Assembly (NCBI RefSeq): GCF_025685625.1
Contig: NZ_JAGSYI010000006.1
Location: 186,001 to 250,000, forward strand
DNA length: 64,000 nucleotides
DNA from: Acidicapsa acidisoli
Lineage (GTDB): Bacteria > Acidobacteriota > Terriglobia > Terriglobales > Acidobacteriaceae
Direction: 5' to 3'
Shown piece by piece: positions 1 through 64,000 of the stretch. Numbering within the stretch: the first letter of the stretch is position 1; every line of letters starts with the position of its first letter. The notes beneath the pieces were generated by a model. It saw only the letters and a program-made list of their open reading frames with translations. It was not told the origin of the DNA and did no database searches. A program made the translations under genes and the position numbers.

Positions 1-981
1 CACCACCAGGTCCGGCTTGCCGTTTCCCTTGAGGCTCACAAAGATCGCGGTAAGTCCGTAATAGCGGTTCTTGTCCTCGACGCCGGCCTTCGTGGTTGTT
101 TCTGTAAAGGTTCCGTCGCCGTTGTTATGGAAGAGATGGTCGGGTTCGCCAGCGAGGCCGCGTGGACCGCAGTTGACATTCGCGCCGCGATACAGACAGC
201 TTGCATATCCGACTGCTTTGGTTCCGGCGACTGGTAAGTTATCCCGGTCGAGATGCACATACCCTGTTACGTACAGATCCAGCAGACCATCCCCGTCATA
301 ATCCCCCCAGGCGGAGCCGGGCGACCAATTGCCCAGCGCTACTCCGGACTTCTCCGCAACGTCAGTAAATGTGCCGTCGTGGTTATTGTGGTAAAGGCGA
401 TTCTTCCCATAGTTGCCGACGTAGATATCAGGCCAACCGTCGTTGTCGTAGTCCGCAATGCTCACGCCGTAACCCCATCGGTCATTGGTCACGCCTGCCA
501 GCGCGGCCACATCCGTGAAAGTACCATCGTGGTTGTTGCGGAACAGCGCGGCATGGAGCGGTGTCTCCTTGCCATCCATTGCGTCAAAGGTAGAGCCATT
601 GACCAGGTAGATGGAGAGCCAGCCGGAATTGTCGAAGTCTATCAATCCGACGCCAGAACCGTTGGTCTCAACGATGAACCTCTTTTCAGGCACTCCCATT
701 TTGTGGGTCCAACCCGAGAGCCCGGCTGCTTTGGTGATGTCCGCAAAGACTACCGTGCCATGGTCAACAAATCCGCCCGCCGTAATCGGGCGCTTCTGTT
801 CGTCATACACAGCGGGAGCACCGATGCCTCCCGCTATGCCGCTTGTACTCGGCCCAGGCGGGGGTGGTGCTTGTTGTGCCGGAAGTCCACAGGTGGCGAG
901 GAGATTAGCAACTACGATATTCAAGAGCAATCCGCGGTTACGGAGCAACGAAGATCCTCCACGGCTCGAAGTGTATCGCAT
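1..981 (-). CDS. CRTAC1-family FG-GAP repeat protein, 3' part outside window
   Basis: The reading frame is open from an ATG at 981 to the window edge (327 codons seen), so the C-terminus is missing. An N-terminal hydrophobic stretch ending near a Cys (LLATCG) suggests export, possibly as a lipoprotein. FG-GAP/VCBS-type calcium-binding repeats follow: DFDNSGW, DYDNDGWPDIY, DYDGDGLLDLY, each followed by NNHDGTFTDVA-like segments. This is the CRTAC1 arrangement, which normally ends in an ASPIC/UnbV domain (not visible here). It is closely similar, motif by motif, to the complete gene at 47092-48969. It is the last visible gene of the leftward operon with GH31, TPR protein and TonB receptor (60 nt after GH31), which suggests a cell-surface binding role in glycan use. 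The upstream in-frame stop lies a few codons before the ATG, so the start is well bounded. Confidence 0.85.
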   Translation of the reverse strand, partial: MRYTSSRGGSSLLRNRGLLLNIVVANLLATCGLPAQQAPPPPGPSTSGIAGGIGAPAVYDEQKRPITAGGFVDHGTVVFADITKAAGLSGWTHKMGVPEKRFIVETNGSGVGLIDFDNSGWLSIYLVNGSTFDAMDGKETPLHAALFRNNHDGTFTDVAALAGVTNDRWGYGVSIADYDNDGWPDIYVGNYGKNRLYHNNHDGTFTDVAEKSGVALGNWSPGSAWGDYDGDGLLDLYVTGYVHLDRDNLPVAGTKAVGYASCLYRGANVNCGPRGLAGEPDHLFHNNGDGTFTETTTKAGVEDKNRYYGLTAIFVSLKGNGKPDLVV

Positions 982-1041
982 GCATGGGATTATGTGTCAT
1001 TGTCGCAATGCTTCGTAAATGCGATTGGTGAGTCCGGAGGG

Positions 1042-3609
1042 TCATTTACCAGCAAGCACGTCAATGTTCGCTCCTGTGCCACCATCCGTAATGAAAAAGC
1101 TCAGGCTATGCGATTTAACTTCGATGCGTTCCGAAACCCTCCTTGAATTGACAAATATCTCATCCTGATCGCGAGACAAGCCGTATATCTCGACTTGAAT
1201 TTCCTTCCACCACGCGGGATAAGAACCCTCATGCGAGCCGATCTTCAGATGCATGCCTTCGGCGTCCCTCTGGCAGTTGAACTTCATACGCAGATACGCT
1301 CCATGCTGGAAGGCGTACGTCTTGCCGTCATCCTGATACACCTCGCCGGTGCAGTTGTCTCCGGCATAGACTCGCAGCGTGAGGGCGCCTCTGGGTATCT
1401 CGTTTGTGCTTTGAGTCACAGGGGCGATGGGCAAGATCGAACCCGCGCGAACATAGACAGGAAGCTGAGCTGGATCGGGAGTGACACGGGCGGAAAGCGG
1501 CACGCTCGGACCGGTAGGCACCGATGGACTCGAAGTGTCCGGCGATGGCGGAGCAGGAGCCGGGATCTTTGCGCCGGTCCAGAAGTCGTACCAGTCGCGC
1601 GACGGAAACTCGATGGAATAGCCATCTCTTTCATCCAAATAGGGTGGGGGCGCGATGAGCAGATCGGCGCCAAGGAGAAACTCGCCGGACGCGTTGTTAT
1701 CGATGTCGATCGGGTGACGATCCGCGAAGGCATCTGGAAACTCCAGGAACAAGGGGCGCAGCATCGGAAGCCCGGTCCGCGAAGCTTCCTCGGCCAGCGT
1801 ATACAGGTAAGGCATGAGTTGATATCTCGTATCGATGAAGCGGCGGCGGATTGCCTCTTGATCCGACCCACCAACCCAGGGCTCCTGGTCGCCGGTTCCC
1901 TTCTCGGTGTGATCGCGGTCGATTGGCTGAAACGCGGCCACCTCAAACCATTTCGTCAATAACTCTGGGCTGGGCGTTCCAGCGTACCCTCCCACATCGG
2001 CTCCGCTGAATGCGAAGCCGCTCAAACCAAGATTTTCAAGCATGGGCGTTGCGAGGCGAAGATGGTTCCAACTGCTGCTGTTATCTCCCGTCCACGTGGC
2101 CGCATATCGCTGTCCTCCCGCATAGGTGGCCCTGGTGAGAACGAACGGGCGGGAATTGGGATCGAGTTTCAGGAGGCCGTCGAAGGTCGCTCTCGAGTTC
2201 TCCATGCCGTACACGTCGTGGATCTCGGCATGCGTCGCGGTCCGCGCTGCGAAACCAGGCTCGTCGATGCGATGCACAGCGTTTTCCGGCATCGTCAAGT
2301 TGGGAGTGTCGAAGACGGATGGCTCATTCATATCATTCCAAAAACCATCGATGCCGTCTCTGTGAAGGTCACGATAGAGCGTGCCCCACCATGCGCGCGT
2401 TTGCTGACGCGTAAAGTCGGGGAATACGCTAGGACCTGGCCAGACGCGTCCCGTAAAAACTGAACCATCGGGATTCTTCACGAAGTGGTCGCCTGCGATG
2501 CCGCTGTCGTAAGGAAAGTAGTTATGTGCCGGAACATTAGCTATGTGAAGGTCAGTGATGGCTACGACGTGGAAGTTAATTGCTTTAAGTTGAACAACCA
2601 TCCCTGCAATATCTGGAAACGCTACGCGGTTGACAGTGAAAGGACGATTCCTGTCCTGAAAATCGATGTCGAGATAGATAGCGTCGGCAGGAATCGAATC
2701 GGCTCTGAGCCGGTTTGCAACTTGCAGTACGCGAGATTGGGACATGTAGCTATAACGTGACTGTTGAAATCCAAAGGCCCAAAGCGGCGGGAGCGGCGGA
2801 GTTCCTGTAAGCCAGGCATAGGTTTCGATAACCTGCCTGGGAGCAGGGCCGTAGAACAGGTAGTAATCCAACGGTCCGGCGGAAGCACCAAAAGAATAAA
2901 TATCGGACGACTCCTTGCCGAAGTCGAAGCTCGTGCGCCAAGTGTCATCTAATAAGACGCCGAGCGCGGTGCCAGCGCGAAACGTCATGAAGTAGGGAAT
3001 GCTCTTGTACAGAGGATCGGTCGATTCCTGAAACCGATAGGCATCGGTGTTCCAGAGAGTGAAGGCTTCGTTGCGCCGGTCGAGAGGACCGGTCTTGTCC
3101 CCGAGACCGAAATAATGTTCGTCTCGCGGCATGGATTTGTATACGCGGAATGCGTCTCCGTCAAAGCGGACCGGGCGTGCATCCTGCTGCAGAACAGCGT
3201 CAGACAGATCGCGGACTACGAGTTGAAGCGTACTCCTGTCGATTTCCACGGCCAGGGCGCGGGTGCGGAAGCCGAAGTGATCGGCATTCGTTTCCATCGT
3301 TACAGGTACGGCGCTGTGTCGCGCGGTTGCCAGAACGGCCCAGGATGCATCTTCCGGAAAGGAAGTGCCGCGAGCATAGGTTACGCGCAACACATCATCG
3401 CGTAGGGCGACGATTCTCTCGCGTAAGTCTCCCGCTTGAACTTCGATGCCGTTGACCAGCGGAGATACGGTCGAGGTCGGGTTGAGAGCGCGCGAATCGG
3501 GCTGAGGCACGATTGACTGAGACCTGCCGATCAGAGGCATTTGGCATATTAGGCATAGTACGAACAAAACTACGAGACGTGTCGCAGGGAAAGAGCGGCG
3601 CCTGAGCAT
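1042..3609 (-). CDS. Secreted glycoside hydrolase family 31 (alpha-glucosidase/alpha-xylosidase type)
   Basis: 855 aa with an N-terminal hydrophobic signal (LVVLFVLCLICQM). The GH31 N-terminal beta-sandwich is followed by the catalytic barrel. The nucleophile motif WNDMNEP is seen (Asp about residue 426) and the acid/base segment TWTGDNSS (Asp about 509). Family members hydrolyse alpha-glucosides or alpha-xylosides with retention; the substrate is not fixed by the sequence. The ATG at 3609 was chosen because AGGAG lies 5 nt before it; a longer frame to 3696 adds a polar, non-signal stretch that would hide the signal peptide. It follows the TPR gene by 67 nt and precedes the CRTAC1 gene by 60 nt. 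The export signal plus the receptor in the operon suggest hydrolysis of oligosaccharides in the periplasm or at the surface. Confidence 0.93.
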   Translation of the reverse strand: MLRRRSFPATRLVVLFVLCLICQMPLIGRSQSIVPQPDSRALNPTSTVSPLVNGIEVQAGDLRERIVALRDDVLRVTYARGTSFPEDASWAVLATARHSAVPVTMETNADHFGFRTRALAVEIDRSTLQLVVRDLSDAVLQQDARPVRFDGDAFRVYKSMPRDEHYFGLGDKTGPLDRRNEAFTLWNTDAYRFQESTDPLYKSIPYFMTFRAGTALGVLLDDTWRTSFDFGKESSDIYSFGASAGPLDYYLFYGPAPRQVIETYAWLTGTPPLPPLWAFGFQQSRYSYMSQSRVLQVANRLRADSIPADAIYLDIDFQDRNRPFTVNRVAFPDIAGMVVQLKAINFHVVAITDLHIANVPAHNYFPYDSGIAGDHFVKNPDGSVFTGRVWPGPSVFPDFTRQQTRAWWGTLYRDLHRDGIDGFWNDMNEPSVFDTPNLTMPENAVHRIDEPGFAARTATHAEIHDVYGMENSRATFDGLLKLDPNSRPFVLTRATYAGGQRYAATWTGDNSSSWNHLRLATPMLENLGLSGFAFSGADVGGYAGTPSPELLTKWFEVAAFQPIDRDHTEKGTGDQEPWVGGSDQEAIRRRFIDTRYQLMPYLYTLAEEASRTGLPMLRPLFLEFPDAFADRHPIDIDNNASGEFLLGADLLIAPPPYLDERDGYSIEFPSRDWYDFWTGAKIPAPAPPSPDTSSPSVPTGPSVPLSARVTPDPAQLPVYVRAGSILPIAPVTQSTNEIPRGALTLRVYAGDNCTGEVYQDDGKTYAFQHGAYLRMKFNCQRDAEGMHLKIGSHEGSYPAWWKEIQVEIYGLSRDQDEIFVNSRRVSERIEVKSHSLSFFITDGGTGANIDVLAGK

Positions 3610-3676
3610 TGCGACTCCTGAATTGACGTGGTTTCGATGACGTGTTGGCGAGGATGCGTTGGAAGATCGTACATTC

Positions 3677-5659
3677 CTAGGGTCTTGAAGTATCACCAGG
3701 ATTGGCCTCCAACGAGGAAAGATCGGGATCTTCGATTTTCTTCACACCCCGGTCGCGCCGTTGTTGCTTGATCGTTTTCATTTCATCGAGCGCGATGGCA
3801 GCGTCCTTGGCGTCGCCAATCTGGCAGTATAGCTGCGCAAGCAGGTAATGAACAGATCCGTTTTCATCACTCGTGACGCCCATCTTCAATTGGTCGATCG
3901 CATCCTGAGTTCTGCCGGTTTCCGCGTACACCTTGCCGATCAGTGCATGCACATGACTGAGCATCTGTGGCTTCGCGTTGAGGCTTTTTCTCAGGAACGG
4001 CTCTGCTTCCGCGAACTGATACTTCCCCACCAGAGTCTCCGCCATGAGAAGGTTCAACTCGGGATCCTCCGGAATGTGCTGTAGTGCTGTCCGCGCCGTC
4101 TCCATTGCCTTATCGAGATTGTTATTGCTGAGATAGGCTGAGGCCAGCCCGAGCAGGGCCGCCGGGTCACCGGGAGTTATGTCGAGCGCCTTACTGTATT
4201 CGACTTGCGCGTCATCGAATCTTTCAAGCTGGTCGTAGATATCGCCGAGAAGAATGTGGCTTCGGGCCGAATCCGATTCCAGTTGCTGGAAGCGGGCGAG
4301 AGATTGCAGAGCAAGCCGCTCATTGGCTCGAATCGACCAGTAGAGCGCTTCGGGTGATTGTGGCAGCAATGCTTCCAAAGCGGCCGCGGCGCGGACAGCG
4401 CGCTCGTTGTCTCCAGCAAAGTATGAGCAGGCTGCAAGCAGGCGAAGCTCGTCAACTCGCCCATGGGCTGGTGTGGTGGCGAGCGCGGGACTGAGCACCT
4501 TCGCGCATAGCTCAAATTTTCCTGCCGCGTAGTACGCTTCCGCGGTGCGGCTGCCTGTGGAGACAGGCTCTGCCTTTACGGGCGCGCTCGATTGGCGATC
4601 GCCAAGGATTTCATTCGAAGGCTGTCCGTCGCCGTTCATTGCTGCCAGCAATGCGCTTTGCAGGTCAGACGGCACGGCTGTACCCGGCTGAGAGATGTAT
4701 CCGGCAAAGTGGGTTGCCGCATCCGTGGGCAGGTCTTCCATGAGGATGTGCTCGTTCGAAATGACAAAGCCATGGTCGCGTTCCCATAACTCCTGCAGCA
4801 GCTTCACCGCTTGCTCATTGCCGTCATTTTCAATTGCAAGGCGCGCCTCTCCGAGGAGAGCCTGGCCGCACTCCGGATGCGCTGCGCGCTCGTCGGCAAA
4901 TTCTGTGGCTGCCTCTGTCGCATCGTGATGCCTGAGAAGGGCGAAGCCCAGCTCTGAATGGATGCAGGGAGGTTGAGGCTGGGAGGTGAACAGGCTTCGA
5001 TAAAGGCTAGCAGCCTCGCCGAATCTTGCCTGCTTTTCCAGCGACTCGGCATAAAGTGCTCCGGAATAAGGAGAATCTTTAGCAACGGTGGACATCTTGA
5101 GAGCGTCGGCTTCCACCTGGTTCAGCCGGTCAATCCCAAGCGAGAACCAGGCTTGGCCGAGCTTTGGATCAAGCGCCGTCGCACGCTCAAACTCTTTCGC
5201 CGCGCTGGAAAATCTGCGGACCGCGAAATAAGCGCGCCCCAGTGCAAGAGGCGCCTGCGGATCGGCGCCATTGATCTTCTCCGCTTTGATCAGAAAAGGA
5301 ATCGCTTCGCGCGCTTTACCGGTGCGCACATAGTCGATTCCAAGGAAGAGATTGGGAACGTACAAGGCCGGATTGAGACGGTTGGCCTGCTGCAAGCTCG
5401 AGATCGCTGCGGGATAGTCTCCGGCCAGATGCTCGACGAGTCCGAGATTGGCCCATAGTTGCGGCACGTCCGCACGAATCTTCACTGCCTGTTTATAGTC
5501 GTGTACAGCAGCGACATAGTCATGCGCGGCCTGGGCCTGCTGCGCTGCGGCCACGGCCGACTCAAGAGCGGAAGCCGGTTGCGGCTGGCCAGACCCAGGT
5601 ACGGGTTTGGCCAGCACAACCAGAAGAGCCAGGAACATCCATTTGGTGCTGTTATTCAC
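3677..5659 (-). CDS. Secreted TPR-repeat protein
   Basis: About 660 aa. A short basic N-terminus and a hydrophobic stretch (MFLALLVVLAKPVPGSG) look like an export signal. The rest is an array of tetratricopeptide repeats, with typical pieces such as LWANLGLVEHLAGDYPAAIS, AWFSLGIDRLNQ, ALLGLASAYLSNNNLDKAM and VHALIGKVYAETGRTQDAI. The GTG at 5659 is used as start, only 10 nt after the receptor stop; an ATG at 5638 is the alternative. Longer in-frame starts would run inside the receptor gene and are unlikely. In acidobacteria TPR proteins of this kind commonly follow Oar-type receptors; a scaffold or partner role at the envelope is inferred. No catalytic motif was seen. Confidence 0.85.
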   Translation of the reverse strand: MNNSTKWMFLALLVVLAKPVPGSGQPQPASALESAVAAAQQAQAAHDYVAAVHDYKQAVKIRADVPQLWANLGLVEHLAGDYPAAISSLQQANRLNPALYVPNLFLGIDYVRTGKAREAIPFLIKAEKINGADPQAPLALGRAYFAVRRFSSAAKEFERATALDPKLGQAWFSLGIDRLNQVEADALKMSTVAKDSPYSGALYAESLEKQARFGEAASLYRSLFTSQPQPPCIHSELGFALLRHHDATEAATEFADERAAHPECGQALLGEARLAIENDGNEQAVKLLQELWERDHGFVISNEHILMEDLPTDAATHFAGYISQPGTAVPSDLQSALLAAMNGDGQPSNEILGDRQSSAPVKAEPVSTGSRTAEAYYAAGKFELCAKVLSPALATTPAHGRVDELRLLAACSYFAGDNERAVRAAAALEALLPQSPEALYWSIRANERLALQSLARFQQLESDSARSHILLGDIYDQLERFDDAQVEYSKALDITPGDPAALLGLASAYLSNNNLDKAMETARTALQHIPEDPELNLLMAETLVGKYQFAEAEPFLRKSLNAKPQMLSHVHALIGKVYAETGRTQDAIDQLKMGVTSDENGSVHYLLAQLYCQIGDAKDAAIALDEMKTIKQQRRDRGVKKIEDPDLSSLEANPGDTSRP

Positions 5660-5669
5660 GTGAATATTA

Positions 5670-8600
5670 TTACCAGTAGAACTTTCCTGCCCACTGGACA
5701 ATTCTGCCGGGGAAGGCATTGGTGATTTGCCCAAAGCTGCTGGCGCATCCGGTTGCATTGGGATCGCAACCCGAGTAACTGGTTGACCCGGCCCCCGGCG
5801 CGTAGAAGTTTGGATGGTTGAATGTGTTGAATGTCTCGAAGCGGAATTGGGCTCGCATGGTTTCTCTGAAGTTCCAGTTCTTCGCCAGCACTGTATCCCA
5901 GTCCTGAAAGCGAGGTCCGCGAAGATCGGAAAAGTAACGGGGAGCGTCGCCGAATGAGCCATACGGAGCGTACGTGAAGGCGCCCGTGTTGAACCATTCG
6001 TGGATTGTGTGGTGCGACATCTTCGGATTCGCAATCACATCCGGTCGGGGATTGCCGCCATAAGAGGGTTGATCGTTGCCGAAGATGCCCAGCGGAATTC
6101 CAGCCTTGAAGGATGCGATTCCGGAAAGCTCCCATCCGCCCACTACGGCATCCGCAATGCGATTTATGCCCGAACCGACTGCCTTGCCCCGTCCGATTGG
6201 CAGTTGATAGGAGTAGCTTGCTACGAGCGATTGCGGAATATCGCCGCCATCGACGCTCTTGTCGGCCGCCAGGTTGTAGTTGTTGGCCGGCGTAACACCC
6301 CAGTTCGTCGGTCCGTTGTAGGACCAGGCGTTGTTCCCGGCGACATTGTCGAGAAACTTGGAGTAAGTATAGGACACCATCGCGGTGAGCCCCTTGCTTA
6401 CCCGGTGGTTGTATGTGACCTGCAAGGCATTGTAGAGCGACTGACCAACGGGCGCGTCGGTCTGGGCGACCCCGCCATTACAATACTGCGGATAGGGCGA
6501 AAGCAACTGCGCGTTGGTCGCGGATGCGTTGTCGAGATTGCAGCCGCTGGGAGCAATCGATCCCCCTGCCTCCAGAGCTTTCAAGGGCGCAGCGAACGGA
6601 TTGGAAGCCGCAGCCCCGCCCAGATAATTGGAACCCATGGGCAAGTAGGTGGGATTCAGCTGGTTGTAGTTCATGCTTCCAATCATGCGAACGCCGCGGT
6701 TGCCGATGTAGTCGATTTCGAGCTCGTCGCTGGGGCTGATCGCATACTGCACGCCTAGCATCCATTGCTGCACATAGGGAGAACGGCGGCTGGAGAAGGT
6801 GCTGGTAAGCCCGTTGCCGAGCTGTTGGTATTCCCCGTTTTTGTTGCCGGTGATCTGCGCGTACACACCGCCCCAGGGATTGCTGGTGCTGATGTTCGGG
6901 TTCGGGGTGACTCCCCCATCCAGGCTGGGGTTTATGTAAGTTGTGGCGGAGAACCCATCGGGGTCCGCCGGGAAGCAGCAGGTCACCGATTGCGGGAAGA
7001 AGATTCCATATCCGCCGTGGACTACGGCTTTTGCAATAGGCTGATACGAGAAGCCGACGCGAGGCGCTATGTTGGTGTAGTTCGGGTTGTAGACGTCACG
7101 ATTTCCAGGGCTCAGAAACTCCAGGGCTCCAAGGACCGGCTGGCCAGCCGTATAGCTGAGGGGGTTCAACGCATTCGGGTTGAAGATCGAACCTTCGTTA
7201 TTGCGATAGGTGTCCGGAGTTTGCACTTCGTAACGGAGGCCGAGATTGACTGTGAGGTTGTGGAATGGCCTCCAGTCGTCTTGCACATACTCGCCCAGGA
7301 GACGGTTAGAGACGGTGAGATTGTGGATTGTTCCAACACTTGTTCCGCCACCTGCGCTGTCCAGGACGCCGAGCAGCATCTGCGCTACTCCATTACCGTT
7401 GGCAAATCCCGAGCCGCTTAGAGGATCCGGGCCTGAGGTGAAATTTCCACTGAAGTCCAGGGTGGTCTGGTAGTAGAGCTTCTGACTATCCATCTGCTCG
7501 ACTCCCATGAACCCGAAGTTCAGCGTGTTTTTGCCGTGAAGTTTGATGAAGTCTACACCCACTGTGCCGATGGGGCCGTGGTTGGTGACACCCTGCTGGT
7601 TCCCGGCCAACGGACCCATTGAGGACACGCTTCCTACATCGACGATCGGGAACAACGGGTATTGCGAGGTGAGGTAGGACGGGAGCCCGAGATTGCTGGT
7701 GGAGTTGAATCCGAACGACTGATTATTCGAGGTTTCATGCCACAGCTGGACGCCCGATGTGATGTTCATGGTGAAGGTCGGGCTGAATATCTGGGTGAGC
7801 CCGGCCCACGCTCCCCAGCGGTTGTTTGGCCGTTCATTGCCGGGGCCTGCAGCATCGGAACCCCAGGCCGCTGCGGCTCCGGTCTTTTCCTCCTGCTTGT
7901 ATGAGTAACGGAAATAACCGGTGGCTTGGCTGCTGAAGTTGTGGTCGGCCCGAATGCTGTATTCATTCGAGCTTGCGGGCGCGGAAGCGGAGACGGTGTA
8001 ATTATTGCCCGTTCCGGTGCAGGTTGGGCAGGGGTAGTAACTCAGCAGCTTTGCGCCAATGGGATCTGGCGCATAGCCAGCAAGGTTGGAGAGGATGTTG
8101 CCCTTGATTGGATCGCGGATGTACCCGGTTTGACTGGCCGTAAGGCCGGTAACTGGATCGACCGCGCCCGCGGTGATATGGCGTCCGCTGTGTGGATCGT
8201 AAATCTGCCCCAGAAGGATGGGCCGGCCGAGCGCGTCTGTTTTTCCGGTTGGAGCGCCCAGAATCTCGGAGAAGTTTCCGGCGCGGAAGTTGGCGTCCGG
8301 CACAGCATACTGGACTACGGTCGGAGTGGTTACAGTGAAGTGTTCGTAGAGGCCAAAGACGAAGGTCTTGTCGCGTTGTCTATACAGCCCGGGAATGTAG
8401 AGCGGTCCGCCTGCCGATACGCCCGTCTGGTTGCGAGTGAGGGACGTACTGGATGTCGAGAAGTAGTTCAAGGCATTGAGGCCATTGTCGGCATAGAACT
8501 CATACGCCGAGCCGTGGAAATTGCGCGTCCCCGATTTCGTGACGACGTTCACCACGTTGCCCGTGCTCCAACCGTACTGTGCAGTGAAGGAGTTGTTCTG

Positions 8601-9335
8601 GATTTTGAATTGCTGAACCCCGTCCACGGAAGGAACGAAGATGACGGCGCCCCACTCTGGGTCCGTATCCCATGAACCGTCAAGCATGAACGCGGTTGTT
8701 CCAAAGAAGCCACCGTTGAAATTCAGGAATGAGATGTCCTGGTCCGCATTATCGGTGGTGTTACTGCCGCCGCCCAACAGCATCTGGCTTTCCGACGTGT
8801 TGCTGACGGAAGAATTGAGAGTGGTGAGACCGTAGATGTTGCGCACATTCAGGGGCAGTTCGACGATCTCCTTGGCATCCAGGCTCGCCGCCACGTTCGA
8901 ATTATCGGTGTTCAGTTCGGAAGCATCGGCGGTCACCACGACCGACTGCGATTCGGCCCCGATAGTCAGCGACACATTTTGTGTAGCGGATTCGGCCGCG
9001 TTGAGAGCTATACCCTTCTGCTCATACGTCTCGAATCCGTTGATTTTGATTGTCAATTTATAGGTGGCCGGCGGAAGTTGACTGAACGAGTACCGGCCAC
9101 CTGCGTCCGTGATGAAGGTTCTATTGATTGCCTTCTCCGTAGCGTCCAGCGTTACGGAGGCGTTGGGCACGATCGCTCCCGAGGGATCGGAAACGACGCC
9201 GGAAAGCGTCGCCGTGGTGGTTGCGATCTGTGCATTACCCCATGGACTGGCCGTCGCCAGGATGGCGAGCAGAGCGGCAAATCCACTCCAATAGCCGAGA
9301 GAGCATAGTCTTTTTGTGTCGCGTCTGATTCTCAA
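5670..9335 (-). CDS. Oar-type TonB-dependent receptor with carboxypeptidase-regulatory-like domain
   Basis: 1221 aa. Signal peptide (FAALLAILATASPWGNAQ), then a carboxypeptidase-regulatory-like beta-sandwich (about residues 40-120, SGVVSDPSGAIVPNASVTL), a plug-like region, and a long beta-barrel ending in the aromatic residues GKFYW. This is the acidobacterial Oar-like receptor family, which presumably imports large ligands such as oligosaccharides using TonB energy. The start is the TTG at 9335: GGAGG stands 7 nt before it and a basic signal peptide follows directly. A possible ATG at 9401 would add an unrelated 22-residue leader. It is the first gene of the leftward operon with TPR, GH31 and CRTAC1 genes. 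An inverted repeat lies in the 300-nt divergent region upstream. Confidence 0.93.
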   Translation of the reverse strand: MRIRRDTKRLCSLGYWSGFAALLAILATASPWGNAQIATTTATLSGVVSDPSGAIVPNASVTLDATEKAINRTFITDAGGRYSFSQLPPATYKLTIKINGFETYEQKGIALNAAESATQNVSLTIGAESQSVVVTADASELNTDNSNVAASLDAKEIVELPLNVRNIYGLTTLNSSVSNTSESQMLLGGGSNTTDNADQDISFLNFNGGFFGTTAFMLDGSWDTDPEWGAVIFVPSVDGVQQFKIQNNSFTAQYGWSTGNVVNVVTKSGTRNFHGSAYEFYADNGLNALNYFSTSSTSLTRNQTGVSAGGPLYIPGLYRQRDKTFVFGLYEHFTVTTPTVVQYAVPDANFRAGNFSEILGAPTGKTDALGRPILLGQIYDPHSGRHITAGAVDPVTGLTASQTGYIRDPIKGNILSNLAGYAPDPIGAKLLSYYPCPTCTGTGNNYTVSASAPASSNEYSIRADHNFSSQATGYFRYSYKQEEKTGAAAAWGSDAAGPGNERPNNRWGAWAGLTQIFSPTFTMNITSGVQLWHETSNNQSFGFNSTSNLGLPSYLTSQYPLFPIVDVGSVSSMGPLAGNQQGVTNHGPIGTVGVDFIKLHGKNTLNFGFMGVEQMDSQKLYYQTTLDFSGNFTSGPDPLSGSGFANGNGVAQMLLGVLDSAGGGTSVGTIHNLTVSNRLLGEYVQDDWRPFHNLTVNLGLRYEVQTPDTYRNNEGSIFNPNALNPLSYTAGQPVLGALEFLSPGNRDVYNPNYTNIAPRVGFSYQPIAKAVVHGGYGIFFPQSVTCCFPADPDGFSATTYINPSLDGGVTPNPNISTSNPWGGVYAQITGNKNGEYQQLGNGLTSTFSSRRSPYVQQWMLGVQYAISPSDELEIDYIGNRGVRMIGSMNYNQLNPTYLPMGSNYLGGAAASNPFAAPLKALEAGGSIAPSGCNLDNASATNAQLLSPYPQYCNGGVAQTDAPVGQSLYNALQVTYNHRVSKGLTAMVSYTYSKFLDNVAGNNAWSYNGPTNWGVTPANNYNLAADKSVDGGDIPQSLVASYSYQLPIGRGKAVGSGINRIADAVVGGWELSGIASFKAGIPLGIFGNDQPSYGGNPRPDVIANPKMSHHTIHEWFNTGAFTYAPYGSFGDAPRYFSDLRGPRFQDWDTVLAKNWNFRETMRAQFRFETFNTFNHPNFYAPGAGSTSYSGCDPNATGCASSFGQITNAFPGRIVQWAGKFYW

Positions 9336-9641
9336 TGTGTAGCCTCCAAATTTGTGAATGAGACCCTGAGCACTCCAAACTCCACAGGCTCTGCAAGGCA
9401 AGTTTGGAAAGGCCTGCTGCGATTGGAACTTGGAGATCGATGCCCTTTGTAGGTGCCTCGACGGAAGGCTGTTAAGGTCCTTACGGCATCGGTCGGGGAT
9501 TTCTTGCCGAAAAGAGATAATCCTTAACAGGTAAAGAACTCGTATGTTATGTATTTAGTTACACTTCCGAATTGCAGCCTCGGAGAACAGACAGGGTGCT
9601 CTTACGGAGATATAATCGCGTGGTCCAAGACGGAGCCATAG
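9336..9641. other. Divergent intergenic region
   Basis: About 306 nt between the start of the receptor operon and the divergent regulator-like gene. No coding potential was recognised. It contains the inverted repeat annotated at 9469-9530 and an AT-rich stretch around 9535-9565 that may hold promoters. Confidence 0.6.
9469..9530. promoter_or_regulatory. Inverted repeat CTGTTAAGG / CCTTAACAG, possible operator pair
   Basis: CTGTTAAGG at 9469-9477 and its perfect reverse complement CCTTAACAG at 9522-9530 are separated by 44 nt, so the half-sites are 53 nt apart (about five helical turns). They lie between the Oar operon start (9335) and the divergent gene at 9642. A regulator bound on one face of the helix could bridge them. 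This is inference from symmetry only. Confidence 0.4.
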
Positions 9642-10895
9642 ATGTTGGGAGAATCAGAAGCCAGCGAATATACATTATTGACCGAGTCGCAGAAAGATGC
9701 GATCCGAGAGCAGTTAAATCGCCTTCTCGCCAACCCCTACTTTAGTCACAGCAAGAGATTTCCCGCTTTTCTGCGTTTTGTAACTGAGCACACATTGGCC
9801 GGGGATGCGGAGAACATCAAGGAGCGGACCCTCGGGGTCGAAATATTCGGGAGAGACGCGAATTACGACACCGCTTCCGATCCAATCGTTCGCGTGACCG
9901 CAGCGGAGATCCGTAAGCGAGTGGCGCAGTATTATCAGGATCCCGCACATACGACCGAACTGCGCATCACTCTGCCATCCGGCTCTTACATTCCTCAGTT
10001 CCATTGGCCTAAGGGCACAAACGATCCTGTCTTAAAAGAGCTGGATCTGGCCGCGGTCGAGACCCTCACCGGCGGCGAGGCGACTCCTGAGGCCAAGCCG
10101 GTGATCGCTCACCGCCATTCCCTGCTCGTTCTTGCGCTCACCTGCGTCGTCGCCGGGCTCCTCTCGGTTGGTGGGGTTCTCTTTTGGCAAGCGATGCATC
10201 GCTCCGCTCTCGACTACTTCTGGCAGCCTGTTCTTACCACAAATGACCCGGTCCTGCTCTGTATTGCAGACCAGCTTCAGTATTCAAGTATCGTTCTTCG
10301 TCAAGCTGCCGACCCGACCCAGCGAGTCTCGCTGAACGACAAGCTTACCGCAATCGTGATGGACGATGTATTCGCTACCGTCAAGGTAGCGGGAGTCCTC
10401 CAGTCCCGAGGAAGACCCTACAGCCTGAAAAGCGAGGGCGCCACCGAACTGGAAGACCTGCGAAACGGACCGACTGTGTTTATCGGAGCATTCGATAACG
10501 CCTGGACGTTACGGTTGACCAACACCTTGCGTTATCACTTTGCGAACGATCAGGACATGACGAAATTAAGCATAGTCGACAGCAACGCCCCATCTCAGAC
10601 CCGCTGGGTAGTCGACCGGTCAGTGCAAATGGCAACCAACAATTATCGCGACTATGCCATCGTGGCTCGATTTACAGACACCAACACTGGGAAGCTGGCT
10701 GTAGTCGTCGCAGGAATCGGCCGCGGCGGCACAATCGCAGCGGGAGAGTTTCTTACGGATGCCGGCGATTTGGCCCGGCTGCAGCGTGCGGCGCAGGAAG
10801 CAGGCAATAAGAAGAACATGGAGGTCGTGCTCAGCACACAGATTATCGACGGCGAGCCAGGTTCGCCGAAGATGGAAGCCGCTCACTTCTGGTAA
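9642..10895 (+). CDS. Acidobacterial membrane protein with conserved regulator-like N-terminal domain
   Basis: 417 aa. Residues 15-115 carry a block recurrent in acidobacterial proteins: SKRFPAFLRFVTEHTL, then KERTLGVEIFGR and SDPIVRVTAAEIRKRVAQYY. This region often sits at the N-terminus of membrane-bound signalling proteins; a DNA-binding role has not, to my knowledge, been shown. A single membrane helix (about 160-187, LLVLALTCVVAGLLSVGGVLFW) is followed by a roughly 230-residue presumably periplasmic region without a recognised domain. The topology resembles one-component membrane regulators of the CadC/ToxR kind. It is divergent from the Oar receptor operon, the usual position of a local regulator. 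Function is inferred only. Confidence 0.7.
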   Translation: MLGESEASEYTLLTESQKDAIREQLNRLLANPYFSHSKRFPAFLRFVTEHTLAGDAENIKERTLGVEIFGRDANYDTASDPIVRVTAAEIRKRVAQYYQDPAHTTELRITLPSGSYIPQFHWPKGTNDPVLKELDLAAVETLTGGEATPEAKPVIAHRHSLLVLALTCVVAGLLSVGGVLFWQAMHRSALDYFWQPVLTTNDPVLLCIADQLQYSSIVLRQAADPTQRVSLNDKLTAIVMDDVFATVKVAGVLQSRGRPYSLKSEGATELEDLRNGPTVFIGAFDNAWTLRLTNTLRYHFANDQDMTKLSIVDSNAPSQTRWVVDRSVQMATNNYRDYAIVARFTDTNTGKLAVVVAGIGRGGTIAAGEFLTDAGDLARLQRAAQEAGNKKNMEVVLSTQIIDGEPGSPKMEAAHFW

Positions 10896-11035
10896 GTCTC
10901 GACCTACAGAGGCCATCGCGATCCGCATTTGATCTGAGATGGCTGTGGTATCCAGCAGTAAGTCGCGATGATTCTGAGTGGCGGGATGGCGATGTGATAG
11001 ACCGTACCATGAGTGCCCATTCGCAGAATGGAGCT

Positions 11036-11053
11036 ATTCCCCGAATGGGGAAT
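11036..11053. promoter_or_regulatory. Palindrome ATTCCCCGAATGGGGAAT
   Basis: A perfect 7-bp inverted repeat (ATTCCCC / GGGGAAT) around GAAT. A second site with the core TCCCCGnnTGGGGA stands at 58608-58621 in front of a FUSC gene. It may be a regulator binding site or a small hairpin; there is no T-tract, so a terminator is unlikely. Confidence 0.4.
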
Positions 11054-11159
11054 CAAGACTTTTCCCTCGTGATTCAGGCTCGCACTTTTGCGTCCGTAAA
11101 TGCCTTGGTTTAGATCACTTTTTGGTTGGCTCAGCAGGCGATAATCTATCGGCGCGGTA

Positions 11160-11180
11160 CCTTATACGAACACATAATAG
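11160..11180 (+). promoter_or_regulatory. Shared element TATACnAAnnCATAAT, copy 1
   Basis: TATACGAACACATAAT at 11163-11178, preceded by CCTTA-type bases. The same 16-nt pattern occurs at 28229-28244 and 30691-30706. CATAAT resembles a -10 hexamer and lies 77 nt before the ATG of the NTF2-like gene. Confidence 0.55.
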
Positions 11181-11255
11181 GCAGGCGCATATCTTTACGC
11201 TAGCATCCGAATTGTGTTCTTGAGTTGCTACCACGGAAAGCCGAGGCACTTTCGC

Positions 11256-11732
11256 ATGAACACGCAGCAAATCTTGCCACTTGTACCGCCCTTTACCGGA
11301 GAGATCGCGACACAGAAAGTGCGCAAAGCAGAGGACGGATGGAACTCACGCGACCCGCAAAAGGTATCTCTGGCATACACGATTGATAGCGTCTGGCGCA
11401 ACCGGGCTGAATTCGTGAAGGGCCGTGAGGAGATTATCAAGTTCCTGACTAGGAAGTGGCAACGCGAGTTGGATTACAGGCTCATCAAGGAACTTTGGAC
11501 CTTTGATTTGGACCGCATTGCAGTGCGCTTTGCATACGAATGGCATGATGATTCCGGCAACTGGTATCGCTCATATGGAAATGAGAACTGGGAGTTTGAC
11601 CTGAGCGGCATCATGCATCACCGCTATGCCAGCGTCAACGACCTGCCGATTAAGGAAGCGGATCGAAAGTTTCACTGGCCGCAAGGACGACGCCCTGACG
11701 ATCATCCTGGGCTCTCTGAACTAGGGCTCTAA
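11256..11732 (+). CDS. NTF2-like protein, DUF1348-type
   Basis: 158 aa, no signal peptide. The sequence pattern ([40 protein letters not shown], then [23 protein letters not shown]) is that of the DUF1348 branch of the nuclear transport factor 2 / SnoaL-like fold, small cone-shaped proteins that bind or convert small ligands. No catalytic residues can be assigned. The ATG at 11256 fits the conserved start; a weak GAGG lies about 11 nt before it. It stands alone, downstream of one copy of the 16-nt element shared with the omega-like and receiver genes, which suggests it belongs to the same regulon. Confidence 0.85.
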
Positions 11733-12140
11733 CTAGGGCCCAAAGAAGTCTCCCCCGACTGGGTGGCGGGTGTCTGATGGACGCGTGGGTGCTGCTCGCC
11801 TCGGTGCCATCCGGCCCGCCGCTCCGAATGCTTCACGCCTCGATAAGATAGCCGCCATGATGCGGCTCACATGTTGTACCAGAGGAGGGTCCCTTGTCTA
11901 CATCAGTCAGTTATACGGCGAGTCCGTCATGTTGTCAGGATGGGCAATCTTCCAACTGTTGCGGAAAGCGCGATAGTAGGCACTCGATTCGATATGTCGA
12001 TTTGGGACCTTCGAGCCGCGAGGCTTCAGCGAAGAAGGCGGTTTCGATTGCTTTCCTGGGCTTTTTCCCCGGCATGCCAATTCAACGTAGATCAAAAAGC
12101 GGGCCGCGCTTTTCAAAGCGGGAACAGAGCAGGTGGATCG
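11733..12140. other. Intergenic region without recognised gene
   Basis: 408 nt. Short open frames run through it, but none has a good ribosome-binding site or any family resemblance. The last 20 nt hold AGGTGG, the ribosome-binding site of the next gene. Confidence 0.55.
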
Positions 12141-12524
12141 ATGAAACTTCGCATCAAGGGTAACTCGCTGCGGTTTCGCCTGAGGCAGACGGAACTGGCT
12201 GCGCTGGTTGACGCGGGGCATATAGAGGAGACGGTTTACCTGGGCTCTGAGCCGAACGCCAGAATGACATATGCGCTGGAACACCAACCGTCTTTGGGCT
12301 GCACAACGCTTCGATATCATGCGCCTGAATTGACGATCGTTCTCGCCACGGAGAACGTCAGAGCCTGGGCGGAAACCAAAGAGGTTGGAATTTACGCCAT
12401 GATTGACCTTGGAGCGCACGGCTCTCTCGAAGTCGCTGTTGAAAAGGACTATGCCTGCCTGGACCTAAGCGATGGGGACAACATTGATACCTTCCCCAAC
12501 CCCAACGAGGGCGCGGTTTGCTGA
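12141..12524 (+). CDS. Small conserved protein, DUF7009-like
   Basis: 127 aa, soluble. It begins MKLRIKGNSLRFRLRQTELA and continues with alternating short beta-strand-like segments (MTYALEHQ, LTIVLATENVRAW, VGIYAMIDLG, LEVAVEKDYACLD). I recall this family as a short acidobacterial/Bacteroidota hypothetical (possibly DUF7009) but cannot verify it. The ATG at 12141 has AGGTGG 4 nt upstream; longer in-frame extensions are unlike the family. The C-terminal part contains an EKDYACLD segment but too few cysteines for a cluster. It lies 232 nt before the formate dehydrogenase gene; function unknown. Confidence 0.65.
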   Translation: MKLRIKGNSLRFRLRQTELAALVDAGHIEETVYLGSEPNARMTYALEHQPSLGCTTLRYHAPELTIVLATENVRAWAETKEVGIYAMIDLGAHGSLEVAVEKDYACLDLSDGDNIDTFPNPNEGAVC

Positions 12525-12565
12525 CGAATTGCCCGTCACTCGCGGCACCGCAGAAGACACATCCA

Positions 12566-12621
12566 CTTATAGCTAATAAGAATTTGTGTTTGGACGCAGG
12601 GGTTTCTGCACGAGAGACTTG
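12566..12621 (+). promoter_or_regulatory. Shared promoter-like element, copy 1 (before formate dehydrogenase)
   Basis: A palindrome CTTATAGCTAATAAG (12566-12580) runs into TAAGAATTTGT (12577-12587), then TTGGACGC (12590-12597), GTTT (12602-12605) and GAGACTTG (12614-12621). The same blocks at exactly the same spacing occur at 24997-25041; 32 of 45 aligned positions agree. It lies 135 nt before the ATG of the dehydrogenase. Classical sigma-70 or sigma-54 hexamers do not fit the blocks. Confidence 0.6.
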
Positions 12622-12756
12622 AACTGGAACACGCGCTTTCCCGGCATAACACGGTGACCTTATCACGCACATCATGCATTAGCCATATATGACATGCAAG
12701 GGCGATAGGAGCCGAAACAGAACGAATACGGGCTGGACTGCTACGAGAGGACTTAC

Positions 12757-15747
12757 ATGAATAACGGCAACCACGGAAAAGACTCGAAGGCCATCGAGAT
12801 CTCGATTGACGGAAAGATAATCGCTGCATCGGAAGGGGAACTTCTCGTCGAAGCCGTTCTTCGTGAAAAAGAGATTCCTCATATCTGCTATCACTCGCCA
12901 CTGATGGGGCCGATCCAGACCTGCGATACATGCCTCGTCGAAGTGGGTGGAAAGCTTCAGCGGGCTTGTGGTACGAAGGTCAGCGCAGGCATGCAAGTGG
13001 TGACAGAATCCGAGCGCGCCAAGAATGCGCGTTCCGAAGCGTTCGACGTGATTCTTGGAAATCACATGCTGTACTGCACGGTATGCGACAACAACAATGA
13101 GAATTGCCGAGTTCACAATACGGCGCTTGCGTTGAATGTGCAGCATCAGCACCACGAGTTCAAGCCGAAGCCGTACGAAGTCGACATGTCCAATCCGTTT
13201 TACCGTTATGACCCTAGTCAGTGTATTCTCTGCGGCCAATGCGTTCAGGCATGCCAGACGGTGCAGGTTAACGAGACACTCTCGATCGGCTGGGAACTGG
13301 ATCATCCGCGTGTGCTATGGGATGGCGGCATGCAGATTGGCGGATCCAGTTGCGTTTCATGCGGCCACTGCATCACTGTTTGCCCATGCAATGCGTTAAT
13401 GGAGAAATCCATGCTGGGCGAGGCCGGGTTCATGAGCGGCATGCCGAAGACCGCACTGAACAAGATGATCGATGTAGTCAAGGCGATTGAGCCCGAAATG
13501 GGTTATGGCGCGATCATGCAGGTCTCACAGACCGAGTCGATGATGCGCGAGGAGCGCATCAAGAAGACCAAGACGGTATGCACCTATTGCGCTGTGGGCT
13601 GCAGCTATGATGTGTGGACCAAGGGACGCAATATCCTCAAAATTGTCCCGCAGCATGGAGAAGCGAACGAGATATCAACCTGCGTCAAAGGTAAGTTTGG
13701 CTGGGATTTTGTAAATAGCAAGGACCGGCTGCAATCGCCCCTGATCCGCGAAGGCAACGGCTTCCGCGAGGCGAGCTGGGAAGAAGCGCTGACGCTGGTG
13801 GTCTCGAAGTTCACCGAGATCAAGAACCAGTACGGCCCGGATGCACTGTCCGTGATCATCTCTTCGAAGTGCACCAATGAAGATGGCTACCTGATGCAGA
13901 AGTTCGCCCGTGCTGTGCTGGGGACAAACAATATCGACAACTGCTCGCGCTACTGCCAGGCCCCGGCGACGACCGGCCTGTTCCGCACGGTGGGCTATGG
14001 CGGCGACTCGGGATCGATCGAGAACATCGCGAAGTCAGGCCTGGTACTGATCATCGGCAGTAACACCGCCGAAGCTCACCCTGTACTTGCGACCCGCGTG
14101 AAGCGTGCACACAAGCTGTTTGGCCAGCGTCTGATCGTAGCCGATCCGCGTGAGCACGAGATGGCGCATCGCGCCGATATTCACTTCCGTCCGCGTCCGG
14201 GAACCGACCTGGTGTGGCTGTCGGCAATGAGCCGCTACATGATCGACAACGGCCACGCGAAGATGGACTTTGTGAATCAGTGGGTGAATGGCTTCGAGGA
14301 ATATCGGAAAAGCCTTGAGCCCTTCACGATGGAGTACGCGGCAAAGACCTGCGAGGTTCCGCTGGAGACTCTTGAACAGGTCGCGAGGGAACTCGTCGCT
14401 GCAAGAAGTATTGCGATCCTCTGGGCGATGGGCATCACGCAGCATATGCGTGCTTCCGATGGTTCGACGGCCATCTCGAATCTGCTTCTGATTACTGGCA
14501 ACTACATGCGTGACGAGGGCGGGGCTTATCCTTTGCGCGGCCATAACAACGTACAGGGAGCCGGAGACATAGGCGCAGCGCCGAACGTCTTCCCGGGCTA
14601 CCAGCCGGTGAACGATCCTGAGATCCGCGCAAAGTTCGAGAAGGTGTGGGGTGTGCCTCTCCCGTCGGAGCGCGGCATGGACAACCACCAGATGGTGGAC
14701 GGGATGGTCGAGGGCAAGATGCGGGCGATGTACCTGGCCGGCGAGGATATGATCCAGGCCGACTCGAACGCGAACCACGTCGCCAAGGCCTATGGGAATC
14801 TGGATTTCTTCGTCGTGCAGGACATCTTCTTCAGCGAGACCTGCCGCTACGCCGACGTGATTCTTCCCGCCGTCCCGGCCCTGGAAAAGGAGGGTACGTT
14901 CAGCAGCACGGAGCGACGGATCCAGCGGCTCTATCAGGCTCTGCCCGAGTTGGGAGACAGCCGCGCCGACTGGAAGATCACGCAGGACATTGCCAACCGG
15001 ATGGGCGCTAATTGGAACTATACGCACCCGTCGGAAATCATGGCAGAGATGGCCTCGCTGACGCCGCTCTATGCAGGAGTAACCTTTGAGCGGCTCGAAG
15101 AGTACAAGACCCTGCAGTGGCCAGTGGCGGAGGACGGGACCGATCAGCCGGTGCTATACCTCAACGGCTTTCCCTTCCCGGACAACAAGGCGAAGTTCCA
15201 TCCGCTCGAGTTCCGCGAACCGGATGAGGCATTGGACGAGGAGTTCGATCTCTTCCTCAACAACGGCCGCATGCTGGAGCATTTCCACGAAGGCAACATG
15301 ACAAAGCGGGTTTCCGGCATTCATGAAGAGACACCGGAGCGGTATCTGGAGATCTCGGAGGAGTTGGCGCGGGAGCGAGATATCGAATCCGGTCAGTGGG
15401 TGCGCGTCACCAGCCGTCACGGAACGCTGAAGATCAAGGTGTTGGTCGCAAAACGGGTGGTCGGCCAACAGGTGTACCTGGGGCTATACTCGCCGAACGA
15501 AGGGCCGATCAACATCCTGACAGGATCGCATGCGGATAACGCGACGAATACACCGGCGTACAAAGAGACCGCGGTCAGGATCGAAGTGCTTCCGGAGAAG
15601 GGCAGCAATCCGCTCAAACCGCTGAACCCACGTTTCTCGGGCAAGCCGACCCCGCAGAACGGGGTCGAGGTGGAGCGCAAGTGGGCGCGCAAGGACTACC
15701 GCATGCCGGGCACTCAAGCGCTTGTTCAGATTCAACCAAGCAGATAG
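12757..15747 (+). CDS. fdhA: Formate dehydrogenase alpha subunit, NuoG-like N-terminus, cysteine type
   Basis: 996 aa, cytoplasmic, no Tat signal. Domains in order: 2Fe-2S ferredoxin (Cys 44, 56, 59, 71); His-Cys cluster segment (HMLYCTVCDNNNENC, about 103-117); two 4Fe-4S motifs (CILCGQCVQAC about 156, CVSCGHCITVC about 199); the molybdopterin-oxidoreductase 4Fe-4S motif (Cys 275, 278, 282, 309); then the bis-MGD catalytic domains. In NCSRYCQAPA the Cys at about 400 takes the position of the Mo/W ligand, so this is a cysteine and not a selenocysteine enzyme. This architecture belongs to soluble formate dehydrogenases that oxidise formate to CO2 and pass electrons along the cluster chain; no flavin beta subunit is encoded next to it. 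DUF1641 follows by 20 nt and FdhD is encoded at 25916. A promoter-like element shared with the 25063 gene lies upstream. Confidence 0.95.
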   Translation: MNNGNHGKDSKAIEISIDGKIIAASEGELLVEAVLREKEIPHICYHSPLMGPIQTCDTCLVEVGGKLQRACGTKVSAGMQVVTESERAKNARSEAFDVILGNHMLYCTVCDNNNENCRVHNTALALNVQHQHHEFKPKPYEVDMSNPFYRYDPSQCILCGQCVQACQTVQVNETLSIGWELDHPRVLWDGGMQIGGSSCVSCGHCITVCPCNALMEKSMLGEAGFMSGMPKTALNKMIDVVKAIEPEMGYGAIMQVSQTESMMREERIKKTKTVCTYCAVGCSYDVWTKGRNILKIVPQHGEANEISTCVKGKFGWDFVNSKDRLQSPLIREGNGFREASWEEALTLVVSKFTEIKNQYGPDALSVIISSKCTNEDGYLMQKFARAVLGTNNIDNCSRYCQAPATTGLFRTVGYGGDSGSIENIAKSGLVLIIGSNTAEAHPVLATRVKRAHKLFGQRLIVADPREHEMAHRADIHFRPRPGTDLVWLSAMSRYMIDNGHAKMDFVNQWVNGFEEYRKSLEPFTMEYAAKTCEVPLETLEQVARELVAARSIAILWAMGITQHMRASDGSTAISNLLLITGNYMRDEGGAYPLRGHNNVQGAGDIGAAPNVFPGYQPVNDPEIRAKFEKVWGVPLPSERGMDNHQMVDGMVEGKMRAMYLAGEDMIQADSNANHVAKAYGNLDFFVVQDIFFSETCRYADVILPAVPALEKEGTFSSTERRIQRLYQALPELGDSRADWKITQDIANRMGANWNYTHPSEIMAEMASLTPLYAGVTFERLEEYKTLQWPVAEDGTDQPVLYLNGFPFPDNKAKFHPLEFREPDEALDEEFDLFLNNGRMLEHFHEGNMTKRVSGIHEETPERYLEISEELARERDIESGQWVRVTSRHGTLKIKVLVAKRVVGQQVYLGLYSPNEGPINILTGSHADNATNTPAYKETAVRIEVLPEKGSNPLKPLNPRFSGKPTPQNGVEVERKWARKDYRMPGTQALVQIQPSR

Positions 15748-15767
15748 TAAGAAAGGCAGGAAGAGCA

Positions 15768-16214
15768 ATGGCAATTGCGGTTGAGTTTCGGGAGTTCACG
15801 CCGAGGAATTCCCGGAACGATTTGATGCGGCGGCTGGAGCAGGCACCCGAGCAGCACGTGGAGGCTATCCTGTCCGCTTACGACTTGTTGCAGCGGATGC
15901 ATGAGAAAGGTTTGATCGACATTGCAAGCGGGCTCCTTAGCGCCGGCAATACAGTCATCGAGCGAGTAGCCGACGTAGCCAGCTCAAAGCAGGTCATTAC
16001 GGCGCTGCGGCTGGTGCTGATGGTCACTAATCTACTCGATAAGATCGATCCGGACCAGATAGCTGCAATTCTATCGGCCCCGGAACGCAAACCGCATTCG
16101 CTCCTGACGATCGGGAAGGAAGCGATGAGCGAGGATGCGCGCGTGGGTTTAGCCACCGCAGTGCGTGTACTCAAAGTTCTTGGATCGTCCCTTCGCGAGG
16201 AAAAGCTGGCTTAG
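15768..16214 (+). CDS. DUF1641 protein, formate dehydrogenase partner
   Basis: 148 aa. The central part (VEAILSAYDLLQRMHEKGLIDIASGLLSAGNTVIERVADVA... in outline) is the DUF1641 helical repeat pattern seen in the YjgD-type small proteins that accompany FdhA/YjgC-type formate dehydrogenases in many bacteria. The ATG at 15768 has GGCAGGAAG just upstream and lies 20 nt after the dehydrogenase stop, so both are surely one operon. The role is likely accessory or structural; the family's exact function is unsettled. The bd oxidase gene follows 65 nt later. Confidence 0.88.
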   Translation: MAIAVEFREFTPRNSRNDLMRRLEQAPEQHVEAILSAYDLLQRMHEKGLIDIASGLLSAGNTVIERVADVASSKQVITALRLVLMVTNLLDKIDPDQIAAILSAPERKPHSLLTIGKEAMSEDARVGLATAVRVLKVLGSSLREEKLA

Positions 16215-16279
16215 GGCCGGCAGAATCCAGGTCAGTCAGTCCCCCACTTATGCATTCCCTGAACGGGCTTGGGAGCTAC

Positions 16280-17635
16280 ATGGACATCTTAACGCTGCAC
16301 AGAATCCACTTTGCCTTTACGATCACGTATCACTATCTCTTTCCGCAACTGACGATGGGCCTGGCGCTGCTTATCGTCGTGCTGAAGACGCTTGCGTTGA
16401 AGACAGGAAAAGAACACTATGCAATATCGGCGCGCTTCTGGGCGAAGATATTTGCTATTAACTTCCTGCTTGGCGTTGTGACTGGAATTCCGATGGAATT
16501 TCAGTTCGGAACGAACTGGTCGGAGTTCTCGCGCAGGACCGGCGGCGTGATCGGGATGCCAATTGCGATGGAAGGCATTTTCTCGTTCTTTCTGGAGTCC
16601 GCATTTCTTGGGCTTTTTCTTTTTGGGGAAAAGCGATTGCCGCGCTGGGCGCATTGGTTGTCTGCGTTTCTGGTCTTTGTCGGTTCGTGGATATCGGGAT
16701 TCTTCATCATCATCGCCAACGCATGGATGCAACATCCAGTCGCTTATCAGTTGCTGCCGAACGGCGTGTATGAAGTTAGCAGCTTTTGGGGTCTTATGCT
16801 CAATCCGTGGGCATGGCTGGAGTACGCCCACAACATGTCCGGAGCGGTGATTACGGGCGCCTTCGTCATGTCCGCGGTGGGCGCGCTTTACCTGCTACAG
16901 CGCCGCGATGAAGAGTATGGACGCACCTTCCTGAAGCTGGGCGTCATCGTTGGTCTGATCTCCTGCGCCACCCAGATCTTCCCGACCGGCGACATGCACG
17001 GCAAGTATCTGGCCGAGCATCAACCTGCCGCAATCGCCGGCATGGAAGGCCTCTTCCACTCCGAGAAGGGAGCGGCCATGGTGGTGCTGGGACAGCCGGA
17101 CTTCGAACACGAGAAGATCGACAATCCCCTCGCGGTCAACAAGCTGCTCAGCTTCCTGATCTACGGAACCACATCGGCTGAAGTGCAGGGCCTTGACCAG
17201 TTTCCCCGCGACCAATGGCCGACCACACTGCCGCTGCTCTTCTACGCTTATCACATCATGGCAGGTCTCGGAACCTACTTCGTCGGCATCATGGGACTTG
17301 CCGGATTGCTGTTATGGCGCGGCAAGCTGTATAAGTCACGATGGATTTTGTGGCCGATTCTGCTTAGCTTTCCGTTGCCGTATATCGCGAACACGGCCGG
17401 TTGGATGTGCGCGGAGATCGGCCGTCAGCCCTGGCTTGTTTATGGACTGATTCGGACCTCGCAGGGTTACTCAACGCATATCGGCGTGGGCACGAGTCTT
17501 TTCACGCTACTGGGATTTCTTGGGATGTATTCGGTCCTTTCGATCTTGTGGATTGTCCTTGTCTATAACTTCATTCAATCCGGCCCGAAGGCGCCTCATG
17601 AAGCGGTTGCCGGCCAGAGCTTTACGGCGGCATAG
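16280..17635 (+). CDS. cydA: Cytochrome bd ubiquinol oxidase subunit I, short-Q-loop (CIO-like)
   Basis: 451 aa integral membrane protein. The N-terminal RIHFAFTITYHYLFPQ with the b595/d haem His, the FGTNWSEFSRRTG segment, and GRQPW (in CAEIGRQPWLVYG) are family hallmarks. It oxidises quinol and reduces O2 to water in the inner membrane with CydB. The length is much below E. coli CydA (522), meaning a short Q-loop, as in the cyanide-insensitive oxidase (CIO) branch; actual cyanide tolerance cannot be read from sequence. The ATG at 16280 has GGGAG upstream; an ATG at 16250 lacks a site. CydB starts 8 nt after the stop. It lies 65 nt after the formate dehydrogenase partner gene, suggesting joint expression. 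Confidence 0.95.
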   Translation: MDILTLHRIHFAFTITYHYLFPQLTMGLALLIVVLKTLALKTGKEHYAISARFWAKIFAINFLLGVVTGIPMEFQFGTNWSEFSRRTGGVIGMPIAMEGIFSFFLESAFLGLFLFGEKRLPRWAHWLSAFLVFVGSWISGFFIIIANAWMQHPVAYQLLPNGVYEVSSFWGLMLNPWAWLEYAHNMSGAVITGAFVMSAVGALYLLQRRDEEYGRTFLKLGVIVGLISCATQIFPTGDMHGKYLAEHQPAAIAGMEGLFHSEKGAAMVVLGQPDFEHEKIDNPLAVNKLLSFLIYGTTSAEVQGLDQFPRDQWPTTLPLLFYAYHIMAGLGTYFVGIMGLAGLLLWRGKLYKSRWILWPILLSFPLPYIANTAGWMCAEIGRQPWLVYGLIRTSQGYSTHIGVGTSLFTLLGFLGMYSVLSILWIVLVYNFIQSGPKAPHEAVAGQSFTAA

Positions 17636-17643
17636 GAGATACC

Positions 17644-18690
17644 ATGGGGACTTTGTGGTTTTGGATAGTGGCCGCGATGCTGGCCGCCTATGTGGTGCTG
17701 GACGGCTTCGACCTCGGAGTAGGCATCATCTATTTTTTCGTGGCGAAGAGCGAGACGGATCGTCAGCTTGCACTGCGGGCGATTGGTCCGGTATGGGATG
17801 GCAACGAGGTTTGGTTGCTTGCGGCGGGAGGCACCCTGTTCTTTGCCTTTCCGCTGCTCTATGCGTCTGCGTTCAGCGGCTTTTATCTGCCGTTGATGAT
17901 GGTGCTCTGGCTGCTAATCCTGCGAGGCGTCAGCATCGAGATGCGCAGTCATTCCCACGAGCCGTTGGTGCATACCTTCTGTGATGGCCTTTTCTCGTTA
18001 TCGAGCGCACTGCTTGCAATCTTCTTTGGAGCCGCATTGGCGAACGTCGTCCGGGGCGTCCCGATCGGCAAGGACGATTACTTCTTTCTTCCGTTATGGA
18101 CCAACTGGACTCCTGGACCTAACCCCGGCATACTCGACTGGTATACGGTGACAGGCGCTGTGCTGGCGCTGCTTGCGCTCGCGCTTCACGGATCGCTCTA
18201 CCTTGCACTTAAGACCAGCGGAGATCTCGAACAAAGAGCGCTTAACCGGGCGACGAGATTGTGGCCAGCTGTATTTATTGTTACGTTGCTCAGCCTTCCT
18301 GCCACGGCAATTGCTCGCCCGAACTCGCTCGAAAACTATCGCGCGCATCCAATCGCATTTCTCGCGCCTCTTCTGGTGATCGCGGGCCTCGTGGCCATAC
18401 GATATGCTCTGCGAAAAAAGGCGAGCTTGGCTGCCTTCCGGGGTTCGTGTGTTTATCTTGCCGCGATGCTTGCCGGAGCCGCGGCTGGACTATATCCCGT
18501 GCTGCTTCCCGCTGTTGGAAACCAGGGCCAGGACATAACGGTCGCGCGTGCGCTCGCCGGTCCGCATGTCTTGCGCGTCGGGATTGTCTGGTGGAGTTTG
18601 GGCATTCTTCTGGCGCTGCTGTATTTCGGAATTTTGTACTGGCTCTTTCGCGGCAAGGTGGAACAGCAAGCGGGCGGGTACGGGCACTGA
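17644..18690 (+). CDS. cydB: Cytochrome bd ubiquinol oxidase subunit II
   Basis: 348 aa, about eight to nine membrane helices. It starts MGTLWFWIVAAMLAAYVVLDGFDLGVG, the typical CydB N-terminus with the conserved Asp-Gly-Phe-Asp, followed by GPVWDGNEVWLLAAGGTLFFAFP. It forms the heterodimer with CydA. The start follows CydA by 8 nt with GGAGA before it. No cydX-like small gene was recognised after it: the stop is only 2 nt before the start of the TolC-family gene, so the bd oxidase and an efflux system share one transcript. Confidence 0.95.
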   Translation: MGTLWFWIVAAMLAAYVVLDGFDLGVGIIYFFVAKSETDRQLALRAIGPVWDGNEVWLLAAGGTLFFAFPLLYASAFSGFYLPLMMVLWLLILRGVSIEMRSHSHEPLVHTFCDGLFSLSSALLAIFFGAALANVVRGVPIGKDDYFFLPLWTNWTPGPNPGILDWYTVTGAVLALLALALHGSLYLALKTSGDLEQRALNRATRLWPAVFIVTLLSLPATAIARPNSLENYRAHPIAFLAPLLVIAGLVAIRYALRKKASLAAFRGSCVYLAAMLAGAAAGLYPVLLPAVGNQGQDITVARALAGPHVLRVGIVWWSLGILLALLYFGILYWLFRGKVEQQAGGYGH

Positions 18691-18692
18691 AG

Positions 18693-20174
18693 ATGATCGC
18701 TTCCCGCCTGACCAGAAGACGCAGTTGGACGGCTCTTTGTATCTTTATCGCTGTCGAAGCTTTCGCCATGCCGGCATCGGGCCAGGACGGGCGAGCAATA
18801 TCCAATTGCAGCGCAGTTATCAACACGAAAGATGCGGCGCGATGTATCGGCTCTGTGCGTCCGAATATTCCGATTCCGGCGATTGACCCGAAGCATATCT
18901 ACACTCTTCCAGAGTTGATTGACATTGCGGAGATGGCTAGCCCCGAGGGCCGCATTGCGTGGACTAACGCCAAGCGTTCGCTCGAGCAAGCAGGAATCGA
19001 TCGCGCGCTCTACTTACCGATTCTGAGCTTTGTCGCGCAGGGCAGCGATGCACGCTTTATCGTTCCTTTTCCTGCACCGATTGCGCCCAGAGGCTATGTG
19101 ACTGTGGGAGAGCAAATTGCTGCGGAGCAGTTGGAATTGGAATACGATTTACTTGACTTCGGTCGTGGACAGAAGCTGGACGGCAGCAAGGCTCTGGAGA
19201 TTGCTTCCGTACTTCGCCTTGGTCGTGTGCATCAGACACTGGCCTATTCGACTGCAACGGAGTTTTATCGCGCACAGCGCACCATCGGCGAGCTAGCAGC
19301 GGCTAAAGTAATTCTTCAAACGGCCGAGACTCTGCTTGAGAACGCTCAGTTGCAGTATGACCATGGTCGCGCCACTCTGCCCGATCTACAAAACGCGCAA
19401 GCTGGCGCAGCGGAGGCGCGATTCAATCTGGCTGCCGCCGAGGGAGAGGCGAAGAAGTCGAAGCTTGCGCTGAGCGAAACAATTGGCGTTGAACCTACAA
19501 CTGAAATCGAGATCGCTCCACAAAGTGGGAGAGACTTACCTGGCGCGTTCAATGACTCGGTGGAGGATCTCATACACAATGCATGGAAGATGCGGCCCGA
19601 CCTGCTGGCTCGTGCGCAGGAGCTTCGCCAGGCGCATGACAGCTACAAGATCGCTCGCGCCGCCTATCTTCCCAAGGCGAGTCTTAGTGCCAGTGGCGGC
19701 CAGACGAACGCATGGCCCTCGGCAGACTGGGGTCAACTGGGACCTGCAAGTGTCGCCACATGGTCCGTTGAAGCGAAGCTGCGTTGGGAGGTCTTTAACG
19801 GGGCGCGAAAGCATGAGGTTGCCGCTGCTCTCGCCGAGCAAAAAGCGGCCCGCGAAGAACAACGAGCTACGGAGGATTCCGTCACGCGGCAGGTTTGGGA
19901 GGCTTATGTCGATTACGAGACGGCGATTGAGCAACAACAATCCTCGCAGAGCTTTCTGACCGCCGCACAAATGTCGTATGACTCATCGCTGGATGCTTTC
20001 AAGTTTGGAGTGCGGTCACTAGTCGATGTGGTCGAGGCGGAACGCCAACTTGCGCAGGCAAGAGTAACTGTTGTGCGATCGCAAGCTCAATTGATGCAGA
20101 GCGCAGTGGCGCTTACGTACGCGACAGGAAGCTTGCTGCAGAGTGGCACAACCTTGCCCGGAGCCCATCCATGA
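18693..20174 (+). CDS. TolC-family outer membrane efflux protein
   Basis: 493 aa with a signal peptide (LCIFIAVEAFAMPASGQ). Two outer-membrane-efflux repeats with long coiled-coil helices are seen, for example LLENAQLQYDHGRATLPDLQNAQAGAAEARFNLAAAE in outline and SLDAFKFGVRSLVDVVEAERQLAQARVTVV. It would form the outer membrane channel for the HlyD and FUSC partners encoded behind it. The ATG at 18693 is 2 nt after the cydB stop. The stop overlaps the next start (ATGA at 20171), so translation is coupled. Longer upstream starts would overlap cydB heavily and are unlikely. Confidence 0.93.
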   Translation: MIASRLTRRRSWTALCIFIAVEAFAMPASGQDGRAISNCSAVINTKDAARCIGSVRPNIPIPAIDPKHIYTLPELIDIAEMASPEGRIAWTNAKRSLEQAGIDRALYLPILSFVAQGSDARFIVPFPAPIAPRGYVTVGEQIAAEQLELEYDLLDFGRGQKLDGSKALEIASVLRLGRVHQTLAYSTATEFYRAQRTIGELAAAKVILQTAETLLENAQLQYDHGRATLPDLQNAQAGAAEARFNLAAAEGEAKKSKLALSETIGVEPTTEIEIAPQSGRDLPGAFNDSVEDLIHNAWKMRPDLLARAQELRQAHDSYKIARAAYLPKASLSASGGQTNAWPSADWGQLGPASVATWSVEAKLRWEVFNGARKHEVAAALAEQKAAREEQRATEDSVTRQVWEAYVDYETAIEQQQSSQSFLTAAQMSYDSSLDAFKFGVRSLVDVVEAERQLAQARVTVVRSQAQLMQSAVALTYATGSLLQSGTTLPGAHP

Positions 20175-20443
20175 AAGGTGTCTTTCGTCCAATCGCCTTC
20201 GTTGGCTCCACATTTCCGATCATGTGCGCGATGGGTTGCAGGCTTAATCCAAATGTGGAGATTGTTGGCTCCTACTTTCCCGGCTGGATGATCTCGCTAA
20301 CCTCGGGCGTGGTGCTTACGCTTGTAGCGAACACGTTGCTTCGCAGGAAAGGATTGGACCGCTCCATCGGACACCCGGCGATTATCTATCCGGGCATGGT
20401 GGTTCTGTTCACATGCTTGCTCTGGTTGTGCTTTTTTGACTGA
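20171..20443 (+). CDS. YtcA-like small membrane lipoprotein
   Basis: 90 aa. N-terminal hydrophobic segment with a possible lipobox (CAMGC, Cys about 23), then two membrane helices (GWMISLTSGVVLTLVANTLL and AIIYPGMVVLFTCLLWLCFF). Size, order and position match the YtcA family of small proteins placed with HlyD/FUSC efflux genes. The start codon overlaps the TolC stop by four bases and the HlyD gene starts 13 nt after its stop. Likely a minor component of the inner membrane part of the pump; its role is not known. Confidence 0.75.
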   Translation: MKGVFRPIAFVGSTFPIMCAMGCRLNPNVEIVGSYFPGWMISLTSGVVLTLVANTLLRRKGLDRSIGHPAIIYPGMVVLFTCLLWLCFFD

Positions 20444-20456
20444 AGTGAAAGAAAGA

Positions 20457-21641
20457 ATGTCTCACGACAAAGCTAAACTCGGGCGGTTGATTGGAATCGG
20501 AATCGTCAGCCTGGCGGCCATCACCCTGCTGATTTCAGCGGTCCAGGTCGACGACCATCCAAGGACCGATGATGCAACTGTACGCGCAAATTCAATTGCA
20601 TTTGCGCCCGAGGTGGAAGGCCGCGTCGTCAGCCTGCCAGTGCAGGATAACCAGGCTGTGCACAAGGGCGATGTACTGTTTGTGATCGATCCACGGCCCT
20701 ATGAGTATGCGCTTGCCCAGGCCAAGGCCGACCAGGCAACGCTTGAGGGCCAGATCGAAGACGAGCGGCGGCACATTGCCGTGGAGCAGAGCGCGGTCGG
20801 AACTGCTCAGGCCGGCGTGACGGGTTCGAAGAGCGGAGTTAGTGCTGCACAGGCCAGTTATCTCGCCGCGAAGGCCGCCGTCGAACATGCTGACGCAGCG
20901 CAGAGCGCGGCGGAGGCACAACTTCGCTTTGCGCAGAATGATTACAACCGGATCGCCCCGCTCCTGACGAAGCACTACGTTACCGTGCAGCAGGTCGATC
21001 AGGCCCAGACGGTGCTGAGTGTCGCAAAGCAGAGCTACCAAGAGGCATCTTCGCAACTACTGCAGGCGCAGGCGCAGGAGTCGATGGCGCTTGCGACCAA
21101 GGAAACAGCGGCGGCAAGTTTCGAGGCATCGCAGTCAAAGCTCGGTGAGGCGAAGCATACCGTCGACAACCTGGTGACGTTAATGGCGGAACGTCCCAAC
21201 CGCGCCGCAAAGGTGCAGCAGGCAGAGCTAAACCTGCAGTGGTGTTACGTGAAGGCGCCCTTCGATGGCTATGTGACGAACATGAATATTTCGCAGGGCG
21301 CTTATGCACATGTCGGCACACCGATATTTACCTTGGTTGATACAACCACATGGTGGGTGCTCGCGAGTTATCGGGAATCGAAATTGAGGCACATCAGACC
21401 GGGGATGCATGTAGAAGTCTATTTGATGGAACATCCTACACACCGCTTCAACGGAGTTGTTGACAGCGTCGGGCGCGGCGTTTTTCCAGAAGATGGAGCA
21501 GTCGAGGGAGGCTTCCCAGAAGTAGATCGCACGTTGAACTGGGTACACCTTTCGGCGCGCTTTCCGGTGCGTATCCGCGTAACTGATCCTGATCCCGAGT
21601 TCTTCCGCGTCGGAGCAACCGCAATCACGGTTGTGCGGTAG
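20457..21641 (+). CDS. HlyD/EmrA-family membrane fusion protein
   Basis: 394 aa. One N-terminal membrane anchor (LIGIGIVSLAAITLLISAV), the first lipoyl half (FAPEVEGRVVSLPVQDNQAVHKGDVLFVIDPRPYE in outline), a long alpha-hairpin (about 90-245, rich in Ala/Gln), then the second lipoyl half and barrel (VKAPFDGYVTNMNISQGAYAHVG). It connects the FUSC inner membrane protein to TolC. The ATG at 20457 has GAAAGAAAG before it; a TTG at 20436 is the alternative. In related AaeA/MdtN systems the cargo is aromatic acids or toxic metabolites. Confidence 0.93.
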   Translation: MSHDKAKLGRLIGIGIVSLAAITLLISAVQVDDHPRTDDATVRANSIAFAPEVEGRVVSLPVQDNQAVHKGDVLFVIDPRPYEYALAQAKADQATLEGQIEDERRHIAVEQSAVGTAQAGVTGSKSGVSAAQASYLAAKAAVEHADAAQSAAEAQLRFAQNDYNRIAPLLTKHYVTVQQVDQAQTVLSVAKQSYQEASSQLLQAQAQESMALATKETAAASFEASQSKLGEAKHTVDNLVTLMAERPNRAAKVQQAELNLQWCYVKAPFDGYVTNMNISQGAYAHVGTPIFTLVDTTTWWVLASYRESKLRHIRPGMHVEVYLMEHPTHRFNGVVDSVGRGVFPEDGAVEGGFPEVDRTLNWVHLSARFPVRIRVTDPDPEFFRVGATAITVVR

Positions 21642-21651
21642 AGAGAATCAA

Positions 21652-23520
21652 ATGGCGCGAACCCGATTCCGAAATACTGATGTGCTTCGCCTGATAGTCG
21701 CAGAGCTTGCGCCGTTCCGTGGGCGATTTGCAGGAAGCACGCGAGATACAATCGGCATCGTCTCTGCGCTGGCCATCTGCATGACACTGCGCGTACCAGG
21801 AATTGCGCTTGCGCTTTCCCTGCTCTTTCTGCTGCAGCGTGACCGGCCTGGACTGACGTTGCGAAGCGCGGCGCAGATGCTGGGTGGAGCTGCGACTGCA
21901 TGCGTCGCCTCGCTCTTCTGGGTACAGATCACAGACGGAACGGAGGTCGCCCGGTACATAGGATTCATACTGGGAATCTTCCTTGCTGCATTTGGAATGG
22001 CGAATACTTCGCTTCCATTGTTCTTCACAATATTTGGATTCTACGGCTTTATCGACCTTGCAGCATGGGATACCCACAGCAAGCCGAATGTGATCGTCAC
22101 GAACAACCTCTACGAAATTGCCGCGCTCGCGATTGTCGTGCTGAGCGCTGTAGCTGTTGAATACGTTTTTGGAATTCAACGGCCCGAAGAAGAACTTGAA
22201 CGCGAAATGCGCAAGCATCTGTCTTTGTTGTCGCGCTTCTTCCAATTGCTCGCCCAGGAACCATCCGTTCAAGATCAGGCGGAACTTCGTTCGTTGCACA
22301 GGGCTGTCGTGCAATCGGCACATATCGGCGATATGCGCATGAACGAACTCTATGAACGTGTGCGGAACATCAGTCCAACACTCACCAAAGTTCCTCTTGG
22401 GCTGCACTACCGGATAGGTCTGCTGACTCGCATACTTGAAAGGAGTTCCCTCGTTGGATTTAATATCATCGCCAAGAGGGATCGGGAGGACCGGGCCTAC
22501 TGTGCCGCAATCGCGGCAGAATGCGACCGCGTGATTGACGGAGACGAGACAGGTGAGTGCGAAGTGCAATTTGAGCAATTGCCAGCATCGTCCTCTACAT
22601 GGTTGATCGATATCCTCAAAGAGCTTCGACATTATTCCGATAGCCACATGTTGCCAACGGCCTCAGCGAGCAATCCAGCCGTGCCGTCCGCGGAGATCAG
22701 GCCAACCTTTCGACTCTCTTTGCCCGGCGCCTTCCACTCGGCCGACAACACGACATATGCTCTCAAGCTTACGCTTGCAGCAACGGTCTGCTATACAGTT
22801 TACAACGCCATCTCGTGGCCCGGCATTCATACATGCGTCATTACGGTGCTCTTCACAGGGCTCAGTCCCACAGGCCAGATGAAACAAAGGCAGACTTACC
22901 GCTTCTTTGGCACGGCTGTAGGAGGATTTTTGGCGATTGCCGCGGAATCGCTGTTCTTTCCTAACATGGATTCGGTCACCTCCCTTATCTGCCTCGTGGC
23001 CGTAGTCGCGTTTATTTCAGGGTGGGTGTTACGAAGCCCGCATATGGGGTCAGTGGGCATACAGATCGGTTTCGCGTTCTTCCTCACCACGCTCCAGGAA
23101 TTCACCGCAACAACCCAGATTGCGACCGCTCGCGACCGCGTCATCGGAGTGTCACTCGGTTCTCTGGTTATGTGGTTTATTTTTGACCAGATGTGGCCGA
23201 TGCGCACGAGCCAGGCGCTCAGCCAGATTCTGCGCCGGATTCAGAATGCCGCTACTCAGTTGCACCAGGCTGATCACCAGCACAAACCACGGATGTTCGC
23301 GTACAGCCTCTCCCGGTTACGCATTGCGGTGTCACTTGATCTTGCTACGATGCAGCAATTGGAATCTGGAGCTTATTTCGATTTTGGTCGAGGGCACGTG
23401 CGCGAACTTGCCCAGAGCCGGAGGCTTATTCGCAAGATTGAAGTTGCGGCTTCAGAGTTTTACACCGAAGCCCTGCGCCAGCGAAACGATATATTGCCTC
23501 AGAGGACCTCTGACTGTTGA
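21652..23520 (+). CDS. FUSC-family (AaeB/MdtO-like) inner membrane transporter
   Basis: 622 aa. Two clusters of membrane helices (about 20-170 and 365-510) separated and followed by soluble helical regions, the classic FUSC layout. The second cluster contains LKLTLAATVCYTVYNAISWPGIHTCVITVLF in outline, with TGLSPTGQMKQRQTYRFFGT, the signature of the family. It is the inner membrane pump of the tripartite set with HlyD and TolC; aromatic carboxylates are the known cargo of relatives. The ATG at 21652 lies 10 nt after the HlyD stop. It ends convergently 27 nt from the LysR gene. Confidence 0.92.
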   Translation: MARTRFRNTDVLRLIVAELAPFRGRFAGSTRDTIGIVSALAICMTLRVPGIALALSLLFLLQRDRPGLTLRSAAQMLGGAATACVASLFWVQITDGTEVARYIGFILGIFLAAFGMANTSLPLFFTIFGFYGFIDLAAWDTHSKPNVIVTNNLYEIAALAIVVLSAVAVEYVFGIQRPEEELEREMRKHLSLLSRFFQLLAQEPSVQDQAELRSLHRAVVQSAHIGDMRMNELYERVRNISPTLTKVPLGLHYRIGLLTRILERSSLVGFNIIAKRDREDRAYCAAIAAECDRVIDGDETGECEVQFEQLPASSSTWLIDILKELRHYSDSHMLPTASASNPAVPSAEIRPTFRLSLPGAFHSADNTTYALKLTLAATVCYTVYNAISWPGIHTCVITVLFTGLSPTGQMKQRQTYRFFGTAVGGFLAIAAESLFFPNMDSVTSLICLVAVVAFISGWVLRSPHMGSVGIQIGFAFFLTTLQEFTATTQIATARDRVIGVSLGSLVMWFIFDQMWPMRTSQALSQILRRIQNAATQLHQADHQHKPRMFAYSLSRLRIAVSLDLATMQQLESGAYFDFGRGHVRELAQSRRLIRKIEVAASEFYTEALRQRNDILPQRTSDC

Positions 23521-23547
23521 GTGGACTTGCATGAAAGGCTGGGAAGG

Positions 23548-24501
23548 CTACTTTCTGGGCCGTTTTTCGCGAGCTTTCGGCGCATCCCCCAGCGGAGTTG
23601 ATTGATGCCGCCTCTCTTCGCGAAGATGACTCAGGAACAAGCCAGGCAAACCAGCTGGCTCGGGTCCAAGACTGTAGATGAGGGAAAACTGGCGCTTGAG
23701 ATGAACCCCGCGGATTTGGACCATCTTAACCGTGCCGATCAAGAGCGCACGGCGAAGGGCGCGGCGGGAGACGAAGCCGATTCCAAGACCAGCTTCGACA
23801 CTGGCCAGGATGCCCTCCGTGGAATCTACCTCCATCACGTGCTTGAGATCCCTGATGAGGAGCCCATGCTCCATAAGGGCTTGTTCGACGATTTCGCGAG
23901 TGCCTGAGCCACGCTCGCGCACGAGCAGGTGTGACTCTTTCAAATCCGTCATCGCTATTTCGCGGGTGTAATCCCACTCGTGGCTCGCTGGAACTGTCAA
24001 GACAAGTTCGTCTTCGATCCACGGTTCGACGGTTACATCACGGGTTTGCGCGGGACCTTCAATCAAGCCAAGCGGCGCTCGCTGCGAAACGATCAATTGT
24101 ATGACTTCCTCGGTCTTGGAACTCTCGATGGCGAATTGGACTGAGGGATGGAGCCGAACGAAGTCGCCCAGGATGCGAGGCAACGCAAACTGCGCGATGG
24201 TCAGGGAGGCCGCAATTCGCAGTTCACCGCGAACTTCGCCGACCAGAGTGCTCATTTCCTCCTCAGCCCTCGCTACCAGCGCATCCATCTGTTTTACATA
24301 TCTCAGCAGAATCGCTCCCGCAGGGGTCAGAGTGACTTCTTTGCCCGTGCGATCAAAAAGCGGAACGGAGAGTGTCTCCTCAAGTGCCCTGATCTGTTGT
24401 GTGACCGCTGGCTGAGTGAGATATAAGTGGTCCGCCGCCTTTCGAAAATGACGTTGTTCGGCAACCGTCCGAAAGACCTTGAGACGAAAATTTTCGATCA
24501 C
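23548..24501 (-). CDS. LysR-family transcriptional regulator (CbbR/CysB-like)
   Basis: 317 aa. Winged helix at 1-60 (FRLKVFRTVAEQRHFRKAADHLYLTQPAVTQQIRALEE), then a substrate-binding-like effector domain (RGELRIAASLTIAQFALPRILGDF onwards). The GTG at 24501 is chosen because close relatives begin directly with MxNFRLKVF; a TTG at 24525 is possible. The effector is not determined. It is convergent with the FUSC gene. LysR proteins often act on a divergent neighbour; here the upstream side is a 560-nt non-coding stretch leading to the 25063 gene. Confidence 0.9.
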   Translation of the reverse strand: MIENFRLKVFRTVAEQRHFRKAADHLYLTQPAVTQQIRALEETLSVPLFDRTGKEVTLTPAGAILLRYVKQMDALVARAEEEMSTLVGEVRGELRIAASLTIAQFALPRILGDFVRLHPSVQFAIESSKTEEVIQLIVSQRAPLGLIEGPAQTRDVTVEPWIEDELVLTVPASHEWDYTREIAMTDLKESHLLVRERGSGTREIVEQALMEHGLLIRDLKHVMEVDSTEGILASVEAGLGIGFVSRRALRRALLIGTVKMVQIRGVHLKRQFSLIYSLGPEPAGLPGLFLSHLREERRHQSTPLGDAPKAREKRPRK

Positions 24502-24992
24502 GGATATGTTTCCATTCCCGGCCAAGCTTCGATGTTTATCATTCGCCGGAGTAGTATGCCACTCTCAATCGCGCGAAAATGCGCGTAACATGCATACTTC
24601 GATAATATCGTAATTCTCCGCATTCAGCGGGCCGGGACGCTCTCTACGCGTTTGCGTTCCCGACGAATGAGCAGCACTTATGTGAAGAACCCGGCCTACC
24701 TCCACGCGCATCAGATGGAGTAGGGGAAAGCCAAACCTGGGGAGCCAGACCGGTACTCCAAATCAAGACGCCATAGCGGGATATGGTTGAGATCCCAGGT
24801 CCAGGCGTCGGAGCATCATACTTCAATTCTTTTTAATTTGCGCCGGACTGATCCGCCTGGGTCTAACTTGGCACTCATCGCCGCAACTTCATGCAGGGTA
24901 TCTTTAACGGGCGACAAATCCATTCGGCCACGCTATTTGATTTCACTTTGATTAGAAACTCTCGCACTACGACTGCTCACAAGCACTAATGC
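24502..24992. other. Long non-coding stretch
   Basis: About 490 nt between the LysR start and the promoter-like element of the 25063 gene. Only short frames without a ribosome-binding site or family resemblance are present on both strands. No terminator or transposon end was recognised. Confidence 0.55.
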
Positions 24993-25041
24993 CTTATAAG
25001 AATTTGTACTTGGACGCGACAGTTTTATAGAGCGAGACTTG
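24993..25041 (+). promoter_or_regulatory. Shared promoter-like element, copy 2 (before 25063 gene)
   Basis: CTTATAAG (24993-25000) overlapping TAAGAATTTGT (24997-25007), then TTGGACGC (25010-25017), GTTT (25022-25025) and GAGACTTG (25034-25041). Offsets from the first T are 25 to GTTT and 37 to GAGACTTG, the same as in the copy before the formate dehydrogenase. It ends 21 nt before the ATG. Confidence 0.6.
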
Positions 25042-25062
25042 TAAATGTAAAGGAGAGGTCAC

Positions 25063-25746
25063 ATGAACCACACAGTCAAAAGCATCTTCCTCGCGGCAGC
25101 GGTCAGCTTCGCTTCCGTCAACGCTCAGGCTTCCACATTGGGTAAGAGCGACTTCATCGTACAGGAGCTACCGACCAACCCACAGTTGGCACAGAATACA
25201 AATCAGGACTTTTTATTGCACGAGAACAATGGCTCTTCTTATTTGTACGTAGAACAGCAGGAAGGCGCAGTCCTGACCATATTTGATGTAACCGACCCCG
25301 CTCATATGAAGCTCGCTGCATCCGTTCGCACTGAAGCGCATGGGGCTTATGATTTCGTTAGTCCGATCGGCACCAGCGCTGAGCTGATCATGTTCCGCGA
25401 CGGATCAGGAACTGCGGTGCTGGATCTCCGCAAACACAATGCACCACGCGTTGTAGCTATCCAGGGCCCTGCAACTGCTCCGACGGAAATGCTTGGCACT
25501 GCCGGCTATCTTTCATCGATGCAACATGCTTATTTTCCTGTCCACCAAGCGCGAGATATTCAACTCGTCGAAACCTCACTGACGCCGCGAGTTGTCACGA
25601 CCGTATCCGAGGTTACCCGTCAGATCAACCGCTCGGAAACCGGGACCGTCTTTCTTTTGAACACTGGAAAGGTGATCGCAATTCGACGTCTTGATGCCGA
25701 ACGGGAATATGCAAACGAACAGGAACGTCTTAGAGACAACGACTAA
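25063..25746 (+). CDS. Secreted protein of unknown function, partial propeller-like
   Basis: 227 aa with a clear signal peptide (SIFLAAAVSFASVNAQA). The mature part has repeated short strands of the type LYVEQQEGAVLTIFDV and GTAVLDLRKHNAPRVVAIQG that resemble LVIVD/beta-propeller blades, too few for a full propeller. No catalytic residues or metal-binding clusters were seen. AGGAGAGG 4 nt before the ATG is a very strong ribosome-binding site, and a strong terminator follows, so it is a monocistronic and probably highly expressed gene. Its promoter region matches that of the formate dehydrogenase. I do not recognise the family. Confidence 0.75.
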   Translation: MNHTVKSIFLAAAVSFASVNAQASTLGKSDFIVQELPTNPQLAQNTNQDFLLHENNGSSYLYVEQQEGAVLTIFDVTDPAHMKLAASVRTEAHGAYDFVSPIGTSAELIMFRDGSGTAVLDLRKHNAPRVVAIQGPATAPTEMLGTAGYLSSMQHAYFPVHQARDIQLVETSLTPRVVTTVSEVTRQINRSETGTVFLLNTGKVIAIRRLDAEREYANEQERLRDND

Positions 25747-25778
25747 TTACATCGACACAATAGCTTAAGCGAGACCGA

Positions 25779-25824
25779 GCCAGCGCCCACCGTGTGAGAT
25801 TTCACGCGGTGGGCGCTGGCTTTT
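25779..25824 (+). terminator. Rho-independent terminator after 25063 gene
   Basis: Near-perfect hairpin: the arm GCCAGCGCCCACCG at 25779-25792 pairs with CGGTGGGCGCTGGC at 25807-25820, with a few further pairs inside, followed by TTTT. It lies 33 nt after the stop codon. No long T-tract stands on the opposite side, so it serves mainly the rightward gene. Confidence 0.85.
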
Positions 25825-25915
25825 GTGGGTAATATCTGTTTGAGTTGTGCCGCCAGAGCGCCACCTAAGGAGCAGTGCTGAGAAGTGGTTGGATTGCAGA
25901 GACCAGTGGCAGATT

Positions 25916-26857
25916 TTATACGGCTGTCTTTCCCTTGATATGCTCGGCCCCGTGATAGATGTTGAAATGGTCGTCACGCAGAAAGCCTACAAGGATAATG
26001 TCAAACTCTCTGGCAACCTGCACAGCGAGACTGGACGGAGCGCCAACGGATGCCACCATGAAAACGCCTCCCATCAGCGCTTTCTGCAACAGCTCAAAGC
26101 TGGCGCGGCCCGAAAGTAGCAGCAGCGCATGTCGCAGTGGCGTCCGATCCGCGAGAAACTCCGAACCGAGAAGTTTGTCTACGGCATTGTGACGCCCGAC
26201 ATCTTCCCGCATTGCCAGGAGCTTGCCGTCAGCATTGAAGAGACCTGCTCCGTGAAGTCCGCCAGTACGATCGAATACGCTTTGCGATTCACGCAGTCGC
26301 GATGGGAGCGTGTAAAGGATATTGGCATTGATCGCGAACGAGTTCCTGATGCGCGCCGGACAGACTGTCTGGAGAGCAAGGAGCGAGGCTTTGCCGCAGA
26401 TACCACAACTGGATGTCGTATAGAAATTTCGCTCGAGATTCGCGAGGCTTACTTCAACTTCCGGGCTCAGTTCGACCCGCACTTTGTTCAACCTAGGTTG
26501 ATAAGGCAAAGCGCTCTGCTGCCAGGCATCGGACTCTGGCGCTGACGCCATGCTTTCGGGCGCGTATGTGATGCGCTCAACGTCGTTTATGTCGCGGACA
26601 ACTCCTTCGGTCATCAGGAAGCCGGCGGCGAGTTCGAAGTCATCTCCAGGAGTGCGCATTGTCACCGAGATCGATTTCATCGCTCGGGCATTGGATGGTC
26701 CGTGGACAAGTTGGATTTCGAGAGGCTCTTCGACAGCGAGGAATTCCTCCGCTGGAAAGGAATTCAAGCCTTTCACCTTTTGGACGGAGACTTTGACGGA
26801 GGCGCGACTCTGCTCTCCTGTCGAGGATTGGCCGGAGATTGGCGTGATGGAATCCAT
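25916..26857 (-). CDS. fdhD: Formate dehydrogenase accessory sulfurtransferase FdhD
   Basis: 313 aa, cytoplasmic. The family's catalytic CGICGK loop is seen (Cys about 151 and 154). MTPGDDFELAAGFLMTEG-like and FDRTGGLHGAGLF, EDVGRHNAVDKLLG and LSGRASFELLQKA are further family signatures. FdhD passes sulfur from a desulfurase to the molybdenum cofactor that is inserted into formate dehydrogenase, and is needed for activity. Its presence 10 kb from the formate dehydrogenase supports one functional unit. It lies 105 nt after the nitrilase stop on the same strand; the two may be cotranscribed. Confidence 0.95.
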   Translation of the reverse strand: MDSITPISGQSSTGEQSRASVKVSVQKVKGLNSFPAEEFLAVEEPLEIQLVHGPSNARAMKSISVTMRTPGDDFELAAGFLMTEGVVRDINDVERITYAPESMASAPESDAWQQSALPYQPRLNKVRVELSPEVEVSLANLERNFYTTSSCGICGKASLLALQTVCPARIRNSFAINANILYTLPSRLRESQSVFDRTGGLHGAGLFNADGKLLAMREDVGRHNAVDKLLGSEFLADRTPLRHALLLLSGRASFELLQKALMGGVFMVASVGAPSSLAVQVAREFDIILVGFLRDDHFNIYHGAEHIKGKTAV

Positions 26858-26962
26858 ACTTCTTTTGGATGTATCAACCCAGCATTCGGCTTGAAAGACT
26901 TGTGTACGCGATCAAGCAAGGGGATAAGCTCGGTGCGGGAGCTAGAGCACTTAGTTCGCGCC

Positions 26963-27922
26963 CTACTCTTCGAAAAGAACCGTCTTCCTGGTGCTTGTGT
27001 TCACTTCCAGCTTGAATATGTCTGGACGGGCATAGTGCCCAGTGACATCCAGGTCGAATTTTCCCTTCGCGATGACGCGCCGGTCCAGTTCCGCCAGAAG
27101 TATTGCCTCACCTGAAAAATAGGGCTCGACGAGAATTTTGCCGAGCGGATCGATCACGCAGGAGCCGCCCCGGATGAGAACTGTCGCCGGGTCGTCCCCT
27201 TGAATAGCGCTATAAGACGTTGGACAATCTCCACGAGTGAGATATTGGCAGGCGGACAGTACGAAGCAACGGCCTTCCATCGCTATTGTTTGCATCGTAG
27301 GCAGCCATGTATCGCGATCATCGACTGTCGGAGCACAATAGATTTCGATGCCTTGAGCATACATCGCCATCCGCAAGAGCGGCATGTAGTTTTCCCAACA
27401 AATTACGCTTCCAACCCTGCCGATTTCTGTCTCGGTCACCGATAGGGTCGAGCCATCCCCGCAGCCCCATACCAGACGCTCAAGAGCTGTAGGCATCACC
27501 TTGCGGTGCCTAGCTAGCAGGCGTCCTTCGGGTGAGTAGTGGACGGCGGTGCAATAGAGTGTTCCGCCGTCCCGTTCGATGACGCCTGTGACCAGGTGCA
27601 CACCGTTTACGCACGCAGCTTGGCCAATGCGATCCGCATCAGTTCCGGGTAAGTCAATCGCGCTCTCAAAGTAGCGCCGAAAGTCCTCGCGTCCCTCGTC
27701 ACTCCTCAGACCGACGCGCGCGCCGAAATCGAGGCCCTTGGGATATCCACCGACGAAGGCTTCGGGAAACACGACAAGGTTCGCACCTTGCGCCGCTGCG
27801 TCTCGCGTAAGGTCGGCAAGCTTCTCAAGCGTCCGACGAGTGTTGAAAACGATCGAAGCAGACTGCACGACTGCGGCTTTCATTGGGACTTTGTCCTTTG
27901 CATTTTTGCCTTCGATTCTCAT
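26963..27922 (-). CDS. Nitrilase (carbon-nitrogen hydrolase, nitrile/cyanide branch)
   Basis: 319 aa. The catalytic triad of the superfamily is visible: Glu about 54 (VVFPEAFVGGYP), Lys about 141 (HRKVMPT) and Cys about 175 (SVICWENYMPLL). The motifs ERLVWGCGDGSTL and AMYAQGIEIYCAPTVDDRDTW place it in the true nitrilase branch, which includes aliphatic, arylacetonitrile and beta-cyanoalanine nitrilases and cyanide dihydratases; the substrate cannot be assigned. The ATG at 27922 has GGGG 7 nt upstream; an ATG at 27883 with AAGGA is equally possible. It is encoded ahead of FdhD, an unusual pairing that suggests a link between nitrile or cyanide hydrolysis and formate. Confidence 0.9.
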   Translation of the reverse strand: MRIEGKNAKDKVPMKAAVVQSASIVFNTRRTLEKLADLTRDAAAQGANLVVFPEAFVGGYPKGLDFGARVGLRSDEGREDFRRYFESAIDLPGTDADRIGQAACVNGVHLVTGVIERDGGTLYCTAVHYSPEGRLLARHRKVMPTALERLVWGCGDGSTLSVTETEIGRVGSVICWENYMPLLRMAMYAQGIEIYCAPTVDDRDTWLPTMQTIAMEGRCFVLSACQYLTRGDCPTSYSAIQGDDPATVLIRGGSCVIDPLGKILVEPYFSGEAILLAELDRRVIAKGKFDLDVTGHYARPDIFKLEVNTSTRKTVLFEE

Positions 27923-28225
27923 TTTGAAACCCCGCCATGTCGTCTGGCACATTGCTGAATGACTTCTCATCATTGCCCAGATTTGGGCTGAGCTTGAGGA
28001 ACAGTTGAGATTAGCAGATTTGTTTTTGAGAATGTCGCAGCAATATCAAGAATCACCGGCGTCATTCTATCTTGACTCCTCCTGTTCGCAGCAGACGATA
28101 CGTATTGGTTCGACGATGTGCGACCAATGCCAGCAGTAGGTTCCTTCTATCAGGGCCAATATTCTCCTCGAAATATCTCCTTATTTCCACTACCTCGTTC
28201 TGGGGATATCTTGATGACCCCACCT
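27923..28225. other. Divergent intergenic region
   Basis: About 300 nt between the nitrilase start and the element before the omega-like gene. AT-rich in parts. A small palindrome ATACGTAT lies at 28099-28106. No gene was recognised. Confidence 0.5.
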
Positions 28226-28244
28226 CCTTATACGAAGACATAAT
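28226..28244 (+). promoter_or_regulatory. Shared element TATACnAAnnCATAAT, copy 2
   Basis: TATACGAAGACATAAT at 28229-28244, preceded by CCT. With the two bases before it, it differs from the copy at 11161-11178 at only one position in 18. It lies 113 nt before the ATG of the omega-like gene. Confidence 0.55.
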
Positions 28245-28357
28245 TGTGCGTCGAGATATTGCGCTGATATTGTCGTCCTAGTAAATGGAACTTGAAAATG
28301 AGGAGTTCTAACGCGTCGCACTAAGGAACGATGGACGTAGCCCCGAGGAGGAAATGA

Positions 28358-28585
28358 ATGCGCACCGAATTGACATTTAAAGCCCTTGCCAGCATGCCGA
28401 ATCGCTACCAACTCGTTCAACTCGCGGCTAAGGCAACAAGAGCGCTGCATCGGCCGAATACGCGAGTTCAGGATACGATGAACGACGCGCTCGAACGTCT
28501 TAGCGCGGCCAATCACGTTCAATCTGAGATGGTCATGGAAGCTTCCCTGGAATCGGTATCGGCCGAGCAACTCCAAGCAGCTTGA
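28358..28585 (+). CDS. RNA polymerase omega subunit-like small protein
   Basis: 75 aa. MRTELTFKALASMPNRYQLV followed by QLAAKATRALHRPNTRVQDT resembles the N-terminal core of RpoZ (NRFDLVLLAxxRARxL in the classical form) and especially acidobacterial omega subunits as I recall them. Omega binds the beta-prime subunit and helps assemble RNA polymerase. The ATG has GAGGAGGAA 5 nt before it. The context is not the usual housekeeping one (gmk, coaBC, spoT): a sigma-like gene follows by 55 nt and FixJ-type regulators flank it, so this is probably a second, accessory omega. The main rpoZ is not in the window, so this cannot be checked here. Confidence 0.7.
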   Translation: MRTELTFKALASMPNRYQLVQLAAKATRALHRPNTRVQDTMNDALERLSAANHVQSEMVMEASLESVSAEQLQAA

Positions 28586-28640
28586 CGCGGCAGCGCGCCA
28601 CCCAACGTAAGTTCCTCACCGTAGTATTAGGAGTGACAAC

Positions 28641-29144
28641 ATGGCAACTATCGCAGATCCCACCGCTCTGCCCCCCACTTCTTCTCCACGAAGCATCCCG
28701 TGGTGTTATCTGCTGCTCGACAACCTGCATGAGTTCGCTACTCTGGCGTGGTATCTGGTCGCGGACGGCACCCTCGTCGAAGAGGTGTTTTCGCGTGTCA
28801 TGAAGCAGCTTGACACCGCTTCCTTCGACGATTCTGACGCTCTCACGCCGTACAATCTTGCCCGCGAAGCTATCATTACTCAGGCGGTCGATGTATTGGC
28901 CGGCAGGTGCAGAGAAGAAGAGATCAACTTTATACAAGCCGACTCTGCGTATGAACTGCCCAATCTACCTCGACTGGCGTTCCTGCTGAGATTCGTGATC
29001 CGTTCCTCGGAATCAGCGGTCGCACGGTATCTCGATGTCTCCCCGTCGCGGGTACGTGAGCTGGTGATGGATGAAATCGACTATCTTAGCGTGAGAGGCC
29101 CCTGGTCGGTGCTCACGAATGTCAGAGGCGCAGACGCAATCTAG
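28641..29144 (+). CDS. Degenerate sigma-factor (ECF-like) protein
   Basis: 167 aa. The N-terminal half (LHEFATLAWYLVADGTLVEEVFSRVMKQLD in outline, about 29-58) has the pattern of sigma-70 region 2, and the C-terminal half (LPRLAFLLRFVIRSSESAVARYLDVSPSRVREL in outline, about 112-145) that of region 4, a helix-turn-helix. The normal acidic motif after region 2 and the usual ED-rich segment are weak, so it may be a diverged ECF factor or a sigma-like regulator that no longer opens promoters. TAGGAG 8 nt before the ATG is a good ribosome-binding site. It follows the omega-like gene by 55 nt, probably as an operon. No anti-sigma factor gene is adjacent. Confidence 0.65.
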   Translation: MATIADPTALPPTSSPRSIPWCYLLLDNLHEFATLAWYLVADGTLVEEVFSRVMKQLDTASFDDSDALTPYNLAREAIITQAVDVLAGRCREEEINFIQADSAYELPNLPRLAFLLRFVIRSSESAVARYLDVSPSRVRELVMDEIDYLSVRGPWSVLTNVRGADAI

Positions 29145-29197
29145 CTTTTGGAGAATCGTTACGAGGCTCTTGTGGCACAACTATCGGGATTTGCAAG

Positions 29198-29827
29198 TCA
29201 CTTCGTCTCGTGCGTCGCGGTTATGATTCGCTCGGCCATTCTAACCAGGTCCGCCAGAGAGCTGGCTCCCATCTTATGCATCGCATTTCCTCGATGGATT
29301 TTCACTGTTATCTCACTTATCCCGATCTCCGCGGCGACTTGTTTATTCAACATCCCTGAGATAACCATCTTCATAACTTCGCGCTCACGGGAAGTTAGCG
29401 CCTCATATCTCCTGCGGAGGCTCACCAACTCTGACTTTTCCTTGAACTGCGCCTGGGCCTTATCCATGGAGTTGCGCACGGCATTCAGGAGGTCCAAATG
29501 ATTGACGGGCTTGGTCAGGAATTCTACCGCTCCGGATTTGATGGCTTGCACCGACATCCTGATATCTCCGTGCCCAGTGATGAAGATCGTGGGAATCTGG
29601 ATATCTGCTTTAATAAGTTCCTGCTGCAGAGCCAGTCCACTCAGCCCTGGCAGTTGGACATCCAGGACCAGACAGCCAAGGTCATCGGGAGTCCACGAAG
29701 AAAGAAACTCGCCGGCTGAGTTGAAGAGCCTTACGCCATATCCGGCGGAGCGCAGGAGGCTGTCAAGAGCTTCACGCACAGACCCTTCGTCTTCGACAAC
29801 AAAGACCATCGGAACTTGTTCGGTCAT
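29198..29827 (-). CDS. FixJ-type response regulator
   Basis: 209 aa. Receiver domain (about 5-120) with acidic pocket VVEDEGS, phospho-acceptor Asp in CLVLDVQLPG, and Thr/Lys in IFITGHGD and FLTKPVN. It is joined to a LuxR-type helix-turn-helix (LTSREREVMKMVISGMLNKQVAAEIGISEITVKIHRG in outline). This is the FixJ/TtrR type of activator. The ATG at 29827 is used; an in-frame TTG at 29842 has no better site. It is divergent from the paralogue at 30001 across a region with a 14-bp perfect palindrome. No sensor kinase gene is near. Confidence 0.92.
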   Translation of the reverse strand: MTEQVPMVFVVEDEGSVREALDSLLRSAGYGVRLFNSAGEFLSSWTPDDLGCLVLDVQLPGLSGLALQQELIKADIQIPTIFITGHGDIRMSVQAIKSGAVEFLTKPVNHLDLLNAVRNSMDKAQAQFKEKSELVSLRRRYEALTSREREVMKMVISGMLNKQVAAEIGISEITVKIHRGNAMHKMGASSLADLVRMAERIITATHETK

Positions 29828-29911
29828 TCGTTTGGCATCCAAATACTAGTCATTGGGGGCGTGGATCTGTCACGGCATAGGCCAGGATCTCAAACGCGGG
29901 GCGCGTCCTCC

Positions 29912-29925
29912 GCATGCTAGCATGC
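29912..29925. promoter_or_regulatory. 14-bp perfect palindrome between divergent regulator genes
   Basis: GCATGCTAGCATGC reads the same on both strands and stands in the 173-nt region between the divergent FixJ-type genes. The half TAGCATGC recurs at 30717-30724 and GCTAGCAT at 11199-11206, in both cases shortly downstream of the shared TATACnAAnnCATAAT element. Possibly a regulator site. Confidence 0.45.
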
Positions 29926-30000
29926 TTCTATCATGGTAATCTTCGACGGTCGAGAACGCTACTCTGCTGCAAAATTCCAAGCCGATGAGGTCTGACGCGA

Positions 30001-30678
30001 ATGCAGGATGCTTCCAAATTCCGTCGCACTGGCGGGTCAGCCGTCGAGTCGGGCTCTTCCCCTGAAACGGACCCCGACCGGCCTGTCGTCTTTGTGCTGG
30101 ATGACGATCCCGATGTACGGGAAGCGCTGTCGAGCCTTTTATCTTCCGCGGGTCTGCGGGTTCTCACGTTTGGATCGGCGGCGGAGTTTCTCAAGGCCAA
30201 GGCTCCGCGCTGCCCGGCTTGTCTGGTGCTGGATTTGCAGTTGCCAGATATCAATGGTCTGGATTTACAGCAGAAGCTCGCGGAAGTGAACGGACCTCCG
30301 GTCGTCTTTATCTCCGGTCATGGCGACATTCCTTCGTCGGTTCGAGCGATGAAGGCCGGAGCGATCGAATTTCTGCCGAAACCATTCAGCGATGAGGAAT
30401 TGCTTTCGGCCATCTCCAACGCTATCGCCAAGGATCGGGAGACAACGCAGCAAAGATCAGAATTGGCAAGAATCCAAAAGTCTTACGCGCTGCTCTCTGC
30501 CAGGGAACGAGAGGTTTTGCCGCTCATCGCGGCGGGGCTCAAGAATAAGGACAGTGCGGCAATGTTGGGAATTGCCGAGATCACGCTACAGGTTCACCGC
30601 GCGCAGATTATGAGAAAGATGGCCGCGCAATCGGTAACTGACCTCGTGAGAATGGCCAGCAAACTCGGAATCGTCTAG
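30001..30678 (+). CDS. FixJ-type response regulator
   Basis: 225 aa. A short Ser/Arg-rich lead, then a receiver (FVLDDDPDVREALSSLLSSAG, phospho-acceptor Asp in CLVLDLQLPD, Lys in FLPKPFS) and a LuxR-type helix-turn-helix (LSAREREVLPLIAAGLKNKDSAAMLG, then VHRAQIMRKMAAQS). It is a paralogue of the divergent 29198 gene; both end in the same VTDLVRMA/LADLVRMA type helix. GAGG lies 10 nt before the ATG. It probably activates nearby promoters on phosphorylation; the partner kinase is not in the window's vicinity. The next gene starts about 80-105 nt after its stop. Confidence 0.93.
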   Translation: MQDASKFRRTGGSAVESGSSPETDPDRPVVFVLDDDPDVREALSSLLSSAGLRVLTFGSAAEFLKAKAPRCPACLVLDLQLPDINGLDLQQKLAEVNGPPVVFISGHGDIPSSVRAMKAGAIEFLPKPFSDEELLSAISNAIAKDRETTQQRSELARIQKSYALLSAREREVLPLIAAGLKNKDSAAMLGIAEITLQVHRAQIMRKMAAQSVTDLVRMASKLGIV

Positions 30679-30688
30679 TTTTGAGCAA

Positions 30689-30708
30689 CCTATACCAAGT
30701 CATAATAG
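30689..30708 (+). promoter_or_regulatory. Shared element TATACnAAnnCATAAT, copy 3
   Basis: TATACCAAGTCATAAT at 30691-30706, followed by AG as in copy 1. The distance between TATAC and CATAAT is 10 nt in all three copies. It stands directly after the 30001 gene and about 50-76 nt before the lone receiver gene, so the latter may have its own promoter. Confidence 0.55.
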
Positions 30709-30782
30709 TCATCCTGTAGCATGCAAGTTACAGTAATCCGGAACGGGGGTCGCACCTGAGCCGACACATAAAACCTATAGTA

Positions 30783-31145
30783 GTGGTCGTGGACGACGAC
30801 CTGGAGATTCGCGAGTCTCTTAAGAGCCTTTTGACATCGGCCGATTTCGGCGTGGCAACGTTTTCGTCTGCCGAGAGCGCGCTAGAGTCCGGGATTCTCG
30901 CCGACGCCGGGTGTCTTGTCACAGATGTGCGCATGCCCGGGATGCACGGCACTGAATTGCAGTCACGGGTACGCCGCCAACATCCTGCCTTACCCGTGAT
31001 CATGATTACGGCTCATCGCAGCGAAGAAATGAGACTATCCGCCCTGTCGAATGGCACCGCTTTTCTCTTTTACAAACCCTTCGATCCAATAGTTCTCTTA
31101 CAGGCTATCCACTCGGTTATATCCCGTCTTGAAGGACATGCCTGA
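30783..31145 (+). CDS. Single-domain receiver protein (FixJ-type receiver without output domain)
   Basis: 120 aa from the GTG given. Receiver fold with acidic pocket VVDDDLEI, phospho-acceptor Asp in CLVTDVRMPGMHG, Thr in MITAH and Lys in FYKPFD; it stops directly after the last receiver helix, so there is no DNA-binding domain. The reading frame continues upstream through SRHIKPIVV, a typical receiver beginning, to a CTG at 30756 with GGGGG 6 nt before it. A rare CTG start is therefore likely and would give 129 aa. It may act as a phosphate sink or as a modulator of the two FixJ-type regulators beside it. Confidence 0.85.
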   Translation: MVVDDDLEIRESLKSLLTSADFGVATFSSAESALESGILADAGCLVTDVRMPGMHGTELQSRVRRQHPALPVIMITAHRSEEMRLSALSNGTAFLFYKPFDPIVLLQAIHSVISRLEGHA

Positions 31146-31243
31146 TTTTGCGCCACTTACGACGCTCGAGCTCGCGCCCGGCAGCGTGCATTCCTCGATA
31201 TTCCTCCAGGCTGGTAGGAACGGGAAATATCCGGAAAGTATCT

Positions 31244-31259
31244 ACTAACTTAGGTTAGT
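31244..31259. promoter_or_regulatory. Palindrome ACTAAC-TTAG-GTTAGT
   Basis: Perfect 6-bp arms around a 4-bp centre, between the convergent lone receiver gene and the cupin gene. It is too AT-rich and T-poor for a terminator; perhaps a binding site. Confidence 0.3.
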
Positions 31260-31324
31260 GTTACCTTCACAGTCTGTCCAATTGTCTATATATTCAGAGT
31301 CTGTGCGAGGTAACATCTGCGATG

Positions 31325-31774
31325 TTACTGTTGAGATTGCCGGGCAAGCATTCCGGGAGAACTCCAGTTAATTACGTGGTAAGTAGCAGGTCCGGCGCCA
31401 ACGTTTCTGAGGCCATGCAACTGGTTCGAGGCGCTGAAGATTACAGAGCCCGCCCCAACCCGTTTCCACTCGCCGTTGACGAGACATTCTACCGTTCCTT
31501 CCTTGACGATGACCAATTCCTCATTGGGATGCTTGTGAGGCGGGTGCGAGGCCTGTCCCGGGTTCAGAGTGGTGACATGAACCTCCAGCTCATCCAGAGT
31601 TGCGGTCGGACCGCGAAAAAAGGATCGAACCTCTCCGACCGCCGTCTTGTGAGCGGGGATCGTGTTCCAGTCATAAACCGAAGAGCCAATGACGGCCTTC
31701 TGTTGAAATGCCAGGGCGATACAAGCGGTGAAGAAACTCGCACCGACGGCTACGAAAATATCCCGACGTGTCAT
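31325..31774 (-). CDS. Secreted cupin-domain protein
   Basis: 149 aa with an N-terminal RR and hydrophobic segment (MTRRDIFVAVGASFFTACIALAF), a possible Tat or Sec signal. Cupin motif 1 is seen in HPPHKHPNEELVIVKEGTVE (His, His, Glu metal ligands) and motif 2 around GSVIFSASNQLHGLRNVG. Probably a small metal-dependent isomerase or sugar-binding protein. It follows the Gfo/Idh gene by 20 nt on the same strand, and these two form an operon. Confidence 0.85.
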   Translation of the reverse strand: MTRRDIFVAVGASFFTACIALAFQQKAVIGSSVYDWNTIPAHKTAVGEVRSFFRGPTATLDELEVHVTTLNPGQASHPPHKHPNEELVIVKEGTVECLVNGEWKRVGAGSVIFSASNQLHGLRNVGAGPATYHVINWSSPGMLARQSQQ

Positions 31775-31794
31775 GATCTTGCTCTCCTATGCGT

Positions 31795-32973
31795 TCAAGT
31801 GGGAAAGGTGAGAACCTTCGCGTTCTTTTGCGCCAGGAGCACGAGTTCTGCTGTCAGGAGCGCCTGTTCCTGATTTTGTCCAGTATGAGTGCGGTTCACG
31901 ATATCAGAGACGAACTGCGGGCCAAATGGTAGTTCAACTTTGCTGCAATCGATGTATTTTGTTTGCTTTGCATCCACGACGAACAGGTGATTGCCATCGC
32001 TTCGCCCGGCGATATCCACATATTTCCGCAATTCGATGTAGCCTTCCGTGCCGAGGATGAAAAGGCGTCCGTCGCCCCATGTGCCGAGGCCGTCCGGCGT
32101 GAACCAGTCCACGCGAACGTATCCTGCGCCGCCGTTGCCGTGGAGCATCATATCTCCAAAATCCTGAAATCTGGGGTGAGCGGGATGGTTTACGTTCGCA
32201 ATCTGAGAGGCGGTAACCGCAGCGGTTGTCGATCCTGTGTAGTACACAAACTGGTCTGCCTGATGGGAACCGATGTCACAGAGAATGCCTCCGTATTGCT
32301 CGGGGTCCCAGAACCATGCGGGCCGAGTGATGTCATTCACCTTATGAGGCGCGATGTTGATGGTTTGGACGACTTTTCCGATGGCTCCCTGCTGGATGAG
32401 GTCTCCGGCTTTGACTGCGGCACGCACTTCAAGCCGCTCCGAGTACATAATGGCGAATATGCGCCCGGTTTGCTTGATCGCCGCGCGCACATCTGCCAGT
32501 TGTTCGAGGGTTGTGATTGCGGGCTTATCGCTTAAATAGTCCTTGCCGTGGTGCATGACGCGAATGCCGAGCGGCGCACGCAGGTTCGGAATCTGTGCAC
32601 CAGCGACGAGCTTGATGGATGGATCGTCGAGTATCTCCTGTTCGCTCCGGGCGAGCTTTGCCTGCGGATAGAGCTTGATGAAGTCGGCGATTGCCTTCGG
32701 ATCAGTCGCGTAGACAGAGACGAGTTCTCCGCCGCCGCGAATTGCCGCCGCAGTCATACTCATGATGTGGTAATGATCGAGGCCAATGACAGAAAATCGG
32801 ATCGAGTATTGAGGCTTGGCCTCAATTCCCTGGAAAGGGGCCGCAACCTCGTGAACGATCGGGCCATTGCCGGCGCCGTAGAGCCCGTGGGCAGCGTCCG
32901 GAAGAGCCGTTAACATACCGGCCGAGCCCATCGCTTTGAGGAAGGAACGCCTGGCATAGTTCTCGACCCGCAT
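31795..32973 (-). CDS. Gfo/Idh/MocA-family oxidoreductase, Tat-exported
   Basis: 392 aa. The ATG at 32973 gives a Tat-like signal (ARRSFLKAMGSAGML) with GAGGGAG upstream; an earlier ATG at 33075 would bury the signal. The NAD(P)-binding fold follows (RFSVIGLDHYHIMSM) and the C-terminal Gfo/Idh domain contains the KPAITT motif and GGILCDIGSHQADQF. Family members oxidise or reduce sugars or cyclitols; exported acidobacterial members are common in glycan loci. It is divergent from the ROK gene across an inverted repeat and starts the operon with the cupin gene. Confidence 0.9.
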   Translation of the reverse strand: MRVENYARRSFLKAMGSAGMLTALPDAAHGLYGAGNGPIVHEVAAPFQGIEAKPQYSIRFSVIGLDHYHIMSMTAAAIRGGGELVSVYATDPKAIADFIKLYPQAKLARSEQEILDDPSIKLVAGAQIPNLRAPLGIRVMHHGKDYLSDKPAITTLEQLADVRAAIKQTGRIFAIMYSERLEVRAAVKAGDLIQQGAIGKVVQTINIAPHKVNDITRPAWFWDPEQYGGILCDIGSHQADQFVYYTGSTTAAVTASQIANVNHPAHPRFQDFGDMMLHGNGGAGYVRVDWFTPDGLGTWGDGRLFILGTEGYIELRKYVDIAGRSDGNHLFVVDAKQTKYIDCSKVELPFGPQFVSDIVNRTHTGQNQEQALLTAELVLLAQKNAKVLTFPT

Positions 32974-33082
32974 GTGAACCGCTCCCTCGAAACGTTCCCG
33001 ATCACGAAATGAGCGCACGTTAGTGACACGCATTCCGACTGAGTGCGTCGAATCCGGAAATTCTTTTGCGTGCAAAACAATA

Positions 33083-33107
33083 TTTGACGCCGACGGGCGG
33101 TGTCAAA
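33083..33107. promoter_or_regulatory. Operator-like inverted repeat between Gfo/Idh and ROK genes
   Basis: TTTGACGCC (33083-33091) and GGTGTCAAA (33099-33107) are inverted repeats with one mismatch around 7 bp. It lies in the 248-nt divergent region of the ROK repressor gene and the oxidoreductase operon, the expected place for an autoregulatory ROK operator. Confidence 0.6.
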
Positions 33108-33221
33108 CAAGTGCCGATATAAGAATCGTACGCAAAGGCTAATATCTCAACGCACTGAGCGCCGATGGCATTACTATGGTTGGAATAGAAATCACCCCCA
33201 CAGGAGTTAGCGAACCGAACG

Positions 33222-34481
33222 ATGACCCCTCTGTCACGACCTGCAGCTCGCGGAATGAAGCGGATCGATCTTGCTTATGTGGAACTGGCCTCGAGCGAAG
33301 ACGCACGCGACATCAACCGGGACATTGTTCTGGAAATCATTCGATCCAAGCAGCCGGTTGCTCGGGCGGATCTGGCCCGTGCATCGGGACTGCAGCCGAG
33401 TACGATCTCGGCCATCGTCGAACAACTGATCCAGGAGAAATGGGTCGCGGAAGGCGCGGTTGTACGCCGTCCGCGAGGCCGGCGGCCGACGCTCTTGTCG
33501 CTGAACGATGAACTTGTGATACTTGTCGCGGACGTGCGGCCGCAGCAAGCGATTATTGCTCTCGTTGATTTGAATGGACGCTTTCTGGCGCGCGAATCAG
33601 TTCCTCTTGGAAAACATCCCGAACGGGCGGTTCAGAAAATTATTGCGTGTATGCAGTCGATCCGGTCTCTGCATAAGGATCGATCCTTCGAGGGAATTGG
33701 CATCAGCATGCCGGGACGTGTAGATCCCGAGTCGCAACGCATTCTCCTTGCGCCAAATCTGAAGTGGGGCGACTATGACATCAAGAGCGCCCTCGAAGAG
33801 GGGATGCATTTGCAGGTGGAGCTGGAGAATGCGGCGAATGCATGCCTGCTTTCGGAGCTTTGGTCCGGGCGATTGGACGGAATTCGTAATGCTGTTTTAG
33901 TGACGGTATCCGAAGGAGTTGGCGCTGCGATTCTCGCCAATGGACAGATTGTGACTGGCCGCAGCGGACTAGCTGGCGAGTTCGGGCACAGCCCCGTTGA
34001 TCCGAGCGGCCCATTATGCGGTTGCGGACAGCATGGCTGCTGGGAGGTGTTTGCTTCTTCCAATGCGGCGCTGCGCTATTATGCGGAGCGAGTCAGCGAG
34101 AGCCAATCGATGGGCATTCAACAACTATTGCAGCTTGCCGAGGATGGCGATAAGGACGCCGTTGCCGCAGTAACCCGGCAGGCAACGGAGCTTGGCCGAG
34201 GACTGCGATTGGTGACGGCAGCGCTCTCTCCGGAAATGATACTGATAACCGGAGACATTACGAGTGCGTGGTCACACTTTGGTTCCGTCGTGCAGCGTGA
34301 GATGGAAAGTGCGATGCTCGCTGGATCCGCTCCTCGATTGGAGACATCCAGTGACGGCGAGTTGGCGAGATTGCGCGGAGCGGCCGCCGTTGTTCTGCAG
34401 CGGCACTCCGGCTACAATCGCTCCATGGGAAGCCGGGCTGGCCACAGGCAAGTCAGGGCCGCAGGCGGCGCTACTAAATAG
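33222..34481 (+). CDS. ROK-family transcriptional repressor (XylR/NagC type)
   Basis: 419 aa. N-terminal winged helix (about 30-80, NRDIVLEIIRSKQPVARADLARASGLQPSTIS in outline), then the ROK actin-like ATPase fold with the zinc-binding and family motif LAGEFGHSPVDPSGPLCGCG followed by QHGCWEVFAS. Such proteins repress sugar genes and are released by a sugar. The ATG at 33222 is given; an ATG at 33255 would remove 11 residues before the helix and is an alternative. Its location among GH8 and GH115 genes suggests xylan-derived sugars as effector. Confidence 0.93.
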   Translation: MTPLSRPAARGMKRIDLAYVELASSEDARDINRDIVLEIIRSKQPVARADLARASGLQPSTISAIVEQLIQEKWVAEGAVVRRPRGRRPTLLSLNDELVILVADVRPQQAIIALVDLNGRFLARESVPLGKHPERAVQKIIACMQSIRSLHKDRSFEGIGISMPGRVDPESQRILLAPNLKWGDYDIKSALEEGMHLQVELENAANACLLSELWSGRLDGIRNAVLVTVSEGVGAAILANGQIVTGRSGLAGEFGHSPVDPSGPLCGCGQHGCWEVFASSNAALRYYAERVSESQSMGIQQLLQLAEDGDKDAVAAVTRQATELGRGLRLVTAALSPEMILITGDITSAWSHFGSVVQREMESAMLAGSAPRLETSSDGELARLRGAAAVVLQRHSGYNRSMGSRAGHRQVRAAGGATK

Positions 34482-34540
34482 TGCTTGGCTGAACATATCT
34501 ACTTGCCGGAATGGACGATGGCCCTTCGTCGCAGTCGGCA

Positions 34541-36103
34541 TTATTTTGTGTCAGAATCTGCGAACTGGTAACTTACGTAGGCGAGATGGCGGCTGTCGGG
34601 GGCCCAGGACGGGACATTGATCGTTCCAGAACCGCCAAAGATCTCTACCAGATTGCTGATCTTTCTGTCAGGCAGAGACATCAACCTCAGGGTTATGTCC
34701 CGATTCGACGGATGACCTTTCACGCTCGCATCGTAGCTGAGAAATACCATCCACTTTCCATCCGGTGAAACATGCGGAGTCCAGTTGTTCCTTTCGTCAG
34801 AGGTTATCTGTTCGGGTTGGCTGCCGTCGGCGCGCATGCGCCAGATCTGCATTGTGCCGCCTCCGCGATCTGAGTTGAAGTAGATGTATGCGCCGTCCGG
34901 CGAGTAATCCGGATCGTCACTTATGCCCGTCGACGTGGTAAGTCGAGTTTCGGCTCCGCCGTCTACGGAAATAGTCCATATATCGCCGCCACCGGGATGC
35001 GGACGAGTGAACGCGATCGTCTTTCCGTCGGGTGACCAGCTATGAAAATAAGAAGATGGATTCTGCGTGATCATATGCGGGTCTCCGCCCGAAGAAGAGA
35101 GAATGTATACGCGAGATCCGGGAGCACCTGGCGTGCTGCAACTGATAGCCAGCAGTTTGCCATCAGGAGAAAGCCCGTGACTTCCGTTGCACGAATTCGC
35201 TGAACCGGCATCGATTTGTTGCGGCGTTCCACCTTCCGCCGGAACCGTCATAATATGGCCACCTTGATCGAAGACCAGGGACTTGCCATCGCGTGTCCAG
35301 TTGGGCGCCTCGAAATGTGCCTGCGCATTGTAGACAATCATGGCACGTCTGGCGTCGTGGTCGAGCGAGATGGTTTGAAGTGTGCTGTATAGGTAGGATT
35401 TCGTGAGAGCAGCCGGGGACACTAATGGGGGCAAGGACTCCATGACTACGTTGGAGAAGACCGCTGTCTCGGACGTATCTTTATCATGCGCGCATACACC
35501 CAGCCCGATGTAGAACGGGCCATCGAGATGGAGGGGGGTTGCCGCGCCGGAAGGATGGAGTGGCTCTCCGTGAAAGCTGACGAACATCGTGAAGTGGTCG
35601 CCGCGTTTCTCGATGCGAAGGCGCGTCGGTGCATCTTCTATTTTGTCGAAGTTCAATTCGGCGCCACCGGTCACATCTCCCTTTTCGGTCCGGTACTGCA
35701 ATGCGGTGAGCCCCGCTCCATGCAGAACCGCGTCGGCGTAGACGGAGTCGGCATCGAGAGTCTGACGAATCATCAATGCAGCCTTGCGATGAGGATTACC
35801 TCCCTGGTGCGGGAAACGTATATCCGCCGCAAGGGACACATCGCCTGAAGCCTTCGTCCAGAGATATTGGAAGGCGTCCTTCGCCAACCACATATTGTCG
35901 CCGGAACCCGTGATCGTGTAGGTTCCATGTGCCGGGTCGTAGGTGCTTGAGCCAGGGTGAAGGACAGTTCCTACATCCGTATGACCCTCAAATTTGCCTA
36001 GCGTCTCATGGCTGGCTTGTGCATAGGACTGAGCACTTAATGAGCAGAGGACAATACCGAGATAGAGAGATCTCAGGAATGATCCGTATTGCCGATTCTT
36101 CAC
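34541..36103 (-). CDS. Secreted TolB-like PD40 protein with N-terminal DUF1349-like sandwich
   Basis: 520 aa with signal peptide (LGIVLCSLSAQSYAQ). Residues 30-230 look like a concanavalin-like/DUF1349 domain (DNMWLAKDAFQYLWTKASGDVSLAADI, AALMIRQTLDADSVYADAVLHG in outline). The C-terminal half is a six-bladed TolB propeller with PD40 repeats (GHGLSPDGKLLAIS, YFHSWSPDGKTIAFTR, DDPDYSPDGAYIYFNS, TPHVSPDGKWMVFL). No enzyme active site was recognised. It probably binds a carbohydrate or a protein at the cell surface; it sits next to the xylan hydrolases and is convergent with the ROK gene. Confidence 0.88.
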   Translation of the reverse strand: MKNRQYGSFLRSLYLGIVLCSLSAQSYAQASHETLGKFEGHTDVGTVLHPGSSTYDPAHGTYTITGSGDNMWLAKDAFQYLWTKASGDVSLAADIRFPHQGGNPHRKAALMIRQTLDADSVYADAVLHGAGLTALQYRTEKGDVTGGAELNFDKIEDAPTRLRIEKRGDHFTMFVSFHGEPLHPSGAATPLHLDGPFYIGLGVCAHDKDTSETAVFSNVVMESLPPLVSPAALTKSYLYSTLQTISLDHDARRAMIVYNAQAHFEAPNWTRDGKSLVFDQGGHIMTVPAEGGTPQQIDAGSANSCNGSHGLSPDGKLLAISCSTPGAPGSRVYILSSSGGDPHMITQNPSSYFHSWSPDGKTIAFTRPHPGGGDIWTISVDGGAETRLTTSTGISDDPDYSPDGAYIYFNSDRGGGTMQIWRMRADGSQPEQITSDERNNWTPHVSPDGKWMVFLSYDASVKGHPSNRDITLRLMSLPDRKISNLVEIFGGSGTINVPSWAPDSRHLAYVSYQFADSDTK

Positions 36104-36264
36104 GATTGAGTTTCCTCCAATGCCTATAGATATGTTTGGTTGCGCAGAAATTCCGTTGCGAAATTGTTTTGTACGTGGGCTGAACTTTAGGACCTGGCGG
36201 GACTCGGTGTCAAGTCCAGGAGGGCTGGCGGAAACACCATTTCACGGGGGGGTGTCCTGCAGAT

Positions 36265-36438
36265 TCAGAGTCTGCTTGCGATTGGGTATCCGACTAGCCT
36301 TCGTTGCAGAGCGGCGCAGATACCTGTGGCGAGCAGAATCAGGATGAAGAAGACTCCAATGCCGCTGAGCAGCGCGTAGCGGCTTAGATTACGCCTTTGT
36401 TGCATTGTCCGCCTGCGGCGTTGTCGAGTTTGAAGCAT
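36265..36438 (-). CDS. Possible 57-aa membrane protein
   Basis: A highly basic N-terminus (MLQTRQRRRRTMQQRRNLSR) precedes one strong membrane helix (YALLSGIGVFFILILLATGICAAL). GGGAG lies 4 nt before the ATG at 36438. Composition and the ribosome-binding site support a real small gene, but no homologue is known to me. It stands between the TolB-like and GH8 genes and has no obvious partner. Confidence 0.4.
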   Translation of the reverse strand: MLQTRQRRRRTMQQRRNLSRYALLSGIGVFFILILLATGICAALQRRLVGYPIASRL

Positions 36439-36687
36439 GCTACTCCCATCTAGTTTCCGAGTAGTTGCTCGGTGCGATGCTCTTCCTGCCAGGTTGCCGT
36501 GCATCGCAGGAATGCCTGGACTTGAACATCATGCTGTGTAGTGGCGTATGGACGCAGATCGTGACATGAAATGCGCGAAAATCAGGGCCTGCCCGAGTCA
36601 AAGCTAACGGGGCGAATATGCAGAAATGGCTGATAATTTGTTCGAGGGTTGCAATATATCGATTTACTAGGTATAAAGAGTGCGTTT

Positions 36688-38031
36688 ATGAAGATAATTT
36701 TGGCACCTCCTTATTTTGCGACCCGTCCATTGCGACGCGGGTTGACCCTCATATTTGTTGGGCTCATCGCACTCATAGCCAATTTCTTTCGATTGCCGAG
36801 TTTCGCGGAAGGATCGGGAGCTGGACCAGCGGACAGCAGGGATGGATCTGGCGCCTTTGCTACCGGACATTACCGCAATGTTTTTGTGGAGTTGGGGAGC
36901 CCTGAGAACGAAGTGTCCGCGAAAATCGAGACAGCTTACCAGCAGCTTTTTCATGGTGATCCTCAGACTCAGGCGGTGTACTTTGCCGTGGGGCGGAATG
37001 GCAATGGGCCCTTGGCCTATCTGACGGACTGGGCCAACCATGACGCCCGAACGGAAGGTATGTCGTATGGGATGATGATTTCGGTGCAGTTGGACCACAA
37101 GACCGAGTTCGATGCGCTCTGGAACTGGGCGAAAACGTATATGTACATCAGCGATCCGCATCATCCTTCCTACGGTTATTTTTCGTGGTCGTGCAGGACG
37201 GATGGGACTCCGAATGAAGAGACTGCCGCTCCGGATGGCGAAGAATACTTTGCCATGGCGCTCTATTTCGCCTCAGCCAGGTGGGGCGACGGCACAGGGA
37301 TTTACGATTACAAAGCACAGGCAGACGCATTATTGACTGCAATGCGTCATCGGGCCGTTATGACTGGGCCTACCCGATTCGGGCCGCGCACTGTGGGGAA
37401 CGAGGTCGATGCCCAGTACAAGATGATTCGTTTCGTACCTGGGGTGGATCGTGGAGATTTTACCGACCCCTCGTATCATCTTCCCGCGTTTTATGAGCTT
37501 TGGGCAAGGTGGGGACCGGTAGACGATCGGCAGTTCTGGGCTGAGGCAGCGGAGGCAAGCCGTGCTTTCTTTCCAAAGACAACCAACCCTGAGACTGGAC
37601 TGGCGCCGGATTATGCGAACTTCGATGGAACGCCCAAGGTGACGCGATTCACCCAGTCTTCGATCTTTGGATATGACGCGTGGCGGACGGCGAGTAACTG
37701 GTCCGTGGATTGGGCGTGGTGGGGCGAAGCTCCGCAGGAGCGCGTGCTGAGCGATCGTATTCAAGCCTTCTTCGCTAAAGAGGGATTGGATGCTTATGGC
37801 GATCAGTACACTCTGGATGGCAAGAAAATCGCGAACCGGCATTCAACCGGATTGGTTGCGACGAATGCCGTGGCGAGCCTGGCGGCTACCGATCCTCGGT
37901 CAAAGGAGTTTGTGCAGGCGCTATGGCGAACTCCTGTGCCCACAGGTGAACAGCGCTATTACGACGGCATGTTATACATGATGAGCATGATGCACCTGGG
38001 TGGGGAGTTTCGGATCTGGGCTCCCAGGTGA
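36688..38031 (+). CDS. Glycoside hydrolase family 8, reducing-end xylose-releasing exo-oligoxylanase type
   Basis: 447 aa with an N-terminal hydrophobic segment (LTLIFVGLIALIANFFRL). GH8 inverting (alpha/alpha)6 barrel: the general acid Glu about 123 in ARTEGMSYGMMISVQ, APDGEEYFAMALYFASARWGDG and GYDAWRTASNWSVDWAWWG are seen. The order and wording match the Rex-type enzymes that release xylose from the reducing end of xylo-oligosaccharides rather than endoglucanases. The ATG at 36688 is used (an ATG at 36649 would add 13 residues). GH115 follows in the same direction after about 50 nt, so the two form a xylan unit. Confidence 0.9.
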   Translation: MKIILAPPYFATRPLRRGLTLIFVGLIALIANFFRLPSFAEGSGAGPADSRDGSGAFATGHYRNVFVELGSPENEVSAKIETAYQQLFHGDPQTQAVYFAVGRNGNGPLAYLTDWANHDARTEGMSYGMMISVQLDHKTEFDALWNWAKTYMYISDPHHPSYGYFSWSCRTDGTPNEETAAPDGEEYFAMALYFASARWGDGTGIYDYKAQADALLTAMRHRAVMTGPTRFGPRTVGNEVDAQYKMIRFVPGVDRGDFTDPSYHLPAFYELWARWGPVDDRQFWAEAAEASRAFFPKTTNPETGLAPDYANFDGTPKVTRFTQSSIFGYDAWRTASNWSVDWAWWGEAPQERVLSDRIQAFFAKEGLDAYGDQYTLDGKKIANRHSTGLVATNAVASLAATDPRSKEFVQALWRTPVPTGEQRYYDGMLYMMSMMHLGGEFRIWAPR

Positions 38032-38083
38032 TCACGTAGTAAGACTTGTCGACTGCACATAACTTGTATCTGGAGTACCTGGT

Positions 38084-40963
38084 ATGATTTTGCCTTCCCG
38101 CCACTGCTTTTCCTTGCTGTGCATCGCAGCACTCGCTTTATCTACATCGACTCGACAGGCGCATGCGCTTGGACAACCGCGTTATGTGAGCACCACACCA
38201 AGCAAGGATGGATTCACGCTTGCGGCCGGTGGCCATACAGCCATGATCGATGTAGATCGCGGCGACTATCCGGGAGTTATCCGCGCGGCGCACGATCTGC
38301 AGGCCGATATTGAGCGTGTGACTGGCTTGAGCCCGCATTATCTCAATGACAAGGAGAGTGCACGAGGTGAAGTTGTTTTGATCGGGACGATCTCGAAGAG
38401 CGCAATCATTGACCGGCTGATTCGGGAACATAGGCTCGACGTGAGTACAGTTCAGGGCAAGTGGGAATCAACCCTGGTGCAGGTGGTGGAGAAGCCCATG
38501 CCTGGAGTGGCGCGGGCGCTGGTAATTGCAGGAAGCGACAAGCGCGGAACAATCTTTGGCATCTACGATCTTTCGGAACAGATCGGGGTTTCGCCGTGGT
38601 ACTGGTGGGCCGATGTTCCGGTCGTTCACAAAAACGCTCTTTATATTACGACAGGGCGATATATACAGGGCGAGCCTGCTGTGAAGTATCGCGGCATATT
38701 TCTGAACGATGAGGCTCCCGCACTGACAGGTTGGGTCAATGCGGCTTATGGAGGCTACAACCATAAGTTCTATGAGAAGGTCTTTGAGCTGTTGCTTCGC
38801 CTGAAGGCAAATTATCTATGGCCTGCAATGTGGAACAGCACCTTTAATGAGGACGACCCGGAGAATGCTCGCCTTGCCGATGAGTATGGCGTCGTGATGG
38901 GAACCTCGCATCATGAGCCTATGCTTCGTGCACAGCAGGAGTGGAAGCGGCACGGCACAGGACCGTGGGATTACTCGACGAATGCGGAGGTTCTCGATAA
39001 GTTCTGGAGCGATGGCATTGAGCGCAACAAGAACTTTGAGAGTACGATTACGCTGGGCATGCGTGGCGATGGCGACATGCCGATGACGGAGGGCGCGAAT
39101 ATCGCGCTGCTTGAGAAGATCGTCGCCGATCAGCGGAATATTCTCGCGCAGCACATGACTCCGACGCTCAATGCCGATCCCAAGGTATGGGCGCTCTACA
39201 AGGAGGTGCAGGCGTATTACGAGAAGGGCATGCGCGTGCCGGATGATGTAACCCTGCTTTGGTGCGACGATAACTGGGGCAACATTCGCCGCTTGCCTAC
39301 TCCGGAGGAACGTAAGCGCTCGGGTGGAGCGGGAATTTATTACCACTTTGACTATGTAGGCGATCCACGCAATTACAAGTGGATTAATACCAATCCGATT
39401 GCCAAGGTTTGGGAACAGATGAATCTCGCGCTCGCCTATGGCGCGAACCGGATCTGGATTGTGAATGTAGGCGATCTGAAGCCAATGGAGTTTCCGATTG
39501 AGTATTTTCTGACGCTGGCGCGGAATCCGGAGCGATGGGGAAAGGACCAAACCCAGGAGTTCACACGGCTTTGGGCAGAGCGCGAGTTTGGCGCGGCACA
39601 GGCGGACGAGATCGCCGAACTGGTGACCAGATACACGCAATACAACGGGCGGCGAAAGCCTGAGTTGCTGGATACGGATACATTCAGCCTGGTGAATTAT
39701 CGCGAGGCCGATCGGGTGGAAGCAGATTGGAAGGCGCTTCTGGCTAAGGCGGAGACGCTGCAAAAGCTCATACCGCAGGAGCAGCAGGATGCTTATTTCG
39801 AACTTGTGCTGCATCCCATCAAAGCTTCGGCGATCGTCAATGAGCTTTATATAACCGCTGGACGCAACCGTTTGTATGCGAAGCAAGGCAGGGCAGATGC
39901 AGGCGACTACGCGGCGCAGGCTCGCGTGCTCTTTCAGGCGGATGAGGAGCTTACCAATGAGTACAATCATGTGCTCGCGCACGGTAAGTGGAATCATATG
40001 ATGGATCAGACTCACCTTGGGTACACCTATTGGCAGGAACCACCATTGAACGTGATGCCAGCCGTGAGCGAGGTGCAGCCTCTTGCAGAACCGCGCATGG
40101 GATTGGATGTCGAGGGCTCCGCTGGGGCGCTTGGCCCGCTGCGATTGAGCTTCGATAACTATCAGCGACAGAGCCGATATGTTGATGTCTTCAACCGTGG
40201 CGTCGGTTCCTTTCACTTCGATGCCAAGGTTTCCGAGCCGTGGATTTTATTGAGCACAACGGGAGGCCAAGTCAGTAAGGACGAGCGAATTGACGTGAGT
40301 GTGGATTGGAGCAAGGCTCCGCTTGGCAAGACGGATGGCGAGATCACGATTACTCAGGCCAACTCGGCTTCGGTGCGTGTGCGCGTGGAGGCGCTCCGTC
40401 CTAAGAGTCCGGATCGTGATGCGCTTGAGGGATTCGTCGAAGGAGATGGTTATGTCTCAATGGAGGCGGAGCATTTTACGAAGGCGATGAGTCATGAGGA
40501 TGTGCACTGGGATCGGATTCCGGAGTATGGGGCGACCCTTTCAGGGATGAGCGTCTTTCCTGTAACGGCGGCCAGCGTAATGCCGCTTCAGTCCACTGCA
40601 ACGCTGGAGTATCGGATGTATCTCTTTGACTCCGGCAGTTTCAATCTGGAGACCATCATCGGACCGACGCTGAACTTTGTGCCGGGGCGCGGGCTGCGAT
40701 TTACAGTTGCGCTGGATGACCAGCAGCCGCAGTTGGTCGATGCGCTGGAGCATAACTCCGACAAGGACTGGGCGACAGCAGTAAGCGACAGCGTGCGCCG
40801 CGTGGAGACAAAGCTGACCGTGGACCACCCCGGCTACCATACGCTCAAGATTGGCGTGGTCGATCCGGGGGTTGTTTTGGAGAAGCTGGTGTTGAGCGCC
40901 GGGGCGCTGAAGCCCTCTTACCTGGGGCCGCCTGAGAGCTTTCATGGAACTCTCGCGCGGTAA
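38084..40963 (+). CDS. Glycoside hydrolase family 115 (xylan alpha-1,2-glucuronidase)
   Basis: 959 aa with signal peptide (CFSLLCIAALALSTSTRQAHA). The family segments are GDYPGVIRAAHDLQADIERVTG, RGTIFGIYDLSEQIGVSPWYWWADVP, KYRGIFLNDEAPALTGW and LRLKANYLWPAMWNSTFNEDDP. GH115 enzymes remove (4-O-methyl)glucuronic acid from xylan or oligosaccharides. A GGAG lies 8 nt before the ATG. With the neighbouring GH8 it can complete debranching and trimming of glucuronoxylan fragments. Its stop lies 12 nt from the convergent hydrolase gene with no terminator between. Confidence 0.95.
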   Translation: MILPSRHCFSLLCIAALALSTSTRQAHALGQPRYVSTTPSKDGFTLAAGGHTAMIDVDRGDYPGVIRAAHDLQADIERVTGLSPHYLNDKESARGEVVLIGTISKSAIIDRLIREHRLDVSTVQGKWESTLVQVVEKPMPGVARALVIAGSDKRGTIFGIYDLSEQIGVSPWYWWADVPVVHKNALYITTGRYIQGEPAVKYRGIFLNDEAPALTGWVNAAYGGYNHKFYEKVFELLLRLKANYLWPAMWNSTFNEDDPENARLADEYGVVMGTSHHEPMLRAQQEWKRHGTGPWDYSTNAEVLDKFWSDGIERNKNFESTITLGMRGDGDMPMTEGANIALLEKIVADQRNILAQHMTPTLNADPKVWALYKEVQAYYEKGMRVPDDVTLLWCDDNWGNIRRLPTPEERKRSGGAGIYYHFDYVGDPRNYKWINTNPIAKVWEQMNLALAYGANRIWIVNVGDLKPMEFPIEYFLTLARNPERWGKDQTQEFTRLWAEREFGAAQADEIAELVTRYTQYNGRRKPELLDTDTFSLVNYREADRVEADWKALLAKAETLQKLIPQEQQDAYFELVLHPIKASAIVNELYITAGRNRLYAKQGRADAGDYAAQARVLFQADEELTNEYNHVLAHGKWNHMMDQTHLGYTYWQEPPLNVMPAVSEVQPLAEPRMGLDVEGSAGALGPLRLSFDNYQRQSRYVDVFNRGVGSFHFDAKVSEPWILLSTTGGQVSKDERIDVSVDWSKAPLGKTDGEITITQANSASVRVRVEALRPKSPDRDALEGFVEGDGYVSMEAEHFTKAMSHEDVHWDRIPEYGATLSGMSVFPVTAASVMPLQSTATLEYRMYLFDSGSFNLETIIGPTLNFVPGRGLRFTVALDDQQPQLVDALEHNSDKDWATAVSDSVRRVETKLTVDHPGYHTLKIGVVDPGVVLEKLVLSAGALKPSYLGPPESFHGTLAR

Positions 40964-40975
40964 CGCCGGTTACGC

Positions 40976-41755
40976 TCAGGCTTCGAGAAAACCGAACAAT
41001 GCAGCGTTGAATTCGCTCGCCGCTTCTATGTTGGATAGATGCGCTGCAGGAATTTCAACGTAGCTTGCTCTGGGAATGTGTTGGGCAAGGAAGTGACCGT
41101 CTTCGGGCGTAGTGACGGGGTCATGTGTACCGGCGATCACCAGCGTTGGAGCATGGATGAACTGCAGGCTTGCGCGAAAATCGGCGTCGCGGATGGCTGC
41201 ACAGCAGGCAGCGTAACCTTGCACGTCGGTTGCGTGGAGCATGGCTGCGGTTGCAGTGATGACGTCCGGGTGTTTGGCATGGAAGGATGGAGTGAACCAA
41301 CGCTCCAGCGTGCCGGGAATAACCGAACCCAGCCCATCGCGCAGAACTGTTTCGATGCGAGTGTTCCAGACTTCCTCGACTCCAATTTTTGCTGCGGTAT
41401 TGGCGAGGATGAGTTTCCGAAGGCGATTAGGAGCGTTAACACCGAGCCATTGACCGATGATGCCGCCCATTGAGATGCCACAAAAGCTGGCTTGCTCGAT
41501 CTCGAGGAAATCGAGAAGATGCACCACATCCTGGCCTAGCTCTGCGATGGTGTATTGTCTGGGTGGAATGGAGGAACCGCCGTGGCCGCGCGTGTCATAG
41601 CGCAGAAGCCTGCAGCGGGAGCCTAGTGAATTCACTTGCGGCTCCCACATGGAGAGGTTAGCTCCGAGGGAATTTGACAGGACCAGCATTGGCAGGCTGA
41701 CATCGCCTCTGAGGTCGTAATGAATACATACGCCGTTCAGTTCGGCGACAGGCAT
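40976..41755 (-). CDS. pcaD: Alpha/beta hydrolase, 3-oxoadipate enol-lactonase-like
   Basis: 259 aa, cytoplasmic. Oxyanion and nucleophile motifs: LSNSLGANLSMWEPQV, YDTRGHGGSS, and the nucleophile elbow GISMGG; the acid and base follow in VIAGTHDPVT and IPAAHLSNIE. This is the PcaD-type enol-lactonase pattern (hydrolysis of 3-oxoadipate enol-lactone in the beta-ketoadipate pathway). No other pca genes are in the window, so a different ester substrate is possible. It follows the CDGSH gene by 26 nt on the same strand. Confidence 0.82.
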   Translation of the reverse strand: MPVAELNGVCIHYDLRGDVSLPMLVLSNSLGANLSMWEPQVNSLGSRCRLLRYDTRGHGGSSIPPRQYTIAELGQDVVHLLDFLEIEQASFCGISMGGIIGQWLGVNAPNRLRKLILANTAAKIGVEEVWNTRIETVLRDGLGSVIPGTLERWFTPSFHAKHPDVITATAAMLHATDVQGYAACCAAIRDADFRASLQFIHAPTLVIAGTHDPVTTPEDGHFLAQHIPRASYVEIPAAHLSNIEAASEFNAALFGFLEA

Positions 41756-41781
41756 GTTGCAAATCCCTCCGGTGGTAGAAG

Positions 41782-42204
41782 TCAGCCCTGGAATCCGATC
41801 CTAGCGTGAGAGCCGTCACAGTAAGGCTTGTTTGCGGAGGCGCCACACCGGCAGAAGTACGTCTCTTCGGTATTTGCAATGGTTTCTTTTGCGGCGTTCT
41901 GCACGGTGAGTGGCCCGATGGCTTGCAATGGGCCCGCGGGAAGTGGCGTGAAGACGACTGGACTGGTCGCGGTGATTTCACCGACCGGGTCGGCGGGGAC
42001 AGCTTCGCCGGGCTCGGCAAAGCCGATGGTGCGATGGCTGCCGTCGCAGAAAGGCTTGTTCGCGGAAGCTCCGCAGCGGCAGAGTGAGGCGCGAGGCTGG
42101 CTCAGGGTTTCGGAGCCGGTTTGAATCTGTAACTCGCCGGTGGCGATGAGTGGTCCGTTTGGGGCGGTGAAGGCGGCGTTCGCTGGCGGGGTGGTTTCGC
42201 TCAA
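41782..42204 (-). CDS. Double CDGSH iron-sulfur protein
   Basis: 140 aa with two CDGSH zinc-finger-like 2Fe-2S motifs: CRCGASANKPFCDGSHRTIGF (one residue more than shown motif limits; core CRCGASANKPFCDGSH, about 42-57) and CRCGASANKPYCDGSH (about 118-133). Each has three Cys and one His to bind a 2Fe-2S cluster. Redox or cluster-transfer roles are known for the family. It is encoded ahead of the enol-lactonase-like gene. A strong hairpin with a T-tract lies 70 nt before its start on the same strand. Confidence 0.9.
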   Translation of the reverse strand: MSETTPPANAAFTAPNGPLIATGELQIQTGSETLSQPRASLCRCGASANKPFCDGSHRTIGFAEPGEAVPADPVGEITATSPVVFTPLPAGPLQAIGPLTVQNAAKETIANTEETYFCRCGASANKPYCDGSHARIGFQG

Positions 42205-42273
42205 AAGGGTGATCCTCCGAGCTCAGTCTATACGGCGCGGTTCTGAGGTTCGGGGACTCGGTGGAAAAAGAAG

Positions 42274-42304
42274 GGGCAGCGGCACGCGAGAGGCGCCGCT
42301 GCCC
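42274..42304 (-). terminator. Leftward hairpin with T-tract ahead of the CDGSH gene (attenuator-like)
   Basis: Perfect 10-bp arms GGGCAGCGGC (42274-42283) and GCCGCTGCCC (42295-42304), followed on the minus strand by CTTCTTTTTCC. No convincing gene ends to its right on that strand, so it is either the terminator of an unseen antisense transcript or an attenuator in the leader of the CDGSH operon, whose ATG is at 42204. Confidence 0.55.
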
Positions 42305-42487
42305 ATAAGTCAAGAGACTCTCAAAGCTTAGGACAGTTGCAATGGGTTGTCTTGCGTCCGAGGGCTTAGTTGCATCTCAACCCTTCGGTGGAGATGAACG
42401 AGAATTCCTCGATTTGTACCAGAATGAGGTGTTTTTTGAGATGCGGGCTGTTGCATATCGTGCTGATTCCGTGTTGGATTGCAGCAT

Positions 42488-45400
42488 ATGTTCTTTGGGT
42501 TCCTGCGCAGGATCGCGGTCTGCTTCAGCTTCGCCCCGATATTGATGGTGGCATCCATGGTGGCGTTTGCAGCCGAGAATTATGCGCTGGAGCCGGCGAC
42601 TCCGCTGGGCAGGCTGGGGCGACAGGTCTGGACGATGGAGAACGGCCTGCCGCAGAATACGGTTCCGGTGTTGCTGCAATCTCGCGATGGTTTTTTGTGG
42701 GCTGGCACTGAGCTGGGTCTGGCTCGTTTCGATGGCGTCAGCTTCCGTATTTTCGACCATGCGACGGCTGGAAGCTTTCCGGACGCCGAGATTCGCTGCC
42801 TGCTGAACTCCGCCATCGATAACAGTTTTTGGATCGGCACCAGCGATGGCCTTGTGCATTGGAGGAATGGTAATCAATCGCTGATAACCACGCGGGATGG
42901 GTTGCCGAGCAACTCTATTCGCGGATTGGCGCAGACGGCGAACGGCACGATTTGGGTATGGACAGAGACTGGGTTGGCAAGGCTCGTGGGAGGAGATTTT
43001 CGCGCCGCGCCCGAAGCTGGTTTTCCGCGCGGGGTGATTACCTCCATCGCGACCGACGAGGCGGGCGGATTGTGGTTGGGCACAACCAGCGAAGCGGCTG
43101 TATTTCGCGGAGAACACTGGAGCCCCGGACCGGACGCCATACCTCAGAAGGATGCAAATCAGCGGAACTTTGATCGCTCTGTCTTGGATCGCTCTGCCCT
43201 GGTGAAGACGATGGCAGGCGGTGATGTATTGATTTCAAACGGGAGCGGAGTCTTTCTGAAACATGACGACGCGATATCGCAGGTCTTGGCGAAATCCGCT
43301 CTCCCTTCCGACGGAATCAGCTTTCTGGACCGGCTTGGAGACGGAAGCGTGGCTGTTGCGAGCAAAACCACGGTCGTGCTGGCGCAAGGCAACAACGGCG
43401 CAGCTCAGTTGGTGGCGCAGTTTGTGATCGGCAGGGATTTGCCTGGATCTCGCATCGAAGCGATGTATGCCGACCGCGAGGGTAGTCTCTGGATCGGCAC
43501 GAATCGGGGACTGGCTAGGATTTCAAAGATCGGCGGAGCCCATGGTGCAATGGTTCAGTTGATGCCCGCGACCGATCCACTGGCTTCGAATGCCGTTGTT
43601 TCGCTGCTGGAAGATCGCGAGGGTGATCTTTGGGTCGGCACTGAGACAGCGGGGCTGCACATTCTGCGCGATGCACATTTTCGTGTGATCGGGACGAGCG
43701 AGGGGCTCAGTTCCGATGCAACGACTGCAGTAGTTCAGGATGCGCAGCAGACGCTTTGGATCGGGACAAGGGATGGCGGACTGAATCGCGTTGCTAATGG
43801 GATCGATGGGAAGCTTACGGTCACGAATCTGACGACTGAAAATGGGCTGTTGAGCAACGTGATTCTGTCACTGGCGGTTGCGCCGAACAGCGATGTGTGG
43901 GTGGGCACTCCGGATGGGCTCACTCGGATTGGGCGCGGCGGAGTAAACAGCTACACGTCGGCGGACGGCTTGCCGGATGACTTCATTCGCTCTGTGTTGG
44001 TAGCGCCGGATGAGACGGTATGGATTGGCACGCGACACGGATTGACGCATCTTGATCATGGCCGCTTTCAGAACTATACCCAGGCGGATGGGCTTGGCAG
44101 CGATCTCGTGGGCGCACTGGCACGTAGCGGGAATGGTGATCTTTGGATCGCGACGCTGAATGGATTGTCCCGGCTGCATGAGGGAAAGCTGTTGCGCTAT
44201 ACCACTGCGGACGGGCTCTCAAGCAATGTCATTACGGCGCTCGATGCGACGCCTGACGGCGCGATCTGGATTGGAACGCAGAGTGATGGGCTCAATTTAT
44301 GGGATGGGAAGCGATTTGTATCGATGCGGGGAGACGCGTCCCAGGATAACTCTGCCGTAGCTGCATTGCTACCGGCGGCTATTCATGCGGTAATGCCAGA
44401 TGACCGTGGCCATCTTTGGCTGGCGTCCAATGCGGGCCTCACGCGCGTCGATTTGCAGAACCTTATGGCGTGCATGGAGCGGGGCGAGTGTAGCTTGAAT
44501 GCGCTACATGCTGTCAGTTTCACAACGGCGGATGGTCTGCGGAGCCGGGAGACAAGCAACAACAGTCATCCGACCGCCTGCCGCACGAACGACGGAAGGC
44601 TCTTATTCACGACTCCTCGCGGCGTGATTGTTGCCGATCCGCTGCACTTCCCTGAGATTCCGCCACAACCTCCGGTGGCGATCGAGCGATTTGCCGTAGA
44701 TGATCGCGATACGGAGGCCGATGGAACGGTTCGCGTTGGCGCAGGCGCGTTGCGATTCCAGTTCGACTACGCTGGCTTGAGTTTTGCGGCTCCGCAGAAG
44801 CTGCGGTATCAGTACATGCTGGAAGGCTTCGATCACGCGTGGACGGACGCAGGCACGCGCCGGACGGCGTACTACACGAATATCCCTCCAGGGAAGTACC
44901 GCTTTCGTGTCCGCGCTTCGCTCGGGGAAGCCGGCTTTCTGGCATTGCGGGATGCATCGGGTGTAACGGCCGACAATCCACAGGAGGCATCGTGCAGCTT
45001 TCAACTGCTTCCGCATTTTTACCAAACGGTCTGGTTCTGGGCGCTGGTGCTCCTGGGAATCGCCGCAGTGGTGTGGCTGATCTTCCGGCAAAGGGTATTA
45101 CGAGTCGAACGGGAGTTTCGTGCCGTAATGAGCGAGCGTAATCGCATTGCGCGAGAAATTCACGACACTCTGGCGCAGGGATATGTTGGGATCTCGCTGC
45201 AACTGGAGATTCTGGGTCAGTTGTTACGCCACAATCGCACGGACGCTGCGGCGAAGCATCTCGCGCTGACGCAGGAGATGGTCCGTGAGGGGCTGGACGA
45301 TGCGCGGCAGTCGATATGGGCATTGCGTTCGCACGACGCGGGCGAGCAGATTTTGCCAATTCGGCTGCGCCGGTTGGTGGAACAGGCCGGGGCTGATGGC

Positions 45401-45823
45401 CTGACCGCGCATCTTGAAGTGCATGGAGCTTATAGGGCTCTGAGTGCGGATACAGAACAGGAGATCCTGCGCATCGCGCAGGAGGCTATCCATAATGTGA
45501 AGAAACATGCGGAGGCTGTCCGGTTGAGTGTTCGGCTGGAGTACGATGAGCGCGTGCTGACGCTTACCGTTACCGATGACGGCAAAGGTTTCGCCGCTCG
45601 GGAGCAAGCGGTCGGCGAGGACGGTCACTATGGCCTGACGGGAATGCGCGAGCGCGCCGCGCTTATACGAGGGCAGATCGAGATCGTCAGCGAGCCCGGA
45701 GCGGGAACGACGGTAAATCTGAGTGTGCCCGCTCCGGAGGCTCGCGCTAAAACAACAGGCCCGGAGGATGCGGGCAAGAAGCAGACAGTTGCAAGCACAG
45801 GTACAAGTAAGGAGCAATCATGA
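42488..45823 (+). CDS. Membrane sensor histidine kinase with periplasmic two-component propeller
   Basis: 1111 aa. A signal/anchor (IAVCFSFAPILMVASMVAFA), then two seven-bladed Reg_prop propellers in the periplasm (repeats such as RDGFLWAGTELGLARFDG, DREGSLWIGTNRGLARI, PDGAIWIGTQSDGLNLWDG), a Y_Y_Y domain (LRYQYMLEGFDHAWTDAG), a membrane helix (TVWFWALVLLGIAAVVWLIF) and a HisKA_3/HATPase kinase. The phospho-His is in IAREIHDTLAQGYVG (about residue 890). Such kinases sense glycans or other periplasmic signals. The ATG at 42488 is used; a TTG at 42479 is possible. The stop overlaps the response regulator start by four bases (ATGA). Confidence 0.93.
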   Translation: MFFGFLRRIAVCFSFAPILMVASMVAFAAENYALEPATPLGRLGRQVWTMENGLPQNTVPVLLQSRDGFLWAGTELGLARFDGVSFRIFDHATAGSFPDAEIRCLLNSAIDNSFWIGTSDGLVHWRNGNQSLITTRDGLPSNSIRGLAQTANGTIWVWTETGLARLVGGDFRAAPEAGFPRGVITSIATDEAGGLWLGTTSEAAVFRGEHWSPGPDAIPQKDANQRNFDRSVLDRSALVKTMAGGDVLISNGSGVFLKHDDAISQVLAKSALPSDGISFLDRLGDGSVAVASKTTVVLAQGNNGAAQLVAQFVIGRDLPGSRIEAMYADREGSLWIGTNRGLARISKIGGAHGAMVQLMPATDPLASNAVVSLLEDREGDLWVGTETAGLHILRDAHFRVIGTSEGLSSDATTAVVQDAQQTLWIGTRDGGLNRVANGIDGKLTVTNLTTENGLLSNVILSLAVAPNSDVWVGTPDGLTRIGRGGVNSYTSADGLPDDFIRSVLVAPDETVWIGTRHGLTHLDHGRFQNYTQADGLGSDLVGALARSGNGDLWIATLNGLSRLHEGKLLRYTTADGLSSNVITALDATPDGAIWIGTQSDGLNLWDGKRFVSMRGDASQDNSAVAALLPAAIHAVMPDDRGHLWLASNAGLTRVDLQNLMACMERGECSLNALHAVSFTTADGLRSRETSNNSHPTACRTNDGRLLFTTPRGVIVADPLHFPEIPPQPPVAIERFAVDDRDTEADGTVRVGAGALRFQFDYAGLSFAAPQKLRYQYMLEGFDHAWTDAGTRRTAYYTNIPPGKYRFRVRASLGEAGFLALRDASGVTADNPQEASCSFQLLPHFYQTVWFWALVLLGIAAVVWLIFRQRVLRVEREFRAVMSERNRIAREIHDTLAQGYVGISLQLEILGQLLRHNRTDAAAKHLALTQEMVREGLDDARQSIWALRSHDAGEQILPIRLRRLVEQAGADGLTAHLEVHGAYRALSADTEQEILRIAQEAIHNVKKHAEAVRLSVRLEYDERVLTLTVTDDGKGFAAREQAVGEDGHYGLTGMRERAALIRGQIEIVSEPGAGTTVNLSVPAPEARAKTTGPEDAGKKQTVASTGTSKEQS

Positions 45824-46470
45824 CGGGTAATACAATTCGAATTCTTGTAGTCGAGGATCATCAGATCGTACGCCAGGGACTTGTGGCTCTGCTGAGTGTC
45901 GTGGATGGAGTCGAGGTTGTGGGCCAGGCGGCGGATGGCGCAGAGGCTGTAAAACAATTTGAGACCTGCCATCCGGATGTGACGCTGATCGATCTTCGCC
46001 TGCCGAAGATGGGCGGCGTCGAAGTGATCCAACGGGTGCGGGCGAACCACGCCAATGCGCGATTCATTGTGCTGACCACATATGATGGGGACGAAGATAT
46101 CTATCGGGCTTTGCAGGCTGGTGCGCGGGCTTATCTGCTGAAGGGAATGACCGTTGAGGTGCTGGTCTCGACGATTCGCTCGGTCCATGCGGGCAAGTCC
46201 ATTATCCCTCCGTCGATTGCGCAGAAGCTGGCCGAGCGCATGGCCACTGAACAGTTGACCCAACGCGAGCAGGAGGTGCTGGAGCAGATTGTCCGAGGCA
46301 AGAGCAACAAGGAGATCGGACAGACGCTCGATATTTCGGAAGCCACGGTAAAGACACACATCAATAATCTGCTGGGCAAGCTGGGCGTTGAGGATCGGAC
46401 ACAGGCGGCCACCGCAGCGATTCAACGCGGGCTGGTGCAACTGGATTCTCAGGGGGATCTTCGCATATGA
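45820..46470 (+). CDS. NarL/LuxR-type response regulator
   Basis: 216 aa. Receiver with IRILVVEDHQIVRQGLVALL, phospho-acceptor Asp in TLIDLRLPKMGG and Lys in YLLKGMT, then the helix-turn-helix (LTQREQEVLEQIVRGKSNKEIGQTLD, ATVKTHINNLLGKLGVEDRTQ). It is the partner of the propeller kinase, with translational coupling at ATGA. The stop overlaps the next start by four bases as well. Its target genes are not identifiable here. Confidence 0.95.
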   Translation: MTGNTIRILVVEDHQIVRQGLVALLSVVDGVEVVGQAADGAEAVKQFETCHPDVTLIDLRLPKMGGVEVIQRVRANHANARFIVLTTYDGDEDIYRALQAGARAYLLKGMTVEVLVSTIRSVHAGKSIIPPSIAQKLAERMATEQLTQREQEVLEQIVRGKSNKEIGQTLDISEATVKTHINNLLGKLGVEDRTQAATAAIQRGLVQLDSQGDLRI

Positions 46471-47015
46471 GAAGGCATGGCGTGGACGGTTTGACACACA
46501 GAGTGATTGTTCTGGGGATTCTCTTCCTCGTGGCTGCGACGGCTGGATTGGCTCAGAAGACCGTCTGGCGGCAGGCTACGGATGCGGAGCTCGCCGCGCT
46601 CTTGCCGGCGCGCGCGCCCGTCGAGAAGGAACATATTGAAACAGAGATGCGCACGGCCAGCGGCATTACGGATGGCAAAGGGCACTTCATCGCGGGAGTG
46701 GTGCTGATTACCGCTGGCTACTCCGCAGACGGCAAGTATTCTCATTACCTGGTGGTACAGACGCCCGTGCGTGTTGGCGGCGTCAGCCTGGCGCCGGGCG
46801 AATATGTCTTCGGCTGGCAACGCGATGGAGCCGATGGAAGCACGCTCAGTGTGCACTTGCACGAAGCGCTGACCGGCAAGCTGCTCGGCGTGGCTCAGGC
46901 GCACAAGATCGCTGGAAACAGCCGGGTCGAATCGCTGCGCATCTGGGCGCCGGGGGACAAGCCGGTGATTCAGATTGGGCGGTTTGCTGTTCCTTATGAA
47001 CTTGGAGACGAATAG
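46467..47015 (+). CDS. Secreted protein of unknown function
   Basis: 182 aa with an N-terminal signal (VIVLGILFLVAATAGLAQ). The rest is a small beta-rich domain (GHFIAGVVLITAGYSADGKYSHYLVVQTPVRVGGVSLAPGEYVFGW in outline), as in acidobacterial exported hypotheticals. It overlaps the response regulator stop (ATGA) and so belongs to that operon; perhaps an accessory factor of the signalling system. Family not recognised. Confidence 0.7.
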   Translation: MRRHGVDGLTHRVIVLGILFLVAATAGLAQKTVWRQATDAELAALLPARAPVEKEHIETEMRTASGITDGKGHFIAGVVLITAGYSADGKYSHYLVVQTPVRVGGVSLAPGEYVFGWQRDGADGSTLSVHLHEALTGKLLGVAQAHKIAGNSRVESLRIWAPGDKPVIQIGRFAVPYELGDE

Positions 47016-47091
47016 GGATACTTTGCCGCCGTCGCCTTCTCCAACCTTCGATTGATACTGGCCCTGAATTTTGCCTCGTATACTGGCTGTC

Positions 47092-48969
47092 ATGCCTTCG
47101 GTAGCCGGTTTTCGTTCGCTCTCCTGTGCTTTATTCGCGTCTTTTTTGCTCTTATCGGGCTTCGCTGTTGCCCAAAGCGGGTCGACCGGCTCGGTCGGGC
47201 CGGGCCCCGGAGGACAGCGTATCGACAAGCCGACCGAAGGTGCGCAGCCTGCGGCAAGTGGCGGCGTGGCAACCGGCTCTCCTCATCCAATTCAATTGGA
47301 CAGCCACCAGCGGCCAATCACGGCAGGGGGATTTGTCTCCTCAGGGCCAGTGATCTTTCAGGACATCTCCGAGAAGGCGGGCGTCACGCATTGGACGCAC
47401 AAGATGGGGAATGCCGATAAGCAGTTCATCCTGGAGACAAATGGCTCCGGCGTGGGGCTAATCGATTATGACAACGACGGATGGCTGGACATCTATTTCG
47501 TCAACGGCTCGACCTTCAAGGCTCTGGACGGCAAAGAAGAATCGCCGCACGCAGCGCTGTTTCACAACAACCACGATGGGACATTTACCGACGTGGCTGC
47601 CAAGGCCGGCGTGACCAACGACCGCTGGGGCTTTGGCGTTGCGATTGCCGACTACGACAACGATGGCTGGCCGGATATTTTCGTAGCTAACTACGGAAAG
47701 AACCGGCTGTATCACAACAATCATGACGGAACCTTTACCGATGTGGCGGAAAAGGCCGGCGTAACGCTGGGAAACTGGTCGGCGGGCGCGACCTGGGGCG
47801 ACTATGACGGCGACGGAAAGCTCGATCTCTTTGTCTCCGGATATGTGCACTTCGACCGCGATAATCTTCCAGTGCGCGGCGAGAACGGCGTCTCGTTTGC
47901 GTTCTGTTCGTTTCGTGGCGAGCCCGTGAACTGCGGTCCGCACGGGCTGAAGGGCGAGCCTGACCATCTCTTTCACAACAATGGCGACGGGACGTTTACC
48001 GATGTGAGCGTCAAGGCTGGTGTGGCTGATCTGCCGGGCTATTACGGATTGAGCGCGCTGTTTGTGGACATCAACAACGATGGCAAGCCGGATCTGCTGG
48101 TGGGAAATGACTCGACGCCGAACTATCTCTATCTAAACAAGGGAGATGGGACATTCGAGGACGTAAGCTACGCCTCGGGTTATGCGCTGAATGAGGCAGG
48201 GCGCGAGACGGCTTCGATGGGTATTGCTGTTGGGGACTACGAAAACAATGGCTTGCTGGATATCTACAACACCACATTCTCGGATGACTACAAGCCGCTC
48301 TATCACAACGAAGGCGATGCGAACTTCACCGACATCAGCTACCAGATGGGGATTGCCGAGAACTCGGTTCCCTTCCTTGGCTGGGGCGATGCGTTCATCG
48401 ATTATGACAACGACGGATGGAAGGATCTGCTGACGGTCAATGGCCACGTATATCCTCAAGTCGATCAGCATCCGTGGGGAACGACATGGGCGCAGCGACC
48501 GCTGCTCTATCGCAATTTGCAGGGTAAAAAGTTTGAATTGATGCCTGCTGTCGAAGGAACTGGTTTGGCACTGGTAATTCCGTCTCGCGGAATGGCAGTT
48601 GGAGATCTATTCAATGATGGCAAGCTGGATGCGGTGATCAATGTGGAGGATCATCATCCGGTGCTACTGCGCAATGTGAATCCAGACCACAATCACTGGA
48701 TCGAGTTGAAGCTAGTAGGAGGTCCGAAAAGTCCGCGTGACGCAGTGGGAGCTACAGTCTATGTGACCGCGAATCACATGCGTCAACGCGCTGACGTGAT
48801 GAGCGGCGGCAGCTATATTTCTTCGAGCGATCAGCGGCCGCATTTTGGGTTGGGCGAGGCCACTGCGGTCGAAGAGATTGAAGTGCATTGGCCAGGCGGC
48901 AAGGTGGAGAAGTTTTCTGCGCCGGGCGTGGACCGCATCGTGACACTGACTGAGGGCAGCGGTCAGTAG
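47092..48969 (+). CDS. CRTAC1-family FG-GAP repeat protein with ASPIC/UnbV domain
   Basis: 625 aa with signal peptide (SLSCALFASFLLLSGFAVAQ). FG-GAP/VCBS calcium-binding repeats (DYDNDGWLDIYFVNG, DYDNDGWPDIFVANYG, DYDGDGKLDLFVSGY, DYENNGLLDIYNT) are followed at the C-terminus by the ASPIC/UnbV domain (NHWIELKLVGGPKSPRDAVGA and HFGLGEATAVEEIEVHWPGG). It has a beta-propeller surface fold and probably binds ligands or other proteins. It is a full-length paralogue of the partial gene at 1-981. The ATG at 47092 is used; a TTG at 47071 is possible. Confidence 0.92.
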   Translation: MPSVAGFRSLSCALFASFLLLSGFAVAQSGSTGSVGPGPGGQRIDKPTEGAQPAASGGVATGSPHPIQLDSHQRPITAGGFVSSGPVIFQDISEKAGVTHWTHKMGNADKQFILETNGSGVGLIDYDNDGWLDIYFVNGSTFKALDGKEESPHAALFHNNHDGTFTDVAAKAGVTNDRWGFGVAIADYDNDGWPDIFVANYGKNRLYHNNHDGTFTDVAEKAGVTLGNWSAGATWGDYDGDGKLDLFVSGYVHFDRDNLPVRGENGVSFAFCSFRGEPVNCGPHGLKGEPDHLFHNNGDGTFTDVSVKAGVADLPGYYGLSALFVDINNDGKPDLLVGNDSTPNYLYLNKGDGTFEDVSYASGYALNEAGRETASMGIAVGDYENNGLLDIYNTTFSDDYKPLYHNEGDANFTDISYQMGIAENSVPFLGWGDAFIDYDNDGWKDLLTVNGHVYPQVDQHPWGTTWAQRPLLYRNLQGKKFELMPAVEGTGLALVIPSRGMAVGDLFNDGKLDAVINVEDHHPVLLRNVNPDHNHWIELKLVGGPKSPRDAVGATVYVTANHMRQRADVMSGGSYISSSDQRPHFGLGEATAVEEIEVHWPGGKVEKFSAPGVDRIVTLTEGSGQ

Positions 48970-49034
48970 TCTTGCCACATAGGCAAAAATAACGCGTAAT
49001 GCGGGAAGTGAAGGAATTCAGCTTCAAGGCGCAA

Positions 49035-50429
49035 ATGGCATTCAATCAGGAAGACAGCCCCTCCTCGCAGGCAACAGACTCGACGAATCCCCACCCCGCT
49101 AACTTCACGCGCTGGCACGTGCTGACCATCTCACTGCTTGCGCTCGGTTACTCAGGCTACTACTTTTGCCGTTCTGATCTTTCCGTCGTGCTGCCGCTGC
49201 TGATACGCGACCTGGGTCAGCATGGGATACCTGCGAACGTTGCGCAGGTGCGTCTGGGGTTCATCGCTTCTGCTGGCGTACTGGCTTATGCGCTGGGCAA
49301 GTTCGTCTGCGGATCGCTGGCGGATCTCTTCGGCGGACGAAACAACTTCCTCGCAGGAATGGCAGGGGCAATTCTCTTTACCATCCTGTTTGCCGTGGGC
49401 GGAGGATTCCCGATCTTTACGCTTGCCTGGATGGGCAATCGGCTATTTCAGTCGGCTGGATGGGTTGGGCTGGTTAAGGTTTCCTCCCGTTGGTTTTCGT
49501 ATTCGATCTACGGCACAGTGATGGCGGTACTGAGCCTTAGCTACCTCTTTGGCGATGCTGCTGCGCGCGAGGCGATGTCGCTGCTGCTCGGAGCCGGGAT
49601 GGGATGGCGTGGCATCTTCTTTACCGGCGCCGGGTTGCTGACGCTCCTGCTGATCGCCAATCTCTGGCTGTTGCGCGAGACACCGCAGGAGCGCGGATTG
49701 CCGGCTCCGCAGACCAATCCCCTGAATGTGTATGCCGCACAGGACTTAAAAAAAGGAGGCAAAGAGGCCAGCATGTCGCCGGGCCTGGGTGCGATTCTTC
49801 GTCCTCTGCTGGCCAGCCGCTTCTTCTGGATGGTGTGTCTGCTTTCGCTTGGAACGACGCTGCTGCGTGAGACATTCAACCTGTGGACACCGACCTATTT
49901 TGTCGAGTATGTCGGCCTTTCGAATGCGCAGGCAGCCAGCCGCAGTGCACTCTTCCCGCTCTTTGGAGGGGTTTCGGTGCTGGTGGCTGGCTTTCTCAGT
50001 GACAGGCTGGGCCTGAATGGACGCAGTCTTGTGCTCTTTGGTGGTCTCGCTGCCGGAACGGTTTGTTTATTCCTGCTGGCGCAGGTGCCGGGGCATGATA
50101 ATCCCTGGATTCCGGTCGCGCTGGTTGCGCTGGTTGGCTTTCTACTGATGGGGCCTTACTCGTATCTGGCGGGAGCGATGTCCATGGATTTTGGCGGCGA
50201 CAAAGGCAGCGCCACCGCGGCCGGAATCATTGATGGAGTGGGGTACCTGGCTGGTGTGCTCTCCGGCGATACGATGGCGCGCATCACTGTGCTCTATGGG
50301 TGGCGCAACGCTTTTGTCGCGCTCGCTGTAACGTGCCTGCTGACTGCGATGGTGGCGCTGGTGCTGGCGATCAGCCAACGTCGCGAGGCTCAACTACGAT
50401 TGAGAGAGCTCTCTTCGACAAGGGGATAA
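49035..50429 (+). CDS. MFS transporter, organophosphate:phosphate antiporter-like
   Basis: 464 aa with about 12 membrane helices. SGYYFCRSDLSVVLPLLIRDLG, ALGKFVCGSLADLFGGRN, RLFQSAGWVGLVKVSSRWF and ETPQERGLP are features of the OPA (GlpT/UhpC-like) branch, which exchanges phosphorylated compounds. The ATG at 49035 has AAGG 5 nt upstream; an ATG at 48999 lacks one. It ends 5 nt before the PhnZ-like gene, so a shared role in phosphonate or organophosphate uptake is likely. Confidence 0.85.
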   Translation: MAFNQEDSPSSQATDSTNPHPANFTRWHVLTISLLALGYSGYYFCRSDLSVVLPLLIRDLGQHGIPANVAQVRLGFIASAGVLAYALGKFVCGSLADLFGGRNNFLAGMAGAILFTILFAVGGGFPIFTLAWMGNRLFQSAGWVGLVKVSSRWFSYSIYGTVMAVLSLSYLFGDAAAREAMSLLLGAGMGWRGIFFTGAGLLTLLLIANLWLLRETPQERGLPAPQTNPLNVYAAQDLKKGGKEASMSPGLGAILRPLLASRFFWMVCLLSLGTTLLRETFNLWTPTYFVEYVGLSNAQAASRSALFPLFGGVSVLVAGFLSDRLGLNGRSLVLFGGLAAGTVCLFLLAQVPGHDNPWIPVALVALVGFLLMGPYSYLAGAMSMDFGGDKGSATAAGIIDGVGYLAGVLSGDTMARITVLYGWRNAFVALAVTCLLTAMVALVLAISQRREAQLRLRELSSTRG

Positions 50430-50434
50430 CAGAT

Positions 50435-50998
50435 ATGGATATTAATTTAGTACAACTGGATACTCCGGAGGCGGTTGTCGCATGGATGACAAGGCACGGC
50501 GGAGAAGCGTATTTTGGCGAGCCGGTTACGGTGCTGGAGCACTGTCTGCAGGCTGCGTTCTTTGCTCGTAATAAAGAGAAGGCTGATTCGCTCGTCGCCG
50601 CGGCGCTCCTGCATGACGTCGGTCATCTGCTGCATCAGGGAGGCGAGGATGTCGCCGATCATGGGATCGACACGAGACACGAGGAACTGGCAGATCAGAT
50701 GCTTGCAGCGCATCTTCCTCCGTCAGTCACCGAGCCGATCCGGCTGCATGTGGCGGCCAAACGCTACCTGTGCTTTGCCGAACCTGCTTATCGGGACGCG
50801 CTGTCGCCATCTTCCGCCCTGAGTCTGGGTTTGCAAGGCGGCCCAATGTCTGAGGAGGAGGCGAAGGGCTTTCTTGCGTTACCGTTCGCGTTGGACGCCG
50901 TCGCACTGCGGCATTGGGACGACGAAGCCAAGATCGCCGGTTTGCATGTGCCCGAGATTGAATCCTATCTACCACTACTCAAGACGCTTTGGCGGTAG
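50435..50998 (+). CDS. PhnZ-like HD-domain oxygenase
   Basis: 187 aa. HD-fold metal motifs: EHCLQAAFFA, ALLHDVGHLL (His-Asp), TRHEELADQML and RLHVAAKRYLC, with LQGGPMSEEEAKGF. These match the mixed-valence di-iron PhnZ family that cleaves the C-P bond of 2-amino-1-hydroxyethylphosphonate; related TmpB acts on trimethylated forms. No PhnY-type hydroxylase is in the window. GGGG lies 9 nt before the ATG. It overlaps nothing and follows the transporter by 5 nt. The substrate is likely a phosphonate, by analogy. Confidence 0.82.
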   Translation: MDINLVQLDTPEAVVAWMTRHGGEAYFGEPVTVLEHCLQAAFFARNKEKADSLVAAALLHDVGHLLHQGGEDVADHGIDTRHEELADQMLAAHLPPSVTEPIRLHVAAKRYLCFAEPAYRDALSPSSALSLGLQGGPMSEEEAKGFLALPFALDAVALRHWDDEAKIAGLHVPEIESYLPLLKTLWR

Positions 50999-51042
50999 TT
51001 TCGGTTTACTCACAGCGTTTTGTTATATATTCAACGTAATGA

Positions 51043-51122
51043 AACAGGGGTGCTCCGCGAAATTTTGCGGGGCTGAGAGAGTCCCTTTGGACCCGAACCG
51101 GGTAATACCGGCGTGGGAAGTT
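51043..51122 (+). promoter_or_regulatory. TPP (THI element) riboswitch
   Basis: The conserved aptamer parts are present: AGGGGTGCTCC, a variable P2/P3 arm, GGGCTGAGAGAG, a P4 arm, ACCCGAACCGGGTAATACCG and GCGTGGGAAG. It lies about 90 nt before the start of the TonB receptor gene. Thiamin pyrophosphate binding usually switches off expression, so the receptor probably serves thiamin or a thiamin precursor. Confidence 0.95.
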
Positions 51123-51213
51123 TTCGAGACGCGGCCCGTCCCGACAGGCTTTGCGTTGCGCGAGCACCTCTTGTTTCCCGAGCCGTTTTTCCGGCCGGAA
51201 TCAAGGGGAACGT

Positions 51214-53520
51214 ATGACAAAGCTCGCTAGTGCCTTCCTGACTCCACAGATCACGAACTATCTGCTTCTGCTGCGCGGTTTCATCCTTCTGCCTTGCATC
51301 GCCGCAAGTAGCATCGCACTGGCTCAGGCGAGTACAGCACAGGCAGCCCCGGCGCAGACGATTCAACCGGTCACTACCACGGTTGTGGTGCAGGGCCAGG
51401 TTTCGGATGATTACCTGCCGACGGAGGTCTCGGTCGGCAGTCTGGATAGCCTTCCATTGGTTTCGGCTCCGGTTTCAGAGACGGTTGTGACGCGCGACCT
51501 GATGAATGATCAGGTTTCGCGGCTGCTTTCCGACATCGTGAAGAACGATGCTTCTATTGGTGAAGACTACGCGCCCGTCGGCTACTACGGCGATTATCAG
51601 ATTCGCGGATTCGCCATTGACCTGGCGACAGGCTTGCAAATCAATGGCATGCCCATTGCAGGCGAGCAGGATGTCCCGCTTGAAAACAAGGAGCGAGTCG
51701 AGTTCCTGAAGGGCATTGCCGGAGTAGAAAGTGGCATAACAACCGCAGGCGGACTCATCAACTATGTGACCAAGCGGCCAGTTGTCGTAAAAACATTAGA
51801 CATGGCAACGGACGATCGTGGAACGGCATATGCCGCTGTTGATTTAGGACAACTCTTCGGGGCTGCAAAGCAATTCGGTGTACGCGCCAACATGGCTGGC
51901 GAAGATATCCACACTTATGTGGAGAGCGCCAATGGTTGGCGCGGAGTTGGCGCGTTAGCCACGGACTGGAAGCTCTCACCCGTGGCTATGTGGAAGACCG
52001 ATTTCGAATACCAGCACAAACGCGAACGCTCGGTTGCAGGCTATCAATTGCTCGGCGGAGAAGTAGTGCCTGCACTGAGCACGGTGTATCCGTCGGTGAT
52101 GCTGGGCAATCAAATCTGGTCCAAGCCGAATATATTCGACGCAATAAACGGTAACTCCAGGCTGGATCTGGATGTAACTCCAATCTGGCACGTGTACTTC
52201 GCTGGAAGCTATAGCCATTCGCTGATCGATGACAACGTGATTTATCCGTATGGGTGCTACTACGAGGCGGAATGTAATGTTGCTGGCGGTCCGCCGCCGT
52301 ATTTCTTCGCTCCCGACGGCACTTATGATATTTATGACTATCGCGACCCAGGCGAACGGCGTGTGGACGCATTGGGCGAAGTAATTGCTGCCGGACACGT
52401 CACGACGGGTAGTATAACACACAACCTTGTCTTTGGCGGGTCGATCTTTCATCGCGGAGTGGATCTGCCCGGAATGCCGGGTCCAAACGCGCCCAGTACA
52501 GTGCAGGATGGGGCGGTTTATACCTATATTGGAAGCGAAAATATCTACCAGCCGAATATCTCCTATCAGATAGAGAGTCCTGAACAGCAAGCTGGGCCTC
52601 TCACGCTTGTTGACTTCGATCGGCAGTCTTCGGGAATCGTGCAGGATCGCGTGGACTTGCCGGGGCATGTGCGACTCACCGCCGGCGGGCGCTATGCTTC
52701 TATCAGCGATTTCAATTTTACCGGGAGTAAAGGAGTATGGCTTCCGCAATATTCCGCCACTTATGCTCCCGTTGCGAACCTGACACTGTACGGCAACTAT
52801 AACGTGATGTTATCGCTGGGTCCGCAGGCTCCGTTCTGGGCCATCAACAGCAGTGTCTATCTAGCCCCGTTTTATACAAGGCAAACAGAGGTTGGCGCGA
52901 AGTTTGAGCCCGGGCAGCGCATTCTGCTGACGACGGCATTTTTCCGAATGCGCGCGCCATTCTTTTATCCGAAGGTCATCTCATCTCCCGATGGCTTCTG
53001 CACCAGCGTGACAGAGATTGGTCAGTGCTTCGAGGCTGACGGACATGAAACACATGACGGCATCGAGTTAGGAGCGCAGGGCAAAGCAACGAACTGGCTG
53101 AGGCTTTCAGCTACTGCGGCTGGCATTCTTGCCACCTCTGACGATTCGAGCACGGCGGCATTCAATGGGAAGCAGGTGATCAATCAACCGCGGTTGAAGA
53201 CTGCGGTTTTTGCTGATATCGTCATGCCGCGAGTCGCTGGATTGCATCTCTCGGACTTTCATCTGTTGCCGGGCTGGGGCTATACCGGCCGCAAGGAAGC
53301 TACTCGGGACGACGCTGTGAGCGTGGGCGGCTATAACCTCTTCAATCTCGGCGCACGCTATTCTCCGGGTGGAGAGCATGGCCGGATGAGTTTCCGCATC
53401 TTCGCCGATAACATTCTCGATAAGAGGTATTGGAAGGACACGGGAGCCAGTTATGGCGACACGTTCATTCACCTCGGCGCCCCTACGACCGTCAGGCTTT
53501 CCGGGCAATATCGATTCTGA
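51214..53520 (+). CDS. TonB-dependent receptor, TPP-riboswitch controlled (thiamin-type uptake)
   Basis: 768 aa with signal peptide (FILLPCIAASSIALAQ). Plug domain (LSDIVKNDASIGEDYAPVGYYGDYQIRGFAIDL in outline, VEFLKGIAGVESG) and a 22-strand barrel ending NILDKRYWKDTGASYGDTFIHLGAPTTVRLSGQYRF in outline. The plug has the siderophore-receptor-like type, but the upstream TPP riboswitch makes thiamin, TPP or a pyrimidine precursor the likely cargo. AAGGGG lies 6 nt before the ATG at 51214. No thiamin synthesis or inner membrane importer gene adjoins it. The peptidase gene follows 55 nt later. Confidence 0.92.
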   Translation: MTKLASAFLTPQITNYLLLLRGFILLPCIAASSIALAQASTAQAAPAQTIQPVTTTVVVQGQVSDDYLPTEVSVGSLDSLPLVSAPVSETVVTRDLMNDQVSRLLSDIVKNDASIGEDYAPVGYYGDYQIRGFAIDLATGLQINGMPIAGEQDVPLENKERVEFLKGIAGVESGITTAGGLINYVTKRPVVVKTLDMATDDRGTAYAAVDLGQLFGAAKQFGVRANMAGEDIHTYVESANGWRGVGALATDWKLSPVAMWKTDFEYQHKRERSVAGYQLLGGEVVPALSTVYPSVMLGNQIWSKPNIFDAINGNSRLDLDVTPIWHVYFAGSYSHSLIDDNVIYPYGCYYEAECNVAGGPPPYFFAPDGTYDIYDYRDPGERRVDALGEVIAAGHVTTGSITHNLVFGGSIFHRGVDLPGMPGPNAPSTVQDGAVYTYIGSENIYQPNISYQIESPEQQAGPLTLVDFDRQSSGIVQDRVDLPGHVRLTAGGRYASISDFNFTGSKGVWLPQYSATYAPVANLTLYGNYNVMLSLGPQAPFWAINSSVYLAPFYTRQTEVGAKFEPGQRILLTTAFFRMRAPFFYPKVISSPDGFCTSVTEIGQCFEADGHETHDGIELGAQGKATNWLRLSATAAGILATSDDSSTAAFNGKQVINQPRLKTAVFADIVMPRVAGLHLSDFHLLPGWGYTGRKEATRDDAVSVGGYNLFNLGARYSPGGEHGRMSFRIFADNILDKRYWKDTGASYGDTFIHLGAPTTVRLSGQYRF

Positions 53521-53575
53521 GAACAAATCCGCTATAGTTGGGATTCAGAAATTACCTCGTAACGGGAGCGTGGGA

Positions 53576-55204
53576 ATGATGCTGAATCCTTCTTTGCCTA
53601 AGATAGTGGCCCTGGTTTTGCTGAGTGGTTTTAGTTTGGCGTGCGCGCCGCAACTGCGTGCTTTGGATAACGAAAAGAAGCCTGAGAAAGCCTCTGAGCC
53701 GGCAACCGCAGTGAGTAGCCCCTCCGATTCCATCACCGAGGGAACGGTGACGGTTGGCGGACAGGCGATTGCGTACAAGGCAGTGGCAGGAACGCTGACC
53801 GTGGGTGCAACGAATTCGCAGGACGCGCTGCTAGGTCTCGATGGCAAGCTTTTACCAGACTCCGGCGAGAAACCGGCTGACAAGCCGGAAGATGCACCCG
53901 CCACGGCGCGTATCTTCTATGCGGCCTACTTCAAGAAAGGCGCGGACGCGGGGTCGAGGCCTGTGACCTTCCTCTATAATGGCGGCCCTGGGTCATCGAC
54001 GATGTGGCTGCACATGGGCTCGTTTGGTCCACGCCGCGTGATCACGCAAGATACGGTGCATGAGGCTGCCGCGCCGTACAAGATCGTCAACAACGATTAC
54101 AGCCTTCTCGACGTGAGTGACCTCGTCTTCATCGATGCGCCGGGGACGGGTTTCAGCCGCGTCTTTGGCAAGGACAAGGAGAAAGCGTTCTGGGGAGTCG
54201 ATGAAGACGCGCATGCCTTTGAGCGTTTCATCCGGCGATTTCTGACCAAGTACGATCGCTGGAATTCGCCCAAGTATCTGTTCGGTGAAAGCTACGGCAC
54301 GCCGCGCAGCGCGGTGTTGAGCGCAGCCTTGCAGAATGTAGACCTGAACGGGATCATTCTGCTGTCGGCGATTCTGAGTTTTGATAATAGTGTCGACGAA
54401 CCAAAGGTGAATCCGGGCGTGGACCAGGCCTACGCTCTCGCGCTGCCCACGTACGCCGCGAGCGCCTGGTACCATCACAAACTGCCAACCCAGCCTGCGG
54501 CACTGGAGCCGTTCCTGGCCGAGGTGGAGACATATGCTCTGGGTGAGTACATGAGCGCGCTCCTGCAGGGTTCCGAGTTGCCCGACGCCCGCAAGCAGGC
54601 TGTCGCGGAGAAGTTGCACGAGTACACCGGATTGCCCGTAGCCTACCTGATCAAGAGCAATCTGCGCGTCTCAGGCGGGGCATTCTCGAAGACGCTGGAT
54701 GACACCGAGGGAATGACCACCGGGCGGCTCGATACGCGCTATCAGGGGCCAGATTACGATCCGTTGAGTGAAGAGGCACAATACGACCCACAGAGCAATG
54801 CCATCTCTTCGGCGTACACGACTGCGATCAACCAGTACATGCGGGAAGATCTGAAATTCGGCGACAACTGGACTTATAAACCGAGTACGTACGGGGAACC
54901 TGGTTTTCATTGGCAGATGCGCTATGCCGAAGGCGGCCAGAACGTGATGCCGGATCTGGCTAAAAAACTGAAGGCGAATCCCAAAACAAAGGTTCTGCTG
55001 GCGGGCGGATATTACGATCTGGCAACGCCTTTTTTTGAAGGAATGTATGAGATGCATCACTTGCCGATCCCTCAAAACCTGCAGGCAAATATCAGTTACA
55101 AGTACTATCAGGCCGGACACATGATCTATGTGAACGAAGGAATTCTGAAGCAATTCCACGAAGATGTGGCAGCCTTTATCAAAGCGACGGAAGCGGCAAA
55201 GTAG
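53576..55204 (+). CDS. Exported serine carboxypeptidase-like protein, peptidase family S10
   Basis: 542 aa with a hydrophobic N-terminus (IVALVLLSGFSLACA, lipobox-like SLAC). Alpha/beta hydrolase fold with NGGPGSSTMWLHMGSFGPR (oxyanion), the nucleophile elbow FGESYGTPR, Asp in GGYYDLATP and His in AGHMIYV. S10 enzymes remove C-terminal residues from peptides. The ATG at 53576 has GGGAG just upstream. It follows the TonB receptor by 55 nt and may use the same transcript. Confidence 0.9.
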   Translation: MMLNPSLPKIVALVLLSGFSLACAPQLRALDNEKKPEKASEPATAVSSPSDSITEGTVTVGGQAIAYKAVAGTLTVGATNSQDALLGLDGKLLPDSGEKPADKPEDAPATARIFYAAYFKKGADAGSRPVTFLYNGGPGSSTMWLHMGSFGPRRVITQDTVHEAAAPYKIVNNDYSLLDVSDLVFIDAPGTGFSRVFGKDKEKAFWGVDEDAHAFERFIRRFLTKYDRWNSPKYLFGESYGTPRSAVLSAALQNVDLNGIILLSAILSFDNSVDEPKVNPGVDQAYALALPTYAASAWYHHKLPTQPAALEPFLAEVETYALGEYMSALLQGSELPDARKQAVAEKLHEYTGLPVAYLIKSNLRVSGGAFSKTLDDTEGMTTGRLDTRYQGPDYDPLSEEAQYDPQSNAISSAYTTAINQYMREDLKFGDNWTYKPSTYGEPGFHWQMRYAEGGQNVMPDLAKKLKANPKTKVLLAGGYYDLATPFFEGMYEMHHLPIPQNLQANISYKYYQAGHMIYVNEGILKQFHEDVAAFIKATEAAK

Positions 55205-55220
55205 GCGCAGGATTGAGCAC

Positions 55221-55250
55221 GCGTGGGACGGGCTGCGGCTCGTCCCATGC
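55221..55250. terminator. Possible bidirectional hairpin between convergent genes
   Basis: GCGTGGGACG (55221-55230) pairs with CGTCCCATGC (55241-55250), allowing a G-T pair. It lies between the S10 gene and the convergent propeller gene. No T-tract follows, so termination is uncertain. Confidence 0.35.
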
Positions 55251-55267
55251 TGCGAAGTGTCAAATTC

Positions 55268-56359
55268 TTATTTGCCGATGACTAATATCTGGAAGGAGTT
55301 CGGAATCATCGGCGCGCGAGGGCCTCGCATAAAGGCCGGAGCCCCCTGCGGCGGACCACCGGCTCCGGCCACCGTGGGAGTCGCTGTGGAAGGCGGCGTG
55401 GCGGGGACAGGGCCGTATTCGGCAGTGATCGTCAGGATCTGGCTTGTTTTTGTATCGAGCGTCAGCACTTTCGCTCGGGCGGGAGTGGCAACTGTTTGCT
55501 CGACGGAGAAGCTCGTCGGAGAGTCCTCTTTAACGACCGTGAGCGTTCCGTCGCCCTGAGAACTGAAGGCCTCCATGGTAGCGGGGTTAAAGGTCGCTCC
55601 ATCGGACCCGGCGCCAATCGGCAGGTCGGTGATAATATGACCATCCGTAGCCGACAGGATGATCATGTTCTTGTTTTCGCGGCAGGCTGCAAAGAGGATG
55701 TTATTCTTCGCGTCGAGCGCAAGGCCGGCGCACCCGCCGCCTTTGCTTGAAACGTCGTACTTGCCGACCATCTTCATCGTATTGGCATCAATGACTGCGA
55801 TGGCGGACTTGTCTTCGATGTCGACGTAGATCCTGCCGTGGCCGTCCGTTGCGGCCTGCTCAGGTGCGCCGCCAATGTCGATGGTGCCTAGAATTGCCCC
55901 GTCTTTGTCGTCAAGAACAGTAATATTCGGTTCCGCATGGCTGAGGACATAGAAGCGGTGATTGTACGCGTCGTTGAGGTAGCCGTCCGGATTGCCCTGC
56001 ACGTCGATCTTCTTCAGAATTGCAAAGGTCTTCGAATCGAACATTGTCACTGGCTTTGAGGTTGCAAATCCGTGGCCCGTCGCGGTATCGACCGCTCCAC
56101 CATGCGCACTCACGCCCGGGATGTCTCCAACCTGAGCCAGCGTGTCCAGATTGAAGACGCCGATGTGACCGGACGGTCCAGACCGGGCAACGTACAGATT
56201 GCGCCCGTCTGGATCGGCAGTCACGTAGTCGAAACCGCCGCCACCGCCGACCAGTTGGATCTTGAGCACCTTATATGCGCCATTGTCTTGGGCCTGTGCC
56301 AGGGCCGCAAACGGAAGGAGAGCGGTGAGTATCGCGACGACGAGCGGCTTGCAAGGCAT
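55268..56359 (-). CDS. Secreted YncE-like beta-propeller protein
   Basis: 363 aa with signal peptide (LVVAILTALLPFAALAQAQ). Seven-bladed YVTN-like propeller (VGGGGGFDYVTADPDGRNLYVARSG in outline, NPDGYLNDAYNHRFYVLSHAEPNITVLD, IYVDIEDKSAIAVIDANTM). No catalytic site was seen; related proteins bind ligands or metal. The ATG at 56359 has GGAG 8 nt upstream; an ATG at 56377 is the alternative. A Pro/Gly/Ala-rich C-terminal tail (ATPPSTATPTVAGAGG) is unusual and may attach or interact. Confidence 0.88.
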   Translation of the reverse strand: MPCKPLVVAILTALLPFAALAQAQDNGAYKVLKIQLVGGGGGFDYVTADPDGRNLYVARSGPSGHIGVFNLDTLAQVGDIPGVSAHGGAVDTATGHGFATSKPVTMFDSKTFAILKKIDVQGNPDGYLNDAYNHRFYVLSHAEPNITVLDDKDGAILGTIDIGGAPEQAATDGHGRIYVDIEDKSAIAVIDANTMKMVGKYDVSSKGGGCAGLALDAKNNILFAACRENKNMIILSATDGHIITDLPIGAGSDGATFNPATMEAFSSQGDGTLTVVKEDSPTSFSVEQTVATPARAKVLTLDTKTSQILTITAEYGPVPATPPSTATPTVAGAGGPPQGAPAFMRGPRAPMIPNSFQILVIGK

Positions 56360-56452
56360 GACAATTGCTCCAATCATGGTATCCCGATGGGCTGGGAATA
56401 TTTGAATCGAGGATGGTCTTACGATCCCAGTGCAAATCGAGCATACACGCTC

Positions 56453-57454
56453 TTACGTCTTAGCCGAATACGATGCGGTTCCAGCCTGGACTACGTTCAT
56501 CAGTGGCTCACCCTGGAGTAGCCGTCGAATCTGGCCGGCAGCGATCTGGATGGCGCGAGGGCTGAACTGCGGTGTTGAACCGGCGACGTGCGGTGTAATG
56601 AACAGGTTGGGGGCTCTCCACAGCGGGTGGTCGGGAGGCAGCGGTTCAGGATCGGTGACGTCGAGCGCGGCGCGGATACGGCGCATGTTGAGGGCCTCGA
56701 TCAGCGCGTCGGTCTGGACGATCGGGCCGCGGGCGGCATTTACCAGTAAAGCACCCTGGGGCATGAGTTCCAGTTGCCTCGCTCCGATCAGGCCATGCGA
56801 CTCAGGGGTGTGGGGCAGGATCAGGACCACGATCTCAGCATTTGGCAAGAGCTGGTCGAGTTGTTGAATCGCTTCGACCCTATGGCCCTCCGAAGTGGTA
56901 CGCGCACTGCGGGCCGCGCGGGTGATCTGCACGCCAAAGGGCGTCAGGTATTTTTCGATGGTTTTGCCGATGTCGCCATATCCGACAATCAAGACCCGTT
57001 TCCCACTCAACTCTTCCTGCAGGATCGCAGGATACTGCGGACGCTGGTCGCCGTGAATCTCCGCGTAGTCCTTGCTGGCTTTGGAGCGCCCGCGCCAGTC
57101 CGAAGTGCGCTGGAGGTCGCGATAGAGCGGGAAGTACTTGAGCATCGCGAGGATGGCCGCCAGGGTCCATTCTGCCGTGGAAATACTATGCGCTCCCTGA
57201 GCGTTGCAGACCGTGACCGAGGGACCAACCAGTTGCGTGAGCCACTCGGTGCCGGCCATCATGGATTGAGCGATGGATACGCCACGTAAGTGCGGCCAAA
57301 CCTTTTGTCCCGGCACTGGCGCCGGCGGGGGAATCCAGAAATCAATGGTTATCTCTCCCTCTGGATTCGAGGGGATGGGAATCAGTTCAATCCCGGTGGG
57401 AAATTCCTTAATCAGTTCGACGGGAAGCGAAGCGGGATAGCCTACTCTGAGCAT
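56453..57454 (-). CDS. D-2-hydroxyacid dehydrogenase family protein
   Basis: 333 aa. Rossmann NAD motif KRVLIVGYGDIGKTIEKYL (about 150-170), catalytic Arg in NAARGPIVQTDALIEAL, Glu in DVTDPEPLPPDHPLW and His in ITPHVAGST. Such enzymes reduce 2-keto acids to D-2-hydroxy acids or act on glyoxylate or phosphoglycerate; substrate not fixed. It stands alone, with no gene within 190 nt on the same strand. Confidence 0.9.
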   Translation of the reverse strand: MLRVGYPASLPVELIKEFPTGIELIPIPSNPEGEITIDFWIPPPAPVPGQKVWPHLRGVSIAQSMMAGTEWLTQLVGPSVTVCNAQGAHSISTAEWTLAAILAMLKYFPLYRDLQRTSDWRGRSKASKDYAEIHGDQRPQYPAILQEELSGKRVLIVGYGDIGKTIEKYLTPFGVQITRAARSARTTSEGHRVEAIQQLDQLLPNAEIVVLILPHTPESHGLIGARQLELMPQGALLVNAARGPIVQTDALIEALNMRRIRAALDVTDPEPLPPDHPLWRAPNLFITPHVAGSTPQFSPRAIQIAAGQIRRLLQGEPLMNVVQAGTASYSAKT

Positions 57455-57592
57455 ATTTGAAGTCGAAAGTCCTCTGGATTATGCTACTAGGATTTGGTTC
57501 CAACAGGATCGCCCTCCGAGTCGCCGGACGCGTTGAAACCCGTTCACCCACGCTGCAACGCAAGCTTCCTTGATCTGCACAGACGCGAACAG

Positions 57593-57621
57593 AAAGATAG
57601 AGCCGCCTGAAAGACGGCTCT
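57593..57621 (-). terminator. Rho-independent terminator of the 57652 gene
   Basis: AGAGCCG (57599-57605) and CGGCTCT (57615-57621) form a hairpin on the minus strand, followed by ATCTTTCT. It lies 31 nt after the stop codon. Confidence 0.6.
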
Positions 57622-57651
57622 GAGGTGGAACGGAGGAGGAACCAATCTCCG

Positions 57652-58494
57652 TCAATATTTGTCGTGAAATATCTTGTCGTTGATATTCGGCCAGAACTCT
57701 TTTACCAGGTTAGATAAGCCGTCTATGCCAACCTGAAGAACCCAACGCTGGCCGGTCTTCGTCCAGGTGCGCTCTTGGCCGGGATAGTAGAGGTTGGCGA
57801 CTCCGGCTGCGGCGCCATTGCCGACGATCTCGGAGAAGTTGGGAGTAGGGTTGCCCTGATTGTTACGGGTAATGAACAGCCGGGAGACCGAATAGGCGCT
57901 CCGATGCAGGAATCCACCGTGGCCGAGGGTGTAATAGCGCGGATCTTCGCGGGTGAGGACAGGAACCGCATATTCGGTCATGAGGTTTCCATCCACGTTG
58001 TCGGCGAAGCTGTGCCAGTAATAACGAGCATAGCCGGGAGCTCCGCCATGGAACTCGGGTTCGGAGTTCTTGTCTTCGGCGAGCCCCGCGAGGATTGCCA
58101 CTTCCACAAAGGCGGAGTAGTCGAAGCTGTCTTCGAAGAATAACTTTAGTTTTTCCCGGGAGGTCGTCGGGGGCAATTTGACGTCCGCTGAAACGGAGCG
58201 GAAATTTGGGACAATAAACAGAATGCGCTTGGTCTGCTGCGGACCAACGGGCGCAGCCGGGGTGGTGGAGGCGGTGGTAGACGCCGAGGATGACTGGGCT
58301 TGAGGAGCGTCCGGCAGAGCATCGTCGCCGGTGGGTGGTAGATTTCCGACCACGCTGGCCTTCCCGTCAGAACTCGCGCCGATTGTGGCGATTGAAGGTT
58401 GCGAGACGTCTGAAAGCGTAGCCGCAATGCCTGGTGAGACTGCCAACAAACCCAGCAGGCAGATGGGCAGGACTGAGCCGAGACGGACTTGCAT
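57652..58494 (-). CDS. Acidobacterial exported protein of unknown function
   Basis: 280 aa with signal peptide (VLPICLLGLLAVSPGIAA), a low-complexity Ser/Thr/Ala/Pro stretch (about 60-95), then a conserved-looking C-terminal part: YWHSFADNVDGNLMTEYAVP, REDPRYYTLGHGGFLHRSAYSVSRLFITR, NFSEIVGNGAAAGVANLYYP in outline. I recall similar sequences in many acidobacterial genomes as unannotated proteins. The pattern suggests an outer-membrane or cell-surface location; function is unknown. The ATG at 58494 is used; a weak AAGGGG lies upstream. Confidence 0.75.
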   Translation of the reverse strand: MQVRLGSVLPICLLGLLAVSPGIAATLSDVSQPSIATIGASSDGKASVVGNLPPTGDDALPDAPQAQSSSASTTASTTPAAPVGPQQTKRILFIVPNFRSVSADVKLPPTTSREKLKLFFEDSFDYSAFVEVAILAGLAEDKNSEPEFHGGAPGYARYYWHSFADNVDGNLMTEYAVPVLTREDPRYYTLGHGGFLHRSAYSVSRLFITRNNQGNPTPNFSEIVGNGAAAGVANLYYPGQERTWTKTGQRWVLQVGIDGLSNLVKEFWPNINDKIFHDKY

Positions 58495-58607
58495 TGGAAT
58501 AATGGCACCCCTTGCGAAAGAAAACGAAGTACATCTTGGACTCACGACGGCGCAAAAAGTGGCAACAAATTGAGCAAGATGAACGAATCGTAAGATTAGG
58601 AATGAGT

Positions 58608-58621
58608 TCCCCGGTTGGGGA
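58608..58621. promoter_or_regulatory. Palindromic site TCCCCGGTTGGGGA
   Basis: Inverted repeat TCCCC / GGGGA with the centre GGTT; it shares the core TCCCCGnnTGGGGA with the site at 11038-11051. It stands 69 nt before the FUSC gene start, in the divergent region. Confidence 0.4.
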
Positions 58622-58689
58622 TGTGTTCAGAATTTTGGCTTTACCACCGATTTTGCTCTAATCGGGCTGAGACGTAATCTGGAAACAGT

Positions 58690-59811
58690 ATGCAGCTATC
58701 TTCTCGGAGAAACTGGTCACAAGAGACGTTGGCCCTGAAGCTTCCTGTGGTCAGCCCCAAGGAAACCGGATTCCTGACTTTCGAAAAGCGAGCGATGATG
58801 CTGTTGGCGGCAAAGACGGCTCTGGCCGCCGGACTCTGCTACTGGCTGGCGAAGCTGGCGGGGCTGCAGGACGGTTACTGGGGTTCGATCAGCGCTATTA
58901 TTGTGCTTCAGTCCAATGTGGGTTCTACGGTGACCGCCTCGCGCGACCGGCTGATAGGAACGCTGATTGGGGCGGCATATGGCGCGGCGTTTTCATTTCT
59001 GGGCGTGGGAATCTGGCCTTATCTTGCCGCGGTAATCGTCTCGATGATGACATGCAGCCTGCTGGGTCTAAAGAACAGCTCGCGGCTCGCGGGAGTGACG
59101 GTCACGATCTTGATGCTCGTGCATCGGAGCGGCTCCAACTGGACGATGCCGGCGCACCGCGTCCTGGAGGTTCTCCTGGGAATCGTCGTCGCGCTGGGAA
59201 TCTCTACGCTGGTACTGCCAAGCCGAGCCCGCATGCGCCTGCGCGACGGATTGACGCAGGAGTATCTGCTGATGGGAGCATTATTTGCGGCGATACTGGA
59301 AGGCTTTCGCGGTAAGCCGGCCGAGAACCTGACTCAACTCTGGAAGGACGTGGATGAGACGGTCGCGGCCAATGGCCAACTGCTGGATGAGGCCCGTAAT
59401 GAGCCTTCCGGAGGTCCAGCGTCGCTCGAAGGACTGTCCATGCTGCACCAATTCGGGCTGGAGCTGGGAGATTTGCTGAATGCGCTCGGATTAGCCGTCA
59501 AGGATAGCAGTGACGATCAATACGCGGCTCGCCTGGAGCCGGAGTTGGGACGGCTGGCGGCCGATATTCATCGCGGATTCCAGTATGTGGCCGGATGCAT
59601 TCACCGCTGGCGATTTGATGAGGCTCCGACGGGGTTGATGCTGGAAGACGACATCACGGCTATGAAGGCGAAGATGGCCGAGATTCAGCCTGCTAGCCTT
59701 GATTTTCCCCAGTCTGAGATTCTGCGGGTGTACGCCGTGCAGTTGCATTTGAAGCAGTTGGCTCGACTGCTGCGAAGCTCACGCATTGAAACCAATCGGG
59801 CCGTGGGGTGA
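58690..59811 (+). CDS. FUSC-family membrane protein, short form
   Basis: 373 aa, about half the usual FUSC length: one membrane-helix cluster (about 35-175, SISAIIVLQSNVGSTVTASRDRLIGTLIGAAYGAAF in outline, with the family's GTLIGAA signature) and one cytoplasmic helical half. Full pumps have two clusters, so it may work as a dimer (ArAE type 1 / YeeA-like). It lacks the HlyD and TolC partners found at 18.7-23.5 kb. No neighbours share its direction. Confidence 0.82.
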   Translation: MQLSSRRNWSQETLALKLPVVSPKETGFLTFEKRAMMLLAAKTALAAGLCYWLAKLAGLQDGYWGSISAIIVLQSNVGSTVTASRDRLIGTLIGAAYGAAFSFLGVGIWPYLAAVIVSMMTCSLLGLKNSSRLAGVTVTILMLVHRSGSNWTMPAHRVLEVLLGIVVALGISTLVLPSRARMRLRDGLTQEYLLMGALFAAILEGFRGKPAENLTQLWKDVDETVAANGQLLDEARNEPSGGPASLEGLSMLHQFGLELGDLLNALGLAVKDSSDDQYAARLEPELGRLAADIHRGFQYVAGCIHRWRFDEAPTGLMLEDDITAMKAKMAEIQPASLDFPQSEILRVYAVQLHLKQLARLLRSSRIETNRAVG

Positions 59812-59842
59812 GAGGCAACCGTCAGCTACCAGATGCTAGCTT

Positions 59843-61015
59843 CTAGCGGAAGAATTCTTTCAGCGCCTCTACGCACGCCTCGATCTCTGGAATGGAAATG
59901 GCATAGCCAAAACGCAGATGCCCCTCCCCTTGCGCGCCGAAGACGGAGCCGGGAATCGTCGCAATATGTGCCTTCTCGAGAAGAATCTCTGCGGCAGTTC
60001 GGCTGTTCCGGTGAATTTTTTCGGTATTTGGAAAGGCATAGAAAGCGCCTGCCGGAGGGTCGCACGCGAGGCCGACCGAGTTGAGGCCGTCGACGAGCAG
60101 GTCGCGGCGCTTGCGATACTCTTCCAGGCGGAAATCGATCTCAGACGTGGGAGTCTTGAGCGCCTGAAGCATGGCGTATTGGACTGGGGTGGTGACGCCG
60201 TTGGTGGAGTAGAGAACAATCTTCCGGAGTGCAGTCATGAATGGCTCTGGAGCGCATGCGTAGCCGCCACGCCAGCCGGTCATCGCGTAGGTCTTGGAGA
60301 AGGTGAAGCAGGTGATGGTTCGCTCGGCCATGCCGGGGAGCGAAGCGATGGAGAAATGAGAGCCGTCGTAGACCAGGTCTTCATATGCCTCGTCGGCGAC
60401 GACAATCAGGTCACGTTTGATCGCAAATGCAGCAACTTCCTCCGCCTCGGCGCGGGTGAAGACGACGCCGCTGGGGTTTTGCGGGGTGTTGTAGTAGATG
60501 CAGCGGGTGTTCTCCGTGGAGAACTGAGCGAGAGTGCTGCTGATGCCGTTGCGTCGAGCGGTACTGGTGGGAACGAGCAGCGGACGTGCCTGGGCTCCCC
60601 GGACCAGATCAGCGATCGGAGTCCAATACGGGGAAAACACCAGGGCATCGTCGCCGGGATCGAGGACGCTCTGGAAAGCTCCATACAATGCCTGCGAGCC
60701 GCCGACAGTGGCGATGACCTGATCGGGCGTGGATGGGATGTTGTTCTTCGTCGTGAGCTTGGCGGCCAGGGCTTCACGCAGGGGTGCGATTCCCGAGGAC
60801 GCCGCGTAGTGAGTCTGGTTGTCCACAAGAGCCTGAATCGCTGCGTATTTGATCGGTTCGGGAGTCTCGAAGTAAGGCTCGCCGCCGTGTAACATGTGTA
60901 CTCTTTGGCCAGCTGCGCGGAGGGCCATGATCTTATTTCGAATCTGCACGATGTCAGAGAAACCAACCTCGTCGAGGCGCTTGGCAATGCGCAGCCCACT
61001 TGCCTTGGTGGCCAT
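59843..61015 (-). CDS. Class I/II pyridoxal-phosphate aminotransferase
   Basis: 390 aa, cytoplasmic. Start at ATG 61015 (GGGGGA about 10 nt upstream); an ATG at 61120 would add a hydrophobic non-family leader. PLP-Lys is in FTFSKTYAMTGWRGGYA; YNTPQNPSGVVFTRAEAEEV and VVADEAYEDLVYDG contain the conserved Asn, Asp and Tyr. LRFGYAISIPEIEACVEAL carries the Arg of the carboxylate site. The pattern is of the aspartate/aromatic aminotransferase group Ib; exact substrates not assignable. Confidence 0.92.
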   Translation of the reverse strand: MATKASGLRIAKRLDEVGFSDIVQIRNKIMALRAAGQRVHMLHGGEPYFETPEPIKYAAIQALVDNQTHYAASSGIAPLREALAAKLTTKNNIPSTPDQVIATVGGSQALYGAFQSVLDPGDDALVFSPYWTPIADLVRGAQARPLLVPTSTARRNGISSTLAQFSTENTRCIYYNTPQNPSGVVFTRAEAEEVAAFAIKRDLIVVADEAYEDLVYDGSHFSIASLPGMAERTITCFTFSKTYAMTGWRGGYACAPEPFMTALRKIVLYSTNGVTTPVQYAMLQALKTPTSEIDFRLEEYRKRRDLLVDGLNSVGLACDPPAGAFYAFPNTEKIHRNSRTAAEILLEKAHIATIPGSVFGAQGEGHLRFGYAISIPEIEACVEALKEFFR

Positions 61016-61303
61016 GATCTGAATTCCCCCGGATGAGATATACCTTCCAGCATAGCGGATTGTGGGAACGAGAATCGGAAAAACACAAATCGGGACTGGT
61101 ACCTGGAAGATATGCATCATCGGAACAATGCGATGCTATTCGTCTCGCAAGCGCTGATGGTTTCCTCTTGTGTGTCGATAAGCGAGATGCAACGCTTGGC
61201 TTGGGCCAGGGGGAATTCCAGCGATAGCTGCTTCGAGGGCGGAAACTTTGACCCGAGAAAGAGGAAGCAAGTCAGCGCAAAGAGTTATTTCAAAGGAGCT
61301 AAC

Positions 61304-62662
61304 ATGCTGAATACTATCTTCCGGCGCGAAAACGGCGCTGCCGTCAACGGAAGCGTCGTAACACAATCCAGCGAAGAGAGTGGCCTCATCAAGGCTATGA
61401 ACAGGTCGCTCGCGATGATTCAGTTCGACCTGAACGGCATCGTAGCCGATGCGAACGAAAACTTCCTGGGAACGATGGGATACTCGCTGGACGAAATTCA
61501 GGGAAGGCACCACAGGATTTTCGTCGAACCGTTCTACGCGCAAAGCGCAAAATACGAAGAGTTCTGGGCAAAGCTTCGGCGCGGCGAATTTGATTCGGCC
61601 GTATACAAGCGGATCGGCAAGGGGGGCAAAGATGTCTGGATTCAGGCCAGTTACAACCCCGTGTTTGGTGTAGACGGGAAGGTGTCCGGCGTGGTGAAAT
61701 TCGCCACCGATGTCACACAGCAGACTATGCGGAACGCGGATTTTGAGGGGCAGCTCTCGGCCCTCCATAGGGTACAGGGAGTCATCGAATTTGACTTGGA
61801 CGGGACAATTCAGACGGCAAATCAGTTGTTCCTGGATCTGACCGGGTACGCGCTCCCGGAAGTACAGGGCAAACACCACAGTATGTTTGTGGAGACAAAT
61901 GAAGCAAACAGCGAGGGGTATCGGGAGTTCTGGCGCAATCTGCGCGCTGGCAGAGCCGACTCGCGAGCATTTAAGCGCATCGGCAAGGGCGGTAAGAAAA
62001 TCTGGCTGCAGGCCAGCTACATTCCGATTCTCGATCCGGACGGCAAGCCGATAAAGGTCGTAAAGTTTGCCACGGATCTTACGGAAATCATGAACCAGGT
62101 TGAGTCCACGCAACTGACTGCGGAAAGCGTGGCCACGGCTACCGAAGAAATGTCCTGCTCGATTGCGGAAATCGGCCGCAACATGGAAATGTCCCGTGCG
62201 GCTGCAGACAATATTCTGGCGACATCAACGACATCAGGGACCGAAGCTGCGAGTCTCATGACGTCGATGACTTCCATGGAAAAGGTCGTAAGTCTCATTC
62301 GGGACATTGCCGAGCGGGTCAATATACTGGCGCTCAATGCGACCATTGAAGCAGCGCGTGCTGGCGACGCCGGAAGGGGATTTGCTGTTGTGGCGACGGA
62401 AGTCAAGAATTTGTCCAACCAGACTGCAAAGGCCACAGATCAGATTGCGCGAGAGATCGGATCGGTCCAGCTGATCTCAGGCAAAGTGGCATCGAGCATC
62501 CAGCAGACTGTTGCAGGAGTGGGTCAGGTCAATCAATATGTAACCAGCGTGGCGACTGCCATCGAACAACAGTCCGCGGTGACCAAGGATATTTCCGAAC
62601 ACTCCACGCGAATGGTGAAATCGGTTGTTCACATGATTGAGCGAATGCAAAGGAAGGGTTAA
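61304..62662 (+). CDS. Soluble methyl-accepting chemotaxis-type protein with two PAS domains (BdlA-like)
   Basis: 452 aa and no membrane helix. Two PAS domains with PAC ends (about 30-145 and 150-270: [38 protein letters not shown]) are followed by an MCP signalling domain with the CheW/CheA-binding hairpin tip ([40 protein letters not shown]). The arrangement is that of BdlA or Aer2-like cytosolic receptors sensing redox or metabolic state. AAAGGAG lies 5 nt before the ATG at 61304; an earlier in-frame start adds 64 unrelated residues. No cheA, cheW or flagellar genes are in the window. Confidence 0.9.
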
Positions 62663-62704
62663 CGGCAGTTCACCTGCCGCAAAGCCCTTCCATTCGGATT
62701 CTTT
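62643..62704. terminator. Compound hairpin between MCP gene and hisA
   Basis: Nested inverted repeats: GAATG/CATTC, GGAAGGG (62652-62658)/CCCTTCC (62685-62691) and CGGCAG (62663-62668)/CTGCCG (62674-62679). It overlaps the stop of the MCP gene (62662) and is followed by GGATTCTTT. It probably stops both converging transcripts. Confidence 0.6.
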
Positions 62705-63389
62705 AGACCGCCAGCAGGTTCGTGTAGACAGCCATTCCGGCTACGGCATCGACCTGCATCGCGGCAAGCGCATCAATCTCCTCCTGCGCGCGAATGCCAC
62801 CGGCCACGATGAGTTGGCGTTGGGTCAGGGCGCGCAGGCGTGCGGCAATTTCGACAGGAAAGCCCTGCATGAGACCTTCACCATCGATGTGCGTGTACAG
62901 AAAAGCCGCAGCATATGGTTCGAGAGCGGGGATGGCATCTTCGGGAGTAAGCGCAACCTGAGCCTTCCAGCCTTTGATGGCAATCTTGCCGCCTCGCGAG
63001 TCGATTCCAGCAACGATGCACTCCGGACCGACCGCTGCCGCAAGTTCGCTGGCGAACGCGGTGTTTACGCTGCCAGTTCCATGCTCTTCTTTGAAAAGCG
63101 ATGAACCAACAATAACCCGCTGCGCTCCGGCTGCGAGCACCGCCTGAGCGCGCTCGACCGTGCTGATACCACCGCCAACCTGGCATGGGAGACGCTTTGC
63201 AATCTGTGCAACGAGAGCTGCGTTGTCGCCCTGGCGCATGGCCGCGTCGAGGTCGATGAGCTGAACGAGCGGGTACTTGGAAAAGCGTTCGATCCAGTAC
63301 TCAAAGTCGTCGAATGCCAGGCGCAACTTTTCGCCCTGGACAAGCTGCACAATGCGGCCGCCGAGCAGATCGATAGATGGAATCAGCAT
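62703..63389 (-). CDS. hisA: Phosphoribosylformimino-5-aminoimidazole carboxamide ribotide isomerase
   Basis: 228 aa TIM barrel. [20 protein letters not shown] with the catalytic Asp, [29 protein letters not shown], and the second Asp in [13 protein letters not shown] (HisA-specific: HID.EG). It catalyses the fourth step of histidine synthesis (ProFAR isomerisation). Its start overlaps the hisF end by 7 bp (63383-63389), so translation is coupled. The protein is shorter than the usual 240-245 aa but has all main motifs. Confidence 0.95.
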
Positions 63390-64000
63390 GGAAGCCTCAC
63401 AGGAATGCCAAGTTGAGCCAGCTTTTGCTTAAGCGAGCGAGCACTGGAAACGCCGAAGTGAAAGATGCTCGCAGCAAGCGCCGCATCGGCCTTGCCCGCG
63501 CCAAAAACGTCGGCAAAGTGACCGACAGTTCCAGCACCTCCTGAAGCGATGACGGGAATTCGAACAGCCGAACTGACCGCGGCGGTGAGCTCGCAATCAA
63601 AACCTGCGCGAGTGCCGTCGGAGTCCATCGAGGTGAGGAGGATTTCGCCCGCGCCTCGCGACTCGGCTTCGCGAGCCCACTCGACGGCAGTACGGGCGGC
63701 ATCTTTGCGACCCCCATGGGTGAACACACGAGCGTTGCGGACCGGATCGGAAGCGTTAACGTCACGACGAGCATCAATGGCTACGATGACCGCCTGCGCT
63801 CCGAAACTGGCGCCGATCTGCCCGATGAGATCAGGATCCGCAAGCGCGGCGGAGTTGATACTGACCTTGTCCGCCCCAGCTTCGAAGACCGCTTCCGCAT
63901 CAGCCGCCGTGCGGATTCCGCCGCCGACCGTAAACGGGACAAAAAGAGACTGCGCTGTGCGGCGAACGGTATCAAGCAACGTGGCGCGCCCCTCATGCGT
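63383..64000 (-). CDS. hisF: Imidazole glycerol phosphate synthase cyclase subunit, 5' end outside window
   Basis: 205 C-terminal residues are visible; the frame is open to the edge with [21 protein letters not shown] at its start, matching HisF from about residue 50 onward. Further motifs: [32 protein letters not shown] in outline, VIVAIDAR with the second catalytic Asp, [24 protein letters not shown] and [19 protein letters not shown]. The first catalytic Asp (usually residue 11) is outside. HisF makes IGP and AICAR from PRFAR and the ammonia from HisH. It overlaps hisA by 7 bp. Confidence 0.95.

Follow-up and report, generated by a model that had tools for sequence, protein, structure and literature searches.

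The locus lies in the 7.11-Mb genome of Acidicapsa acidisoli (18 contigs), within the 64-kb stretch that was analysed as a whole and is called the window here (G000:C6:186001-250000). Two ORFs on the same strand, 55 nt apart, encode proteins of 75 and 167 amino acids, exactly as the initial annotation had described, and a ribosome-binding-site-like run precedes each ATG (GAGGAGG for the first, AGGAG for the second). The features are as follows.

28358-28585, + strand: omega-like protein, 75 amino acids, assigned to the paired branch of the omega-2 lineage (ORF, relatives, register with E. coli omega, tree, fold model)
28586-28640, + strand: spacer of 55 nt with the AGGAG ribosome-binding-site-like run (sequence)
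28641-29144, + strand: sigma-like protein, 167 amino acids, ECF-derived, with a degenerate region 2 and less basic DNA-facing stretches (ORF, profile comparisons, model)
28746-28910, + strand: region-2-like half of the sigma-like protein, approximately residues 36-90; the D/E-x-x-Q position reads T-L-V-E
28956-29096, + strand: region-4-like helix-turn-helix half of the sigma-like protein, approximately residues 106-152
29198-29842, - strand: FixJ-type response regulator (Response_reg + GerE; Pfam), convergent with the pair; a candidate control gene by position only
30001-30678, + strand: second FixJ-type response regulator (Pfam)
30783-31145, + strand: receiver-domain-only protein (Pfam)

The FixJ-type receiver genes had been reported as flanking the pair. 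Both are present but lie on one side of it; the other, upstream flank carries a carbon-nitrogen hydrolase gene and fdhD. No anti-sigma gene is evident among the neighbouring ORFs submitted to Pfam, in line with the initial annotation. Rfam searches around the window pair and of six loci gave only matches below threshold (E 0.68 and 0.064). Genes for a molybdopterin oxidoreductase (possibly of the formate dehydrogenase type), for cytochrome bd oxidase subunits I and II and for FdhD are found in the same window (12757-18690 and 25916-26857). The cytochrome bd oxidase genes are ∼ 10 kb from the pair, and none of our results points specifically to the low-oxygen state that had been proposed for it.

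A Pfam Rpb6 search of the genome gave one gene above the cut-off, the housekeeping rpoZ at G000:C3:225104-225250. The gene order there is gmk, rpoZ, coaBC (names by reading of the sequences), which we take to be the housekeeping context of rpoZ. The place between gmk and coaBC is occupied by this gene and not by the omega-like gene of the window, which is one of five omega-like copies in the genome. With a separate rpoZ present, the window gene is not the only one of its kind in the genome, and the view of it as an accessory omega apart from the housekeeping gene holds; it also belongs to a distinct lineage.

The standard omega models score the window omega-like protein below their thresholds (14.9 bits against PF01192, Rpb6, cut-off 26; 16.9 bits against NCBIfam TIGR00690, cut-off 23.6). 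Relatives were aligned in a set of 33 (A3), composed of 13 members encoded beside a sigma-like gene (L111, L115 and L116 left out) and 20 of the rho-linked lineage described below, in two of which (L033, L037) the contig ends before any rho. Rpb6 matches at E ≤ 0.1 were obtained for four of the 33, the best at 0.0023. Canonical omegas were represented by 20 of 31 sequences (A4). Profile-profile comparison with omega was weak (E 0.085 over 22 columns) and shuffle tests were mixed, 14/33 and 7/20 lying above the 99th percentile. Because the profile comparison was too weak alone and the shuffles disagreed, a register test was used for homology to omega. Residues 10-30 of E. coli omega align with residues 10-30 of the omega-like proteins without a gap and with identical numbering, at a mean score of 26.6 for the 33 rows; the next best offset scored -2.1. 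In a 9-row subset, where the score was 26.0, 0/20000 permutations scored as high. The window protein is identical to E. coli omega at 7 of these 21 residues, and the conserved N-R-[YF]-x-L core of the omega-like proteins falls in register, so that the RpoZ core pattern noted at the outset is clear. Common to RpoZ and the omega-like proteins are N15, R16, Y/F17, L19, an alanine at 23 or 24, K/R25 and R28. We therefore regard this stretch, residues 10-30, as homologous to omega and confine the claim to it.

Structural comparisons are consistent with this assignment. The AlphaFold2 model of the omega-like protein has a pLDDT of 77 (∼ 84-91 over residues 1-50), and the first 26 Foldseek matches to it are RNA polymerase chains of omega size. 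The E-values are weak, however: the best omega match has E 0.45 and none reaches E ≤ 0.001. Searches of the PDB with single omega-like proteins found no omega. The profile found one omega at E 0.15, behind Csm5, whose matches (E 0.023 and 0.041, the best of the search) we judge to be chance over a short stretch. The omega-like proteins thus resemble RpoZ in the register of residues 10-30 and in their modelled fold, but differ from it in scoring below both family cut-offs, in their place outside gmk-coaBC as additional copies in a genome that has rpoZ, in the long third helix of the model, and in their termini. All 33 begin with MR and 32 end with AA (29 with RAA), an ending found in only one of 109 neighbouring ORFs of at least 200 amino acids.

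Omega-like genes are widespread within the family. A single-sequence search with the window protein matched 113 of 200 related genomes, all 113 among the 120 Acidobacteriaceae genomes in that set, and the profile matched 31 of 297 genomes sampled across the phylum, again all Acidobacteriaceae. Between one and six copies per genome were present in the 15 genomes searched. At 43 of 49 distinct loci (47 of 53 if the four repeated places L125, L126, L128 and L142 are counted) the omega-like gene is followed, after 79-233 nt, by a Rho gene in the same orientation (Rho by reading of the protein). Of the six loci lacking a downstream rho, two lie where the contig stops (L033, L037) and the other four are further copies (L003, L005, L006, L021). 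The rho-linked gene of A. acidisoli itself is at G000:C3:629614-629829 (L004, L118, L125), and its relatives are L011-L039 and L126-L144. These data support a second omega lineage, omega-2, distinct from rpoZ.

The rho-linked genes share an upstream element. GCGTCTA occurs in 28 of 44 distinct regions of 300 nt upstream of them (raw count 31/48, the 48 regions comprising 44 distinct sequences), and a relaxed form in 37; for the same 44 regions, shuffles gave 0.7 (relaxed 2.6) and the reverse strand 3 (relaxed 8). A GAACT- or GTGACC-like box often precedes it by ∼ 20 nt. By the ECF consensus GCGTCTA is presumably an ECF-type, -10-like promoter element, and we take it, together with the upstream box, as a putative ECF-type promoter of rho-linked omega-2. 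The element is missing before the omega-like copies that are paired with a sigma-like gene (0/15; relaxed form 1/15), and a search for a promoter common to all paired copies found none. A change of control thus appears to have accompanied pairing. Six of the 15 paired places (L108-L113, the window pair not among them) share, ∼ 55-60 nt ahead of the start codon of the omega-like gene, an element resembling GATGAGC..GGGGCGAT, which had no Rfam match at the loci submitted (L108, L110, L112, L113).

The sigma-like protein had been described as having halves that resemble sigma regions 2 and 4. The region-4-like half is firmly related to eight ECF rows (hhalign E 3e-9); the region-2-like half is related weakly (E 0.008). 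Over its full length the protein matches a mixed ECF profile with a probability of 98 and E 3e-13, although three of the 11 profile rows are themselves degenerate. Sigma70_r4_2 matches at E ≤ 0.1 were found for 15 of 17 sigma-like proteins, the best at 7.6e-6; the window protein itself is below the cut-off. The structural model is poor (pLDDT 55.8). The first eight Foldseek matches to it are either entries for sigma factors or chains of sigma size from RNA polymerase complexes, the best at E 0.02. From their sequences the sigma-like proteins are homologous to ECF sigmas, firmly in region 4 and weakly in region 2.

The signature residues are indeed weak, as first noted. D/E-x-x-Q in sigma region 2.2 is the core-binding signature. 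D/E-x-x-Q(-D/E) is present in 8/8 Acidobacteriaceae rows taken as complete ECFs, compared with 0/17 sigma-like proteins and 0/3 other degenerate rows. Among the 17, K, R, Q or T stands in place of the initial D/E, and the Q is replaced by E in 16 and by V in one. The 17 (A2) are drawn from 19 sigma-like copies, the broken L114 and L115 being left out. The comparison set (A5) has 11 rows, ten from among the 15 weak-hit loci L083-L097 together with L121 (L087, L092, L095, L096 and L097 left out); eight of the 11 had been judged complete ECFs by eye ahead of the signature count; L087, outside the alignment, carries the signature as well. The remaining three, L083, L084 and L094, are other degenerate sigma-like proteins of Acidobacteriaceae. 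Net charge, in stretches placed by eye on the alignments, is also lower. For the 2.3/2.4-like stretch it ranges from -3 to +2 in the 17 sigma-like proteins against 0 to +5 in the eight ECFs (seven at +3 to +5), and for the recognition-helix stretch from -3 to +3 against +4 to +6.

These observations bear on the view of the initial annotation, a divergent but working ECF sigma under a two-component system whose holoenzyme the omega-like protein helps to assemble. Like ECF (group 4) sigmas, the protein has a region-4 helix-turn-helix, which is conserved, and some region-2 similarity. ECF sigmas that lack an anti-sigma and are under two-component control are known (SigE with CseBC; PMC8999054), and omega is reported to influence sigma choice (PMC9638019). 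Unlike those sigmas, it lacks D/E-x-x-Q in every member and has less basic DNA-facing stretches, and no anti-sigma neighbour is evident; the rho-type GCGTCTA element is also missing before the paired copies. We consider a working ECF unlikely. The protein lacks the core-binding signature, and its DNA-facing stretches are without the basic character seen in its ECF relatives. A promoter-reading role is therefore not the interpretation that fits best, and on these features we take the protein to be a probable sigma mimic. The original observation is confirmed and its interpretation partly supported: an ECF-derived, degenerate partner stands, whereas a promoter-reading sigma is not favoured.

Strong sigma-like copies (E < 1e-45) number 19, in 13 of 398 Acidobacteriaceae genomes, and an omega-like gene lies directly upstream in 15 of the 19 places. 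The pair, suggested for a search across Acidobacteriota, therefore recurs, but strong relatives were found only in Acidobacteriaceae: in the phylum sample of 297 genomes only two had strong sigma-like matches, both of that family. In four genomes from outside that family the region-4 part of the sigma-like profile matched weakly (E ∼ 3e-5), a result that we put down to ordinary region-4 similarity. Among named genomes, a single-sequence search found no relative and the profile search found 10 loci; relatives in named records come from Edaphobacter, Granulicella, Silvibacterium, Acidobacteriaceae strains KBS 83 and KBS 89, and an Acidobacteria bacterium MAG. Edaphobacter RYN_3 has a further sigma-like gene with an upstream omega-like gene, and its C-terminus departs from that of the family. 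No match was found in a plasmid collection (single-protein search) or in viral contigs (profile search), so a plasmid or phage origin is unsupported in those collections. In a tree of 33 rows the 13 paired omega-like proteins tested all fall on one side of a branch with support 89/84, which is consistent with a single origin of the paired lineage.

The two partners are separable. An upstream omega-like gene is missing at four of the 19 places (L102, L104, L105, L106), as is any convincing remnant of one, and two sigma-like genes are broken beside an omega-like gene (L114, L115). Such separate losses, a possible remnant in genome G211 and the small number of genomes with strong copies would fit a fading accessory locus, in which an omega-2 duplicate and an ancient ECF copy drift to loss with little present function. 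The sigma-like gene argues otherwise. Its dN/dS was 0.06-0.38 in 10/10 comparisons (sequences overlap between comparisons), which indicates purifying selection; its C-terminus is DA in 15/17, matched by the conserved AA of the omega-like proteins; and five places in one genus share a site beside atp genes. A fading locus is therefore quite improbable. For the omega-like gene dN/dS was 0.14-1.08 over seven comparisons, with 1.08 and 0.64 in two of them.

The genes around the pair suggest two-component control. Genes of the response-regulator cluster lie within ∼ 5 kb of 10 of the 19 sigma-like places, but the same gene arrangement recurs at six of these, which therefore do not count as independent cases, and no such gene is found within ∼ 5 kb of the other nine. 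The nine include the five places beside atp genes (names by reading of the sequence) and four with neither the response-regulator cluster nor atp, one of which (L102) has kinase-like genes instead (by reading). The 7.11-Mb genome of A. acidisoli has 97 receiver-domain matches, yet each of its two pairs lies within 2 kb of one. A small histidine-kinase-like protein (cluster c2; identity by reading) recurs beside the module at L098, L099, L101-L105, L110 and L111.

We tentatively favour, at a probability of roughly 40%, a regulatory model where the pair is an RNA polymerase-directed module: an omega-2 paralogue together with a sigma mimic of ECF origin that has given up classical promoter reading, is docked through its own omega-like protein and is made on a two-component call. 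The omega-like protein would be a paralogue of omega from the omega-2 lineage, a lineage normally encoded next to rho. The sigma-like protein would act on RNA polymerase with the omega-like protein as its docking partner, and the neighbouring two-component genes would call for its synthesis. We infer both the binding of the pair to polymerase and its docking through omega. Since the usual core-binding signature is lost, a dedicated omega dock is attractive as a predicted route to the enzyme. GafA of Rhodobacter capsulatus offers a precedent by analogy for a sigma-resembling regulator that works through omega: its C-terminus has tentative similarity to sigma and it binds omega directly (PMC9638019). 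The likeness is of a regulator with tentative sigma similarity that acts through RNA polymerase omega, which for our pair is predicted. GafA differs in that its N-terminal part is DnaA-like, a central region binds omega and the omega that it uses is the ordinary one, whereas the pair has a separate omega paralogue. A more specific version is doubtful, namely that an omega-plus-sigma two-protein module, evolved from the rho-side second omega, swaps into polymerase under two-component control, with the omega paralogue docking the signature-less sigma mimic.

The main rival, to which we give a real but smaller chance, is a partner switch by sigma mimicry. Here the sigma-like protein would titrate the anti-sigma of an ECF sigma encoded elsewhere, as the sigma-like domain of PhyR does (PMC8999054), and the omega-like protein could even bind it as NepR binds EcfG. 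Pfam PhyR_sigma-like matches at E ≤ 0.1 were found for 16/17 sigma-like proteins (best 4.7e-5), one more than for Sigma70_r4_2, and PhyR structures appear further down the Foldseek list of the sigma-like model. As in PhyR/NepR-EcfG, a sigma-like protein need not read DNA, and the loss of core-binding and DNA-facing features, the two-component genes nearby and a small helical protein encoded alongside all agree with such a switch. However, the 167-residue protein has no Pfam match to a receiver domain (Response_reg), which PhyR has; the window protein scores only 16.6 bits against PhyR_sigma-like (cut-off 27); and no anti-sigma gene is evident beside it. Its partner is omega-like, with a model that resembles omega, and in most genomes sampled the omega-like genes adjoin rho with no sigma-like gene.

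In the open-licence literature, searched by title and the start of the abstract, we found no description of an omega-like/sigma-like pairing or of a rho-linked omega; the pair may be an undescribed way in which some soil acidobacteria adjust gene reading. In the usual view omega is a single small subunit that is itself little regulated. If our favoured reading is true, a family-wide second omega tied to rho, some branches of which are paired with degenerate sigma proteins, would make omega a variable part that tunes initiation or termination, and the pair would be a compact system in which the function of omega, and the question whether regulators can work through it, could be tested. Speculatively, the conserved AA end of the omega-like proteins may mark them for degradation. 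One study ranked E. coli RpoZ with the most destabilized of its stationary-phase candidates (PMC12974527), and a link between its instability and the AA end is a speculation by analogy.
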